A stretch of DNA of 48,778 nt from Thermaerobacter marianensis (GTDB lineage: Bacteria; Bacillota; Sulfobacillia; DVGY01): positions 1-48,778 of the forward strand of contig DYGY01000018.1 of the NCBI GenBank assembly GCA_020724425.1, given 5' to 3'. The notes under the pieces are model-generated. The model did no database searches and had not been told where the DNA came from. It was given only the letters and a program-made list of their open reading frames with translations. Each line of letters starts with the position of its first letter. Within the stretch, counting starts at the first letter, position 1. The position numbers were made by a program, and so were the translations under genes. Below, piece after piece: positions 1-48,778 of this stretch.

Positions 1-3
1 TCG

Positions 4-43
4 CAAAAAAAACCTCGTGTTTTGCTTAATCAACACGAGGTTT
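4..43 (-). terminator. Rho-independent terminator downstream of thiT
   Basis: On the minus strand a 12-bp perfect stem (positions 32-43 with 10-21) is followed by a run of U at 9-5. It lies about 45 nt beyond the thiT stop. A second perfect 11-bp hairpin (56-66 with 71-81) sits between the stop codon and this terminator but has no U-run, so it may serve as an RNA-stabilising or backup structure. Confidence 0.9.
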
Positions 44-85
44 GTCTGCAGTCTGGAAGCTCTCTCAACCGAGAGAGCTTCTTCA

Positions 86-586
86 CTATACTCTAAATAA
101 TCTCTTAGGCAAGAAGGCAAATACCACTACAGCTATCAATGTTTCAAATAACATGTAGCTACCATTATACACTAGAGAATACATCCATACCTGCATACCT
201 TCCGGTGTGTACATATGCCAAAAGATTATTCCTGAGAGAAAATGCACCAGAAACCTACTAAGGGACCCTACTAACACCCCAATAACAGGTCTATTGACAA
301 AGAAACCAGCCACCCCAATAACAGCATAAGCAAGAACATAATCAAGAATAACCTGGAAAGGTGTAAGGATATACGCTCCAAAGAATAGCTGTATGGTACC
401 AAACAGAGCTCCAGCAATCAACCCGGCCCTACCACCAAATCGAAAAGCTACCAGAAAGATAGGTACCATACTACCAAGAGTCACAGAACCACCAAATGGC
501 GCCTGAAAAAACCGAATAAAATCAAGAACCACCGCCAATGACACCAACAACCCAATTTCGACAATCATCCGCGTACTTAAACGCAT
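86..586 (-). CDS. thiT: ECF transporter S component ThiT (thiamine uptake)
   Basis: This is a 166-residue, very hydrophobic protein with about six membrane segments. It matches the thiamine-specific substrate-binding subunit of group II energy-coupling factor transporters, which captures thiamine at the membrane and docks on a shared EcfAAT module encoded elsewhere. I chose the ATG at 586 because it has a strong Shine-Dalgarno (AGGGAGGA, 6 nt away) and gives the N-terminus MRLSTRM. A longer reading from 664 would run through the attenuator hairpin and has no ribosome site. A TPP riboswitch and terminator lie directly upstream, which supports thiamine as substrate. The thiamine kinase gene thiN lies next upstream on the same strand, so the pair forms a salvage pathway. 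Confidence 0.92.
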   Translation of the reverse strand: MRLSTRMIVEIGLLVSLAVVLDFIRFFQAPFGGSVTLGSMVPIFLVAFRFGGRAGLIAGALFGTIQLFFGAYILTPFQVILDYVLAYAVIGVAGFFVNRPVIGVLVGSLSRFLVHFLSGIIFWHMYTPEGMQVWMYSLVYNGSYMLFETLIAVVVFAFLPKRLFRV

Positions 587-615
587 AATCTGTCCTCCCT
601 TTCCTGCCACCGGGA

Positions 616-656
616 GTAAAAAAACCACTACCTCAGATACCGCAGAGGGAGTGGTT
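616..656 (-). terminator. Attenuator hairpin of the thiT TPP riboswitch
   Basis: The stem 645-656 with 623-634 (one mismatch) is followed on the minus strand by a run of seven U at 622-616. It lies between the TPP aptamer and the thiT start. The inferred logic is transcription termination when TPP is bound and read-through to thiT when TPP is low. Confidence 0.85.
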
Positions 657-664
657 ACACTCAC

Positions 665-750
665 CCGCTTCCCTACGCTGGAATTACCCAGATCAGGTTC
701 AAGGGTTAGTAGGTTCCCCTACTTCTCAGCCAGATGGCTCCCCTAGCGGC
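665..750 (-). promoter_or_regulatory. TPP riboswitch (thi-box aptamer)
   Basis: The minus strand carries the hallmark thi-box segments in order: GGCTGAGAAGTA, then ACCCTTGAACCTGAT, then CTGGGTAATTCCAGCGTAGGGAA. These are the conserved pyrimidine- and diphosphate-binding loops of the TPP aptamer. It is followed by an attenuator and then thiT. Confidence 0.96.
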
Positions 751-769
751 AGAATATTAGTCTACCTTT

Positions 770-798
770 ATATTAATACACTGAACTGCATAAAGCAA
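770..798 (-). promoter_or_regulatory. Putative sigma-A promoter for the thiT leader
   Basis: The minus strand reads TTGCTT (798-793), a 17-nt spacer, then TAATAT (775-770). Transcription would start about 15-20 nt before the TPP aptamer. The -35 overlaps the window just upstream of the thiN stop, so thiT can be transcribed apart from thiN. Confidence 0.55.
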
Positions 799-801
799 GG
801 A

Positions 802-1455
802 TCAGATGTCCAAAGATACCTGGATTACCATAGCTACACCCTTATTAAAGGATATCCTAGCCACATCCAAAACCTCATTGCTAACCGTTAATGTATTTCC
901 CTGCACAAGCCTATGCTCTGACAAGGGATATCTGGCCCCAGTAATGTTCAAGCCTTCAACCACCGAAGTTAAAGGCAAAACTGAGAAAATCCTACCACTT
1001 TCCTCTCTTAACTCTATAGGCACGGTACTAGCTTCCCTTACATACCCCACACCATTATCCATTAGGATATCTATCTGCATATCTGCTAGAGCAAAAGGCA
1101 CTAAAAGGAAGACATTGGCCAAAGTATGATCTAAACGTGTACCAGTAGCACCCAACAACAATACCTTATCAAATCCCTTTTCCTGAGCAAAACTTAAAGC
1201 CAGCTCAGTATCTGTATAATCCTTGTCCTCAGGATAAGCTAACTTGAATGCCCCCTTCTTTTCAAGCTCATTAACCCTTTCATAATCGGACACAGAATCA
1301 AAGTCACCTAAGACTATATCTGCTCTAATTCCGTTATCATAGACATAATCTATGCCTCTATCAACAGCAATTATATAATCATCAACTTTTAACTGATCCT
1401 TAAGAATACTAAAGGATATTACATCTCCTCCACTAATAATGACCGCTCTACGCAT
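802..1455 (-). CDS. thiN: Thiamine diphosphokinase
   Basis: This 217-residue protein fits the thiamine pyrophosphokinase family, which transfers diphosphate from ATP to thiamine to make TPP in the cytosol. Recognisable elements are the N-terminal GG nucleotide-binding strand (residues 9-10), GDFDS (about 51-55), KDYTDTE (about 78-84) and GATGTRLDHTLAN (about 102-114), the metal- and substrate-binding motifs of the catalytic domain; the C-terminal half is the beta-rich TPK B1-binding domain. The ATG at 1455 has a GGGGAG ribosome site. With thiT downstream it converts imported thiamine directly to cofactor. No TPP riboswitch precedes thiN itself; the riboswitch lies after it and acts only on thiT. 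Confidence 0.93.
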   Translation of the reverse strand: MRRAVIISGGDVISFSILKDQLKVDDYIIAVDRGIDYVYDNGIRADIVLGDFDSVSDYERVNELEKKGAFKLAYPEDKDYTDTELALSFAQEKGFDKVLLLGATGTRLDHTLANVFLLVPFALADMQIDILMDNGVGYVREASTVPIELREESGRIFSVLPLTSVVEGLNITGARYPLSEHRLVQGNTLTVSNEVLDVARISFNKGVAMVIQVSLDI

Positions 1456-1476
1456 ATTAAATCACTCCCCGCAAAC

Positions 1477-1485
1477 ATTATACCA
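1477..1485 (-). promoter_or_regulatory. Extended -10 promoter of thiN
   Basis: The minus strand reads TGG followed by a perfect TATAAT (1482-1477), an extended -10 element, about 22 nt before the thiN ATG. No good -35 is visible 16-18 nt upstream, which is usual for extended -10 promoters. Confidence 0.6.
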
Positions 1486-1584
1486 GAGTATCAAGCAAAC
1501 CCTAAAGATGGTGAAGGAAATCCTTCGTTAATCGAGAATATGCAAGAGTGGATTGTATGGAAAAGAAAAAGGGGGGAGTCATAT

Positions 1585-2655
1585 ATGGAAACAAAAGATT
1601 TTCTACGTTCCCTGGTTAATGCTGATGGAGTCTCAGGCTATGAAGCAGGCATCGCTGAACTCATAGAAGATGTATTCTTAGAATTCTGTGATTCCGTTGA
1701 AAGAGATAAACTGGGCAACCTTATCGCTCTTAAAAGAGGTGAAGGTAGCAACCCTCGTCCAAAAATCATGCTAGCAGCACATATGGATGAAATAGGTCTC
1801 ATTGTAACCAAAATTGATGAGGATGGATTTCTACGCTTTACCGAAGTTGGTGGCTTTGACCCAAGAACCCTATTAGCCCAGGAAGTAACTGTCCATGGAA
1901 GAAGGAAATTACCAGGGATTATTGGAGTTAAACCTCCACACATTGTTTCACCAGAAGAAAGCAAAAAAGCAACACCCATGAACGAGATGTTCATTGATAT
2001 TGGTCTACCGGAAAAAGAAGCTAGAGAACTGGTATCTGTAGGTGACACCATCACCATTAACAGGAGATTCACTGAGATGCAAAATAACTCGGCTTTTGCC
2101 AAGGCATTCGATGACAGAGCTGGTGTTGCCGTTCTCCATACAACCATGAAACAACTAAGTAACCTAAAACACAAAGCAGATATCTTCTTTGTAGCAACTG
2201 TTCAGGAAGAAATTACCTTGGGCGGGGCTTTTGTGAGTACATATGGGTTAATACCAGACATCGGTATTGCCATAGATGTTGGTCATGGTAATTTCCCCGG
2301 CTCGGCAGAATATGAGACCATCGAGATGGGTAAAGGACCTGGTATCTCTATGGGTGCTAACATCCACCCATATGTATACAAGGAACTGATTGCCACAGCA
2401 GAAACTCATAAGATTTCCCATCAAAAAGAGATAGTACCGGGTGCATCAGGAACAGATGCCTGGGCCATGCAAATCGTTAGGGAAGGTGTCGCCACTGCTG
2501 TCATATCCATTCCTCTAAGATATATGCATACATCAGTAGAGACTCTAGTACTTGATGATATCGAGGAAACAGGACGTCTCTTGGCCCACTTCTTAACACG
2601 AATAGATGTAGACTGGATGGGAGGGCTTGGCTATGTTGATACAGAGGTTAAGTGA
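1585..2655 (+). CDS. M42 family metallopeptidase (glutamyl/deblocking aminopeptidase type), first of three
   Basis: This 356-residue co-catalytic zinc aminopeptidase belongs to the M42 (FrvX/YsdC/TET) family, which trims N-terminal residues from peptides in large cytosolic oligomers. The metal and catalytic residues are all present: AHMDE (His about 66), KAFDDR (bridging Asp), VQEE (general base Glu then metal Glu), the Asp of AIDVGHG and the His of RYMHTS. The start at 1585 is preceded by GGGGGGAG at 1571-1577; an upstream in-frame ATG at 1540 lacks a ribosome site. The next paralogue starts inside its last codons, so the three genes form one operon and are probably translationally coupled. 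It is the most divergent of the three, with IT in place of IG/VG after the QEE motif. Confidence 0.9.
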   Translation: METKDFLRSLVNADGVSGYEAGIAELIEDVFLEFCDSVERDKLGNLIALKRGEGSNPRPKIMLAAHMDEIGLIVTKIDEDGFLRFTEVGGFDPRTLLAQEVTVHGRRKLPGIIGVKPPHIVSPEESKKATPMNEMFIDIGLPEKEARELVSVGDTITINRRFTEMQNNSAFAKAFDDRAGVAVLHTTMKQLSNLKHKADIFFVATVQEEITLGGAFVSTYGLIPDIGIAIDVGHGNFPGSAEYETIEMGKGPGISMGANIHPYVYKELIATAETHKISHQKEIVPGASGTDAWAMQIVREGVATAVISIPLRYMHTSVETLVLDDIEETGRLLAHFLTRIDVDWMGGLGYVDTEVK

Positions 2656-3670
2656 AGCCTTCGGAGTATCAGGTAACGAGGAAGAAGTACGTAACCTAAT
2701 CCTTGAAGAGGCTAAACCATATATCAACCACTACTGGATTGATGCTCTAGGTAACCTAATCGTCTATAAGGGGCCTAAAGAAGGTAAAGAAGCAAATCTA
2801 CCAAAGATCATGTTAGCTGCCCATATGGATGAGATAGGTTTCATGATCTCCCATATAGAGAATAACGGGCTGCTTCGCTTTGAGAAGGTCGGTGGAATTG
2901 ATGATCGCATCCTTCCTAGCAAGGAAGTCATAGTTGGCAAAGAAAAAATCCCTGGAGTTATTGGCCTAAAAGCCATCCATCTCCAGAAACCTCATGAAAG
3001 ACAACAGGTAATGTCTTCAGACCAGCTGCTAATCGATATTGGCGCTAGAAGCAAAGAACAAGCAGAGAAACTAGTTAAGATAGGTGACTATGCTACCTTC
3101 ACACCCAGATTCTCAGATTTCGGTAAGGATCTGCTTAAGGGGAAAGCCTTTGATGATCGAGTAGGCTGTGCAGTTCTTTTAGAACTCTTAAAAGAAGATC
3201 TTCCGGTACACCTCTATGCAGCCTTCACCGTTCAGGAAGAAATCGGTCTTAGAGGCGCAGGAGTAGCGGCATACAGAATTAACCCAGACTATGCTTTCAC
3301 TGTAGAGGGTACAACCTGTGCTGATATACCAGTATCAGAGGAACACAATAAGGTAACGCGTTTAGGAAGGGGACCAGCCATTAGTTTTATGGATCGAACC
3401 TCCATAGCTGATCGTGATCTAGTCAGGACCATGATTCAACAGGCAGAAGAACACAACATCCCTTATCAATGGAGGGAAACTACCTTTGGTGGTAATGATG
3501 CCGGAAGAATTCACACAACTAGGGAAGGAATTAAGACTGCTTCAATAGCTGTTCCTGCCCGTTATATACATTCACCACAGTCAGTTATCAATGTTAATGA
3601 CTTTAACAACACTGTTAAGCTTTTAAGTTATACCTTAACTAGAATCGGTAAGGGAGGTATTGTGAAATGA
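2633..3670 (+). CDS. M42 family metallopeptidase, second of three
   Basis: A 345-residue M42 aminopeptidase paralogous to its two neighbours. The ligand set is complete: AHMDE, KAFDDR, VQEEIGLRGA, a Glu rather than Asp in the VEGTT metal position (known as an allowed alternative in the family), and the His of RYIHSP. I place the start at ATG 2633, 7 nt after GGGAGGG; a TTG at 2627 lies too close to that site. The gene overlaps the end of the first paralogue by 23 nt and its stop overlaps the next start in an ATGA. Substrate preference cannot be read from the sequence; family members range from acidic to broad hydrophobic specificity. Confidence 0.9.
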   Translation: MLIQRLSEAFGVSGNEEEVRNLILEEAKPYINHYWIDALGNLIVYKGPKEGKEANLPKIMLAAHMDEIGFMISHIENNGLLRFEKVGGIDDRILPSKEVIVGKEKIPGVIGLKAIHLQKPHERQQVMSSDQLLIDIGARSKEQAEKLVKIGDYATFTPRFSDFGKDLLKGKAFDDRVGCAVLLELLKEDLPVHLYAAFTVQEEIGLRGAGVAAYRINPDYAFTVEGTTCADIPVSEEHNKVTRLGRGPAISFMDRTSIADRDLVRTMIQQAEEHNIPYQWRETTFGGNDAGRIHTTREGIKTASIAVPARYIHSPQSVINVNDFNNTVKLLSYTLTRIGKGGIVK

Positions 3671-4671
3671 AAGAAATGATTAGACGCTTCACCGAAGCTT
3701 ATGGTCCCTCAGGTAACGAACTCGTTAGAGATATAATTACCGAGGAAATAAAGGATTACGCTGATGAAATAAGAGTAGATGCCTTAGGTAACCTCATCGC
3801 CATTAAGAGACCCACTGGCAATGATTCTGGCAAAACTATCATGGTTGATGCCCATATGGATGAAATAGGGTTAGTCATAACTCATATAGATGAAAAGGGC
3901 TTCCTCCGCTTCACAAACGTAGGTGGCATATCTCCTAGTGTCACCATGGGGCAAAGAGTTATCTTCGCTAATGGAACCATCGGTGTCATTGGCATTGAAG
4001 TAAAGGATGTGGAAGGACCTAAAGATATCAAACTAGAAAAGATGTTCATTGATATTGGTGCTTCCTCTAGAGAAGAAGCTAGGGAACTAGTAGAGGTCGG
4101 AGATATCTGCACCTATCATCGCCCTCTAGAAATGGCAAAAGATCGCTTAATAGCCAAAGCAATGGATGATCGCATCGGTTGTGTAGCCATAGCGCAAACA
4201 TTAAAAGAACTAAAAGAAACGCCCCATACCATAGCTTTTGTATTTGCTGCTCAAGAAGAAGTAGGGTTAAGAGGAGCTACCACTGCAGCATACCAGATCA
4301 ATCCCGATTTTGCCATTGCCGTAGATATCACCGTAACTAGTGATACACCCAAAGGCCATACAATGGAAATAGATCTTGGTAAAGGTACTGCCATAAAAAT
4401 TAAAGATCGCTCCATGATAACTCAACCCAAAGTCAAAGATATGCTGATAAAAACAGCAAAAGAAAACAATATTCCTTATCAGCTAGAAGTACTAGAATTC
4501 GGTGGTACAGATGCCGGAGCCATCAATCTTTCCAGAGGTGGTGTACCAGCAGGTGTATTATCAATCCCCTGCCGCTATGCGCATACACCTAATGAAATGG
4601 TAGATTTAAGAGATGTCCAGGCGACCATTGATCTCTTAAAAATAGTATTATCACAACCATTTGAACTATAA
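3667..4671 (+). CDS. M42 family metallopeptidase, third of three
   Basis: A 334-residue M42 aminopeptidase with AHMDE, KAMDDR, AQEEVGLRGA, the Asp of AVDITVTSD and the His of RYAHTP, so it should be catalytically competent. The ATG shares bases with the TGA of the preceding gene (ATGA), a layout typical of coupled translation and of subunits made in fixed ratio. The operon ends at a hairpin shared with the convergent comEA gene. The three paralogues could form one hetero-oligomeric peptidase or three homo-oligomers with different specificities; the sequence does not decide. Confidence 0.9.
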   Translation: MKEMIRRFTEAYGPSGNELVRDIITEEIKDYADEIRVDALGNLIAIKRPTGNDSGKTIMVDAHMDEIGLVITHIDEKGFLRFTNVGGISPSVTMGQRVIFANGTIGVIGIEVKDVEGPKDIKLEKMFIDIGASSREEARELVEVGDICTYHRPLEMAKDRLIAKAMDDRIGCVAIAQTLKELKETPHTIAFVFAAQEEVGLRGATTAAYQINPDFAIAVDITVTSDTPKGHTMEIDLGKGTAIKIKDRSMITQPKVKDMLIKTAKENNIPYQLEVLEFGGTDAGAINLSRGGVPAGVLSIPCRYAHTPNEMVDLRDVQATIDLLKIVLSQPFEL

Positions 4672-4718
4672 AGTGTTGAAGGGGTAGCCAAGCTACCCCT
4701 TCATTAGGGCCCAACACT
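4672..4718. terminator. Nested inverted repeat between convergent genes (likely bidirectional terminator)
   Basis: An inner perfect 10-bp stem (4679-4688 with 4692-4701, loop CAA) is embedded in an outer 7-bp repeat (4672-4678 with 4712-4718). It separates the plus-strand peptidase operon from comEA on the minus strand and overlaps the comEA stop. U-runs are weak on both strands, so termination efficiency is uncertain. Confidence 0.6.
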
Positions 4719-5246
4719 TATATACTCCCTCAGATTCTCTAACGTCTTTTCCCCTATCCCACTCACCTTAGTTAGCTCTTCAACCGTTCTAAAGGAACCA
4801 TAACGAGCCCTGTAATCAATTATCCTCTGAGCCAAAGCAGGTCCAATTCCGGGTAAGGACTCTAACTCAGCCTGACTTGCTGTATTAATGTTAATTCTCC
4901 CATCGCCCTTTTCCACTATTTCACCGATTTCAGGTATATATACTCTTTGACCATCTTCTAAGAGACTTGCCAGATTAATTGCATCAAGATCGGCTTTTTC
5001 TGTAGCTCCTCCCGCCAACTCAACTAAGTGAAACAGGCGATCTTGTGGAGAGATTTGATATACCCCTGGTGTTTGTACCTGACCTGCAATATGCACATAT
5101 ATTTTTCTTTCTTCAAACACTATTTCTGCAGGTTCTTCTTGCCACTGTCCCTTAATAATAGATTGACCATATGACCATAGTGAAGATAAAGCTAGAACCA
5201 TAATCAGGAGAGTAATGAATATCTTTTCTTTAGCAAAAGAACCCAT
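4704..5246 (-). CDS. comEA: ComEA family DNA-uptake protein
   Basis: The 180-residue protein has one N-terminal membrane anchor (residues about 8-27), an extracytoplasmic SLBB-like domain (about 50-110, with VHIAGQVQTPGVY) and a C-terminal helix-hairpin-helix pair (about 117-178: ININTASQAELESLPGIG and LTKVSGIGEKTLENL). In ComEA this HhH domain binds double-stranded DNA at the cell surface and hands it to the ComEC channel. No comEC or other competence gene is visible next to it, so function in transformation is unproven; a solitary comEA after leuS is common in this group. The ATG at 5246 has AAAGGAG 7 nt upstream, but both lie inside a long hairpin. Confidence 0.88.
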   Translation of the reverse strand: MGSFAKEKIFITLLIMVLALSSLWSYGQSIIKGQWQEEPAEIVFEERKIYVHIAGQVQTPGVYQISPQDRLFHLVELAGGATEKADLDAINLASLLEDGQRVYIPEIGEIVEKGDGRININTASQAELESLPGIGPALAQRIIDYRARYGSFRTVEELTKVSGIGEKTLENLREYISVGP

Positions 5247-5280
5247 AGATATGCTCCTTTCAAGGATATACCTATGGGTT
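5240..5280 (-). promoter_or_regulatory. Hairpin burying the comEA ribosome site and start codon
   Basis: A perfect 9-bp outer stem (5272-5280 with 5240-5248) continues through three further pairs and a TCCT/AGGA inner stem. The comEA Shine-Dalgarno (about 5256-5262) and the AUG (5246-5244) are both within it. On the minus strand the repeat is followed by CUUUUGC, so it may double as a weak leuS terminator. Confidence 0.6.
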
Positions 5281-5303
5281 CTTCATTTGTTAAATATTTC
5301 CTG

Positions 5304-7778
5304 TTAGCGAACTACAATATTTACTAACCTATCTGGGACAACAATCACCTTAACTATTTGCTTACCTTCAATATATGCTTTAACTCTCTCCTGATTTAAC
5401 ATAACCTCTTCTAACTCATCCTTAGAGAGATTAACAGGAACTTCAACCCTACCTCTTACCTTACCATTAATCTGAACAACCACTGTTGTCACATCAAGAA
5501 TCAAAGCTCTATCATCATAGTCAGGCCATTGAGCCAGATGAATGCTCTCAGTATAACCTAGTCTCTCCCACAACTCCTCGGTGATAAAAGGAGCAAAAGG
5601 TGCAAGAAGTAGCAACAGACTCTCAATACTTTCCCTGAGAACAGCCTTATCCTGAGCCTCAGCCGATACATTCTCACGATAGCCATAAAGAGCATTAACA
5701 AGCTCCATAATGGCACTAATGGCTGTATTAAAATTAAACCTATCACCAACATCCTCAGTAACCTTCTTGATGGCCCAGTGAGTCATCCTTCGGAGTTCCT
5801 GACTCTCTCTGCTTAGTTCACTAAACTTAATTTCCATATCTTTAATTACGGGCTCATAATGGCTAACAATACGCCAGACTCGTTGAACAAAGCGATAGGC
5901 TCCCTCAACACCCGCATCTGACCAGTCAAGATCTTTCTCTGGTGGAGAGGCAAAAAGGATAAAGATTCTAGTAGCATCTGCACCATATTTGGTCAGAATA
6001 TGGTCTGGACTCACAACATTACCCTTAGACTTTGACATTTTAGCGCCATCTTTGATGACCATGCCCTGAGTCAAAAGATTGGTGAATGGTTCAACAGCTC
6101 TTAAATATCCTGCATCATGCAAAACCTTGGTGATAAAGCGAGAATATAGTAAGTGCAAGACCGCATGTTCAATACCACCAATATATTGATCTACAGGTAA
6201 CCAGTAGTTAGCTATCTCAGGCCTAAACGGTGCAAGGGTACCTTTAGGATCAGTGTACCTCATGTAATACCATGAAGAACAAACAAAGGTATCCATTGTA
6301 TCTGTTTCCCTACGAGCTAAACCTCCACAACTAGGACAGGTAGTATGGATGAACTCTTCATGCTTGGCTAGAGGTGAACCACCTTCTTTAAATTCCACAT
6401 CCTTAGGTAGCATAACCGGTAGTTCCTCAGTAGGTACAGGAACAACACCACAGCTATCACAGTATACCATAGGAATAGGGGCACCCCAGTATCTCTGCCT
6501 ACTAATCAGCCAGTCTCTTAGACGATAGGTAACCATAAACCTACCTGTACCCTCTTTTTCTAAGAAGGAAACAACCTCTTTTTTGCCTTCTTCCGATGGT
6601 AGACCATCAAACTGACCAGAGCTTACCATAACTCCCGGTTCAACATAAGGTCCTGCTATCTCACTATCAGCTTTAATAACTTGGCGAATTGGTAGGTTAT
6701 ACTTCTTAGCAAATTCGTAATCTCGTTCATCATGAGCAGGTACACCCATTACTGCTCCAGTACCATACTCATATAGAACATAATTCCCTACCCAGATTGG
6801 AACCTCTTCACCGTTTACTGGATTCTTAGCAAACGAGCCAATAGAGAGGCCTTCTTTATCTGCTTCTGTTCTCTCAAGTTCACTCATTTCAGTAACGCGC
6901 TTAACAAACTCTTCTACCAATGGTTTCTGTTCTTCAGTAGTGAGTTTTTCAACTAAGGGATGTTCCGGAGCTAACACCATATAGGTAACGCCAAAGAGTG
7001 TATCAGGCCTGGTAGTAAAAACCTTGATCGTATCATTGGTTACCGGTACAGAAAATTCAACCTCGGCACCTTCACTTCTACCAATCCAGTTCTCCTGCAT
7101 TACGCGGACACGTTCTGGCCAACCTTCCAACAGCTTAAGATCATCTAATAGTCGATCTGCATACTTGGTAATCTTAAAGAACCATTGAGAAAGATTCTTC
7201 TTAACCACTGTACTAGAGCAACGCCAACAGGCACCATCTTCCACCTGTTCATTGGCCAAAACGGTTTGACAGGAAGGACACCAGTTAACACCAGCTTCCT
7301 TTTTCTCAACAAGACCTAACTTGTATAACTCTAAGAACAACCATTGAGTCCACTTATAATAGTCAGGATCACAGGTCTTAACCTCTCTATCCCAATCATA
7401 AGTTACACCTAATTCTTTTAGTTGTTCCTCCATACTAGCAATATTGGCATAGGTCCATTCTGATGGATGAACACCTCTATCTATAGCTGCGTTTTCCGCA
7501 GGTAAACCAAATGCATCAAAACCCATGGGGTGAAGGACATTGTATCCCTGCATATTCTTATACCTTGCTATCACATCACCAATGCTGTAGTTGCGAACAT
7601 GTCCCATATGCAGCTTTCCTGATGGGTATGGAAACATCTCAAGTACATAATACTTAGGTTTCTCAGTAGCATCAGTTACCTTATTGAGACCTCTTTCTTC
7701 CCAACTCTTTTTCCACTTCTTCTCAATAGTCGAAAAATCATAATTGAAAGCATTTACATAAGTCTTCTCGACTGCCAT
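5304..7778 (-). CDS. leuS: Leucyl-tRNA synthetase
   Basis: This 824-residue class I synthetase charges tRNA-Leu. Visible features are the HIGH-type motif in [13 protein letters not shown] (about 42-55), zinc-binding pairs CPSC...CWRC (about 165-190), the CP1 editing domain with [13 protein letters not shown], a second CDSC...CPSCGG cluster, the KMSKSKGN loop (about 572-579), and the C-terminal anticodon-binding and tRNA-contact domains ending in [12 protein letters not shown] use the ATG at 7778 (GGGGAGGA site); a TTG at 7793 overlaps that site and was rejected. Expression is controlled by its own promoter and a T-box leader that, unusually, contains a tRNA-Ala gene. The gene precedes comEA by about 57 nt. 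Confidence 0.97.
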
Positions 7779-7803
7779 TGTAATCCTCCCCAATGATTGA
7801 AAT

Positions 7804-7837
7804 ACAAAAAACCCTCATCCTCAAAGGGACGAGGGTT
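7804..7837 (-). terminator. Attenuator of the leuS T-box
   Basis: The stem AACCCUC(GUCC) pairs 7837-7827 with 7820-7810 and is followed by a U-run at 7809-7805. Its 5' strand overlaps the antiterminator strand that pairs with the T-box, so the two folds exclude each other. It ends 26 nt before the leuS ATG. Confidence 0.92.
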
Positions 7838-7879
7838 AGCTCGCGGTACCACCCTGATTGATAACTAGATATAAAGATG

Positions 7880-7952
7880 TGGAGCGGATGGGGATCGAAC
7901 CCACGACCTCATGAATGCCATTCATGCGCTCTCCCAACTGAGCTACCGCCCC
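7880..7952 (-). tRNA. tRNA-Ala(GGC), nested inside the leuS T-box leader
   Basis: This 73-nt cloverleaf is complete. The 7-bp acceptor stem contains G3-U70, the alanine identity pair, as the only wobble. The D arm is GCTC/GAGC, the anticodon arm CATGA-ATGGCAT-TCATG has anticodon GGC, and a 5-nt variable loop and T arm GTGGG-TTCGATC-CCCAT follow. The discriminator is A and CCA is not encoded (CAT follows), so RNase Z cleavage and CCA addition would be needed. It lies within the leuS leader, downstream of the leuS promoter and upstream of the attenuator, so it should be transcribed whether or not leuS is read through. All identity elements look intact, which argues for a functional gene rather than a relic. 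Confidence 0.95.
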
Positions 7953-8113
7953 ATTTTAGTTATCCTCTCTGATCCATAACGCTGGTTCTGCGTCTCCGAC
8001 TACTTATATTTCACCGAAGAAACTCACGGGCGAGTTCAAGGTAATTACCGATTCACACCCAACACCGGCTCTCTGAAGGCACCTCTAATACTCCCGTTCA
8101 TCGTCACTTTCAT

Positions 8114-8142
8114 ATTATATAAAGGTTCTCACTCAAAGTCAA
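8114..8142 (-). promoter_or_regulatory. Sigma-A promoter for the leuS leader and tRNA-Ala
   Basis: The minus strand reads TTGACT (8142-8137), a 17-nt spacer and a perfect TATAAT (8119-8114). It begins just after the rsfS stop, with a predicted start near 8107, so the leader covers the whole T-box. Confidence 0.88.
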
Positions 8143-8145
8143 GAA

Positions 8146-8484
8146 CTATTCCTGCTCTAGAGGAGCATCTCCCCAGAGCCTTTCAAGGTTGTAATATTCC
8201 CTTTCATCAACCTGAAATACATGTACAATAATATCTCCCATATCTACTAGAACCCAGCGCCCATCACTCTTACCCTCGACATGATCTACATATAATCCCT
8301 GTTCACTGCACTTTTCTAGAATATTATCAGAAATGGCCTGAACCTGTATCTTTGTATAGCCATGACAAATAACAAAGTAGTCAGTAAAACTAACCAGATT
8401 CTCCATGTTCAATATCCTTATGTCTTCTGCCTTTTTTTCTCTGGCTGCTTCAGCAATTATAGCTAACTTCTCTTTATTATTCAA
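8146..8484 (-). CDS. rsfS: Ribosomal silencing factor RsfS
   Basis: A 112-residue protein of the RsfS/YbeB/Iojap family, which binds L14 on the 50S subunit and blocks 30S joining when nutrients are short. Family signatures are SFTDYFVICHGYT (about 32-44), DHVEG (about 73-77) and GRWVLVDMGDIIVHVF (about 81-96). The start is a TTG at 8484 with AAGGAG about 10 nt upstream, spanning the end of the LCP gene. It is the last gene of the nadD-yqeK-LCP-rsfS run, an arrangement conserved in Firmicutes, and is followed directly by the leuS promoter. Confidence 0.94.
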   Translation of the reverse strand: MNNKEKLAIIAEAAREKKAEDIRILNMENLVSFTDYFVICHGYTKIQVQAISDNILEKCSEQGLYVDHVEGKSDGRWVLVDMGDIIVHVFQVDEREYYNLERLWGDAPLEQE

Positions 8485-8501
8485 AAGGATGAAGCTCCTT
8501 C

Positions 8502-9764
8502 CTAAGGTTGATCCTTACTAAGAATAATTGTAACATCTACCTCTTCTTTAGAAAAACTATCACTAGACCTGTATAACTCGGTCTCTCCAAAAATATGAGT
8601 TACAGAACGGGCAACAATTTTCCCTGTATTATCATCGGTACTGTGGTTTACTACCCTTGTTACCTCAAGTTCCTCATCAGTAAGACCTACATGAACAACC
8701 TGGAATCCCTGTTTCTCTAACTCACTAACCATTTTATGAGTTGAAATTGAATCAACAGAACCATTAAGAACCTCTACTCTTATACCACTGTTCAAATCTG
8801 CGTCGATACCTTTAAGATGTCTATCTACAATTTCCTTAGTGGCTTCTTTATCTGCTATCCAATAGTTTACGATAAATCCATATTCAACTAAGTCCTTTGG
8901 TTCTCCTGGAATCATCGTCATATGCAGATTCTCCGGACTAATCGTTATAGCCATTTTACCCATTTCTAGAATCTTTGAACCATCTATATTAGTATCTACA
9001 TATTGAGCTAAGTGACTAGCAAGCTTAGGTAATCTAGTCAACGAACCCAAACTTAACATCTGATCTACTAGAGCATCAATGAACTTCTGTTGTCTCTCAA
9101 TCCTACCTATATCACCCTTAGAGTCATTACGAAAACGTACATAATCCAATGATGTCTTACCATCTAGAATTTGAGGTCCCTTCTTTATATCAATATAGAG
9201 GTCCTGATATGGATCTTCATACCTCATATCTCTTTCAACATCAATGTGTATACCACCAATCTCATCAATGATAGCTACAAACGCCTTATAGTCTATCCTA
9301 ATATAATAGTGAATGGGTGCCTCTAAGAAACCCTCTACAGTCTCAACTGCTAGACTAGGGCCCCCATAAGCATGAGCATGGTTAATCTTTTCAGGATTAG
9401 CTCTTCCGGGAATATCAACTCTTGTATCCCTTGGAATTGAGATAACTGATGCCTCATTCATTAGAGGATCTACACTGACAACAAACATGGTATCTGATCT
9501 TCTAGCAATCCTAATACCATCCACAACAACCTCATCATCCACACCTAAGACTAGTATATTAATTCTTTCACCAGGTAGTGGCTCCTTTTGACCTGCCCAA
9601 GTTACATCAGCAGGATCTTCTGGGCCTAATCCCTTAAATAGAGTATAAAGGGTAGTACCAGCGAACACTACCAGGAAGACAACTACAGCTAACAATCCTA
9701 TAAAGAGTTGTTTTTTCCAGCTCCATCTCTTTTTTGTCTTAATCCCTAGATTCTTGTTCTCCAA
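8502..9764 (-). CDS. LytR-CpsA-Psr (LCP) family cell-wall glycopolymer transferase
   Basis: The 420-residue protein has a basic cytoplasmic N-terminus and one membrane anchor (about 19-43). The extracellular LCP domain (about 70-250) shows RRSDTMFVVSVDP, SIPRDTRVDIPG, KINHAHAYGG and LDYVRFRND with the conserved Arg and Asp residues that hold the polyprenyl-phosphate substrate. A C-terminal LytR_C domain (about 315-410) follows. LCP enzymes move teichoic acid-like or capsular polymers from lipid carrier to peptidoglycan. The start is a TTG at 9764 with GGGAGGG 7 nt upstream, inside the 3' end of yqeK (26-nt overlap), so translation is probably coupled. The polymer substrate cannot be inferred. 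Confidence 0.9.
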   Translation of the reverse strand: MENKNLGIKTKKRWSWKKQLFIGLLAVVVFLVVFAGTTLYTLFKGLGPEDPADVTWAGQKEPLPGERINILVLGVDDEVVVDGIRIARRSDTMFVVSVDPLMNEASVISIPRDTRVDIPGRANPEKINHAHAYGGPSLAVETVEGFLEAPIHYYIRIDYKAFVAIIDEIGGIHIDVERDMRYEDPYQDLYIDIKKGPQILDGKTSLDYVRFRNDSKGDIGRIERQQKFIDALVDQMLSLGSLTRLPKLASHLAQYVDTNIDGSKILEMGKMAITISPENLHMTMIPGEPKDLVEYGFIVNYWIADKEATKEIVDRHLKGIDADLNSGIRVEVLNGSVDSISTHKMVSELEKQGFQVVHVGLTDEELEVTRVVNHSTDDNTGKIVARSVTHIFGETELYRSSDSFSKEEVDVTIILSKDQP

Positions 9765-10323
9765 AACTTACCCTCCCAATCATCAGTAGCTCATTTCTTG
9801 CCCTAACTGTTCTTTCATGTATCAGCATTCCCTGTGAGATAAGATACTGCATACTTTGCTCTATTGCAAACAATATGGCTTTGTTCAAATCACCAGCAAA
9901 AGCAATTTCTCTAGCTTCTCTAACTCCTTTGAAACTACGATTAGGCTCGATGTAGTCTGCTAAATATATAATCTTCGTTAATATAGCCATGTTTTCCTTT
10001 CCCGTTGTGTGCCAACTAATAGCATCAAGTATCTCTTCATCAGTAAGTCCCTGCTTTCTTAACAATACAGCAGCAACCTGTCCATGAAGCAATAGCGGTA
10101 AATAGCTATCAACCCGAGTTATTGGTATACTGAATTGCTTTGCATACATTAAGAGATCTTCTGCAGGCATTTCTCTAGTATAATCATGCAAATATGCTGC
10201 AACAACTGCCTTATCCAATGAAAATTCATATACCATAGCTAATTTATTGACTGTCTCAACTACTCCTTGAGTATGCAAAATTCTCTCAGAAGATAAACCA
10301 CTGATTAATTCCCGTACATTCAC
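9739..10323 (-). CDS. yqeK: HD-domain diadenosine tetraphosphatase YqeK
   Basis: A 194-residue HD-superfamily hydrolase. The metal ligands are visible as His in RILHTQG (about 17), HD in YLHDYTRE (about 46-47), His in LLLHG, HTTG in SWHTTGKENM and YLADYIEPNR. Members in this chromosomal setting hydrolyse Ap4A symmetrically to ADP. It sits between nadD and the LCP gene, the usual Firmicutes order nadD-yqeK-rsfS with an LCP gene inserted as in many clostridia. The ATG at 10323 follows a GGAGGAAT-type site. The physiological link to NAD synthesis is inference from neighbourhood only. Confidence 0.9.
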   Translation of the reverse strand: MNVRELISGLSSERILHTQGVVETVNKLAMVYEFSLDKAVVAAYLHDYTREMPAEDLLMYAKQFSIPITRVDSYLPLLLHGQVAAVLLRKQGLTDEEILDAISWHTTGKENMAILTKIIYLADYIEPNRSFKGVREAREIAFAGDLNKAILFAIEQSMQYLISQGMLIHERTVRARNELLMIGRVSFGEQESRD

Positions 10324-10384
10324 ACCTATTCCTCCAAAATTGTATCACCAATACCTTTAGCTGTATAGAGCAAAACCATATAGT

Positions 10385-11014
10385 CTAAATATACAAATAC
10401 AGGCTCTTCTCCCTGATATACACTTCAACAACATCAGGAACAAGATATCTAATGGAACGTCCTTTGGCAATTCTTTCCCTGATATCCGTTGAAGAAACCC
10501 CAATAAGTGGGATTTCTAGAGGGTGTACTTTTTTCCTTACATTTTCAGGTAGTTGCGCCATAAAGTGATCATGTTCACCTGCAGGTCTACCATACCTAGA
10601 GACGGCAATAAAGTTTGTAAGCTGCAAGAGAACCTCTGGGTCTCTCCAATTCATGATTTGAAGGATAGCATCTTCACCAGTAATGAAGAAGAACTCGGTA
10701 GTACCGTTATACTCATTAGATAACTCTCGTATTGTATCAACAGTATATGAGGGTCCCTGTCTTTTGGTTTCAATGTCTAAGACCTCAAAGTGACTATTAG
10801 CAGCTGTAGCCAATTCTACCATCTGTAATCTATTGCTGATGTTAGTAACATTCTCTAGATTCTTGTGTGGTGGTCTAGCAGCTGGAATAAATAGAACCTT
10901 ATCTAAATTAAAAGAATGATAGGCCTCTTCGGCTGCTACCAAGTGACCTAGATGAATAGGATCAAAAGTTCCACCCATTATTCCTAGCCGCCGCTTACCC
11001 GGCTTTATACTCAT
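10385..11014 (-). CDS. nadD: Nicotinate-nucleotide adenylyltransferase
   Basis: A 209-residue nucleotidyltransferase making deamido-NAD from nicotinate mononucleotide and ATP. The GGTFDPIHLGHL motif (about 15-26) holds the HxGH-like ATP site, and the C-terminal GVSSTDIRERI (about 173-183) is the ISSTxIR signature. The length is normal for the family. It lies directly downstream of obg and upstream of yqeK, all minus strand with short gaps (24 and 61 nt), so it is likely cotranscribed with them. Confidence 0.96.
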   Translation of the reverse strand: MSIKPGKRRLGIMGGTFDPIHLGHLVAAEEAYHSFNLDKVLFIPAARPPHKNLENVTNISNRLQMVELATAANSHFEVLDIETKRQGPSYTVDTIRELSNEYNGTTEFFFITGEDAILQIMNWRDPEVLLQLTNFIAVSRYGRPAGEHDHFMAQLPENVRKKVHPLEIPLIGVSSTDIRERIAKGRSIRYLVPDVVEVYIREKSLYLYI

Positions 11015-11038
11015 ACCCCCAGTTCTCCCTTCCCCAAC

Positions 11039-12325
11039 CTACTCTTCAGGTGCAAACTCAAAGGTTCTAGGATACTTACCAATGCGCACCAGATCCCCCT
11101 CTTGTGCACCTGCCTCTTCTAACATCCTGTTAATTCCCAACTGTCTTAATTTTCGCCCAAAATATTCTAAAGCCTCATAATTACTAAAGTCAGTAGCTGT
11201 AAAGAGTCTTTCCATCTGCTTACCGTGAACAACAAACACCCCAGCCTCATCCCTGCTAACAGATATTTTGTCAGGTTCCGGTGGCGCAAAAATAACTTCT
11301 TCGCTCTGAATCTCTATCTGTTCCTGACTAATTTGCAGCAAGTGATATGTTTTCTCCAATAGCTCAGAAGTGCCCTCTCCAGTAACTGCAGATATGGCTA
11401 TAAGCTCCATGTTAAACCTATCAGCTTCTTCCTTTAGTCTATCTAGATTATCACTATCACTTACAACATCCATCTTATTAGCAACAACAATCTGCGGCCT
11501 ATTACTTAAATCAACCACATATGATTTTAACTCATTATTCACAACCTGAAAATCCTGAACAGGATCTCTTCCCTCAGTACCACCAGATACATCGATAATG
11601 TGAAGTAGGACCCGTGTTCTCTCTAAATGCCTAAGAAATTCTAACCCAAGACCAGCACCGGTATGAGCACCTTCAATTAAACCAGGAATATCAGCAAGTA
11701 CAAAGGTCTCTCCCATGCGTACCTCGACCACACCTAAGTTTGGTTCAAGTGTTGTAAAAGGATAATCAGCTATTTTAGGTCTAGCAGCTGATACCCTTGA
11801 TAGAAGAGTAGACTTACCTGCATTAGGAAAGCCAACCAGACCGACATCAGCTAAGAGCTTTAGTTCAATAATTAAGGTTCTCTCCTGCCCGGGCTCACCA
11901 TTCTCTGCCCTTTTTGGTGCCCTGTTGGTAGATGTCTTAAAACGAGCATTTCCCCTACCACCACGACCACCTTTAGCAACAACAATTTCCTGACCATCAT
12001 GGACAAGATCAGCTATAACTTCGCCTGTTTCCTCATCAATAACTACAGTCCCTGCCGGTACCTTAACATACAGGTCTTCGCCTCTTTTGCCATGTTTCTG
12101 AGAACCCTGACCATGAACTCCCCTCTTAGCTCTAAAATGCCTCTTATACCGAAAATCCTGCAGAGTATTCATACCCTGATCTACTAGAAAAATAACATGC
12201 CCACCGTTACCGCCATCACCACCATCTGGTCCACCAAGGGCTACATACTTCTCACGACGAAAGGAGGCGGCCCCTGCACCGCCATCCCCACCTTTAACAT
12301 ATATCTTCGCTTTATCAATAAACAC
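11039..12325 (-). CDS. obg: Obg/CgtA GTPase
   Basis: A ribosome-associated GTPase of 428 residues, the length of Bacillus Obg. It has an N-terminal glycine-rich Obg fold (about 1-158), a G domain with GFPNAGKSTL (G1), DIPGLIEGAH (G3) and NKMD (G4), and a C-terminal OCT domain ending in RTFEFAPEE. I prefer the GTG at 12325, giving MFIDKAKIYVKGGDGG, which aligns with known N-termini and has GGAG 8 nt upstream; a GTG at 12334 is the next alternative. It overlaps the spo0B stop by 11 nt, as in Bacillus where rpmA, spo0B and obg are also consecutive. It acts in 50S maturation and couples to stress and sporulation. Confidence 0.96.
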   Translation of the reverse strand: MFIDKAKIYVKGGDGGAGAASFRREKYVALGGPDGGDGGNGGHVIFLVDQGMNTLQDFRYKRHFRAKRGVHGQGSQKHGKRGEDLYVKVPAGTVVIDEETGEVIADLVHDGQEIVVAKGGRGGRGNARFKTSTNRAPKRAENGEPGQERTLIIELKLLADVGLVGFPNAGKSTLLSRVSAARPKIADYPFTTLEPNLGVVEVRMGETFVLADIPGLIEGAHTGAGLGLEFLRHLERTRVLLHIIDVSGGTEGRDPVQDFQVVNNELKSYVVDLSNRPQIVVANKMDVVSDSDNLDRLKEEADRFNMELIAISAVTGEGTSELLEKTYHLLQISQEQIEIQSEEVIFAPPEPDKISVSRDEAGVFVVHGKQMERLFTATDFSNYEALEYFGRKLRQLGINRMLEEAGAQEGDLVRIGKYPRTFEFAPEE

Positions 12326-13016
12326 TGTCCTCACTCCGAACTAGCTTAATCCGAACCATAACTCCACTCATCTGCTTTCCTTCACATATCCATTTCTCTT
12401 CTGTGTCAAGATTAACTAGATAGCCAAACCACTTAGCTATAGCTTTACTCTCTTCTTCCCAAACAAGGCTCTTAATAAAGACATTATCATCGAGTCTTAG
12501 CTTTTCTACAATAGGAGCAACATCACTTTCCACCAACTTTAGATTTGGTACAAAAAAAGCCATATCTCTATTGTGCTCCTCGATAGACCAAAAAATGTCC
12601 CGTTCACTAGTGAGGGTTTTAAGTAACTCTAAAAGCGACTCTATTACGAGATTCAATAAATCAGTAAAATATGGAATGTCCATTTTAAAACCTAGAGGTT
12701 CCCCGATATAGCGCAAGCGTACACCCTCAATAGCTGCTTGAGCCTGGCTATGTATAAACCAGACGGCTAGGTCTTCATCCAGACCCTTAATAATCTCACT
12801 GTGCCTAACTAATTCCAACTGCCATTCCTTAATGTAATCAATGGCCTTTTCCGGTTTATCTAACTGTATCCAACCCCAAATAATCTGCATACTATTCAGC
12901 GTATCATGCCGATAAACCTTAGATAGAGTCAGAATGTGATCAACTTTTTCTTCTTTCAAATGTTCAACTAGTGACAGACTGTAAAGGTGTCCTAACCATA
13001 GGTCTTTTTGTCTCAT
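12315..13016 (-). CDS. spo0B: Spo0B-like sporulation phosphotransferase
   Basis: A 233-residue protein whose residues about 27-70 match the Spo0B alpha-helical hairpin, with the phospho-accepting His in the motif YRHDTLNSMQIIWGW (His about 38) followed by a second helix rich in charged residues. The rest corresponds to the degenerate ATPase-like C-terminal domain. Spo0B passes phosphate between Spo0F and Spo0A. The position between rpmA and obg is identical to Bacillus subtilis spo0B. Many clostridia lack Spo0B and phosphorylate Spo0A directly, so its role here may be a phosphotransferase or a related sensor-type module. The assignment rests on motif plus synteny, since sequence conservation is low. 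Confidence 0.82.
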   Translation of the reverse strand: MRQKDLWLGHLYSLSLVEHLKEEKVDHILTLSKVYRHDTLNSMQIIWGWIQLDKPEKAIDYIKEWQLELVRHSEIIKGLDEDLAVWFIHSQAQAAIEGVRLRYIGEPLGFKMDIPYFTDLLNLVIESLLELLKTLTSERDIFWSIEEHNRDMAFFVPNLKLVESDVAPIVEKLRLDDNVFIKSLVWEEESKAIAKWFGYLVNLDTEEKWICEGKQMSGVMVRIKLVRSEDSVY

Positions 13017-13056
13017 CCCATATAGCAGCTCCTCTCCCTTTCCTGGTCCTTATTGC

Positions 13057-13083
13057 ACAAAACCCCCAGGAATCCCGGGGGTT
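13057..13083 (-). terminator. Hairpin between rpmA and spo0B
   Basis: A 7-bp G+C-rich stem (13077-13083 with 13061-13067) is followed by UUUUGUGC on the minus strand. It probably attenuates the strong ribosomal-protein transcript before spo0B and obg. Confidence 0.7.
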
Positions 13084-13130
13084 AACACGCTAGAAAGACA
13101 TATTGCTGCTTCTCCTGGACGAGCAAAAGG

Positions 13131-13430
13131 CTATTGTGCCATAACAGCTTCTTCGATAGGATAGACACTGGCCTGCTTCTTAGTTTTGCCCTTTCGCTCA
13201 AACTTAACGAGTCCATCTACTTTTGCGAATAAAGTATCGTCTTTGCCAAGACCCACGTTGGATCCTGGATGAATCCTAGTACCCCTCTGTCTGGCAATAA
13301 TACTACCTGCAGATACAAATTGCCCATCATGAGCCTTAATTCCCAGCCTCTTAGCATTGCTATCGCGACCGTTTCTAGAACTACCTACACCTTTTTTATG
13401 AGCAAACAGCTGCAAATTAATACGACGCAT
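13131..13430 (-). CDS. rpmA: 50S ribosomal protein L27
   Basis: A 99-residue L27 with the Firmicutes-type N-terminal extension MRRINLQLF before AHKKGVGSS. The LQLF/AHKKG junction is the cleavage site of the protease Prp, encoded two genes away from the 5' end of this operon. The mature N-terminus reaches toward the peptidyl transferase centre. The order rplU-prp-rpmA is conserved, with a GGAGGTG ribosome site and short spacers. Confidence 0.97.
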
Positions 13431-13443
13431 TCTTCAGCACCTC

Positions 13444-13758
13444 CTACCTATCTTCAATACGTACATATTTGGGATAATCATTACTGATTGATTGTAAAGA
13501 CAACACCATAGTTTCTAGGAGCACCGATCCATCTCTGCTTAAACCATCAGGCAATCGACAAACTAAATAACCATCTTTTATCTCAACATCAGGTTTAAGC
13601 TCTACAACTTCTTCTAACCCAATTAGAGTGGCTTGCAAAATAGCAGACACTCCTGCACAGATAATATCTGTTCCCTTGCTGCCATAATTAGCATGACCTG
13701 TACTCTGAAAACAAACAATATTGCCTTCTTGATCTCTCTTGATAACAATCCTAATCAT
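13444..13758 (-). CDS. prp: Ribosomal-processing cysteine protease Prp
   Basis: A 104-residue Prp (YsxB) protein. The catalytic pair appears as His in STGHANYG (about 22) and Cys in DIICAGVSA (about 34). It removes the N-terminal extension of L27 before or during 50S assembly. It lies between rplU and rpmA, its ATG overlapping the rplU stop by one base (TAATG). The presence of an uncleaved LQLF/A site in the neighbouring L27 supports activity. Confidence 0.95.
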   Translation of the reverse strand: MIRIVIKRDQEGNIVCFQSTGHANYGSKGTDIICAGVSAILQATLIGLEEVVELKPDVEIKDGYLVCRLPDGLSRDGSVLLETMVLSLQSISNDYPKYVRIEDR

Positions 13759-14069
13759 TATGCTTCAATTTTCTCAATTTGTACGGTGCTAATGTATTGA
13801 CGATGTCCAGCTCTCTTTCTAAAAGCCTTTTTAGGCTTATACTTGAACACAATAATCTTCTTATCTCTGCCCTGAGCCAATATCTTACCGGTTACCTTGG
13901 CGCCAGCAACTACTGGGTTTCCTACCTGGACATTGTCGTCATCAGAAACAACCAATACACGGTCAAAAGTAATCTCTGAATCTGCATCTAAAGGTAGTTT
14001 CTCCACCTTAATAATGTCACCTTCAGCGACCTTGTATTGCTTGCCACCTGTTTCAATGATTGCATACAT
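13758..14069 (-). CDS. rplU: 50S ribosomal protein L21
   Basis: A 103-residue L21 with the conserved start [14 protein letters not shown] and the C-terminal [14 protein letters not shown] rRNA-binding stretch. It is the first gene of the rplU-prp-rpmA operon, transcribed from a strong promoter at 14138-14167 through a structured leader that can hide the ribosome site. A GGAGG site lies about 12 nt before the ATG. Confidence 0.97.
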
Positions 14070-14078
14070 TCTCTGTTA

Positions 14079-14131
14079 CACCTCCATTAAACAGCGCCTC
14101 TCAGGCGTCAATTTCCCTGGAGGCTGAACAC
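14079..14131 (-). promoter_or_regulatory. L21 leader: structured 5' UTR of rplU
   Basis: On the minus strand CCUCCA (14123-14118) is complementary to UGGAGG (14086-14081), the rplU ribosome site. Between them lies a small hairpin CGCCU-GAG-AGGCG. The layout fits the Firmicutes L21 leader family (Rfam L21_leader), thought to mediate autoregulation by L21. A covariance-model search would confirm it. Confidence 0.7.
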
Positions 14132-14137
14132 TGAATA

Positions 14138-14167
14138 ATTCTATCATAGAGCGAAATTTGTTGTCAA
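14138..14167 (-). promoter_or_regulatory. Sigma-A promoter of the rplU operon
   Basis: The minus strand reads a perfect TTGACA (14167-14162), an 18-nt spacer and TGA-TAGAAT (-10 at 14143-14138, with an extended TG). It lies in the gap after the RNase G gene, so rplU-prp-rpmA has its own strong promoter. Confidence 0.87.
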
Positions 14168-14223
14168 CAACCAACCTTATACTTCCCAATTCTATCAACT
14201 CTTGATATTTCCTGCTTTTCCAG

Positions 14224-15924
14224 CTATTTTTGAATAGATACAACACGAGCTTTAGCATAAGTTCTAAAAGCTTTAGTAACCTCAATTTCTACATTTTGAC
14301 CCACACGATTACCGGCACCCTCAATATCAATTACATAACCTTCGACCCTGGCAATACCATCACCGGCATTTGAAACATGTGGTTCAAGAACTTGAACTGT
14401 AAGGACCTGACCTGTTTTGACAGGTAGAGCTCTTTGCTCCACATCTTCCTTATCACCAATAGCCCTTAACTGCATCTCTTCAATATGGCAGTCTTCAGAG
14501 CCTCTGATGTAAATAGTCTTGCTAATCTCATCCTCTAATTGTTTTAGATTTGAACCACCCGGCCCTATTAAGAGACTAGCAACAGAAGGATGAACCTCCA
14601 CCAAAATAGCTTCATTACCTGAATTCTTCATAATTTTCTTTATTTCTCTTCTTAGCTTACGACTAACGGTTTCTTCAGAAAGGACTCTCCCTTTAGCCTC
14701 ACAATATGGGCATTCTCTGGTTAGGATATCTCTAACACTTTTTCTACCTTTCTTACGTGTCATCTCCACTAGGCCCAACTGGGTAATACCTAAAACAGTT
14801 GCCCTAGTACGATCCCTCTCTAAAGCTTTCTCCAAAGCCTTAACTACCTGTTGTCTGTGCTCCACAGAATCCATATCAATAAAGTCAATAATTATTATGC
14901 CCCCAATGTCCCGCAAACGTACCTGTCTGGCAATTTCCTCTGCTGCCTGTAGATTCGTATGCAAAACTGTTGCTTCTAGATTTTCAGAACCAACAAACTT
15001 ACCTGTGTTTACATCAATAACCGTTAGCGCTTCGGTCTGGTCAATAACCAGATAACCACCACAATCAAGCCAAACTCGTCTTTTCAATGCTCTCTCTAAC
15101 TCTTCTTCAATACCAAACCGATCAAAAATCGAACCATTGCGATATAAGTGGATTCTATCTCTGAGATGTGGTGAAAAAGATTCAACTAGGGTAGTCATCT
15201 TCTGATACTCCTGAGCTTCATCAACATACAAGCGATCAACATCATCACTAAGCAAATCTCTGATTACCCGATGGGTAAGGCTCATATCCTTATGCAGAAG
15301 ATAAGGGGCCTTGTTTCTCTTAGCACGTAACTGGATATCCCCCCAGACGCCCTGTAGGAACAAAATGTCCTTATTTAACTCTTCTTCACCTTTTCCCTCG
15401 GCCACAGTTCTAACAATCAGTCCTGTCTCATTGGGTTTAGCCTTCTGTGCTAACTGCTTAAGCCTCTCTCTTTCCTTTTCATCCTGAATGCGTCTTGAAA
15501 TACCTATATAATCCACATTAGGCATCAAAACAGCATATCTACCGGGTACAGTCAAAGATCTTGTAACCCTAGCACCTTTAGTACCCGTAGGTTCCTTGGC
15601 AACCTGAACGATAATCTCCTGACCCTCAGAGACAAGTTCGCGAATGGTCAGGTTTTTGAAAGTCTTTTCAGATTGTTCCTCATCAGCTTCCGGCTTATTA
15701 GGATAAGCATCATCAACATACAAAAAGGCATTCTTCTCTAGACCAATATTAACAAAAGCGGCTTCCATACCTGGCAATACATTCTCTACCTTGCCCTTAT
15801 ATATATTGCCAACCAATCTCTGTGACTGAGGTCTCTCAATATACATCTCAACTAACTTACCATCTTCTATAACCGCGACCCTTGTCTCGTCAAATTCGAC
15901 ATTAACCAGAATCTCCTTTTCCAT
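14224..15924 (-). CDS. rng: Ribonuclease E/G family endoribonuclease (RNase G type)
   Basis: A 566-residue single-strand endoribonuclease. It has an N-terminal S1-like domain (about 30-120, with GNIYKGKVENVLPGMEAAFVNIG), an RNase H-like and 5'-sensor region, and catalytic Asp residues in VIDVNTG and IDFIDMD. The zinc-link-type RECPYCEAKGRV is at about 410-420, and a C-terminal OB-like extension follows. I use ATG 15924 (GAGGAG site) over the upstream start at 15963. In clostridia it complements RNase Y/J in RNA turnover. It follows the radical SAM/DUF2344 pair and precedes rplU, a widely conserved clostridial order. It could also take part in tRNA or 5S processing. Confidence 0.92.
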   Translation of the reverse strand: MEKEILVNVEFDETRVAVIEDGKLVEMYIERPQSQRLVGNIYKGKVENVLPGMEAAFVNIGLEKNAFLYVDDAYPNKPEADEEQSEKTFKNLTIRELVSEGQEIIVQVAKEPTGTKGARVTRSLTVPGRYAVLMPNVDYIGISRRIQDEKERERLKQLAQKAKPNETGLIVRTVAEGKGEEELNKDILFLQGVWGDIQLRAKRNKAPYLLHKDMSLTHRVIRDLLSDDVDRLYVDEAQEYQKMTTLVESFSPHLRDRIHLYRNGSIFDRFGIEEELERALKRRVWLDCGGYLVIDQTEALTVIDVNTGKFVGSENLEATVLHTNLQAAEEIARQVRLRDIGGIIIIDFIDMDSVEHRQQVVKALEKALERDRTRATVLGITQLGLVEMTRKKGRKSVRDILTRECPYCEAKGRVLSEETVSRKLRREIKKIMKNSGNEAILVEVHPSVASLLIGPGGSNLKQLEDEISKTIYIRGSEDCHIEEMQLRAIGDKEDVEQRALPVKTGQVLTVQVLEPHVSNAGDGIARVEGYVIDIEGAGNRVGQNVEIEVTKAFRTYAKARVVSIQK

Positions 15925-15959
15925 TATTATCAGCTCCTCAAAATAGACCAAACCTTTTC

Positions 15960-16646
15960 TCACTCCCAGGGTTTAGATAAACCCTCCGTATAAAGCCCTG
16001 TTCTTCTAACCAGAGCTTTATCTACATCTAGACCTCCTTCCACAAAATTTTCAAAAGCTGTAAGCAATTCTTCAGGTCGCAAATTACCCTTGCTACCAGT
16101 ATTGACAATTGCATGCAAAATTAACATCCCCTGAGAAACATTTCCTTGCAATTCTCTAATCAGAGGACGAATATCTACTTCTTTAACAGGCTTCTTTGGT
16201 CTCTGTCTAGTAACAATAATCTCATCTTTCTCCAAAAAAGCAGAAATCGGTAACTCATCAAAACCATCTATGACTGGAATCAAGATTTCATATGAGGCAG
16301 AATCAATAATACTCATCAATGACGCAGCCTTTTCAGCTACCTCCCTAACCTCCATGATACTAATTCCTTCTGGTAATTTGCTATTTAACAACTCGGGTAA
16401 TATTTCAAGATCCGGTTCACCCTCAAACCAGATATCAACAAACTCACCAGTGCTAATCTGACCTAGAGGTAAAGGTGCTGCTAGAGCTACCTTGGGATGA
16501 GGATTAAAACCCTGTGAATATATCATAGGCAGTCCCGCCCTCTTACATGCCTGTATTAACACCTTGCTTAGATCAAGATGTGATATATATCTAGCAGGCC
16601 CCTCTTTACTAAACTCCGCTCGAACTCTCAGTGACTTTCCCTCCAA
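15960..16646 (-). CDS. TIGR03936/DUF2344 radical SAM-associated protein
   Basis: A 228-residue protein with the N-terminal block FSKEGPARYISHLDLSKVL and GFNPHPKVALAAPLPLG typical of DUF2344. In many bacteria this domain is fused to, or encoded beside, the B12-binding radical SAM protein found just upstream here. The reaction is unknown. It overlaps the radical SAM gene by 38 nt. The TTG at 16646 lacks a clear ribosome site; a CTG a few codons in (16634), after GGAGGG and giving LRVRAEF, is a possible true start. The gene ends 36 nt before the RNase G start, so the three genes look cotranscribed. Confidence 0.85.
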   Translation of the reverse strand: MEGKSLRVRAEFSKEGPARYISHLDLSKVLIQACKRAGLPMIYSQGFNPHPKVALAAPLPLGQISTGEFVDIWFEGEPDLEILPELLNSKLPEGISIMEVREVAEKAASLMSIIDSASYEILIPVIDGFDELPISAFLEKDEIIVTRQRPKKPVKEVDIRPLIRELQGNVSQGMLILHAIVNTGSKGNLRPEELLTAFENFVEGGLDVDKALVRRTGLYTEGLSKPWE

Positions 16647-18573
16647 TCTTGGGATTTTTCTTACGTCTAGACTCCAACTCTTCAGCGTCTTTCATTTTTA
16701 GATCAACTGTAACAGGGAAGTCATAGCACATACCACAAACAGCACACCGATCAAAACGGCAATCAGGAACAAGAGCTGCTTCCATTGCCTTTGCATAGTC
16801 TCTCTTAAGAAAACTCTTACGTATACCTGGATCTAGATGATCCCAAGGTAGAATCTCATCTAAATCTCTTCTCCTGTTTGCATGAAACTTTGGGTCAATA
16901 TCAGTTTCAGCAAAAGCTTGTTGCCAGATATCATAACGGAAATGCTCACTCCAACCATCAAACTTAGCTCCTAACTCCCAAGCTCTTAGAAGAACCTTTC
17001 CTAGCCGTCTATCACCCCGAGAAAAGACAGCTTCCATAAAACTAATTTCTGGGTCATTGTATAGAAAGCGAACGTTAGAAATGCCACGTAGTTCTTCTTT
17101 CAAAAACTGCTGACGTTCTGCCAATTCGGAGATACTAAACTGGGGTTCCCACTGGAAAGTAGTATGAGCCTTAGGAATAAAGGATGATGTACTGACAGTT
17201 ATCTTGAGAGGTCTTCTATGGACCCCCTGTTCTTTCATAACTCTACGGTAAATAGATATGGCATTACGTGCCATATCAGCAATTCCACGTAAATCTTCCT
17301 TTGTTTCTGTAGGTAAAGCAGTCATAAAATACAGTTTGAGCTGATCTCTACCTGACCTAAAAGCAGAAAGAAGAGCCTGTTCATAATCCTCTTCAGAAAC
17401 ACCCTTATTAATCACATCTCTTAGTCTTTGAGTACCTGCCTCAGGAGCTAAAGTCAACCCAGTAGTACGAACTCTTTGAGCTTCTTCTAACAACTGCATT
17501 GAAAAAGAATCTACCCTAAGAGAAGGGAAAGCTAAACTAATATATTCCTTTGCCAAATCCTCACTGAGTTCCCTAGAGACATCAGCCACACAACTGTAGT
17601 CACTACTAGATAGTGAAACCAAGCTTAGCTCATTAGAACCGGTATTCTTAATTAGCTCCCTAGCAATCTCTTTAACCTTTTTAGGTGACCTTTCTCGCAC
17701 TGGTCGATATACAGCACCTGCATGACAATATCGGCAACCTCTTGTACACCCTCGAAACAATTCTACCATGACTCGGTCGTGAACTATGTCGATTGATGGC
17801 ATAATAGGGCTAGTTGGAAAATCGACCTCATCTAAGTCTTGAATGACTCTTCTTTTTATTCTCTTAGGTAAAGACTCTTTCTTTGGCTTTACCTCTTTTA
17901 TCGTACCATCCTGATTGTACTCCACTGTATAGAGAGAAGGTACATAAACACCAGGAATCTCTGCAAACCTCTCTAACATAAAAGACCTATCAGTTATACC
18001 TTCTTTTTTCATCTCTAAGTATAGATCAAGGATCTCATGAATAACCTCTTCACCATCACCTAGAACCAGGAAATCCAAAAAGTCCGCTAGTGGTTCTGCA
18101 TTAAAAGCAACAGGTCCACCAGCAATGACAAAAGGATGTCCTAAATCTCTTTCACTTGATAACAAAGGAATCTCTGCAAGGTCAAGCATATTGAGGATAT
18201 TAGTGTAGGTTAACTCATACTGCAGGGTAATACCAAAGAAAGCGAAATCCTTTACAGCTCGCCATGACTCAAGCGTAAAAAGAGGGATATTAGCTGCACG
18301 CATTTCGGCTTCCATATCAGACCATGGTGCATAGACCCTCTCTAAAACAGCATCAGTCCTCTTGTTAACTTCATGATACAAAATCTGAGACCCCAGATGA
18401 GACATTCCAATATCGTATAAATCTGGAAAGGCAAAGGCTACATCTACCTTAGCTCGTGCCTTCTGTACACTATTCCATTCGCCACCCACATATCGACCAG
18501 GTTTTTGCACTTTAAGCAAGATATTCTCTATAAGTTCTTTATACTGTGTCTCTTTTTCCATCTCTATCAACAC
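16609..18573 (-). CDS. TIGR03960 family B12-binding-domain radical SAM protein
   Basis: The 654-residue protein has an N-terminal cobalamin-binding-like domain (about 40-200) and a radical SAM core with the cluster motif CTRGCRYCHAG (about 278-288). A C-terminal region ends in a CRFDRCAVCGMCYDF cysteine cluster that may hold a second iron-sulfur centre. Substrate and product are not known; the family always travels with DUF2344 and often with RNase E/G and L21, which hints at RNA or ribosomal protein modification. The GTG at 18573 has GGGAGA 6 nt upstream and is preferred over the ATG at 18561. Confidence 0.88.
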   Translation of the reverse strand: MLIEMEKETQYKELIENILLKVQKPGRYVGGEWNSVQKARAKVDVAFAFPDLYDIGMSHLGSQILYHEVNKRTDAVLERVYAPWSDMEAEMRAANIPLFTLESWRAVKDFAFFGITLQYELTYTNILNMLDLAEIPLLSSERDLGHPFVIAGGPVAFNAEPLADFLDFLVLGDGEEVIHEILDLYLEMKKEGITDRSFMLERFAEIPGVYVPSLYTVEYNQDGTIKEVKPKKESLPKRIKRRVIQDLDEVDFPTSPIMPSIDIVHDRVMVELFRGCTRGCRYCHAGAVYRPVRERSPKKVKEIARELIKNTGSNELSLVSLSSSDYSCVADVSRELSEDLAKEYISLAFPSLRVDSFSMQLLEEAQRVRTTGLTLAPEAGTQRLRDVINKGVSEEDYEQALLSAFRSGRDQLKLYFMTALPTETKEDLRGIADMARNAISIYRRVMKEQGVHRRPLKITVSTSSFIPKAHTTFQWEPQFSISELAERQQFLKEELRGISNVRFLYNDPEISFMEAVFSRGDRRLGKVLLRAWELGAKFDGWSEHFRYDIWQQAFAETDIDPKFHANRRRDLDEILPWDHLDPGIRKSFLKRDYAKAMEAALVPDCRFDRCAVCGMCYDFPVTVDLKMKDAEELESRRKKNPKIGGKVTESSSGV

Positions 18574-18615
18574 CTATATCTCCCTTTTTCTAAATTATAC
18601 CTTTATAGACCTTGG

Positions 18616-19497
18616 TTAGCAATGTTTCTCCACTAAGTCCCCCATTTCAGTATCACTATCCATATATAGTATTGCTTCAGCAACCCTACCTTCGGATAAT
18701 ATACCCAAAAGCTTTAAACTATCATCCACCACAAAGATTACATATATCTTGCCTGGAGTAAGCTGGTCAATTACCTCATATACAGGTGTTGCCTGATGGA
18801 CAACTAAAGCCTCTCCCTGCATTATACCCTCGTTTATCATTTGACTCTTCTTCTGCCATAAAGAAACGGGGAAAGATCCCTGTTTTTCATATACATCCTT
18901 TCTTGATGCAAACAGAAGAAGAATTCCTGCTATGATAAAATCAAGTTGGCCAGAATACCATATGAAACTTAACACACCAATAACTACAAGAAACAGTGCG
19001 GTCAGTCTTGAAACTAACTTTAGCCTAACCTCTACTTCCTTAGGACTGAGAATACGACTTAGATGTAACCGATACACCCTGCTACCATCTAAAGGCCAAG
19101 CAGGTAGAAGATTAAACAACGCTAAACCAAGATTAACCCTACTATAGATACCTATCCAGTATGGATTGGTAAATACATCAAGCTGCCATAGCAATAGTCC
19201 TCCAAAGAAAAGAAGCAGGTTATGCACTGGACCTGCCAGAGCTATAGCTGCCTCAATAAAGGCATCTTCTTCAATGTCTGCTAATCTGGCCACACCACCA
19301 AAAGGCCAAATCTCTAGCTTTTTAACCTCTACATCATAAGCTCTTGCCATCAATATATGTGCTAATTCATGGCTTATTAACAAAGCAAAAAGCAATACTC
19401 CTTCCCACCATAAACCAACAAGGGGATAGAGTATAAAGAAGATGAGGGTAAAATAGCTGATCTCTACAGGAATGCCTAAGATCTGCCTTTGCCACAT
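18616..19497 (-). CDS. spoIVFB: M50 site-2 protease, SpoIVFB-like
   Basis: A 293-residue membrane metalloprotease with the zinc motif HELAH at residues 43-47 in a membrane segment and the third ligand in NLLPAWPLDGSR (about 130-142). A C-terminal CBS-like region (about 228-290) matches SpoIVFB, which cleaves pro-sigma-K in the mother cell outer forespore membrane and whose CBS domain senses ATP. It is preceded by spoIVFA with a 9-nt gap. A general M50 rhomboid-like stress protease is the alternative, but synteny and the partner favour SpoIVFB. Confidence 0.9.
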   Translation of the reverse strand: MWQRQILGIPVEISYFTLIFFILYPLVGLWWEGVLLFALLISHELAHILMARAYDVEVKKLEIWPFGGVARLADIEEDAFIEAAIALAGPVHNLLLFFGGLLLWQLDVFTNPYWIGIYSRVNLGLALFNLLPAWPLDGSRVYRLHLSRILSPKEVEVRLKLVSRLTALFLVVIGVLSFIWYSGQLDFIIAGILLLFASRKDVYEKQGSFPVSLWQKKSQMINEGIMQGEALVVHQATPVYEVIDQLTPGKIYVIFVVDDSLKLLGILSEGRVAEAILYMDSDTEMGDLVEKHC

Positions 19498-19506
19498 GGG
19501 ATAACC

Positions 19507-20247
19507 CTAAACTAACCAGAATAGTTTTAACCCTATAGGAACAGGCAGCTTAGGTAAAGGATCAACAGCTCGACCATTACGTCTCAATTCAAAGAACAGA
19601 TGATCAGCAACAATTCCTATTGGACTGACAGCTATCCTAACCCCTTTTTCTACATTTAATTCAACAAGGTGATAATAAACAGAGGACCAACCATCGCCAT
19701 GGTATATCTCAAGAGCATATGTTCCATCATCCAACTGCCAGACATCAACAACCATCCCTTCAGCAGCAGGCCATACCTCACTGCCTGGCAAGGTACCCAA
19801 GAGTATACCGGTATAAAGCACATCATCAGTCCACCCAAACTCCTGTAATACACTACCAGCAACAGGCCAATCTAACATTGGTCCATCTTCCTCCACATTT
19901 CCTGACAGAACTGCCCAGAGTTTTTCTCCTTCCTCACCCTTAAACCAAAAAAGGCCATATTCCTGATCAAGACGATCAAGAATTTTGACCCAACCCTGTT
20001 GAATTCCTGTAGTAACATCATAATCCAAGGTAAGTAAGTATTTAGCTACATCCTGTGAGCTATCCCCTAGAGTGCCTGGTAAAACACTAGCAATTAAGAA
20101 GACAACAAGAATAATGACAGATAGTGCTATCTGTTTAACCCATTTAGCTACAGCCCAGGATCTCTGCAGCCTATCCCACCAGCCATAGTTAATAGATTTA
20201 ACCAATCGTCTTCTTAAGACACTATCTTGCTTTTCTCGATAACCCAT
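19507..20247 (-). CDS. spoIVFA: SpoIVFA-like regulator with degenerate M23 (LytM) domain
   Basis: The 246-residue protein has a basic N-terminus, one membrane segment (about 41-60) and a C-terminal LytM-like domain (about 120-240). The zinc ligands of active M23 enzymes are missing: the HxxxD region reads TGILLGTLPG and the HxH region reads DHLFFELR. This matches SpoIVFA, the non-enzymatic partner that anchors and restrains SpoIVFB and is cut by SpoIVB/CtpB to trigger sigma-K processing. It is the first gene of the spoIVFA-spoIVFB pair. No convincing sigma-E promoter was found in the 55 nt upstream. Confidence 0.85.
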   Translation of the reverse strand: MGYREKQDSVLRRRLVKSINYGWWDRLQRSWAVAKWVKQIALSVIILVVFLIASVLPGTLGDSSQDVAKYLLTLDYDVTTGIQQGWVKILDRLDQEYGLFWFKGEEGEKLWAVLSGNVEEDGPMLDWPVAGSVLQEFGWTDDVLYTGILLGTLPGSEVWPAAEGMVVDVWQLDDGTYALEIYHGDGWSSVYYHLVELNVEKGVRIAVSPIGIVADHLFFELRRNGRAVDPLPKLPVPIGLKLFWLV

Positions 20248-20302
20248 GCCAGTCCCCCCTTAGCATCTATACTGCTAAATATATATGGGACCAGCATCAA
20301 AA

Positions 20303-21442
20303 CTAGAAGAGAATCTTACGTCTTCGCATATGAACATTTAGCAAAATTCCAATAGCGATGGCATCACTCAAGAGAGCACTACCTCCATAGCTAATAAAAG
20401 GGAGTGGAATTCCGGTGACCGGTGCTAGACCAATTGTCATTGCCACATTCGTATATACATGGAAAGCCAGCATAGAAACGGCCCCGGCAGCTAACAAACT
20501 CCCAAACGGATCTTTTGCGTTAACTGAAATCCTGACACCTCTCCATAAAACAGAGAACAACAGCAACAGAATAATTGTTGAACCTACAAAGCCAAGTTCC
20601 TCACCAACAACAGAAAAGATAAAGTCCGTATGTTGCTCTGGTAAATAATTTAACTGATTTAAGGTACCATTAAACAATCCTCTACCCCATAATTCACCGG
20701 ACCCTATAGCAGTTTTAGATTGGATAATTTGATACCCGGAACCAAGAGGATCCATATCTTCAGGATTAATGAAGACTACCAGTCGCATTATCTGATAATC
20801 TTTTAATGGCAGCCATAATCCATGGTTGAAATGAGCCCACAAAGCAGCTACAGTAACTGCAAAGCCGCCACCATACATAATCCCTAAGTATCGTAGTGGT
20901 ACTCCTGCCATCAAGAACATCCCAAAAAGAATCCCAAGAAAAACCAAAGAGGTACCCAAATCAGGCTGTATCATTACAAGCGCCATCGGCACACCAACAT
21001 GAGCCAGAGGTATAATGAGATCATACCAGTTATTCATCTTGCCAGCTCTATCTTTAAGTACATTAGCTAGAGTAATAATAACAAAGATCTTGGCAAACTC
21101 TGAAGGCTGAATCTGAAAAGGTCCAATAACCAACCAACGTTGGGCTCCACCGGTTTCAGATCCCATAGTTAGAACTAATACTAACAATGTCAGATTAATA
21201 ACATAAATCAGTTTGGACAATCGGGGCAGATGATTATAATCTATAGCCATAACTACTAGCATAGTGACGATACTTACAACAACCCACTGAGCTTGCCTCT
21301 TCACATAACCCATACTCTCTGGATTATCAGGATTAGCCTGGGTTGCACTGGCAATCATAACAAGCCCTATACCCATAAGGGCTATGACATTGATAATAAG
21401 TATCCAATCTATATTTCTAAAAAGCTTCTTCTCTATACGCAA
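20303..21442 (-). CDS. rodA: RodA peptidoglycan glycosyltransferase (SEDS family)
   Basis: A 379-residue SEDS protein with about ten membrane segments. Signatures include RWLVIGPFQIQPSEFAKI (about 101-118), VMIQPDLGTSLVF (about 156-168), the EQHTDFIFSVVGEELGFVG loop (about 270-288) and the C-terminal PFISYGGSAL. It polymerises lipid II for sidewall growth together with PBP2 (mrdA), encoded three genes upstream. The TTG start at 21442 has a GGGGTG site 6 nt before it. FtsW or SpoVE are alternatives by fold, but the cluster with mreBCD and mrdA favours RodA. Confidence 0.93.
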   Translation of the reverse strand: MRIEKKLFRNIDWILIINVIALMGIGLVMIASATQANPDNPESMGYVKRQAQWVVVSIVTMLVVMAIDYNHLPRLSKLIYVINLTLLVLVLTMGSETGGAQRWLVIGPFQIQPSEFAKIFVIITLANVLKDRAGKMNNWYDLIIPLAHVGVPMALVMIQPDLGTSLVFLGILFGMFLMAGVPLRYLGIMYGGGFAVTVAALWAHFNHGLWLPLKDYQIMRLVVFINPEDMDPLGSGYQIIQSKTAIGSGELWGRGLFNGTLNQLNYLPEQHTDFIFSVVGEELGFVGSTIILLLLFSVLWRGVRISVNAKDPFGSLLAAGAVSMLAFHVYTNVAMTIGLAPVTGIPLPFISYGGSALLSDAIAIGILLNVHMRRRKILF

Positions 21443-21462
21443 CTAATTCACCCCGATAGTGA

Positions 21463-22251
21463 CTAAGAAAAAAGTCTTTTCAACTTACCCAAAAACTTCT
21501 CATTTTGATAAAGATCCATTAAAGGTACCTGTTCACCTAGTAGACGTCGGGCAATGTTTTTGTAGGCAGTACCAGCAACATTCCCATTACTACTCACAAC
21601 AGGTTCACCCTTGTTGTTACCCGCTACTACAGCTTCATCATCAGGAACAATACCTAAAAGATCAATGGCTAAATGTTCAAGAATATCATCTATGTCCAGC
21701 ATATCGCCCCTTTTGACCATATTAGGACGAATTCGATTAACAATTAATGCTGGATTATCAAGCCCTTGAGCCTCTAGTAAGCCAATGATGCGATCAGCAT
21801 CCCTTACGGCGGTAATCTCAGGAGTTGTAACAATAATTGCCTGATCTGCACCGGCAATAGCATTCTTAAACCCCTGTTCAATACCTGCAGGTGAATCAAT
21901 CAAGACATAATCGAATTCTTCACGTAACTCATTGGTTAGCTCAACCATCTCCTGTGGACTTAAAGAAGACTTATCTTTGGTTTGTGCGGCAGGCAAAAGA
22001 TACAAAGATTCATAACGTCGATCCTTTATTAAACCCTGCCTAAGACGACAATACCCTTCAATAACATCAATTATGTCATAGACAATTCTGTTCTCTAATC
22101 CTAAGGCCACATCCAGATTTCGCAAACCAATATCTGCATCAAGCAGTACCACTTGCTTATTCATCATGGCTAACGCCATACCTATATTAGCAGTTGTAGT
22201 AGTTTTACCTACTCCACCTTTGCCTGAAGTAACGACGATTACCTCACCCAA
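21463..22251 (-). CDS. minD: Septum site-determining ATPase MinD
   Basis: A 262-residue deviant Walker ATPase with GKGGVGKTT at residues 10-18, the switch DADIGLRNLD (about 39-48) and DSPAG (about 118-122). The C-terminal amphipathic helix ending YQNEKFLGKLKRLFS is the membrane-targeting sequence. It recruits MinC to keep FtsZ rings away from poles. The TTG at 22251 follows AAGGAGGGG. It is downstream of minC with a 21-nt gap. minE or divIVA are not in the window. Confidence 0.95.
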   Translation of the reverse strand: MGEVIVVTSGKGGVGKTTTTANIGMALAMMNKQVVLLDADIGLRNLDVALGLENRIVYDIIDVIEGYCRLRQGLIKDRRYESLYLLPAAQTKDKSSLSPQEMVELTNELREEFDYVLIDSPAGIEQGFKNAIAGADQAIIVTTPEITAVRDADRIIGLLEAQGLDNPALIVNRIRPNMVKRGDMLDIDDILEHLAIDLLGIVPDDEAVVAGNNKGEPVVSSNGNVAGTAYKNIARRLLGEQVPLMDLYQNEKFLGKLKRLFS

Positions 22252-22272
22252 GATGACCCCTCCTTAATTATC

Positions 22273-22962
22273 CTACCTGTTACGTAAAAATCCATAATAA
22301 TGCTCTACAACAATCATCTCTTCCTTCACATACGCAATCTCAGAAATTCCTTCTAGTTTCTGATCTTTCTTCTCATCAGGGGCCCGAGTAATATACTGTG
22401 CAATTCTTAGTTGAATTGGTCTTAGACCACCAGCAGCTACAATAGCTCGATCATTGCCAGTAGCACCAGCGTGCACAACCCCCTTAAGCACACCAAAAAC
22501 CACTACATCACCACTAGCAACAATCTCAGCTCCAGGGTTAACATCCCCAATTACAACCACATTCCCATCAAAATTAACTTTTTGACCAGAACGTAGAGTT
22601 TTCTTGACCCAGTAAGTACGGTCTGAAGACCTATTCTGATTAACTCTAGCAAAAGATCGTAACACTGGACCGGACTTTGTCTCCTCTTTCATAGGACCTT
22701 GGACAATTTGAACTAGATTCATGTTGTTTTCACTCATTAACTCTTCAAGACTCTGCAGTTCCTGACTATCAAGCAATCTCTTACCCAGATCAATAGTCAC
22801 ATCCGAACCTGCAAAAAAACCCTTAGTCATACGTAAACGTTCTTTCAGATTCTCCATCATAATAGAAAAATTACTAGTTTCACTGACAACTATTAGGACA
22901 CCTTCTCTAGTGCCTTTAAAATGTATGTCGGGAACCCCTGCTGTCTGTTTTAGTTCAGACAT
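22273..22962 (-). CDS. minC: Septum site-determining protein MinC
   Basis: The 229-residue FtsZ inhibitor has an N-terminal domain (about 1-100) and a C-terminal beta-helical domain with VNFDGNVVVIGDVNPGAEIVASGDVVVFG in short repeats and RAIVAAGGLRPIQLRIA, which binds MinD. The ATG at 22962 has GGGGGAAGGA upstream; a longer reading into the mrdA 3' end (23049) was rejected. It lies between mrdA and minD, as usual in clostridial mre-min clusters. Confidence 0.93.
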   Translation of the reverse strand: MSELKQTAGVPDIHFKGTREGVLIVVSETSNFSIMMENLKERLRMTKGFFAGSDVTIDLGKRLLDSQELQSLEELMSENNMNLVQIVQGPMKEETKSGPVLRSFARVNQNRSSDRTYWVKKTLRSGQKVNFDGNVVVIGDVNPGAEIVASGDVVVFGVLKGVVHAGATGNDRAIVAAGGLRPIQLRIAQYITRAPDEKKDQKLEGISEIAYVKEEMIVVEHYYGFLRNR

Positions 22963-23032
22963 GGTTTCCTTCCCCCTAACCCATATAAAACTATTGCAGT
23001 AGCGATTCGCCACCACCAACCTATCTCCTGCC

Positions 23033-24982
23033 CTATTCTTCTCCCTCAACAGGGTTTAAATATCTGTCTAGTAAATCTTTGTTGGTATTAAAATACTCAC
23101 TCATAACTGCCCAGGCAACAGGTGCAGCAGCTCCAGCTCCACTACCCCCATTCTCAACAAATACAGCTATCGCTATTTCGGGATTATCATACGGAGCATA
23201 GGCAACAAACCAGCCATGATTATATCTAGAATCCCTATATACTGTAGTTCGCCATGTTTCAGCAGTACCTGTTTTTCCTGCTACCTGAATTAGTTCATCG
23301 CCACCATCACGATAAATGGTTCTTTCTCCTCCAAATACAAAAGATGCTGTTCCTGCCCATGGTCCATAAGGCTGATTGTTTACTGTAGTAACTGAAAGCA
23401 TACCTTCCCTGACAACCTCTAGATGGTCAGGATCAAAATCAATCTGATCCATTATCTCAGGTTCTGTACTTTCCAGTAAATTATCATCAGCATCCCTTAT
23501 TTCTTGGACAAGATAAGGCTTGTAGCGAATACCCCCATTGGCTATCATGGCAGTATAGTTTGCCATCTGTAAGGGTGTAAAAGCATTGAAAGATTGACCA
23601 ATAGCAGCACTTAAGGTTTCACCACTCTGCCATGGTTCCTCTGGCATAATCCTAGCTTTAGATATTGGTCCAGCAACTGTACCAATTCTTTCTCCAGTTA
23701 AATCCGTTAATCCTGACGGCTTACCCAAACCAAAACGATATGCCCAGTCCTCAATAGCTTCAATACCTGCTCTTAGACCCATAACATAGTAATAGACGCT
23801 AGAAGATCTCCCCAGGGCTTTCTTCATATCTGTGGTTCCGTGAACAGCCCAGTCTCCATAAGTCTGACCATAATAGGTAAAAGAACCCGAACTATTCACT
23901 GTTTCTCTAGGTGAAACCCCTGCTTCAAGAGCTGCAAAAGATGTAACCATTTTGAAAGTAGATCCTGGAGCATAGGTCCCCTGAATGGCCTTGTTCAAAA
24001 GCGGAGTAGTCTCCTGGTTTCGTTCCAAACTCTGATAATATTCAATCCATTCTTTTTGCTGTGGAGAATCTTTAAGAACATATGGAGCTATAGCAAACTG
24101 ATTGGGATCAAAATCTGGATAACTGGCCATAGCCAGTATAGCGCCGGTATTAGGATCTAAAGCCACAACAGCTCCAGTTTGAGCAAACTCAAATGTCTTC
24201 TGCATTGGGAAACCCCAGAAAGACTCCCCCTTTTGATGTTGCAAGATAGTACGTTCAAGAGCTTTCTCAGCAGTTTCCTGTAAAGCAGCATCAATAGTTA
24301 GAACAAGATTATTACCCGGAACTGGATCAACTTGACCATAAATCTTAGTCGGTCGACCTTTAACATCAACCTCAACCAACCGTTCACCATTTATACCTTC
24401 AAGTCCTAGTTGTTCATTCCCCTGATCATCAATCCAGCGATCATTATATGTGTTTTCTAATCCGGCCCGGCTACCTGATAATACATACCCCAGAACATGA
24501 GAAGCTAAAGACCCATTAGGATACTCACGTACAGGTATGGGTTCGACAATCACACCTGGTAACTCAGGACCTCTCTCCTTTAACCGAGTATGCTCTTCAG
24601 CTGAAACATCCACCTTCAAAGTTACAGGAGTAAAGGGATTAGCTGTTAGTCTTCTTCTGGCATCATCAATAACAGAAATCTCAATATCAAGAATCTCAGC
24701 TAATAACTCCTTGCTGTTATCACTCATAGGCTCCTTAGTCCAGACTAATGAAGCTACATAAGTGGGTCTGTTGGTAGCTAAAACGACCCCATTAGCATCA
24801 GTAATCTTCCCTCTTGGAGCCGGCACAGTTAGCTTGCGAATCTTCTGAGTTTCTGCTTTAACCAGAGCTTCTTCACCATGAAGCACCTGTAAATATGCTA
24901 ATCTCCCCACCAAAACCAAAAAAGCAAAGGTAAGGATAAAAACAAAAACTAACCCTCTTTTCTCAATCTGCTCCTTTGACAA
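23033..24982 (-). CDS. mrdA: Penicillin-binding protein 2 (class B transpeptidase)
   Basis: The 649-residue protein has an N-terminal membrane anchor (about 10-30), a dimerisation/pedestal domain with RGKITDANG, and a transpeptidase domain. Its motifs are STFK (about 341-344, nucleophile Ser) and KTGT (about 570). The second motif, SxN in relatives, reads SSS within GRSSSVYYY (about 392-398), so the usual Asn is replaced by Ser. It cross-links strands made by RodA during elongation. The TTG start at 24982 follows AGGAGGA. The gene sits directly after mreD, completing the elongasome cluster. An N-to-S change may alter acylation or beta-lactam affinity. Confidence 0.93.
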   Translation of the reverse strand: MSKEQIEKRGLVFVFILTFAFLVLVGRLAYLQVLHGEEALVKAETQKIRKLTVPAPRGKITDANGVVLATNRPTYVASLVWTKEPMSDNSKELLAEILDIEISVIDDARRRLTANPFTPVTLKVDVSAEEHTRLKERGPELPGVIVEPIPVREYPNGSLASHVLGYVLSGSRAGLENTYNDRWIDDQGNEQLGLEGINGERLVEVDVKGRPTKIYGQVDPVPGNNLVLTIDAALQETAEKALERTILQHQKGESFWGFPMQKTFEFAQTGAVVALDPNTGAILAMASYPDFDPNQFAIAPYVLKDSPQQKEWIEYYQSLERNQETTPLLNKAIQGTYAPGSTFKMVTSFAALEAGVSPRETVNSSGSFTYYGQTYGDWAVHGTTDMKKALGRSSSVYYYVMGLRAGIEAIEDWAYRFGLGKPSGLTDLTGERIGTVAGPISKARIMPEEPWQSGETLSAAIGQSFNAFTPLQMANYTAMIANGGIRYKPYLVQEIRDADDNLLESTEPEIMDQIDFDPDHLEVVREGMLSVTTVNNQPYGPWAGTASFVFGGERTIYRDGGDELIQVAGKTGTAETWRTTVYRDSRYNHGWFVAYAPYDNPEIAIAVFVENGGSGAGAAAPVAWAVMSEYFNTNKDLLDRYLNPVEGEE

Positions 24983-24984
24983 CG

Positions 24985-25488
24985 CTAATCCTCCTTGACT
25001 AGAAGGTTTTCATTTACCTTTTTATATCGAATATAATATAACACAGGAGTTAGAAGAGTATTGTAGACAGCTGTCGGTAAAATAATATTAAATAACGAGG
25101 CGACAAAACCATACGCTTCTCCACTAGGATGAAAAATACGCAAGATTGCCCAGACTACAAGTTCATGTACTATCGTAGCTGTCCAAACTGCTAACAAAGG
25201 AATATATATGCTCTCACGAAAGAACTTCATTGTTAGCAAACCTGCAAAATAACCACTTATAGCCTTAGCCAACGCAAACATACCTAGAAAACGCCCAGAA
25301 ATAATTCCTTGCATAAAACCTGCAAGCAAACCAACCTGTGCACCCCTAACAGTACCCCTATATAGACCCTCTAAAACAACAAAAATAAGGAGCAAATCAG
25401 GTTTGACTCCAAAGAGTTTAAGAGAAGAAAATAAACCAATCTGTAAAATCAGAAGAAAGACAATCCATAAAAGATTACCCCAGAGCAT
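24985..25488 (-). CDS. mreD: Rod shape-determining protein MreD
   Basis: A 167-residue membrane protein with about five segments, beginning MLWGNLLWIVFLLILQIG and containing KPDLLLIFVVLEGLYRG, the typical MreD region. It links MreC to RodA/PBP2 in the elongation complex. The ATG at 25488 has AGAGGTG upstream. It follows mreC with a 10-nt gap and ends 2 nt before the mrdA start, so coupled translation is likely. Confidence 0.92.
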   Translation of the reverse strand: MLWGNLLWIVFLLILQIGLFSSLKLFGVKPDLLLIFVVLEGLYRGTVRGAQVGLLAGFMQGIISGRFLGMFALAKAISGYFAGLLTMKFFRESIYIPLLAVWTATIVHELVVWAILRIFHPSGEAYGFVASLFNIILPTAVYNTLLTPVLYYIRYKKVNENLLVKED

Positions 25489-25498
25489 CCCATCACCT

Positions 25499-26350
25499 CT
25501 ACTCCTCTAGCTCCACCTCGTCTTCCACTTCCTCTTCCCGGTATGCTAACTTCAATACCAGAACCTCATCAAGCCTATCAAAATCCACTGAGGGTTTAAC
25601 CACTGCATAAGTGACTAAACCCACACTATCGGTCTTACGACCAACTACTGTACCAATTAATTTACCTTCTGGATACATACTACCGTAACCAGAAGTTAAT
25701 ACAGTATCTCCTACTACCACATCAGCATCTCTAGAGAAAAATTTCATCAACAACAGGTCAGTCTGTTCTACCTGTCCAGATACCACACCCGAATGTCCAG
25801 ATCGAGCTATCTTTGCCCCAACACCACTATCAGGATCGGTAACAAGAACAACAGTAGAAGAATAGTCACTAACCTTGCTGACCCTGCCAACTAACCCCTT
25901 GCTGTTTACCACTACCATATCTTTCTCTATACCGTGCACCCTGCCTCTATTAATTATGACCTCACTGAACCAGTTGTCAGGATTCCTACCAATAACTTTT
26001 GCGGCAGAAACAAACTCAGACTCCTCAGTATCAAGCTGAAGCAGCTCTCGTAAGCGAGCATTCTCCTGCCTCAAAAGCTCAACATCAACCCGTAACTGTT
26101 CAAGAGTCTCTACTTCCTCCTGCAGACGCTTGTTCTCATTATAGACATTACCTATCTCTCCTACAGAGTAGAAAAGATCTCTACCCTGATCACCAATCTG
26201 ATATACTACAGTCTGGAAGGGCATAAAGATATCCATCAACCAGGACTCTACCTGAGTCGTTTCTGTCCTTTCCTGAGCTGTAGAGCCAATTATAAGAGAA
26301 AAGGCAATTGTCAGGCCAATTATTACGTAGATAACTCGTCTCCCAAACAA
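25499..26350 (-). CDS. mreC: Rod shape-determining protein MreC
   Basis: The 283-residue protein has an N-terminal membrane helix (about 5-22), a coiled coil (about 65-105, rich in Glu, Leu and Arg) and an extracellular double beta-barrel domain with VIGRNPDNWFSEVIINRG (about 120-137) and GKLIGTV. It scaffolds MreB, RodA and PBP2. The acidic C-terminal tail EEEVEDEVELEE is unusual but not disruptive. It starts at TTG 26350 after GGGAGGA, 11 nt after mreB. Confidence 0.93.
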   Translation of the reverse strand: MFGRRVIYVIIGLTIAFSLIIGSTAQERTETTQVESWLMDIFMPFQTVVYQIGDQGRDLFYSVGEIGNVYNENKRLQEEVETLEQLRVDVELLRQENARLRELLQLDTEESEFVSAAKVIGRNPDNWFSEVIINRGRVHGIEKDMVVVNSKGLVGRVSKVSDYSSTVVLVTDPDSGVGAKIARSGHSGVVSGQVEQTDLLLMKFFSRDADVVVGDTVLTSGYGSMYPEGKLIGTVVGRKTDSVGLVTYAVVKPSVDFDRLDEVLVLKLAYREEEVEDEVELEE

Positions 26351-26361
26351 ATTAATCCTCC

Positions 26362-27402
26362 CTAACTAATCTTCCTTGGAGAAATCAGGACCTTCCTCAA
26401 AATATCAATCTCCTCAAGAACTCTTCCAGTGCCCTTGGCAACTGCTAGAAGAGGTTCCTCAGTTAAATGTACAGGCATACCTGTTTCTTCACTAAGCAAT
26501 CTAGATAACCCTTTGAGCAAAGAACCCCCACCAGCCATAACTATACCTCGGTCCATGATATCTGAAGCTAATTCAGGTGGTGTTTTCTCTAAGGTCACCT
26601 TAACAGCCTCTACAATTGACCTAACAGGCTCTTCTAGAGCATTCCTTATTTCCTCTGCAGTAATTTCCAGAGTCTTAGGTAGACCGGTAACAAGATCACG
26701 ACCTCTGATTTCCATTGCTTCCTGTTCACCCTCAAGCTTATAGGCAGAACCTATTTGCATCTTAATTTCTTCTGCAGTTCTTTCACCTATTAACATGTTA
26801 TAGGTTCTCTTGACATAATTCACTATAGCTTCATCCATCTCATCACCGGCAATCCTGATGGATCGATGCGTGACTATACCACCAAGAGAGATAATAGCTA
26901 CCTCAGTAGTACCACCACCAATATCGACAATCATATTACCTATGGGTTCATGAACAGGTAAATCTGCACCAATAGCTGCAGCCATTGGTTCCTCAATCAG
27001 ATATGCTTCACGGGCCCCAGCCTGCAAGGTAGCATCAATAACTGCCCGTTTCTCTACCTCAGTAACTCCAGAAGGAACACAAACAACAACTCTAGGTTTA
27101 ATCGGACCTCTACCTCTATTAGCTTTGTTTATAAAATATCTAAGCATGGTCTGAGTAACATCAAAGTCAGCAATAACTCCATCTTTCATAGGTCTAATGG
27201 CAACAATATTGCCAGGAGTTCTACCAAGCATTCTCTTAGCTTCACTACCGACTGCAAGAACAGCCTTAGTTTCCCGTTGAATAGCTACAACAGAAGGTTC
27301 ATGTAAAACAATTCCCTTCCCACGAACATGTACCAGGGTATTAGCTGTACCCAAGTCAATACCCATATCTCTTGCCATATACTTATACAAAAAGCTCACC
27401 AT
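26362..27402 (-). CDS. mreB: Rod shape-determining actin homologue MreB
   Basis: A 346-residue actin-fold ATPase with phosphate 1 [11 protein letters not shown] (about 16-26), phosphate 2 [11 protein letters not shown] (about 166-176), the connect segments, and the adenosine motif [12 protein letters not shown]. The N-terminus [14 protein letters not shown] is longer and more hydrophobic than in some relatives and could help membrane binding. The ATG at 27402 has AAAGGAG 10 nt upstream; the Met at 27378 has none. It is the first gene of mreBCD, downstream of radC. Confidence 0.95.
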
Positions 27403-27439
27403 TACCTACCTGCTCCTTTCCTCTTCCACAAACAATCCC

Positions 27440-28132
27440 TTACTTTTCCCAACCCGCTCCCAGTTCACGCAGGCTTACATATTGATTATCCCCAATGATG
27501 ACATGATCTAAAACCTGTATTCCAACAACCTCTCCCACTTCTACTAAGCGTTTGGTAACATTAATGTCTTCAGGAGAAGGCGCTGGATCACCACTGGGAT
27601 GATTATGTACCAGAACAATAGCTGCAGCACTTCTCTGAATGGGAACCTTGAAGATCTCACGAGGATGAACTATAGCTGAATTTAAACTTCCAATCGCTAT
27701 CAACTCTACTCCAAGCACATGATTCTTCGTATTTAAGAGAACAATCTGAAAAAACTCTCTATCCAAAAATCTCATCTGTTCCATTAGCAAGTTGCTAACA
27801 TCCCTTGGTGAACCAATAACTTTCACATCTGATTGCGCAACTGCCAATCTCTTACCCAATTCCAGAGCCGCTAACACCTGAATAGCTTTGGCCTGACCAA
27901 TACCCTTGATCTGGCTTAACTCTTCAACCTTGCTACTGGCCAGGTATCTTAATCCTCCTTCATTCAAACCTAGCAAACGATTAGCCAAATTAAGTGCTGA
28001 TTCCCCAGTACTAGCATTCCCAGTTCTAAGCATAATAGCTAAGAGTTCTGCTGTACTTAAGGAAGATGGTCCCTTGTTCAAAAATCTCTCTCTAGGTCTC
28101 TCCTCCTGTGGTAAATCCTTAATACGCTCCAT
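27440..28132 (-). CDS. radC: RadC family JAB/MPN protein
   Basis: The 230-residue protein has an N-terminal HhH-like region (LSQIKGIGQAKAIQVLAALELG, about 68-89) and a C-terminal MPN+ domain with the JAMM metal motif VHNHPSGDPAPSPED (about 174-188). Despite the name, a DNA repair role is not established in the family. It lies between maf and mreB, a conserved Firmicutes order. Its ribosome site GGGGGAAA can pair with UUUCCCC near the maf stop (28196-28202), so translation might be modulated. Confidence 0.92.
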   Translation of the reverse strand: MERIKDLPQEERPRERFLNKGPSSLSTAELLAIMLRTGNASTGESALNLANRLLGLNEGGLRYLASSKVEELSQIKGIGQAKAIQVLAALELGKRLAVAQSDVKVIGSPRDVSNLLMEQMRFLDREFFQIVLLNTKNHVLGVELIAIGSLNSAIVHPREIFKVPIQRSAAAIVLVHNHPSGDPAPSPEDINVTKRLVEVGEVVGIQVLDHVIIGDNQYVSLRELGAGWEK

Positions 28133-28202
28133 AGTATTTCCCCCTTCTAAATACCCGAAGAGTATCCTATGAGGCCAATCTTGTATTTAACCTCCGGGGA
28201 AA

Positions 28203-28781
28203 CTAAAGAATCCTAAATCCGAAATCCTTTAACATAATTGCCAATCGAGCTAATGGTAACCCTACCACATTGAAATAACAACCTTCAATATTTGCTATAA
28301 TTACCGCTCCTAGTCCTTGCACAGCATAAGATCCTGCCTTATCCATTGGCTCGCCTGAATCAACATAATTCCAGATTTCCTGATCAGTTAACTCTCGCAT
28401 GGTCACCCTAGTTGCCTCATGCTCAATCAAATGTCTCTCTTTAGACATAACTACAAGCCCCGTAATTACCTCATGAGTCTTTCCTTGCAAACTACTTAAC
28501 ATTGCAAAGGCCTCATCTCTATCTCTTGGCTTACCCATAACGTCATGTTCAAGAACCACAACTGTATCTGCAGCTATAACTAAAGCATCACTAGATAATC
28601 TATCCCTAACCCAGAGCCCTTTATCATAAGCTAACTTCTGGACAGCTAAAGCGACATCCATATCTTTTGAGAGAACCTCTTCAACTTCACTAGGTATCAC
28701 TTCAAAATCAAGACCTACCTGTTCTAGTAGATCCTTTCGTCTTGGTGAAGCAGAAGCTAAAACAAGTCTATGTTCTTGCAA
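28203..28781 (-). CDS. maf: Maf family nucleoside triphosphate pyrophosphatase
   Basis: A 192-residue Maf protein with ASASPRRKDLLEQ (about 8-20), the base-catalytic region AADTVVVL and GKPRDRDEA (about 79-87). It hydrolyses dTTP/UTP or modified nucleotides to monophosphates (house cleaning) and inhibits septation when overproduced in Bacillus. The TTG start at 28781 is preceded by GAGGGTGA. Its place upstream of radC and mreBCD is conserved. Confidence 0.93.
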   Translation of the reverse strand: MQEHRLVLASASPRRKDLLEQVGLDFEVIPSEVEEVLSKDMDVALAVQKLAYDKGLWVRDRLSSDALVIAADTVVVLEHDVMGKPRDRDEAFAMLSSLQGKTHEVITGLVVMSKERHLIEHEATRVTMRELTDQEIWNYVDSGEPMDKAGSYAVQGLGAVIIANIEGCYFNVVGLPLARLAIMLKDFGFRIL

Positions 28782-28793
28782 AGGAAATCACCC

Positions 28794-29051
28794 TCAAAAC
28801 CTTCTTAGAATTATAAATGCTAGAATACCTCCTAAAGCCCCTACCACATTAACATACATGGATAAACCAATAGTAAGCGATAAAACCCCGGCAAGTCCTA
28901 AACCTATAGGCTCAAAACCAACACTAGCCGCTTCTGCCAAGAACGGCACTATATCAGCTAGAAGAATTCCCAATGAATTTCCCAGAAATATTCCTAACAA
29001 GATTAACAGCAACATTATCAGCCAGTGTACACCTGTTTTTCTAGCACCCAT
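28794..29051 (-). CDS. DUF4321 small membrane protein
   Basis: An 85-residue protein with two or three membrane segments (about 10-32, 48-65, 68-84) and many glycines. It resembles the DUF4321 family found beside maf/radC/mreB in clostridia. No enzymatic motif is visible and the function is unknown. The ATG at 29051 follows GGGAGG, and the maf gene starts 12 nt beyond its stop, so it probably belongs to the same transcript. Confidence 0.8.
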   Translation of the reverse strand: MGARKTGVHWLIMLLLILLGIFLGNSLGILLADIVPFLAEAASVGFEPIGLGLAGVLSLTIGLSMYVNVVGALGGILAFIILRRF

Positions 29052-29109
29052 CCATCAACGCCTCCCATATAGAACATATTCTTGCTAAATCTCTAATTTC
29101 CTTTTTCTG

Positions 29110-30048
29110 TCATTTGGTATGTCGTTCCAATATTTCTTGATAATTGTCGTATAATAGCAGTGTACCCTCCATGCCTTTTCTCAGTACAGCTGATTTTGAT
29201 TCTCCCTCTGCAATAGCAAGAACACTCTCACTTACAAGAATAGCCTCCTGATACCAATCAGTTACATCTTCCATTAAAGAGACATTTGAATCCGCCATCT
29301 CTGCAAGCAAGAGAATACTTTCTTCCACTATAGCAACCAAAAGGCTTGCACTCTCATCCATACCTTCAAGATCTGTTAACAAGAAACTATCCCAGAAAGC
29401 AGCAACAGCTACCAAATATAACCTCTGATTATCAAGTAGCTTACCCACTTTTTCCTGACCCCATTCCTCGAAAATGGGAATTTGTACCTCCACTCCTCCT
29501 GCCTGCTTACTTGCCACATAAACAGCATGTCCATCTGTTTCTAATTGTTTAGCATAAACATCTGCCGCTTCCCTAATCGTAAAGAGGCCGGTGATAACCT
29601 TATACTTGGGTTCCCTCTCCTCTTCAATAATGAAGGCAGGATATCCATCAGCCCATAAACTCTCCACTAAAATCATTGCTCTTTCTCTTTCAGCAAATGC
29701 TCCAACCTGGACCCAGTAGAACGAAGAAGAAGGTACCTGATAGCTTTGATACTCAGGATCAGCCACAACCGGTTTGAGAGGTTCCTCTATATCTTTAGGT
29801 AGTTCAGTGACAACATCATCTGTACGCTCAAAAATACTAAAAATCTTACTAAGAAAAGACTCTTTCTCTACATCTTCAATTACAGGTGCCTGTTTATTGC
29901 CATCAGCCAATGAACCTATTAGAAAAGTACCAAAAGCATAACCAACTAGAATAGCAACAATACCCAAGATTACAAACCCAAGAATCAAACTAAATCCCTG
30001 ACTGCTTCTTTTGGGTTTCAATGATGAACGTCTGCGTCTCTCAGCCAC
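29110..30048 (-). CDS. SPOR domain-containing membrane protein
   Basis: The 312-residue protein has a basic N-terminus, one membrane helix (about 20-44), a linker, and a SPOR domain (about 106-182: FYWVQVGAFAERERAMILVESL, then YKVITGLFTIREAADVYAKQL), which binds denuded glycan strands at septa. The C-terminal 120 residues are acidic, helical and unrecognised. Close to mre/min genes, it may act in division or spore cortex remodelling. The GTG start at 30048 has GGGGGAG 5 nt upstream. Confidence 0.85.
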   Translation of the reverse strand: MAERRRRSSLKPKRSSQGFSLILGFVILGIVAILVGYAFGTFLIGSLADGNKQAPVIEDVEKESFLSKIFSIFERTDDVVTELPKDIEEPLKPVVADPEYQSYQVPSSSFYWVQVGAFAERERAMILVESLWADGYPAFIIEEEREPKYKVITGLFTIREAADVYAKQLETDGHAVYVASKQAGGVEVQIPIFEEWGQEKVGKLLDNQRLYLVAVAAFWDSFLLTDLEGMDESASLLVAIVEESILLLAEMADSNVSLMEDVTDWYQEAILVSESVLAIAEGESKSAVLRKGMEGTLLLYDNYQEILERHTK

Positions 30049-30097
30049 CTAAACTCCCCCTTTTAAAACTCCCCATGTCCAAAAACATAACGAGGAA

Positions 30098-30121
30098 TAA
30101 GCCGGTCATACTGGCCGGCTA
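30098..30121 (-). terminator. Hairpin between prcB-like gene and SPOR gene
   Basis: A 6-bp GC-rich stem AGCCGG/CCGGCT (30115-30120 with 30100-30105) is followed by UUAUUCCU on the minus strand. The U-run is poor, so this is only a possible weak terminator for the valS transcript. Confidence 0.4.
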
Positions 30122-30145
30122 AGAATATCTTGCTAATGTCTAAAT

Positions 30146-30556
30146 CTAGCCAAAAGCAATACTCCTCCTCGCTAACTCATTTCCCTTGTGATTAAGAAAC
30201 TGAAAAACAGTGTTTCCTGAGAAATATTTTCTTTCAACTGCCACTATATCCTGTGGATAGGTTATAACCATAGTGACGAAATCATCAGCCATAGGTTCAC
30301 TAAAAAGGAGATGGACATGGACATTGTGACCATCCCTCACTAACCTATTGATGGTAATCTTATAACCCCCAGTAGGACACATTCCCCTAGAAACAACCAC
30401 CAATATATACTTTCTCATATCGATAACCTCACTACCAAGAAACCTAACAACCTCTTCTCTAGTAGTTAGAACCTGATAGCTTGGTTTTTCAATTCTAGGG
30501 AGAGCAACCTTAACAGTCTGGTGAGGGATATTTGCCATTAAACTGACCCCCGTCAC
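30146..30556 (-). CDS. PrcB_C domain protein (protease complex subunit PrcB-like)
   Basis: A 136-residue protein with the PrcB_C signature RGMCPTGGYKITINRLVRDG (about 73-92) and a beta-rich ending. PrcB was described as a partner of a subtilisin-like protease (PrcA) in Treponema; no such protease is adjacent here and no signal peptide is apparent, so its role is open. The start is ambiguous: GTG at 30556 (directly after the valS TAA, with AGGAG 6 nt upstream) or ATG at 30538; the first has the better ribosome site. It is translationally linked to valS. Confidence 0.75.
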   Translation of the reverse strand: MTGVSLMANIPHQTVKVALPRIEKPSYQVLTTREEVVRFLGSEVIDMRKYILVVVSRGMCPTGGYKITINRLVRDGHNVHVHLLFSEPMADDFVTMVITYPQDIVAVERKYFSGNTVFQFLNHKGNELARRSIAFG

Positions 30557-33211
30557 TTAGTCTCCTAGCTGTTGCTGCCTTACTTTCAACAGTTCTAGCT
30601 TTTCTGTTAGATCTTGTTCTTTTGCTCTTTCTCTTTCCACTACTTCAGCAGGAGCTTTCTTTACAAAACCTTCATTAGCCAGCTTAGACTTAGATGCTTT
30701 TAATTCTCTTTCAACCTCTTCTATTTGACTTATAATTCTATTTCGTTCTTTATCTAGATCAATTAATCCTTCTAATGGCATCACTATTTCCACACTATGA
30801 ACAACTGCTGTCATAACTTTCTCTTCAAAGTCTCTTTCCTCAGATATTGTTATAGAAGAAACAGCAGCCATTTGTTTGAGGTAATCCTGTTGTTCTTCTA
30901 GAAGAATCCTTTGACTTTCCTTGGCACTTAACAAAATAACGGGTGCTTTCTTCTTTGGATCAACCTTCAACTCAGAACGGATATTTCGAATTGCTCGAAT
31001 GATATCAATGATGGTCTGCATCTTCTGTTCAGATTCCTTATCATCAAGTTCCATATCAGCCACAGGCCAGGAAGCTGTTACAATAGTTTCCCCTTCATGG
31101 GGTAGCTTCTGCCATATCTCTTCAGAGATAAAGGGCATAAATGGATGCAGAAGCCTCATAGTATGCTCCAAAACATGAGAAAGTACATGCTGAGCAGTTT
31201 CTTTTTCTTCTTTGCTGCCATCATATAAGCGCGACTTACTTAACTCTATATACCAGTCACAATATTCAGACCAGATAAAGTCATAGAGAACTCTAGCAGA
31301 CTCACCTATGTCAAACCGTTCAAGGTGACGATTAACCTCTATGGTGGTACGATTTAACCTACTAAGAATATACCTATCCGCTAAAGACATATGCTTTCTT
31401 ATATCCTCTAATGACTTTCCTTCTTTTGAAAAATCTTCTAGATTCATCAAGACAAATCTGGCAGCGTTCCACACCTTATTAGCAAAATTCCTGCTGGCCT
31501 CTACCTTTTCCCAGCTAAATCTCATGTCATTTCCAGGCGTTAAACCGGTCACAAGCGTAAAACGCAGGGAATCTGCTCCATACTTTTCAATAACCTCTAA
31601 AGGATCAATACCATTCCCCAGAGACTTGGACATTTTTCGGCCCTCAGCATCCCTAACAAGCCCATGTAACAGTACATACTTAAAAGGCGCTTGCTTAGTA
31701 AATTCGGTACCACTAAACATCATCCTAGCCACCCAGAAGAAGATAATATCATAACCAGTTACAAGAACAGATGTTGGATAGAAATACTTAAGATCCTCAG
31801 TTTCTTCTGGCCAACCAAGAGTTGAAAAAGGCCATAAAGCCGAGCTAAACCAGGTATCCAAAACATCAGCATCCTGCTTAAAGCTACTTCCTCCACACCT
31901 AGAACATGTATCTGGTTCTTCTTGGCTAACTATCATCTCATTACAATCCTGGCAATAGTATGCGGGAATCCTATGACCCCACCAAAGCTGCCTGGAAATA
32001 CACCAGTCCCTGATATTCTCCATCCAATGCTTATAGACTTTAGTAAATCTTTCAGGTACAAAAGTAGTTTGACCTTCATCAACTGCCTGTACTGCAGGTT
32101 TGACTAGCTCTTTTGTCTTTAAGAACCATTGGGTGGATACTAAAGGTTCAATAATGGTATCACAGCGATCACAACTACCAACAGAGTGATTATGTGCCTC
32201 GACCTTAATCAAAACTCCAGCACTATCTAAAGCTTCCACAACTTTCTTGCGGGCTTCTTCCCTGGATAAACCAGCAAAGTCTCCTGCTTTCTCAGTCATA
32301 TTCCCTTCCTTATCAATGACTTCAATGATAGGTAAATCATGACGTTGACCCATCTCAAAGTCATTGGGATCATGTCCGGGAGTAACCTTGACAGCACCTG
32401 TTCCAAATTCCTTATCAACATATTCATCAGCGATAATAGGAATCTCCCTATTCATCAACGGCAAGGTTACAACCTTACCAATCATATCCCTATATCTTTC
32501 ATCCTCAGGATGAACCGCAACTGCTGTATCGCCAAGCATTGTCTCCGGTCTGGTAGTAGCTACCTCAATATGCCCACCATCTTTAAGGGGATAGCGTAAA
32601 TGCCATAGATGTGACTCCTTTTCCTCATAGTTCACCTCTAAGTCAGAAATAGCTGTGGAACAACGAGGACACCAATTAATGATGTAATCTCCCCTGTAGA
32701 TTAAACCCTTTTCAAAATAGCTGATAAATACTTCTTCAACAGCTTTTGACAAACCCTCATCCATGGTAAATCTTAAACGTGACCAATCTAAAGAGGCCCC
32801 CAGGCTCTTAAGCTGATCAATAATATTCTTTTCATAGATTTCTTTCCACTCCCACACTTTCTCTAGGAATTTCTCTCTACCCAGTTCATGTCTGTTTAAC
32901 CCCTGCTCAGCCAAATGCTTTTCAACAACAGCTTGTGTAGCTATGCCCGCATGGTCGGTCCCTGGTAACCATAAGGCCTCATCACCAAGCATACGATGCC
33001 AGCGAATAAGGATATCCTGTAAGGTATTATCCAAAGCATGACCCATATGCAATCTACCTGTAACATTAGGTGGCGGAATTACAATTGTAAATGGTTCCTT
33101 AGCAGGGTTAGGATCAGCCCTGAAATAACCACCCTCCAACCAGTATTGATACCATTTGCCCTCTACCTCCTGAGGCGCATAACGCGAAGACAGGTTCTTT
33201 CCCTCAGACAT
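30557..33211 (-). CDS. valS: Valyl-tRNA synthetase
   Basis: An 884-residue class I synthetase charging tRNA-Val. Visible are the HIGH-type motif NVTGRLHMGHALDN (about 42-55), the CP1 editing domain with TTRPETMLGDTAV, the CPRCSTAISD and CSRCGG cysteines, the KMSKSLGNG loop (about 518-526), and a C-terminal coiled coil (about 805-884) that contacts the tRNA elbow. The ATG at 33211 has GGAGGTG; the upstream start at 33247 would fall within the attenuator. It is regulated by a T-box leader and is followed without gap by the PrcB-like gene. The usual folC neighbour is absent. Confidence 0.97.
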   Translation of the reverse strand: MSEGKNLSSRYAPQEVEGKWYQYWLEGGYFRADPNPAKEPFTIVIPPPNVTGRLHMGHALDNTLQDILIRWHRMLGDEALWLPGTDHAGIATQAVVEKHLAEQGLNRHELGREKFLEKVWEWKEIYEKNIIDQLKSLGASLDWSRLRFTMDEGLSKAVEEVFISYFEKGLIYRGDYIINWCPRCSTAISDLEVNYEEKESHLWHLRYPLKDGGHIEVATTRPETMLGDTAVAVHPEDERYRDMIGKVVTLPLMNREIPIIADEYVDKEFGTGAVKVTPGHDPNDFEMGQRHDLPIIEVIDKEGNMTEKAGDFAGLSREEARKKVVEALDSAGVLIKVEAHNHSVGSCDRCDTIIEPLVSTQWFLKTKELVKPAVQAVDEGQTTFVPERFTKVYKHWMENIRDWCISRQLWWGHRIPAYYCQDCNEMIVSQEEPDTCSRCGGSSFKQDADVLDTWFSSALWPFSTLGWPEETEDLKYFYPTSVLVTGYDIIFFWVARMMFSGTEFTKQAPFKYVLLHGLVRDAEGRKMSKSLGNGIDPLEVIEKYGADSLRFTLVTGLTPGNDMRFSWEKVEASRNFANKVWNAARFVLMNLEDFSKEGKSLEDIRKHMSLADRYILSRLNRTTIEVNRHLERFDIGESARVLYDFIWSEYCDWYIELSKSRLYDGSKEEKETAQHVLSHVLEHTMRLLHPFMPFISEEIWQKLPHEGETIVTASWPVADMELDDKESEQKMQTIIDIIRAIRNIRSELKVDPKKKAPVILLSAKESQRILLEEQQDYLKQMAAVSSITISEERDFEEKVMTAVVHSVEIVMPLEGLIDLDKERNRIISQIEEVERELKASKSKLANEGFVKKAPAEVVERERAKEQDLTEKLELLKVRQQQLGD

Positions 33212-33232
33212 AAAAGTCACCTCCAAGAATAT

Positions 33233-33267
33233 TAAAAACCCCCTCACATCAAAGGACGGAGGGGGTT
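33233..33267 (-). terminator. Attenuator of the valS T-box
   Basis: The stem AACCCCCUC/GAGGGGGUU (33267-33259 with 33245-33237) is followed by a U-run at 33238-33234 on the minus strand. It competes with the antiterminator that includes the T-box at 33271-33285. Confidence 0.92.
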
Positions 33268-33474
33268 AATCCGCGGTACCACCTTAATTCCAGAGAGTTT
33301 ATCTCTGACTCTTAGATAACCCATAACGGAGGTTAGCCGGTCAGACCTACTATTTTCAGCCTAACACGCTCTGGAGCGACCTTCGATGATACTGTCTAGG
33401 AAACTTTTCAGCCATTGGGTCTCCCTCTCTAAAGACAGGCTTTCACCTACTCTTCTCCTTCATAGCGCTTATTA
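33233..33474 (-). promoter_or_regulatory. Valine T-box leader of valS
   Basis: On the minus strand the leader shows the AGTA element, AGAGAGGGAG and GGCTGAAAAG (Stem I), then GAAGGTCGC with GTC (Val) as the likely specifier. The CCGTTATGGG segment follows, then a compact Stem III (CAGAGA-TAAAC-TCTCTG), the T-box AAGGTGGTACCGCGG (33285-33271) and an attenuator. Its Stem III has an ordinary 5-nt loop, in contrast with the leuS leader. Confidence 0.93.
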
Positions 33475-33480
33475 ATATTC

Positions 33481-33510
33481 AGTTTACAAAACTTGCATGT
33501 GTCCTGTCAA
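33481..33510 (-). promoter_or_regulatory. Promoter of the valS leader
   Basis: The minus strand reads a perfect TTGACA (33510-33505), an 18-nt spacer and TAAACT (33486-33481). It lies inside the last codons of the GNAT gene, so valS has an independent start point. Confidence 0.65.
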
Positions 33511-34038
33511 CTTCTTACGGTACAAACCCATCAACATAATGTCATCTTTTTCATTCATTCGACCCGATTTGGCCCTTAACTTACCCTCGACCTGAAAACC
33601 GACCTTTTTATAGCTCTTAATAGCTCGCTTGTTTCCTGCATAGACCCTTAGATAAAGATACTCAAAAGACAATTGGGAAAAACAATATTCAATCAAAAGA
33701 CTCAAAGCATCTGTTCCATAACCATTACTCCAATATTTCCTCTCACCTATACGTATACGAACTTCAGCAGAACCTTTCCTCCAATTAATGTCTCTTAATT
33801 CAATATCCCCAATCAGAGTATTATCAACTACAATACCATACAGTTGATCCGAGCTAGAATGCTGCAAATACTGATACCAATCCTGAGTATCCCTAAAAGC
33901 ATTCAGCCCACTAAATTTTTCCCCAACCAAAAGCTTAAGAGTCTCATCCTTATCCCAACTAGCTAATAGAGCAAGATCATCCTCAGTAATTGGCCTTAAA
34001 GACAAACGGTCACCTTCAATGACTTCATTACTGGTCAT
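33484..34038 (-). CDS. GNAT family N-acetyltransferase (RimJ/RimL-like)
   Basis: A 184-residue acetyltransferase resembling RimJ/RimL enzymes, with LSLRPITEDDLALL at the N-terminus, the acetyl-CoA motif RIRIGERKYWSNGYGTDALSLLIEYCF (region about 96-122) and LRVYAGNKRAIKSYKKVGFQVEGKLR (about 132-157). It acetylates an amine or protein N-terminus; the substrate is unknown. The ATG at 34038 follows AAGAGGTG. The gene is divergent from the EamA transporter and its 3' end contains the valS promoter. Confidence 0.85.
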   Translation of the reverse strand: MTSNEVIEGDRLSLRPITEDDLALLASWDKDETLKLLVGEKFSGLNAFRDTQDWYQYLQHSSSDQLYGIVVDNTLIGDIELRDINWRKGSAEVRIRIGERKYWSNGYGTDALSLLIEYCFSQLSFEYLYLRVYAGNKRAIKSYKKVGFQVEGKLRAKSGRMNEKDDIMLMGLYRKKLTGHMQVL

Positions 34039-34155
34039 AAGCACACCTCTTACTCCCAAATATATATCTATTTAAACTGAGGAAGAGTACATGTACTAGA
34101 ATTCAACGGACTCCAAAAACACCCTTTATGCAAATACCGGTAGTCTACCTCACTC

Positions 34156-34184
34156 TTGCCAGAACAAACAAAGCAAGGTATTAT
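34156..34184 (+). promoter_or_regulatory. Promoter of the EamA transporter gene
   Basis: TTGCCA (34156-34161), a 17-nt spacer and TATTAT (34179-34184), each one mismatch from consensus, lie 35 nt before the ATG in the intergenic region shared with the divergent GNAT gene. Confidence 0.7.
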
Positions 34185-34218
34185 CAATAGAAGAACTTAG
34201 GAAGGCGAAGGATCTCAT

Positions 34219-35106
34219 ATGACAAAACTACAAGCAGACCTGCTACTTATCCTGGCTACAGCTATTTGGGGAACAACCTTTATTATCGTTAAACAAGCAG
34301 TCTCTCTGGTTGACCCCTTTGTTTTTCTGACCCTGAGGTTTCTTCTGGCCTCAATAGTCTTGCTCTTAGCATTTCATCGCCATATATTCCCTATAAAAAG
34401 AGAGCACCTCCAGGGAGGCTTAATCGTTGGTTTCTTTCTTTTTGGGGGTTATGCGTTTCAAACAGTTGGGCTGCAATATACTTCTGCAGCTAAAGCAGGC
34501 TTTATCACTGGTCTATCAGTTGTTCTTGTACCAATCATCGTTAGCATTCTAACAAGAATTAGACCAAACAAGGCAGTAATTTATGGTATAACACTTGCAC
34601 TTATGGGACTGGCTCTTTTAAGCTGGGAACCCCAAGCAACCATCACTAACACAAACCTAGGTGATCTCCTAGTTCTTCTTGGTGCTATTGCTTTTGCCGG
34701 TCAGATTGTCGCAGTCGGCTTTATAGCCCCAAAAAGCAAACCCGGAGTACTAGCTTTCTGGCAAATCCTTTTTACAACCATCTTCTCTGCCCTCATGATG
34801 CAAATTGGTCCACAAAAACTAACTAGAGACTATCTCTTCAATATACCTGCAGATGCCTGGATAGCCATAATCATTACAGGTGTCTTGGCTACAGCCTTAG
34901 TTTTCCTTATTCAAATGAGCTCTCAACGCTACACTACGGCTAGCCATGCGGCCCTGATATTTGCTTTAGAACCCGTTTTTGCATATCTATTTGCCTTTAT
35001 AGTAGCAGGAGAGGTACTAACCCGTACGGGCATTCTTGGTGCAGTTCTCATAATCACCGGAATGCTTATAGCCGAATTAGTACCCCTAAAAACATCTACT
35101 GGTTAG
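34219..35106 (+). CDS. EamA (DMT) family transporter
   Basis: A 295-residue drug/metabolite transporter with ten predicted membrane segments in two EamA repeats: the first begins [18 protein letters not shown], the second at about 146 with [21 protein letters not shown], ending [16 protein letters not shown]. Members export amino acids, nucleosides or metabolites; the substrate cannot be told. A promoter is visible upstream. Its last 11 nt overlap the 3' end of lon on the other strand, with no terminator between the two genes. Confidence 0.88.
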
Positions 35107-37498
35107 CAGTATTCTCCCAGGGAAGATCCTGCATCTGCTTTAAATCTACTAGAGATGCCAGATTCTTCTCCGGCAACCTACTAGGTGGTACAACTAATGC
35201 CTTTTCAAGAACCTCATCCATATGCTTAACAAGAATAAACTTCATTTTCTTAGCCACATTTTGAGGTACATCTGCCAAATCCTTCTCATTCTCTTCAGGG
35301 AGAATTATGGTTTCGATACCTGAACGGTGAGCAGCCAAGATTTTCTCTTTGACACCCCCGATAGGTAACACTCGGCCTCGCAAAGTGACTTCACCAGTCA
35401 TGGCGACATCATGCCTAACTGGTATCCTCGTTAAAGCAGAAGCCAAAGCTGTAGCCATAGAAATACCTGCAGAAGGACCATCCTTAGGTACAGCACCCTC
35501 AGGAACATGCACATGAACATCAATCTTTTGGTAAAAATCCTCTGGCAACTGTAACTCAAAGGCTCTTGATCTAACATAACTAAAAGCTGCCTGAGCAGAT
35601 TCTTTCATCACATCACCAAGCTTACCAGTTAACAGCAGATTGCCTTTACCTTGAAGGATACTAACCTCAATCGGCATAATATCACCACCGGTTTCTGTCC
35701 AACCTAAACCGGTAACTACACCAACCTGATTTTCTTCTTCCTTAGATCCATAGCGATAGCGAGGCTTACCCAAATATTCCTCAATATTCTTAACTGTAAT
35801 ATTGGCTCTATCCCTATCACCCTGGACTATGTGTTTTGTAACCTTCCGACAGATGTTTGAAAGCTCCCTCTCAAGGTTACGTACACCGGCTTCTCTGGTA
35901 TACTCTCTAATACACTTTCTTAAAGCAGTCTCAGACATCTTAACCTTAGATGAGTCAAGCCCATGTGCTTCTCTCACCTTAGGCATCAAATAGCCCTGAG
36001 CAATCTCTATCTTCTCTTCTTCTGTATACCCCGGAATATGAATAACTTCCATTCGGTCTAGCAACGGTCTGGGTATACTATACAAAGTATTGGCTGTAGT
36101 TATAAACATAACCTTAGATAAATCATATGAGGTCTCAAGATAGTGATCACTAAAGGTATTGTTCTGTTCTGGATCTAAAACTTCTAGAAGCGCAGACGCT
36201 GGGTCACCTCTAAAATCAGAACTCATCTTATCAATCTCATCTAATAGGAAAACTGGATTTTGAGACTTAGCCTGCTTCATCCCTTGTATTATCCTACCGG
36301 GCATAGCGCCAACATAGGTTCTCCTATGTCCCCTTATCTCAGCCTCATCCCGTACTCCCCCAAGTGATACCCTCACAAACTTACGGTTCATAGCCCTAGC
36401 AATCGACTTAGCTAATGAAGTCTTACCCACACCAGGAGGCCCAACCAAACAGATAATAGGGCCTTTCACCTTACTAACCATTTGGCGAACTGCAAGATGC
36501 TCCAAAATCCTCTCTTTGACCTTCTCTAAGCCATAATGATCTTCATCAAGAACTTGCTGTGAGCGAAAAAGATCCAGACTATCCTCAGTCTCTTCGTTCC
36601 AAGGTAAGGCTAAAAGCCAATCAAGATAATTCCTCACAACTACTGCCTCAGCAGCCATAGGAGGCATCTTTTCTAATCTTGTAAGCTCTTTTAATGCTTT
36701 TTCTTTCACTTCTTCAGGTAGATTTTTTCCCTCTATCTTGTTCTTGAGTTCTTCAACCTCGTTATACTTGTCGTCCCCTTCACCCAGTTCCTTCTGAATA
36801 GCTTTCATCTGTTCCCGCAAATAGTATTCACGCTGAGTTTTTTCCATCTGCTGACGAACTCTTTGAGTTAAACGTTTCTCTAGCTCCAAAAGCTCCATTT
36901 CTCTTGAAAGAATAGCATAAACCTTTTCAAGACGATCATTTACCTCAATAGCTTCTAGAATTTCCTGCTTATCCTCAGGTTTCTGTAGAATATGTGCTGC
37001 AATATTGTCAGCAAGCTTTCCTGGCTCTTCCACATTCACTACTGTAACCAAAGCATTAGCAGGCATCCGCTTACTTAACTTGACATAGCTCTCATACTGT
37101 TCAATCAATGATTCAACCAAAACATCAGTATCCTCTTTGTCAGCGATGTATTCTTCAAGCTCCTCCACTCTAACCTGAAAATATGGATCCTCCTGAACAT
37201 GCTCAACAATATTGCCTCGAGCAATACCCTCAATAACTATCTTGGCTGTTCCATTAGCATCCTTAGTGATTTGCTTGATTTCTGCAATGGTTCCCACATC
37301 ATAAACATCTTGAACAGTTGGCTCATCATCCTCAACATTCTTCTGAGTAGTTAGGAAAATAAGTTTGTCTTTAGCCATTTCAATTGCCTCTAAAGACTTC
37401 TTTCTACCCACCTGCAAAGGTATAACAGTACCAGGGAAAATAGAGATTCCCCTCAAGGCCATCATCGGTAACATTATTTCTTTTCCAGTTCTATTCAT
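35096..37498 (-). CDS. lon: ATP-dependent protease LonA
   Basis: The 800-residue Lon protease has an N-terminal LON substrate domain (about 8-200), a coiled coil, an AAA+ module (Walker [13 protein letters not shown], Walker [10 protein letters not shown]) and a C-terminal Ser-Lys protease domain. The catalytic Ser is in [12 protein letters not shown] and the Lys in [10 protein letters not shown]. It degrades misfolded and regulatory proteins in the cytosol. ATG 37498 with an AGGTGG site is preferred over 37516. LonB lies about 5.4 kb away, with the sdh and exchanger genes inserted where clostridia often have lon and lonB adjacent. No CIRCE-type repeat was seen upstream. Confidence 0.96.
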
Positions 37499-37610
37499 CA
37501 AATCACCACCTAACAAGGTACCAGACTTCTCATTGTATAATACCTTAATTCGAAAAACAATCTCACTAGTAAATTAATGCAGCAAAAAAACTTATCCATC
37601 CTTACAAACT

Positions 37611-37636
37611 AAATGGGGCCCTTAAGGCCCCCATTT
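37611..37636 (-). terminator. Inverted repeat between the GNAT gene and lon
   Basis: AAATGGGG and CCCCATTT (37629-37636 with 37611-37618) form an 8-bp stem around a GGCC-type loop just after the GNAT stop on the minus strand. The following sequence is only moderately U-rich, so this is a probable but not strong terminator. Confidence 0.55.
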
Positions 37637-37653
37637 AAAGCTAACACTGCAAA

Positions 37654-38121
37654 CTATAGGGTCTTTTTGAACCTAACCTGATCCATACCATTGGCATGAT
37701 CAACTACCAGCTCAAACGGTCGATATCCTAATCTAATATAAAATTCAATAGCAGGTGAATCAAGTAGACCCACTTCAAGAATAATTTTGTTATGTCCCTT
37801 GTTCGAAACCTCTTCTTCAACTCGCTTCATCAAGGAACGACCTACAGATAATTTCGAATAGGCAGGATCAACTGCCAGATAGTACACAGTACAATAATCG
37901 GTATCGGATCTAAAGCGAACTGATCCTATGACCTTTTCAGACTGGGTAGCTACCAAAACCCCTATTTCCTCTGCCTCTATTTCTCTTTCCACATCTGTAA
38001 TGTTTTCTTGAAGTGGTGGCAATGTTTCAGTATAGTGTTCCTGATTTTTAGAAAAAGCCTTTGTTTGAACTTCTAGAATGTGTTGACTGTCTTCCTTTTT
38101 TGCCCATGTTACACTCCACAT
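37654..38121 (-). CDS. GNAT family N-acetyltransferase
   Basis: A 155-residue acetyltransferase with the CoA-binding region TVYYLAVDPAYSKLSVGRSLMKRVEEE (about 79-105) and the C-terminal LLDSPAIEFYIRLGYRPFE. The usual Q/RxxGxG/A loop appears as the variant KLSVGR. The substrate is unknown. ATG 38121 with GAGGTGG upstream. It is divergent from the sdh operon and separated from lon by a hairpin. Confidence 0.85.
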   Translation of the reverse strand: MWSVTWAKKEDSQHILEVQTKAFSKNQEHYTETLPPLQENITDVEREIEAEEIGVLVATQSEKVIGSVRFRSDTDYCTVYYLAVDPAYSKLSVGRSLMKRVEEEVSNKGHNKIILEVGLLDSPAIEFYIRLGYRPFELVVDHANGMDQVRFKKTL

Positions 38122-38251
38122 AATACCACCTCGTGTTCTTTTAGTTTTGGCGCAGAATATATGTAAATACCTTTATATTATACTTCTTGCCAAATCAATT
38201 AAAACCTTTTGCTTTTTCAAGTAAAAATAATATATTATTTATTGCTTTGCC

Positions 38252-38267
38252 TGTGATTTTTGTCACG
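38252..38267 (+). promoter_or_regulatory. Possible CRP/FNR-type operator upstream of sdhC
   Basis: The sequence TGTGA-N6-TCACG matches the CRP-family half-site pattern TGTGA-N6-TCACA at nine of ten positions, 81 nt before the sdhC ATG. An extended -10-like TGCTATAGA lies at 38301-38309. No other copies were seen in the window; the regulator is unknown. One such match can occur by chance. Confidence 0.4.
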
Positions 38268-38347
38268 TACTCTGCAGGAGTCCTAATTCTAATGCAGAAT
38301 TGCTATAGAGTGCTTAGGGAGATACTCTTAATAGGAGGTGACCATCT

Positions 38348-38749
38348 ATGTATAGACCAAACAACATGGAAGTATTTAAAAATACTCCTGCCTGGGCAAC
38401 TAACTGGCGTACGGGTATGTGGGCCTACGTCTTTCATCGCATCTCAGGTTATGCTCTTGTCTTCTACATTTTCTTACACATCTCCATTATCGCCACATCT
38501 GCTATTATGGGACCAGAGACCTTTGATGCGGTCATGGAATATCTACACAGCCCACTATTCCTGATTTTAGATATACTGCTAGTGGCGGCTGTAGTTTACC
38601 ATGGTCTCAATGGTATTCGCCTTATTCTCTTTGATTTTGGTATCGGTATATATCACCAGAAACAGTTGTTTTGGGCTGCCATCATCCTAACAGTTATAGC
38701 TGTAGTAGCGGCCTTTGTTCTAGTTTCGCCTGCAATATTTGGTCATTAG
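38348..38749 (+). CDS. sdhC: Succinate dehydrogenase membrane anchor, cytochrome b subunit 1
   Basis: A 133-residue protein with three membrane segments (about 28-50, 68-90, 105-127). The SdhC signature HRISGYALVFYIFLHI (about 31-46) supplies a candidate heme-ligand His, and HGLNGIRLILFDFG (about 82-95) is near the quinone and heme sites. A GGAGGTGA ribosome site precedes ATG 38348. First gene of sdhCDAB. It resembles the second anchor in its core motifs, suggesting the two arose by duplication. Confidence 0.9.
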   Translation: MYRPNNMEVFKNTPAWATNWRTGMWAYVFHRISGYALVFYIFLHISIIATSAIMGPETFDAVMEYLHSPLFLILDILLVAAVVYHGLNGIRLILFDFGIGIYHQKQLFWAAIILTVIAVVAAFVLVSPAIFGH

Positions 38750-38785
38750 CGCTCACTGCCTACGAATCTACAGGAGGTGAAATAC

Positions 38786-39142
38786 ATGCATAAGACACAG
38801 GGTGGCTGGGCTTGGTTTTTGCATAGAGTAGCTGGTATCGGTCTAGTATTTGCTTTAGGAATTCACTTCTGGGTAACACATTACGCTAGTCCAACAGAGG
38901 TAATTACCTTTGGTAGTGTTAATATACGTTTGCAAAGTCTCCTATTTATAGTTGTAGACTGGACCCTACTATCACTGGGTATATTCCACGGTCTTAATGG
39001 TTTGAGAAACATCATTTTTGACTACTCCATAAGTGAAAAAGCAAAACAAAGAGTAACGTGGGGACTAGTTATATTTGGAGTAACCTTTTTCATTTATGGT
39101 GCCTATGGTTTATTTGCATTTATGCAGATTAAGGGATATTAA
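38786..39142 (+). CDS. sdhD: Succinate dehydrogenase membrane anchor, subunit 2
   Basis: A 118-residue protein with three membrane segments, with FLHRVAGIGLVFALGIHFWVTHY (His about 13 and 27) and FHGLNGLRNIIFDYS (about 72-86), the same two motif blocks as the preceding SdhC. It should pair with SdhC to anchor SdhAB and hold heme and quinone. ATG 38786 follows AGGAGGTGA; an in-frame GTG at 38777 lies within the ribosome site and was rejected. Gaps to neighbours are 36 and 27 nt, consistent with one operon. Confidence 0.88.
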   Translation: MHKTQGGWAWFLHRVAGIGLVFALGIHFWVTHYASPTEVITFGSVNIRLQSLLFIVVDWTLLSLGIFHGLNGLRNIIFDYSISEKAKQRVTWGLVIFGVTFFIYGAYGLFAFMQIKGY

Positions 39143-39169
39143 CGATCTATTGAAAAGGAGGGTAAAGGG

Positions 39170-40870
39170 ATGATTAAGCACCAGATGGTTGTGGTCGGTG
39201 CCGGCTTGGCGGGACTCAGAGCAGCAATTGAAGCCCATGACAGAGGCATCGATGTAGCCGTTATATCTAAAGTGCATCCCGTCAGATCCCACTCCGTTGC
39301 GGCTCAGGGAGGTATTAACGGGGCTTTGGCCAACAATCCTGATGGCAAAGAGGATAACCCCGAAAGACACGCCTTTGATACAGTAAAGGGTAGTGACTAC
39401 CTCGCAGATCAAGACGCGGTTCTGATCATGACTGAAGATGCACCAAAAGTAATTATAGAGATGGAAAACTGGGGGGTACCATTTTCTAGAACACCTGAGG
39501 GAAGGATAGCTCAACGTCCTTTCGGTGGTGCAGGCTTTCCCCGTACAGCCTATGCATCAGATAAAACAGGGCATGCACTTTTACATGCCATGTACGAGCA
39601 AACAGTGAAACGGAAGATTAAAGTTTATGAAGAGTGGATTGTTCTCTCTCTCGCCATAGAAGACGGGCAAACCCATGGCTTGACAGCAATGAATATGCTT
39701 ACAGGGCAAGTAGAGGGTTTTGTGGCTGAGTCTGTAGTCTTCGCCACTGGAGGTGCCGGCCGAATCTATAAACAGTCAACCAACGCCATGATTAACACTG
39801 GTTTTGGTATGGCTATAGCCTATAAGGCAGGTATTCCTCTTAAGGACATGGAGTTTGTTCAGTTCCATCCAACCTCACTTTTTGGTACTAACATTCTAAT
39901 CACTGAAGGTGCCCGTGGTGAAGGTGGCTACCTGTTTAACAACAAAGGGGAACGTTTCATGGAGAAGTATGCTCCAAGTGTTATGGAACTTGCTCCCCGC
40001 GATATTGTATCTCGCTCCATATTTACAGAGGTAATGGAAGGTAGAGGTTTTGAAAATGCTTATGTTCACCTAGACCTAACACACCTTGGTGAAGAAAAGA
40101 TTAAAGAAAGACTTCCTGGTATTAGAGATATCGCTATTCACTTTGCCGGTGTAGATCCTGTTAAAGAACCTCTCCCCATCCAACCAAGCCAGCACTACAC
40201 CATGGGTGGTATTGACTGTAATGCTGATGGAGAGACAGTTGCCAAGGGTTTCTATGCAGCAGGTGAAGCAGCTTGTGTCAGTGTGCACGGAGCTAACCGA
40301 CTCGGTGGTAACTCCTTGCTAGACACTATTGTTTTTGGAAAACGAGCTGGTGTTGCCGTAGCCAAATACCTAAACGGTTCAAACAAACCTAAAGCATCAG
40401 AGGAAGCTGTAAGCAAAGCCTTAAAGTCAATGAATGACCGTATTGCTGAACTTAAGAACTCCACCGGTAATGAGAATCCTCAAGAGGTTCGTGATCGTTT
40501 AAAGGAAGTAATGAACCAGAAGGTTGGTATCTATAGAAACAAAGAGGATCTAGCTAGTGCACTAAAAGAGATAGAAGAACTAAAAGAGAGATACAAACAC
40601 ATTCATTTGAACTACAAAGGTGAAAAGTATAACCTTGATTTGATTCGTAACTTGGAGTTAGAAGGCAAACTCTTAGTCGCAGAAGTAATAACTAAAGGTG
40701 CATTACTTAGAGAAGAAAGCCGTGGCTCACACTCACGAAGAGACTTCACCGAAAGAAACGACAGTGAATGGCTAAAACATACCATGGCTCACTATGCTGA
40801 AGAAGGCGCCAAGATTGACTATAAAGAAGTTACCATGGGTACGTGGGAACCACAGGCCCGTAAATATTAG
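39170..40870 (+). CDS. sdhA: Succinate dehydrogenase/fumarate reductase flavoprotein subunit
   Basis: The 566-residue subunit holds covalent FAD. It has the Rossmann motif VVGAGLAGLRAAIEA (about 7-21), the flavin-linking His in RSHSVAAQGG (about 40-49), and the substrate loop region QFHPTSLFG and EGARGEGGYLFNN. The active-site Arg is in APRDIVSR, TMGGIDCNADGET follows, and HGANRLGGNSLLD is near the C-terminal capping domain. It oxidises succinate to fumarate, or runs in reverse. GGAGGG precedes ATG 39170. The direction of the reaction in this organism cannot be decided from the sequence. Confidence 0.96.
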   Translation: MIKHQMVVVGAGLAGLRAAIEAHDRGIDVAVISKVHPVRSHSVAAQGGINGALANNPDGKEDNPERHAFDTVKGSDYLADQDAVLIMTEDAPKVIIEMENWGVPFSRTPEGRIAQRPFGGAGFPRTAYASDKTGHALLHAMYEQTVKRKIKVYEEWIVLSLAIEDGQTHGLTAMNMLTGQVEGFVAESVVFATGGAGRIYKQSTNAMINTGFGMAIAYKAGIPLKDMEFVQFHPTSLFGTNILITEGARGEGGYLFNNKGERFMEKYAPSVMELAPRDIVSRSIFTEVMEGRGFENAYVHLDLTHLGEEKIKERLPGIRDIAIHFAGVDPVKEPLPIQPSQHYTMGGIDCNADGETVAKGFYAAGEAACVSVHGANRLGGNSLLDTIVFGKRAGVAVAKYLNGSNKPKASEEAVSKALKSMNDRIAELKNSTGNENPQEVRDRLKEVMNQKVGIYRNKEDLASALKEIEELKERYKHIHLNYKGEKYNLDLIRNLELEGKLLVAEVITKGALLREESRGSHSRRDFTERNDSEWLKHTMAHYAEEGAKIDYKEVTMGTWEPQARKY

Positions 40871-40905
40871 AAACCAATATATTTTGTTTGGGGAGGTGTT
40901 AGGAA

Positions 40906-41652
40906 ATGAGCGCCAACCAGTCAAATGGTTCAATTAAATTCAAGGTATTTCGCTTTGACCCTGACAAGGACCAACAGCCATACTACGATACATTTGAATT
41001 GGAGTCCAGGCCAGGTATGACTGTCCTTGAAGGGCTATTTGATATTCTTGAAAGACAGGATGGTTCTCTGGCTTTCCGCTACAGCTGTCGTGAAGCTATT
41101 TGCGGATCATGTGCCTTATATATTAATGGAGCATACCGGTTAGCATGTCAGACACAGGTAAGCCACATAGACTCAGATGAGGTTGTAGTCAATCCTTTAC
41201 CAGCACTACAGCCTGTAAAAGACTTAGTAGTAGATATGACACCCTTCTTTGAAGCATACCATGCAGTTGATCCGTATCTACAACCCGCAGAGGATCTAAA
41301 GCATGTAGAGGAAGGAAAGGAATACTATCAAAACCCTAAAGATAGAAAGAAACTAGATATGCCTGTTGATTGTATCCTTTGCGGTTCCTGCTACTCATCC
41401 TGTCCAACCACATGGACACATGAGGACTACTTAGGTCCTGCCGCTCTACTTAAAGCATATCGCTTCGTGGCGGACTCAAGAGATGATGCGACAGCAGACC
41501 GTCTGAGTACCGTCTCAACAGAAAGTGGTATATGGCGTTGCCATACCGCCTACAACTGTGTAGAAGCATGTCCAAAGGACTTAAATCCAACATTTGGTAT
41601 CCAGCAGCTTAAGAAACAGACAGTTGGTAAACTGCTTTTAGGTAGAAAATGA
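40906..41652 (+). CDS. sdhB: Succinate dehydrogenase/fumarate reductase iron-sulfur subunit
   Basis: The 248-residue protein carries all three cluster motifs: the [2Fe-2S] set SCREAICGSC...C (about 64-87), the [4Fe-4S] set CILCGSCYSSCP (about 156-167), and the [3Fe-4S] set CHTAYNCVEACPK (about 209-221). It passes electrons from SdhA to the membrane quinone. GGGGAGGTG precedes ATG 40906. Last gene of the operon, ending 7 nt before a perfect 26-bp palindrome that should terminate transcription. Confidence 0.96.
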   Translation: MSANQSNGSIKFKVFRFDPDKDQQPYYDTFELESRPGMTVLEGLFDILERQDGSLAFRYSCREAICGSCALYINGAYRLACQTQVSHIDSDEVVVNPLPALQPVKDLVVDMTPFFEAYHAVDPYLQPAEDLKHVEEGKEYYQNPKDRKKLDMPVDCILCGSCYSSCPTTWTHEDYLGPAALLKAYRFVADSRDDATADRLSTVSTESGIWRCHTAYNCVEACPKDLNPTFGIQQLKKQTVGKLLLGRK

Positions 41653-41658
41653 TTAAGG

Positions 41659-41684
41659 AACGGCCTGTAGATCTACAGGCCGTT
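41659..41684. terminator. Perfect 26-bp palindrome between sdhB and the convergent exchanger gene
   Basis: Two 13-bp arms (41659-41671 and 41672-41684) are exact reverse complements, flanked by AT-rich sequence on both sides. It sits between the sdhB and exchanger stops, so it most likely acts as a bidirectional terminator. Confidence 0.8.
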
Positions 41685-41690
41685 CAAATA

Positions 41691-42677
41691 TTATCTCAGA
41701 GTGAACAAGACATAAACAACAATCAAATACAAAATCACGATGGCCCAGGATATACTAGATAGCCGAAAATAGGTCTTCTGTTCCTTGCTCACCAAACCAA
41801 GAATCAACACAGATGCTAAGATGAGACCAAAGAGAGCAGTAATGGCATGTGTCTGTGAAATACTTGTAAGAATAGGGCCACCAAGGTAAGCAAGATCAGC
41901 AACAAAAATGATAAGCATATTAAAAATATTGCTTCCTAGAAAATTACCAAGAGCCATATCATAAGCTTTCACCCTGATGGCTCCAATTCCAGCCATTGTC
42001 TCGGGTAAAGAGGTGCTAATGGCAATGAGAATACTCCCAATGAAGGTTCCACTTATACCAGTAACCTCCGCTATTCTGCCTCCAGACATACTCATAAGTG
42101 TTCCTGCTACAACTATGGCTGCAGCACTCAAACTAAACATGGTTATAGCTCTTCTTAAAGAAACATCACTAATCTCAGTCACCGAAGCTTCTTCTTCCTG
42201 ACCTACACCCTGTGAGGTCATTAGTTTTAACCCTAAAGCATAAATAAGCAACAACAATAAAGAAGTTAAGCCAACATGGAAAATAGAGTAGTCAACACCT
42301 ATCAAAATGGCAGCAGCTACAAATCCTGAAAGGATCATACCAATTACCAGAGAGAATATGTGACCTGGAGATACCTTCATTAGGATCGAACCAGAACCTT
42401 CAAAGAAATCAATCACAGCCACATTAAGAATATTGTAGATATTGCTACCAAAAACATTGCCCGCAGCAATATCAGGTAGGTTCAATAGAGCACTACTAAT
42501 ACTAGCAACCAATTCTGGTAATGAGGTCGCTGTAGCTAGAAGAATACTGCCAACCCAGAGACCACTTAGGTTTGTCCTCTTACCTATAATATCTGCATAG
42601 AACGATAGTTTCATTGCTGCATAGACGACAACAGTAGCTGCCAAGATAAAGACCAACCAAATCTGTAAAGTATCCAA
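41691..42677 (-). CDS. CaCA-family cation exchanger (Na+/Ca2+ or Mn2+ efflux)
   Basis: The 328-residue membrane protein has two inverted NCX repeats, each with the ion-binding alpha motif: LATATSLPELVASISSAL...AGNVFGSNIYNI (about 47-86) and AISTSLPETMAGIGAIR...LGNFLGSNIFNM (about 217-255). About ten or eleven membrane segments are predicted. The family exchanges Ca2+ or other divalent cations for Na+ or H+. A yybP-ykoY type leader precedes it; this class senses Mn2+, so Mn2+ efflux is the best guess (inference). The TTG start at 42677 has GGGGAGGG 6 nt upstream. Confidence 0.88.
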   Translation of the reverse strand: MDTLQIWLVFILAATVVVYAAMKLSFYADIIGKRTNLSGLWVGSILLATATSLPELVASISSALLNLPDIAAGNVFGSNIYNILNVAVIDFFEGSGSILMKVSPGHIFSLVIGMILSGFVAAAILIGVDYSIFHVGLTSLLLLLIYALGLKLMTSQGVGQEEEASVTEISDVSLRRAITMFSLSAAAIVVAGTLMSMSGGRIAEVTGISGTFIGSILIAISTSLPETMAGIGAIRVKAYDMALGNFLGSNIFNMLIIFVADLAYLGGPILTSISQTHAITALFGLILASVLILGLVSKEQKTYFRLSSISWAIVILYLIVVYVLFTLR

Positions 42678-42701
42678 GTAGAACCCTCCCCTTATAAACA
42701 G

Positions 42702-42748
42702 AAAAAGACCTTCATGTTCTCAAACCTAAATGAGAACATGAAGGTCTT
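42702..42748 (-). terminator. Attenuator of the exchanger leader
   Basis: A perfect 17-bp stem (42748-42732 with 42721-42705, 10-nt loop) followed by a U-run at 42706-42702. Its 5' strand includes the aptamer's conserved AAGACC and the 3' half of P1, so terminator and aptamer P1 are mutually exclusive. Confidence 0.95.
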
Positions 42749-42852
42749 GCCTGTTCTTAAAAGAACCAAATAGGGCCGGGTATAAAATACCGTGCTGACG
42801 ACCCTATTAACCAATCTAGTGATTGGTAGCTACTCCCCTTTAACACTGTTCT
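42733..42852 (-). promoter_or_regulatory. yybP-ykoY family (manganese) riboswitch
   Basis: The minus strand carries the family hallmarks: AAAGGGGAGTAGC (about 42842-42829), GGGTCGTCAGCACGG (about 42802-42788), CCGGCCC, and CAGGCAAGACC. P1 can form between AGAACA/AAGG at the 5' end (from 42852) and CCUU/UGUUCU (42744-42733). The inferred logic is that Mn2+ stabilises P1, disrupts the terminator and turns on the exchanger gene. Confidence 0.9.
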
Positions 42853-42858
42853 ATGCTT

Positions 42859-42887
42859 ATGGTACGAGCTTATTGAGATATTGTCAA
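42859..42887 (-). promoter_or_regulatory. Promoter of the exchanger riboswitch
   Basis: The minus strand reads a perfect TTGACA (42887-42882), a 17-nt spacer and TACCAT (42864-42859). The predicted start near 42852 coincides with the 5' strand of aptamer P1. The -35 overlaps the last codons of lonB. Confidence 0.8.
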
Positions 42888-44590
42888 GCATCACTAGCAT
42901 GGATTGCGTCCTGGGCAACAGGAATCCTCAATGATACATCTTCTGAAGTTTCCCGTTGGAATACCTCTGGGTTCTCCTCGATACCTAGCGTTAGAACCTC
43001 ATTGAGATTTGATACGGGAATAATTTTTGCTCTAGTTTCCCCCTTGAAAACCTGTTGCCAATTGTCTTTAGGTATGAGTATAAGTTTTGCTCCAGCCTGA
43101 ATAGCTGCATCAACTTTTGGTATAATTCCACCAACAGGCTTTACTAAACCCTGTAAGGAAATCTCGCCACTGACCGCTACCATGTGCTTCACCGGTTTCC
43201 CGGTAATGGCAGAATAGACCGCTAAAGCAATAGCTGTGCCCGCACTAGGACCATCTAGTGGAACACCACCAGGAAAATTGACATGAATATCGTAATTTTC
43301 CGGTTCAAATCCCGGTATATAGCGTCGAAGTATTGTCAAAACGTTTTCCACAGAACCCTTAGCCATACTTTTTCTGCGTCTAATTGGTTGCCCCATGCCC
43401 CCAAACTCTTCTTCCTCAATAACACCGGTAACAGTCAGGTGTCCGCGACCCTCGCTTGCTTTGAGTGCACTAACCTCGATTTCTATCAGGGTACCAAGCC
43501 CTGCACCATAGACAGCTAGTCCCATAGCTAATCCAACCTGAGACTTACTAGGCATCTTTCTTTCAGGCCTTGGACTATATTGGCCCATGGAAACTACCCA
43601 TTCCATATCTTCTAGCTTGATTTCCTTGCGCTGGTCAGTCTGTGCTATACCTGCAGCTAGCTGCACCATATTTACTGCATCCCTACCATTGGTGGCATAT
43701 TTTTTCAGAATCTCAACCACCTGTGGATCCATTGCAAACTCTATCTTCTTAGCAGCATTTAGAGCTATCACTGCCACCTCATCGGGCAGCAATGACCTAA
43801 AAAAGACCTCCAAGCACCTAGACCGAATTGCTGGTGGAATATCATGCGGCATTCTTGTGGTTGCTCCTACCATCCTAAAATCAGCAGGCAAACCATTCTC
43901 AAAGATATCCCTAACATGTGAAGGAACATTAGTATCCTCAGCATTATAATAGGCACTCTCAAGAAACACCTTGCGATCCTCTAACACCTTCAAAAGCTTA
44001 TTCATCTGAACAGAGTGTAGCTCTCCAATCTCATCGATAAAGAGAATTCCGCCATGAGCCTTTGTAACTGCTCCTGGTTTTGGTTGCGGAACACCAGCAA
44101 TACCTAAAGGACCTGCTCCCTGATAGATAGGATCATGCACTGAACCAATCAGTGGATCTGCAATACCTCTTTCATCAAAACGAGCAGTCGTTGCATCAAG
44201 CTCCACAAACCTGGCATCAGACAGGAAAGGGGAAAGAGGATTCTTTTTTGCTTCCTCAAGAATCAGCCTTGCTGCGGCGGTTTTACCCACACCAGGTGGA
44301 CCATAGATGATTACATGCTGTGGATTCGATCCTCCCAGGGCAGCCCGTAAGGCCTTTAACCCTTCATCCTGACCGATAATCTCGGTGAAACAGGTTGGGC
44401 GAGTCTTTTCTGCTAAAGGCTCGGAAAGCGATATGGTTCGCATTTTCTCCAACTTCTCTACTTCCTTGCGAGATTCTTTCTTTACAGCAACCTTGCTCCC
44501 CTGTTGATTCTTTAATAGATTATAGAAGTACAGACCGATGACCACAGCAAAGAAAAACTGCACAACAGTCAAAATTATACCTAATTCCAT
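42884..44590 (-). CDS. lonB: ATP-dependent protease LonB
   Basis: The 568-residue protein has an N-terminal membrane anchor (about 5-24) instead of the LonA substrate domain, an AAA+ module (Walker [15 protein letters not shown] at about 96-109, Walker B GGILFIDEIGEL) and a Lon-type protease domain. The catalytic Ser is in PLDGPSAGTA and the Lys in GGIIPKVDAA. In Bacillus, LonB is a forespore-associated protease; the presence of spo genes fits that role. ATG 44590 with AAGGGAGGG. It follows clpX after a strong terminator, so it needs its own promoter; none was convincing to me. Confidence 0.93.
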   Translation of the reverse strand: MELGIILTVVQFFFAVVIGLYFYNLLKNQQGSKVAVKKESRKEVEKLEKMRTISLSEPLAEKTRPTCFTEIIGQDEGLKALRAALGGSNPQHVIIYGPPGVGKTAAARLILEEAKKNPLSPFLSDARFVELDATTARFDERGIADPLIGSVHDPIYQGAGPLGIAGVPQPKPGAVTKAHGGILFIDEIGELHSVQMNKLLKVLEDRKVFLESAYYNAEDTNVPSHVRDIFENGLPADFRMVGATTRMPHDIPPAIRSRCLEVFFRSLLPDEVAVIALNAAKKIEFAMDPQVVEILKKYATNGRDAVNMVQLAAGIAQTDQRKEIKLEDMEWVVSMGQYSPRPERKMPSKSQVGLAMGLAVYGAGLGTLIEIEVSALKASEGRGHLTVTGVIEEEEFGGMGQPIRRRKSMAKGSVENVLTILRRYIPGFEPENYDIHVNFPGGVPLDGPSAGTAIALAVYSAITGKPVKHMVAVSGEISLQGLVKPVGGIIPKVDAAIQAGAKLILIPKDNWQQVFKGETRAKIIPVSNLNEVLTLGIEENPEVFQRETSEDVSLRIPVAQDAIHASDA

Positions 44591-44652
44591 CTCTACCCTC
44601 CCTTACAATTGTTCCTCTCTTTATTATGACTTTCAATATATCAACTTATCCA

Positions 44653-44687
44653 AATAAAAAAGCACCCCACTCGATGAGTGGAGTGCC
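44653..44687 (-). terminator. Terminator of clpX
   Basis: A near-perfect 11-bp stem (44687-44677 with 44672-44662) is followed on the minus strand by a run of six U and an AU-rich tail. It lies directly after the clpX stop. Confidence 0.93.
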
Positions 44688-44697
44688 AAACGTATAC

Positions 44698-45951
44698 TTA
44701 TGCAGTTTCTTCTTTCTTCTTACGTTCCTGTGTAACAAGAATTGGTTGGTCACCCTTATTAACAACATCCTTAGTAACTACAACCTTAACAATATCTGTT
44801 CTAGATGGTATATCATACATAACATCTAGCATAATGTCTTCGATAATCGACCTTAAACCACGAGCTCCTGTATTCCTCTTTAATGCCTTTTCCGAAATAG
44901 AGGAAATGGCGTCTTCGGTAAACTCAAGTTCAATTCCATCAAGATCAAAGAACTTTTGATACTGCTTTGCTAGAGCATTCTTTGGTTCAGTCAGGATTCT
45001 AATCAGTGCTTGCTCATCAAGAGCATCAAGAGTTGCAATAACAGGGATTCTTCCTACAAACTCAGGAATCAACCCATACTTTAGAAGATCTTGAGGCAAT
45101 ACCTGAGAAAGAATCTGACCAATCTGTTTCTCTTTCTTACCCTTAACATCAGCACCAAAACCCATGACCTTTTCTTCAACTCTATTTTGGATAATGCGGT
45201 CTAATCCATCAAAGGCTCCACCAACAATAAAGAGAATGTTGGTAGTATCGATCTGAATGAACTCCTGGTGTGGATGTTTTCTTCCCCCCTGAGGAGGAAC
45301 ACTAGCAACAGTACCCTCAAGAATCTTCAACAGGGCCTGTTGTACACCTTCACCAGAAACATCTCTTGTAATCGATGGATTTTCTGACTTCCTAGCTATT
45401 TTATCAATCTCATCAATATAGACAATACCTTTTTCGGCACGTTCGATATCATAATCAGCCGCTTGAATCAACTTGAGCAGGATGTTTTCCACATCCTCCC
45501 CAACATAACCCGCTTCAGTAAGAGATGTGGCATCTGCTATAGCAAATGGTACGTTGAGCATCTTAGCAAGAGTCTGAGCTAACAAAGTCTTACCTGAACC
45601 AGTTGGACCAATCATGACAATATTACTCTTTTGCAGCTCAACATCATCATTGTTACTAATATTGATTCGCTTATAGTGATTGTAAACAGCTACTGCCAAA
45701 CTTTTCTTAGCATTATCCTGACCTATGACATATTGATCAAGAAAGCTCTTGATTTCCTTAGGTTTAGGTATATCTTTCAGGTCTATATTGACCTCTTCTG
45801 TCAGTTCTTCGTCAAGAATATCATTGCACAACTCAACACACTCATCACAGATATAAACACCTGGCCCTGCAATCAAACGTCTGACTTGATCCTGATGTTT
45901 ACCACAGAATGAGCACTTAAGCTGTCCCTTCTCTTCGGAGAATTTCAACAT
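44698..45951 (-). CDS. clpX: ClpX ATPase subunit of the ClpXP protease
   Basis: The 417-residue unfoldase has an N-terminal zinc-binding domain (CSFC...CDEC, about 14-38), an AAA+ module with Walker [13 protein letters not shown] (about 114-125) and Walker [11 protein letters not shown] (about 178-187). It also has the ClpP-binding IGF-type loop, here VMGFGAD, and the [13 protein letters not shown] and TGARGLRS sensor regions. It feeds SsrA-tagged and other substrates to ClpP, encoded just upstream. The C-terminus is lysine- and glutamate-rich. ATG 45951 has GAGAGGAG. Confidence 0.97.
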
Positions 45952-45997
45952 TCTTCCACTCCTCTCACTACTTCGGGCAAAAAGGATTCAAGACGCC

Positions 45998-46597
45998 TTA
46001 GCGTCTCTTTCCCTTGTCACGTGGATTCAAAACTTCATCCACTATACCATAAGCCTTGGCGTCTTCTGCCGACATCCAGAAATCACGATCTGTATCTCTT
46101 TCAATCTTAGAAATATCCTGGCCAGTATGTTTTGCTAAGATCTCATTAGCAATCTGCTTCATTTTCAAAAGCTCATCGGCATAGATCTTAACGTCCGAAG
46201 CCTTACCACCAACTTGAGAAGCTGGCTGATGAATCATTATTCTAGAATGTGGCAAAGCAAATCGTTTCCCCTCTGTGCCACCTGCGAGCAATAAAGCGCC
46301 CATACTTGCAGCCAAACCAACACAATATGTGGCCACATCAGGTTTGATGTGTTGCATGGTATCATAAATACCTAAACCAGCATCCACAGATCCACCAGGG
46401 GAGTTAATATATACTGATATGTCTCGATCAGGATCATCTGTCTCTAAAAACAACAACTGAGCAATAACCAGATTAGCAACCATATCATCAATAGGTGTAC
46501 CAATGAAGATAATACGATCCTTTAACAGCCTTGAATAGATGTCATAAGCTCGTTCACCACGATTAGTCTGCTCAATAACCATTGGAACCAGATTCAT
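45998..46597 (-). CDS. clpP: ClpP serine protease
   Basis: The 199-residue protein forms the tetradecameric peptidase core. The catalytic Ser lies in [10 protein letters not shown] (about 97), His in [11 protein letters not shown] (about 122) and Asp in ERDTDRDF (about 171). N-terminal residues before PMVIEQT would be the propeptide. It is downstream of tig and upstream of clpX, the standard order, with GGGGGGA before the ATG. No CtsR box was noticed in the short upstream region. Confidence 0.97.
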
Positions 46598-46673
46598 CTT
46601 TATAGTCCCCCCTTAGCAAGCTTTACACAATCTCAGTTAGTTTATTCTATATTGTGCAAAATAATTCCTGCAC

Positions 46674-47975
46674 CTAATTTGCAGCATTGCTCTCTGCTTG
46701 TGTAGCCAACATTTCAACAACCTTACGGAACATAATACTATCCTGAATCCTACCTTTATATTCAGGGCTTGATAGATATTCCTTAATCATTTCTGCTGAT
46801 TCACCATAGGAGGCTGCGATTTGATCGATTTCAGCAGAAACTTCTTCATCTGTTGCAGAGATTTCTTCCTGTTTGGCAATAGTCTCTAGAACCAGATCTG
46901 TTTTAACTTCCTTTTCTGCTCTAGGAGCAAAATCAGCTAACACATCGTCTCTTTCCTTACCAATAGCTTGTAGATACATATCTAAACCCATTCCCTGTTG
47001 CCGCAAGTTCTGATCTAAATCCTGAAGCAAAGCTTCCTGTCTTTGCTTGATCATCGATTCAGGAACATCAACCTCTGCCTGCTCAACCACCAGTTCAACT
47101 ACCTGATTATATAGTTGGGCCCTTGCCTCTTTTTCCGCATGTTCAATCAAATGAGCCCTTGTTTCCTCTTTCAATACTTCAAAGCTTTCCTTCTCAACCA
47201 TAGTTGCAAATTCATCATTTAACTCAGGCATAACCTTCTCTTTAATCTCATGAACTTTAATCTTAAAGATAGCTTCCTTACCTGCTAAACTAGGTTCATG
47301 ATACTCCTGCGGGAAAGTAACAGCAATCTCTCTTTCCTCTCCAACCCTACTACCAACTAACTGTTCTTCAAAGCCAGGGATAAAGGTATGAGAACCCAAC
47401 TCAAGGGTATATCCTTCACCAGATCCACCCTGTATGGCTTCACCATCAACATAACCATCAAAATCAACTAACAAGAAATGACCTTCTAAAGCTTCAATGT
47501 TCTCATCTTCAATACTCTTAACCTCTGCATATCTTTCTCTCATCTTATCTAGTTCAGCAACAACATCTTCATCAGTAATTGCCTTGATTTCCTTGGCTGC
47601 AGCAATACTCTTATAGTCTCCGAGCTTCACTTCTGGCAATACATCCACCTCAATCATTAAAATCATTGGTTGATCTTCATCCACTTTTAAATCCTTCACC
47701 TCAGGTTGACCAACTGGCTTAATGCCTGTTTCCTCAATAGCCTTCTCATAAACAACTGGAAATAGATCCTGTAATGCTTCATCTACCAATGCTGCTTTAC
47801 CTACATGTCTTTCAACAACCGCTCTTGGAGCTTTACCCTTTCTAAAGCCCGGAACATTTACCTTTTTAGCAACCTTTTTAGCAGCCTTACTCATGGCATC
47901 CTCTAGCATTTCAACTGGTACTTCAATCTCTAAGTGTGCCCTACTGTTCTCTATCTTCTCAATGGTAGTTTTCAT
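46674..47975 (-). CDS. tig: Trigger factor chaperone
   Basis: The 433-residue ribosome-bound chaperone has an N-terminal domain with the L23-docking signature VPGFRKGKAP (about 42-51), an FKBP-like PPIase domain (about 160-245: GHFLLVDFDGYVDGEAI and HTFIPGFEEQLVG) and a long helical C-terminal domain. It meets nascent chains at the exit tunnel. ATG 47975 with GAGGAGGAACC. It heads the tig-clpP-clpX run and follows the tRNA-Gly terminator. Confidence 0.97.
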   Translation of the reverse strand: MKTTIEKIENSRAHLEIEVPVEMLEDAMSKAAKKVAKKVNVPGFRKGKAPRAVVERHVGKAALVDEALQDLFPVVYEKAIEETGIKPVGQPEVKDLKVDEDQPMILMIEVDVLPEVKLGDYKSIAAAKEIKAITDEDVVAELDKMRERYAEVKSIEDENIEALEGHFLLVDFDGYVDGEAIQGGSGEGYTLELGSHTFIPGFEEQLVGSRVGEEREIAVTFPQEYHEPSLAGKEAIFKIKVHEIKEKVMPELNDEFATMVEKESFEVLKEETRAHLIEHAEKEARAQLYNQVVELVVEQAEVDVPESMIKQRQEALLQDLDQNLRQQGMGLDMYLQAIGKERDDVLADFAPRAEKEVKTDLVLETIAKQEEISATDEEVSAEIDQIAASYGESAEMIKEYLSSPEYKGRIQDSIMFRKVVEMLATQAESNAAN

Positions 47976-48049
47976 ATGGTTCCTCCTCTTCCTCTTCTAT
48001 ATTTATGACGTTTAATCCTAATAGTTGACCTTTAATACCTGATTAACAC

Positions 48050-48083
48050 AGAAAAACAGTGGCGGACACATACTGCCACTGTT
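48050..48083 (-). terminator. Terminator of the tRNA-Leu/tRNA-Gly transcript
   Basis: A perfect 9-bp stem (48083-48075 with 48063-48055) is followed on the minus strand by UUU and a C/U-rich tail. It lies about 40 nt beyond the tRNA-Gly 3' end. Confidence 0.85.
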
Positions 48084-48123
48084 AATTATTAATCACGGCC
48101 ACCACTAGGTGTCTGCTATATTA

Positions 48124-48199
<76 letters not shown>

Positions 48200-48210
48200 A
48201 TAATACTACC

Positions 48211-48297
48211 TGGTGCGAGGGAGGGGAGTCGAACCCCTACGCCGGTAAAGGCACAAGATCCTAAGTCTTGCATGTCTGCCAGTTCCATCACCCTCGC
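48211..48297 (-). tRNA. tRNA-Leu(TAG)
   Basis: An 87-nt class II tRNA with a long variable arm and encoded CCA. Anticodon arm CAAGA-CTTAGGA-TCTTG gives UAG, reading CUA/CUN leucine codons. Discriminator A. Transcribed from the promoter at 48332-48361 together with tRNA-Gly. Its A73 is compatible with the UGGU bulge of the leuS T-box. Confidence 0.97.
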
Positions 48298-48331
48298 ATA
48301 GCAGACCACTCATTTTAACAGTACATAAGAG

Positions 48332-48361
48332 ATTATACGCTATCAGCATAAGCATTGTCAA
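48332..48361 (-). promoter_or_regulatory. Promoter of tRNA-Leu/tRNA-Gly
   Basis: The minus strand reads a perfect TTGACA (48361-48356), an 18-nt spacer and a perfect TATAAT (48337-48332), about 28 nt before the predicted start of the tRNA-Leu transcript body. It abuts the end of the IS-like remnant. Confidence 0.92.
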
Positions 48362-48371
48362 TGAGTAGCAT

Positions 48372-48598
48372 AACTGAGTGACATACTCCCACCACCTACG
48401 CTAATGCTTAGAGGTGGGGGCTTCTTGGGACCTACCAACTAACGTTGATATAATTATCAAGCTAACCCCGTTTGCCCAACGGTTTTTTAGTCATATATGC
48501 TTTCTTTATATACAGCATAACATATGTTTGGGTGTTTTTCAACGAGGCAACAATTCATCCCTCACCTGAAGAGGATGGGAGACTTCTTATCGCATTAG
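48372..48598 (-). mobile_element. IS200/IS605-like remnant without transposase (non-autonomous element)
   Basis: The minus strand ends in CCAAGAAGCCCCCACC, a stem-loop CCACCT...AGGTGG, and GTGGGAGTATGTCAC, which resembles the right end of IS200/IS605 tnpB-type elements. A second hairpin (CATCC...GGATG) preceded by AAGAAGTCTCCC marks the other side. Between them are promoter-like sequence, an ATG with a ten-codon open frame and a small CCGTT/AACGG hairpin, but no tnpA or tnpB. It probably derives from an internally deleted element lying between tRNA-Lys and tRNA-Leu. Assignment is from memory of end motifs. Confidence 0.5.
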
Positions 48599-48600
48599 GT

Positions 48601-48630
48601 TAAAAACACCGCCCCAAACACTTGAGACGG
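48601..48630 (-). terminator. Terminator of tRNA-Lys
   Basis: A 9-bp stem with some G-U pairs (48630-48622 with 48617-48609) is followed by GUGUUUUUAA on the minus strand, 7 nt beyond the tRNA-Lys 3' end. Confidence 0.85.
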
Positions 48631-48636
48631 CTAGTG

Positions 48637-48709
48637 TGGGTCATACAGGAATCGAACCTGTGACACCCTGATTAAAAGTCAGGTGCTCTACCGACTGAGC
48701 TAATGACCC
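48637..48709 (-). tRNA. tRNA-Lys(TTT)
   Basis: A 73-nt cloverleaf: acceptor GGGTCAT/ATGACCC, D arm GCTC/GAGC, anticodon loop CTTTTAA giving UUU, T arm ACAGG-TTCGATT-CCTGT, discriminator A. CCA is not encoded (CAC follows). Its promoter must lie beyond or at the window edge. Confidence 0.96.
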
Positions 48710-48778
48710 GAAATGGCTGGGGTGCGGGTCTTTGACAGTTGCATAAAGAAAAAATCGCTGAAAGCCTCGATACAGGCT
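48710..48778. other. Unexplained sequence at the window edge
   Basis: The last 69 bases hold no gene I can support. A short hairpin (AGCCT...AGGCT, 48763-48778) and a TTTGACAGTTGCATAAAG stretch are reminiscent of insertion-sequence ends, but the element, if any, continues beyond the window. Confidence 0.2.

Follow-up and report, generated by a model that had tools for sequence, protein, structure and literature searches.

A tRNA-Ala(GGC) gene in the Stem III loop of the leucine T-box leader of leuS, recurring in at least five bacterial phyla

The stretch of DNA analysed, hereafter the window, comprises 48,778 nucleotides of a contig (DYGY01000018.1) of Thermaerobacter marianensis. On its minus strand, rsfS, coding for the ribosomal silencing factor, is followed by a T-box leader and by leuS, coding for leucyl-tRNA synthetase (Table 1). 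The leader matches the entire Rfam T-box model RF00230 (model positions 1 to 219) with 120.8 bits, compared to a gathering score of 93, and is preceded by the sole promoter-like site within positions 7750 to 8250. The leucine specifier CUC agrees with the regulated gene, and a tRNA-Leu(GAG) gene is present in the same genome. The T-box AGGGTGGTACCGCGAG was read directly from the sequence, and the UGGN bulge of the antiterminator was found as GGGTGGTACCGCG, together with the competing terminator. A first-pass annotation made from the sequence alone had described a leucine-type T-box with a GAA-CUC specifier, T-box, and attenuator upstream of leuS, and both the Rfam score and the sequence reading bear this out. 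A second T-box (33249 to 33472, minus strand; 126 bits), assigned to valS in that annotation, indeed has the ordinary Stem III hairpin ascribed to it. Elsewhere in the window, a TPP riboswitch (653 to 754, minus strand; 78.9 bits) lies just upstream of an open reading frame for a ThiT-like thiamine transporter (86 to 664) and near one for a thiamine pyrophosphokinase-like protein (802 to 1455).

Table 1. Features of the leuS leader region (window coordinates)
Feature	Position	Strand	Basis
rsfS (ribosomal silencing factor), upstream conserved neighbour	8146..8484	-	ORF; family named from sequence
Sigma-70-type promoter of the leader, TTGACT-17 nt-TATAAT	8114..8142	-	11/12 consensus positions; consensus match only
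Leucine T-box leader (Stem I, Stem II, Stem IIA/B, Stem III, antiterminator)	7822..8110	-	Rfam RF00230
Specifier codon CUC (Leu), after GAA in the Stem I specifier loop	8032..8034	-	Read from sequence
Stem III 5' strand GATAACTA, directly after purine motif GAGAG	7957..7964	-	Inverted repeat; covariation in relatives
tRNA-Ala(GGC) gene in the Stem III loop	7880..7952	-	ARAGORN and Rfam; G3:U70, no encoded CCA
Stem III 3' strand TAGTTATC, followed by conserved AA	7860..7867	-	Inverted repeat; predicted fold
T-box sequence AGGGTGGTACCGCGAGC with UGGU bulge of the antiterminator	7838..7854	-	Sequence and Rfam
Intrinsic terminator, 11-bp stem followed by a T run	7810..7837	-	Terminator region fold, z = -2.84
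leuS (leucyl-tRNA synthetase), regulated gene	5304..7778	-	ORF; tblastn and genome protein matches to homologues in relatives

Within this leader lies a complete tRNA gene. ARAGORN called a tRNA-Ala(GGC) at 7879 to 7952 on the minus strand, the Rfam tRNA model scored 64 bits at 7880 to 7952, and the Rfam T-box alignment accommodates the tRNA as a local insertion within the loop of Stem III; the canonical tRNA-Ala(GGC) that the first-pass annotation had placed here is thus confirmed by two programs. The G3:U70 pair is the identity element of tRNA-Ala, and the cloverleaf, the anticodon GGC, and G3:U70 in the acceptor stem are all present. The 3' end reads ...CTCC-A-CATC, so that CCA is not encoded. 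This gene is the sole Ala(GGC) gene among the 46 tRNA genes of the 92%-complete draft assembly; the genome carries its Ala(CGC) gene on a different contig, and no Ala(UGC) gene was seen among these 46 genes of the incomplete draft. The tRNA is enclosed by a perfect 8-bp inverted repeat, as had been noted from the sequence, formed by GATAACTA (7964 to 7957) and TAGTTATC (7867 to 7860), which is also present in the predicted minimum-energy fold.

A pattern consisting of a T arm followed within 18 to 48 nt by the T-box core was run over 84,980 species genomes and yielded at least 119 loci, with a tRNA-Ala(GGC) overlapping the T arm in about 85 of the matches listed. Altogether, at least 151 distinct leaders were collected in which the T-box carries a tRNA in Stem III, and the tRNA was Ala(GGC) in all 151. 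Nested leaders occur in at least five phyla (Bacillota, Chloroflexota, Armatimonadota, Coprothermobacterota, and Caldisericota), the carriers including Syntrophomonas, Thermosyntropha, Desulfofundulus, Pelotomaculum, Symbiobacterium, Sphaerobacter and other Thermomicrobia, and Anaerolineae. Pattern matches were obtained in 34 of 154 genomes of the window's class (about 30 true on reading the matched strings), 62 of 349 of its phylum (about 60 true), 26 of 301 Chloroflexota, the phylum of leader L040 (about 20 true), and 17 of 43 Armatimonadota, the phylum of leader L064 (about 12 true); these within-group counts are lower bounds, because leaders with deviating spacing or with the T-box variant ACCACG are missed. 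Patterns written backward, used as controls, matched no more than once per 300 genomes. The matches that involved other tRNAs (Ser, Gln, Gly, Pro, and Leu; L065, L072, L084, L108, and L336) proved to be tRNA genes followed by chance by GGTGGNACCGCG, with no T-box, and were discarded.

The nested leaders share the main features of the one in the window. Wherever the downstream DNA was long enough, leuS followed, and among the 144 leaders with sufficient upstream DNA the specifier was CTC in 127, CTG in 3, and CTT in 2. In five leaders (L122, L088, L076, L066, and L378) a T-box scoring above the RF00230 gathering score and a full tRNA occur together, and the same nesting is found in the closed genomes G022, G042, G167, and G419. 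Promoters of the same kind, again identified by consensus match, precede other nested leaders. G3:U70 is present in 126 of the 127 nested tRNAs checked; CCA is encoded in 96 of them and absent from the window and 30 others, among them closed genomes of family f23. In some leaders (L026, L048, L107, and L122) an acyl-CoA synthetase-like gene lies between the nested T-box and leuS, an arrangement seen in Pelotomaculum and Desulfofundulus, and in L043 this position is occupied by an ilvE-like aminotransferase gene; intervening operon genes of the latter kind fit control by leucine. In two armatimonadotal leaders (L064 and L405), Stem III is separated from the specifier part by an insert rich in repeats, GGTCGTAGGTCATAGGTCGTAG....

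The discriminator of T-boxes is defined by the arrangement 5'-RRRxG-Stem III-AA-3' (PMC7583486, PMC7778990), and the window's leader reads GAGAG-GATAACTA...TAGTTATC-AA in accordance with this motif. Free-energy folding of the whole leader of the window was no better than that of shuffled sequences (z = 0.24) and did not reproduce the Stem I fold; pairing statistics on relatives were therefore used instead. When applied to a gappy alignment of 43 leaders, RNAalifold recovered the cloverleaf with zero broken pairs but missed Stem III, because linker lengths vary, and Stem III was therefore counted at a fixed register and by partner swapping. For the 43 leaders, which had not been chosen for the helix, 75.8% of the cells were paired at the fixed register compared to 65.1% in shuffles, and 28 cells were changed on both sides compared to 13; the signal collapsed when the registers were slid. 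Swapping partners reduced the mean helix length from 5.7 to 2.6 bp, the highest value in 2000 trials being 3.3 bp. Each of the Stem III pairs 2 to 7 occurs as at least four pair types. In the larger set, 108 of 144 nested leaders have a helix of 5 or more base pairs that begins immediately downstream of RRRNG and ends immediately upstream of AA, whereas mismatched pairings reached this in 25 cases on average and in 34 at most (n = 200); by this strict rule about one quarter, including those of Coprothermobacterota and Caldisericota, have no clear 5-bp Stem III. Given the strong covariation and the position between RRRxG and AA, the enclosing helix is a true Stem III, with the tRNA in its loop. 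The first-pass annotation had placed the tRNA at this position and proposed covariation in related leuS leaders as a check; it had also considered that Stem III might form elsewhere, and no second Stem III was seen in the leaders read.

Several variations concern the surroundings of the tRNA. In L036 and L062, from Coprothermobacterota and Caldisericota, a tRNA is nested in a leader whose Stem I is very short and whose Stem III is nearly missing. In some Armatimonadota and Chloroflexota, additional hairpins measuring from tens of nucleotides to more than 100 nt lie beside the tRNA, and in L406 and L378 Stem III encloses both. Where no tRNA is present, as in the leuS T-boxes of many relatives, Stem III is plain and its loop part is a short hairpin, e.g., GGCA-TTC-TGCC in L343. 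The idea that Stem III was lengthened as a clamp around the tRNA was rejected, and no special clamp is evident, since the median length in nested leaders (7 bp) is not clearly above that in leuS T-boxes lacking the tRNA (6 bp; n = 15). The first-pass annotation had suggested that, once the tRNA is excised, the 8-bp helix could hold the two parts of the leader together, which thus remains a mere possibility.

The genomic distribution of Ala(GGC) genes bears on the role of the nested copy. With an anticodon-arm pattern, the nested genomes in which it matched, several of them closed, held only the nested Ala(GGC) gene, and genomes without a nested tRNA at leuS have an Ala(GGC) gene elsewhere; a few nested genomes are uninformative on copy number because the pattern misses even the nested gene there. 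From these sequence data, the nested tRNA is predicted to be the working Ala(GGC) copy of its genome. Three relics of the arrangement, preceded like the window's leader by the rsfS gene end LERLWGDA, point in the same direction. Stem I and the UGGN bulge are lost and the tRNA and a long Stem III retained in G034 (L355); Stem I is lost and the tRNA kept in G051 (L353); and in G059 (L411) the tRNA stands alone with a promoter after rsfS, leuS and its T-box being located on another contig. All three keep the tRNA and a nearby promoter, which is of the same consensus type as that of the window's leader. In G154 (L410), a tRNA-Ala(GGC) gene lies about 2 kb upstream of a leuS that has no T-box, with an NAD synthetase-like gene in between, and this is possibly another relic. 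Two Chloroflexota, G504 (L389) and G517 (L390), carry a tandem tRNA-Ala(CGC)-tRNA-Ala(GGC) upstream of a complete leuS T-box; G558 (L378) differs in having the GGC gene nested, with only the CGC gene lying outside.

The evolution of the nested state was followed on a tree of 110 LeuS proteins, calculated by a quick method under LG+G4, on which gain and loss were not told apart. The trait is scattered over the Bacillota and the Chloroflexota/Armatimonadota parts of the tree, with about 20 changes, at least 15 of them forced by well-supported branches, compared to 34.6 for shuffled labels. Since the isoacceptor, the loop, and the orientation are always the same, a history of few gains and many subsequent losses is more likely than one of 15 separate gains; lateral transfer of leaders may alternatively account for the scatter. 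G504 and G517 fall among nested relatives, for which reason their tRNA-outside state looks derived. It is conceivable, and we put it forward tentatively, that tRNA-Ala(GGC) biogenesis became linked to leucine sensing in an ancient composite RNA prior to the divergence of the leuS lineages of Bacillota, Chloroflexota, and Armatimonadota, the tRNA module aiding folding or turnover of the switch and the terminated leader serving as a source of an essential tRNA.

Taken together, the anatomy of the leader, its conservation, the covariation of the helix, the single detected Ala(GGC) gene, and the relics form the basis for reading it as a dual-purpose RNA, which is very probably correct: one promoter would give rise to both a tRNA-Ala(GGC) precursor and a leucine-specific, transcription-attenuating T-box of leuS. 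Transcription from the single promoter would thus serve two ends. Because the tRNA lies upstream of the terminator, every transcript, whether terminated or full-length, should contain the pre-tRNA-Ala, and the supply of tRNA-Ala(GGC) would be fed independently of leucine, whether or not leuS is transcribed. Through its CUC specifier and UGGU bulge, the T-box would read the charging of tRNA-Leu and decide on the entry of RNA polymerase into leuS; we infer that the switch still responds to tRNA-Leu. With Stem III closing around the folded tRNA, the insert would be tolerated and the purine flanks of the discriminator kept. General tRNA biology, together with the detection of only one gene copy, suggests that the tRNA would be excised by RNase P and an enzyme acting at the 3' end. 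Excision would probably follow the termination decision, the anatomy itself being compatible with either order.

The tRNA might in addition be coupled functionally to the switch, either by capping Stem III or because its excision by RNase P/RNase Z separates sensor from actuator and sets leuS mRNA stability, thereby coordinating tRNA-Ala output with leuS expression. The presence of one isoacceptor in one loop with very deep conservation argues for such coupling, as does the retention of Stem III around the tRNA even in relic G034, which has no T-box; moreover, the acceptor stem may stand in for Stem III in Coprothermobacterota and Caldisericota, since Stem III is very short there. However, an essential single-copy gene suffices to explain the retention, nested leaders do not have a clearly longer Stem III, and the plain Stem III of many relatives' leuS T-boxes indicates that switching does not need the tRNA. 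A regulatory role of the nested tRNA is thus possible but not required, and we regard coupling as rather unlikely.

A further reading, in which an encoded ACCA end pairs in cis with the UGGU bulge of its own leader as an internal antiterminator, draws on the complementarity of the two motifs and on the frequent encoding of CCA. As a general mechanism it was rejected, since many nested tRNAs, including that of the window and those in closed genomes of family f23, lack CCA; in addition, such an end is not free in the precursor, where it continues into the Stem III strand, and the retained leucine specifiers point to sensing in trans, making it highly improbable. That the window's composite is a chance insertion, a pseudo-tRNA, or an assembly artefact might be suspected from its origin in a draft assembly of 45 contigs, and the first-pass annotation had regarded relatives with the tRNA outside the leader as a sign of such an error. 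Yet the identical structure recurs in more than 150 leaders, in several phyla and in the four closed genomes, the backward control patterns hardly match at all, the cloverleaf is intact, the gene is the genome's single Ala(GGC) gene, and G504 and G517, with their outside tRNAs, belong inside the nested clade; this explanation is refuted by the recurrence and has a negligible probability.

The first-pass annotation had known of no tRNA gene nested in a T-box, and a search of the open-access literature likewise found no description. The passages found of a 2008 survey of 897 T-boxes do not mention tRNA nesting. The arrangement therefore seems to be undescribed. Both of its parts are of known kinds, and the new element is their nesting, its depth, and the fixed isoacceptor. 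A tRNA gene inside a tRNA-sensing RNA device is unexpected: the attenuated leader would become a tRNA precursor instead of waste, and the supply of a single-copy tRNA would be tied to the promoter of the synthetase gene for another amino acid. T-boxes have been noted to contain "curious insertions in every domain," of unknown structure and function (PMC7583486), and one class of these insertions is accounted for here. The spread over several phyla makes the arrangement a candidate for a very old one, and it offers a system for testing how the T-box decision, tRNA folding, and RNase P compete on nascent RNA. Annotation pipelines for T-boxes and tRNAs should allow for such overlap.

Compared with the transcriptional, leucine-specific leuS T-boxes of family RF00230, the nested leaders have the same domain order, leucine specifier, UGGU bulge, RRRxG-Stem III-AA discriminator, terminator, and downstream aminoacyl-tRNA synthetase gene, and they differ in that the Stem III loop is a whole, predicted-functional tRNA gene for another amino acid. 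The arrangement in G504 and G517 combines the same isoacceptor, T-box, and leuS, with the tRNAs outside and upstream of the complete T-box. Dicistronic tRNA-mRNA transcripts, in which a tRNA is cut from the leader of a protein gene, are known from the tufB and metY-nusA operons of E. coli. Cotranscription of a tRNA upstream of a protein gene is shared with these operons, but there the tRNA is an independent cistron, whereas here it lies inside a regulatory RNA whose halves must pair across it. RNase P also cleaves B12 riboswitch leaders, at a tRNA-like fold; the enzyme would act on leader RNA in both cases, and in the nested T-box a real tRNA would be released.
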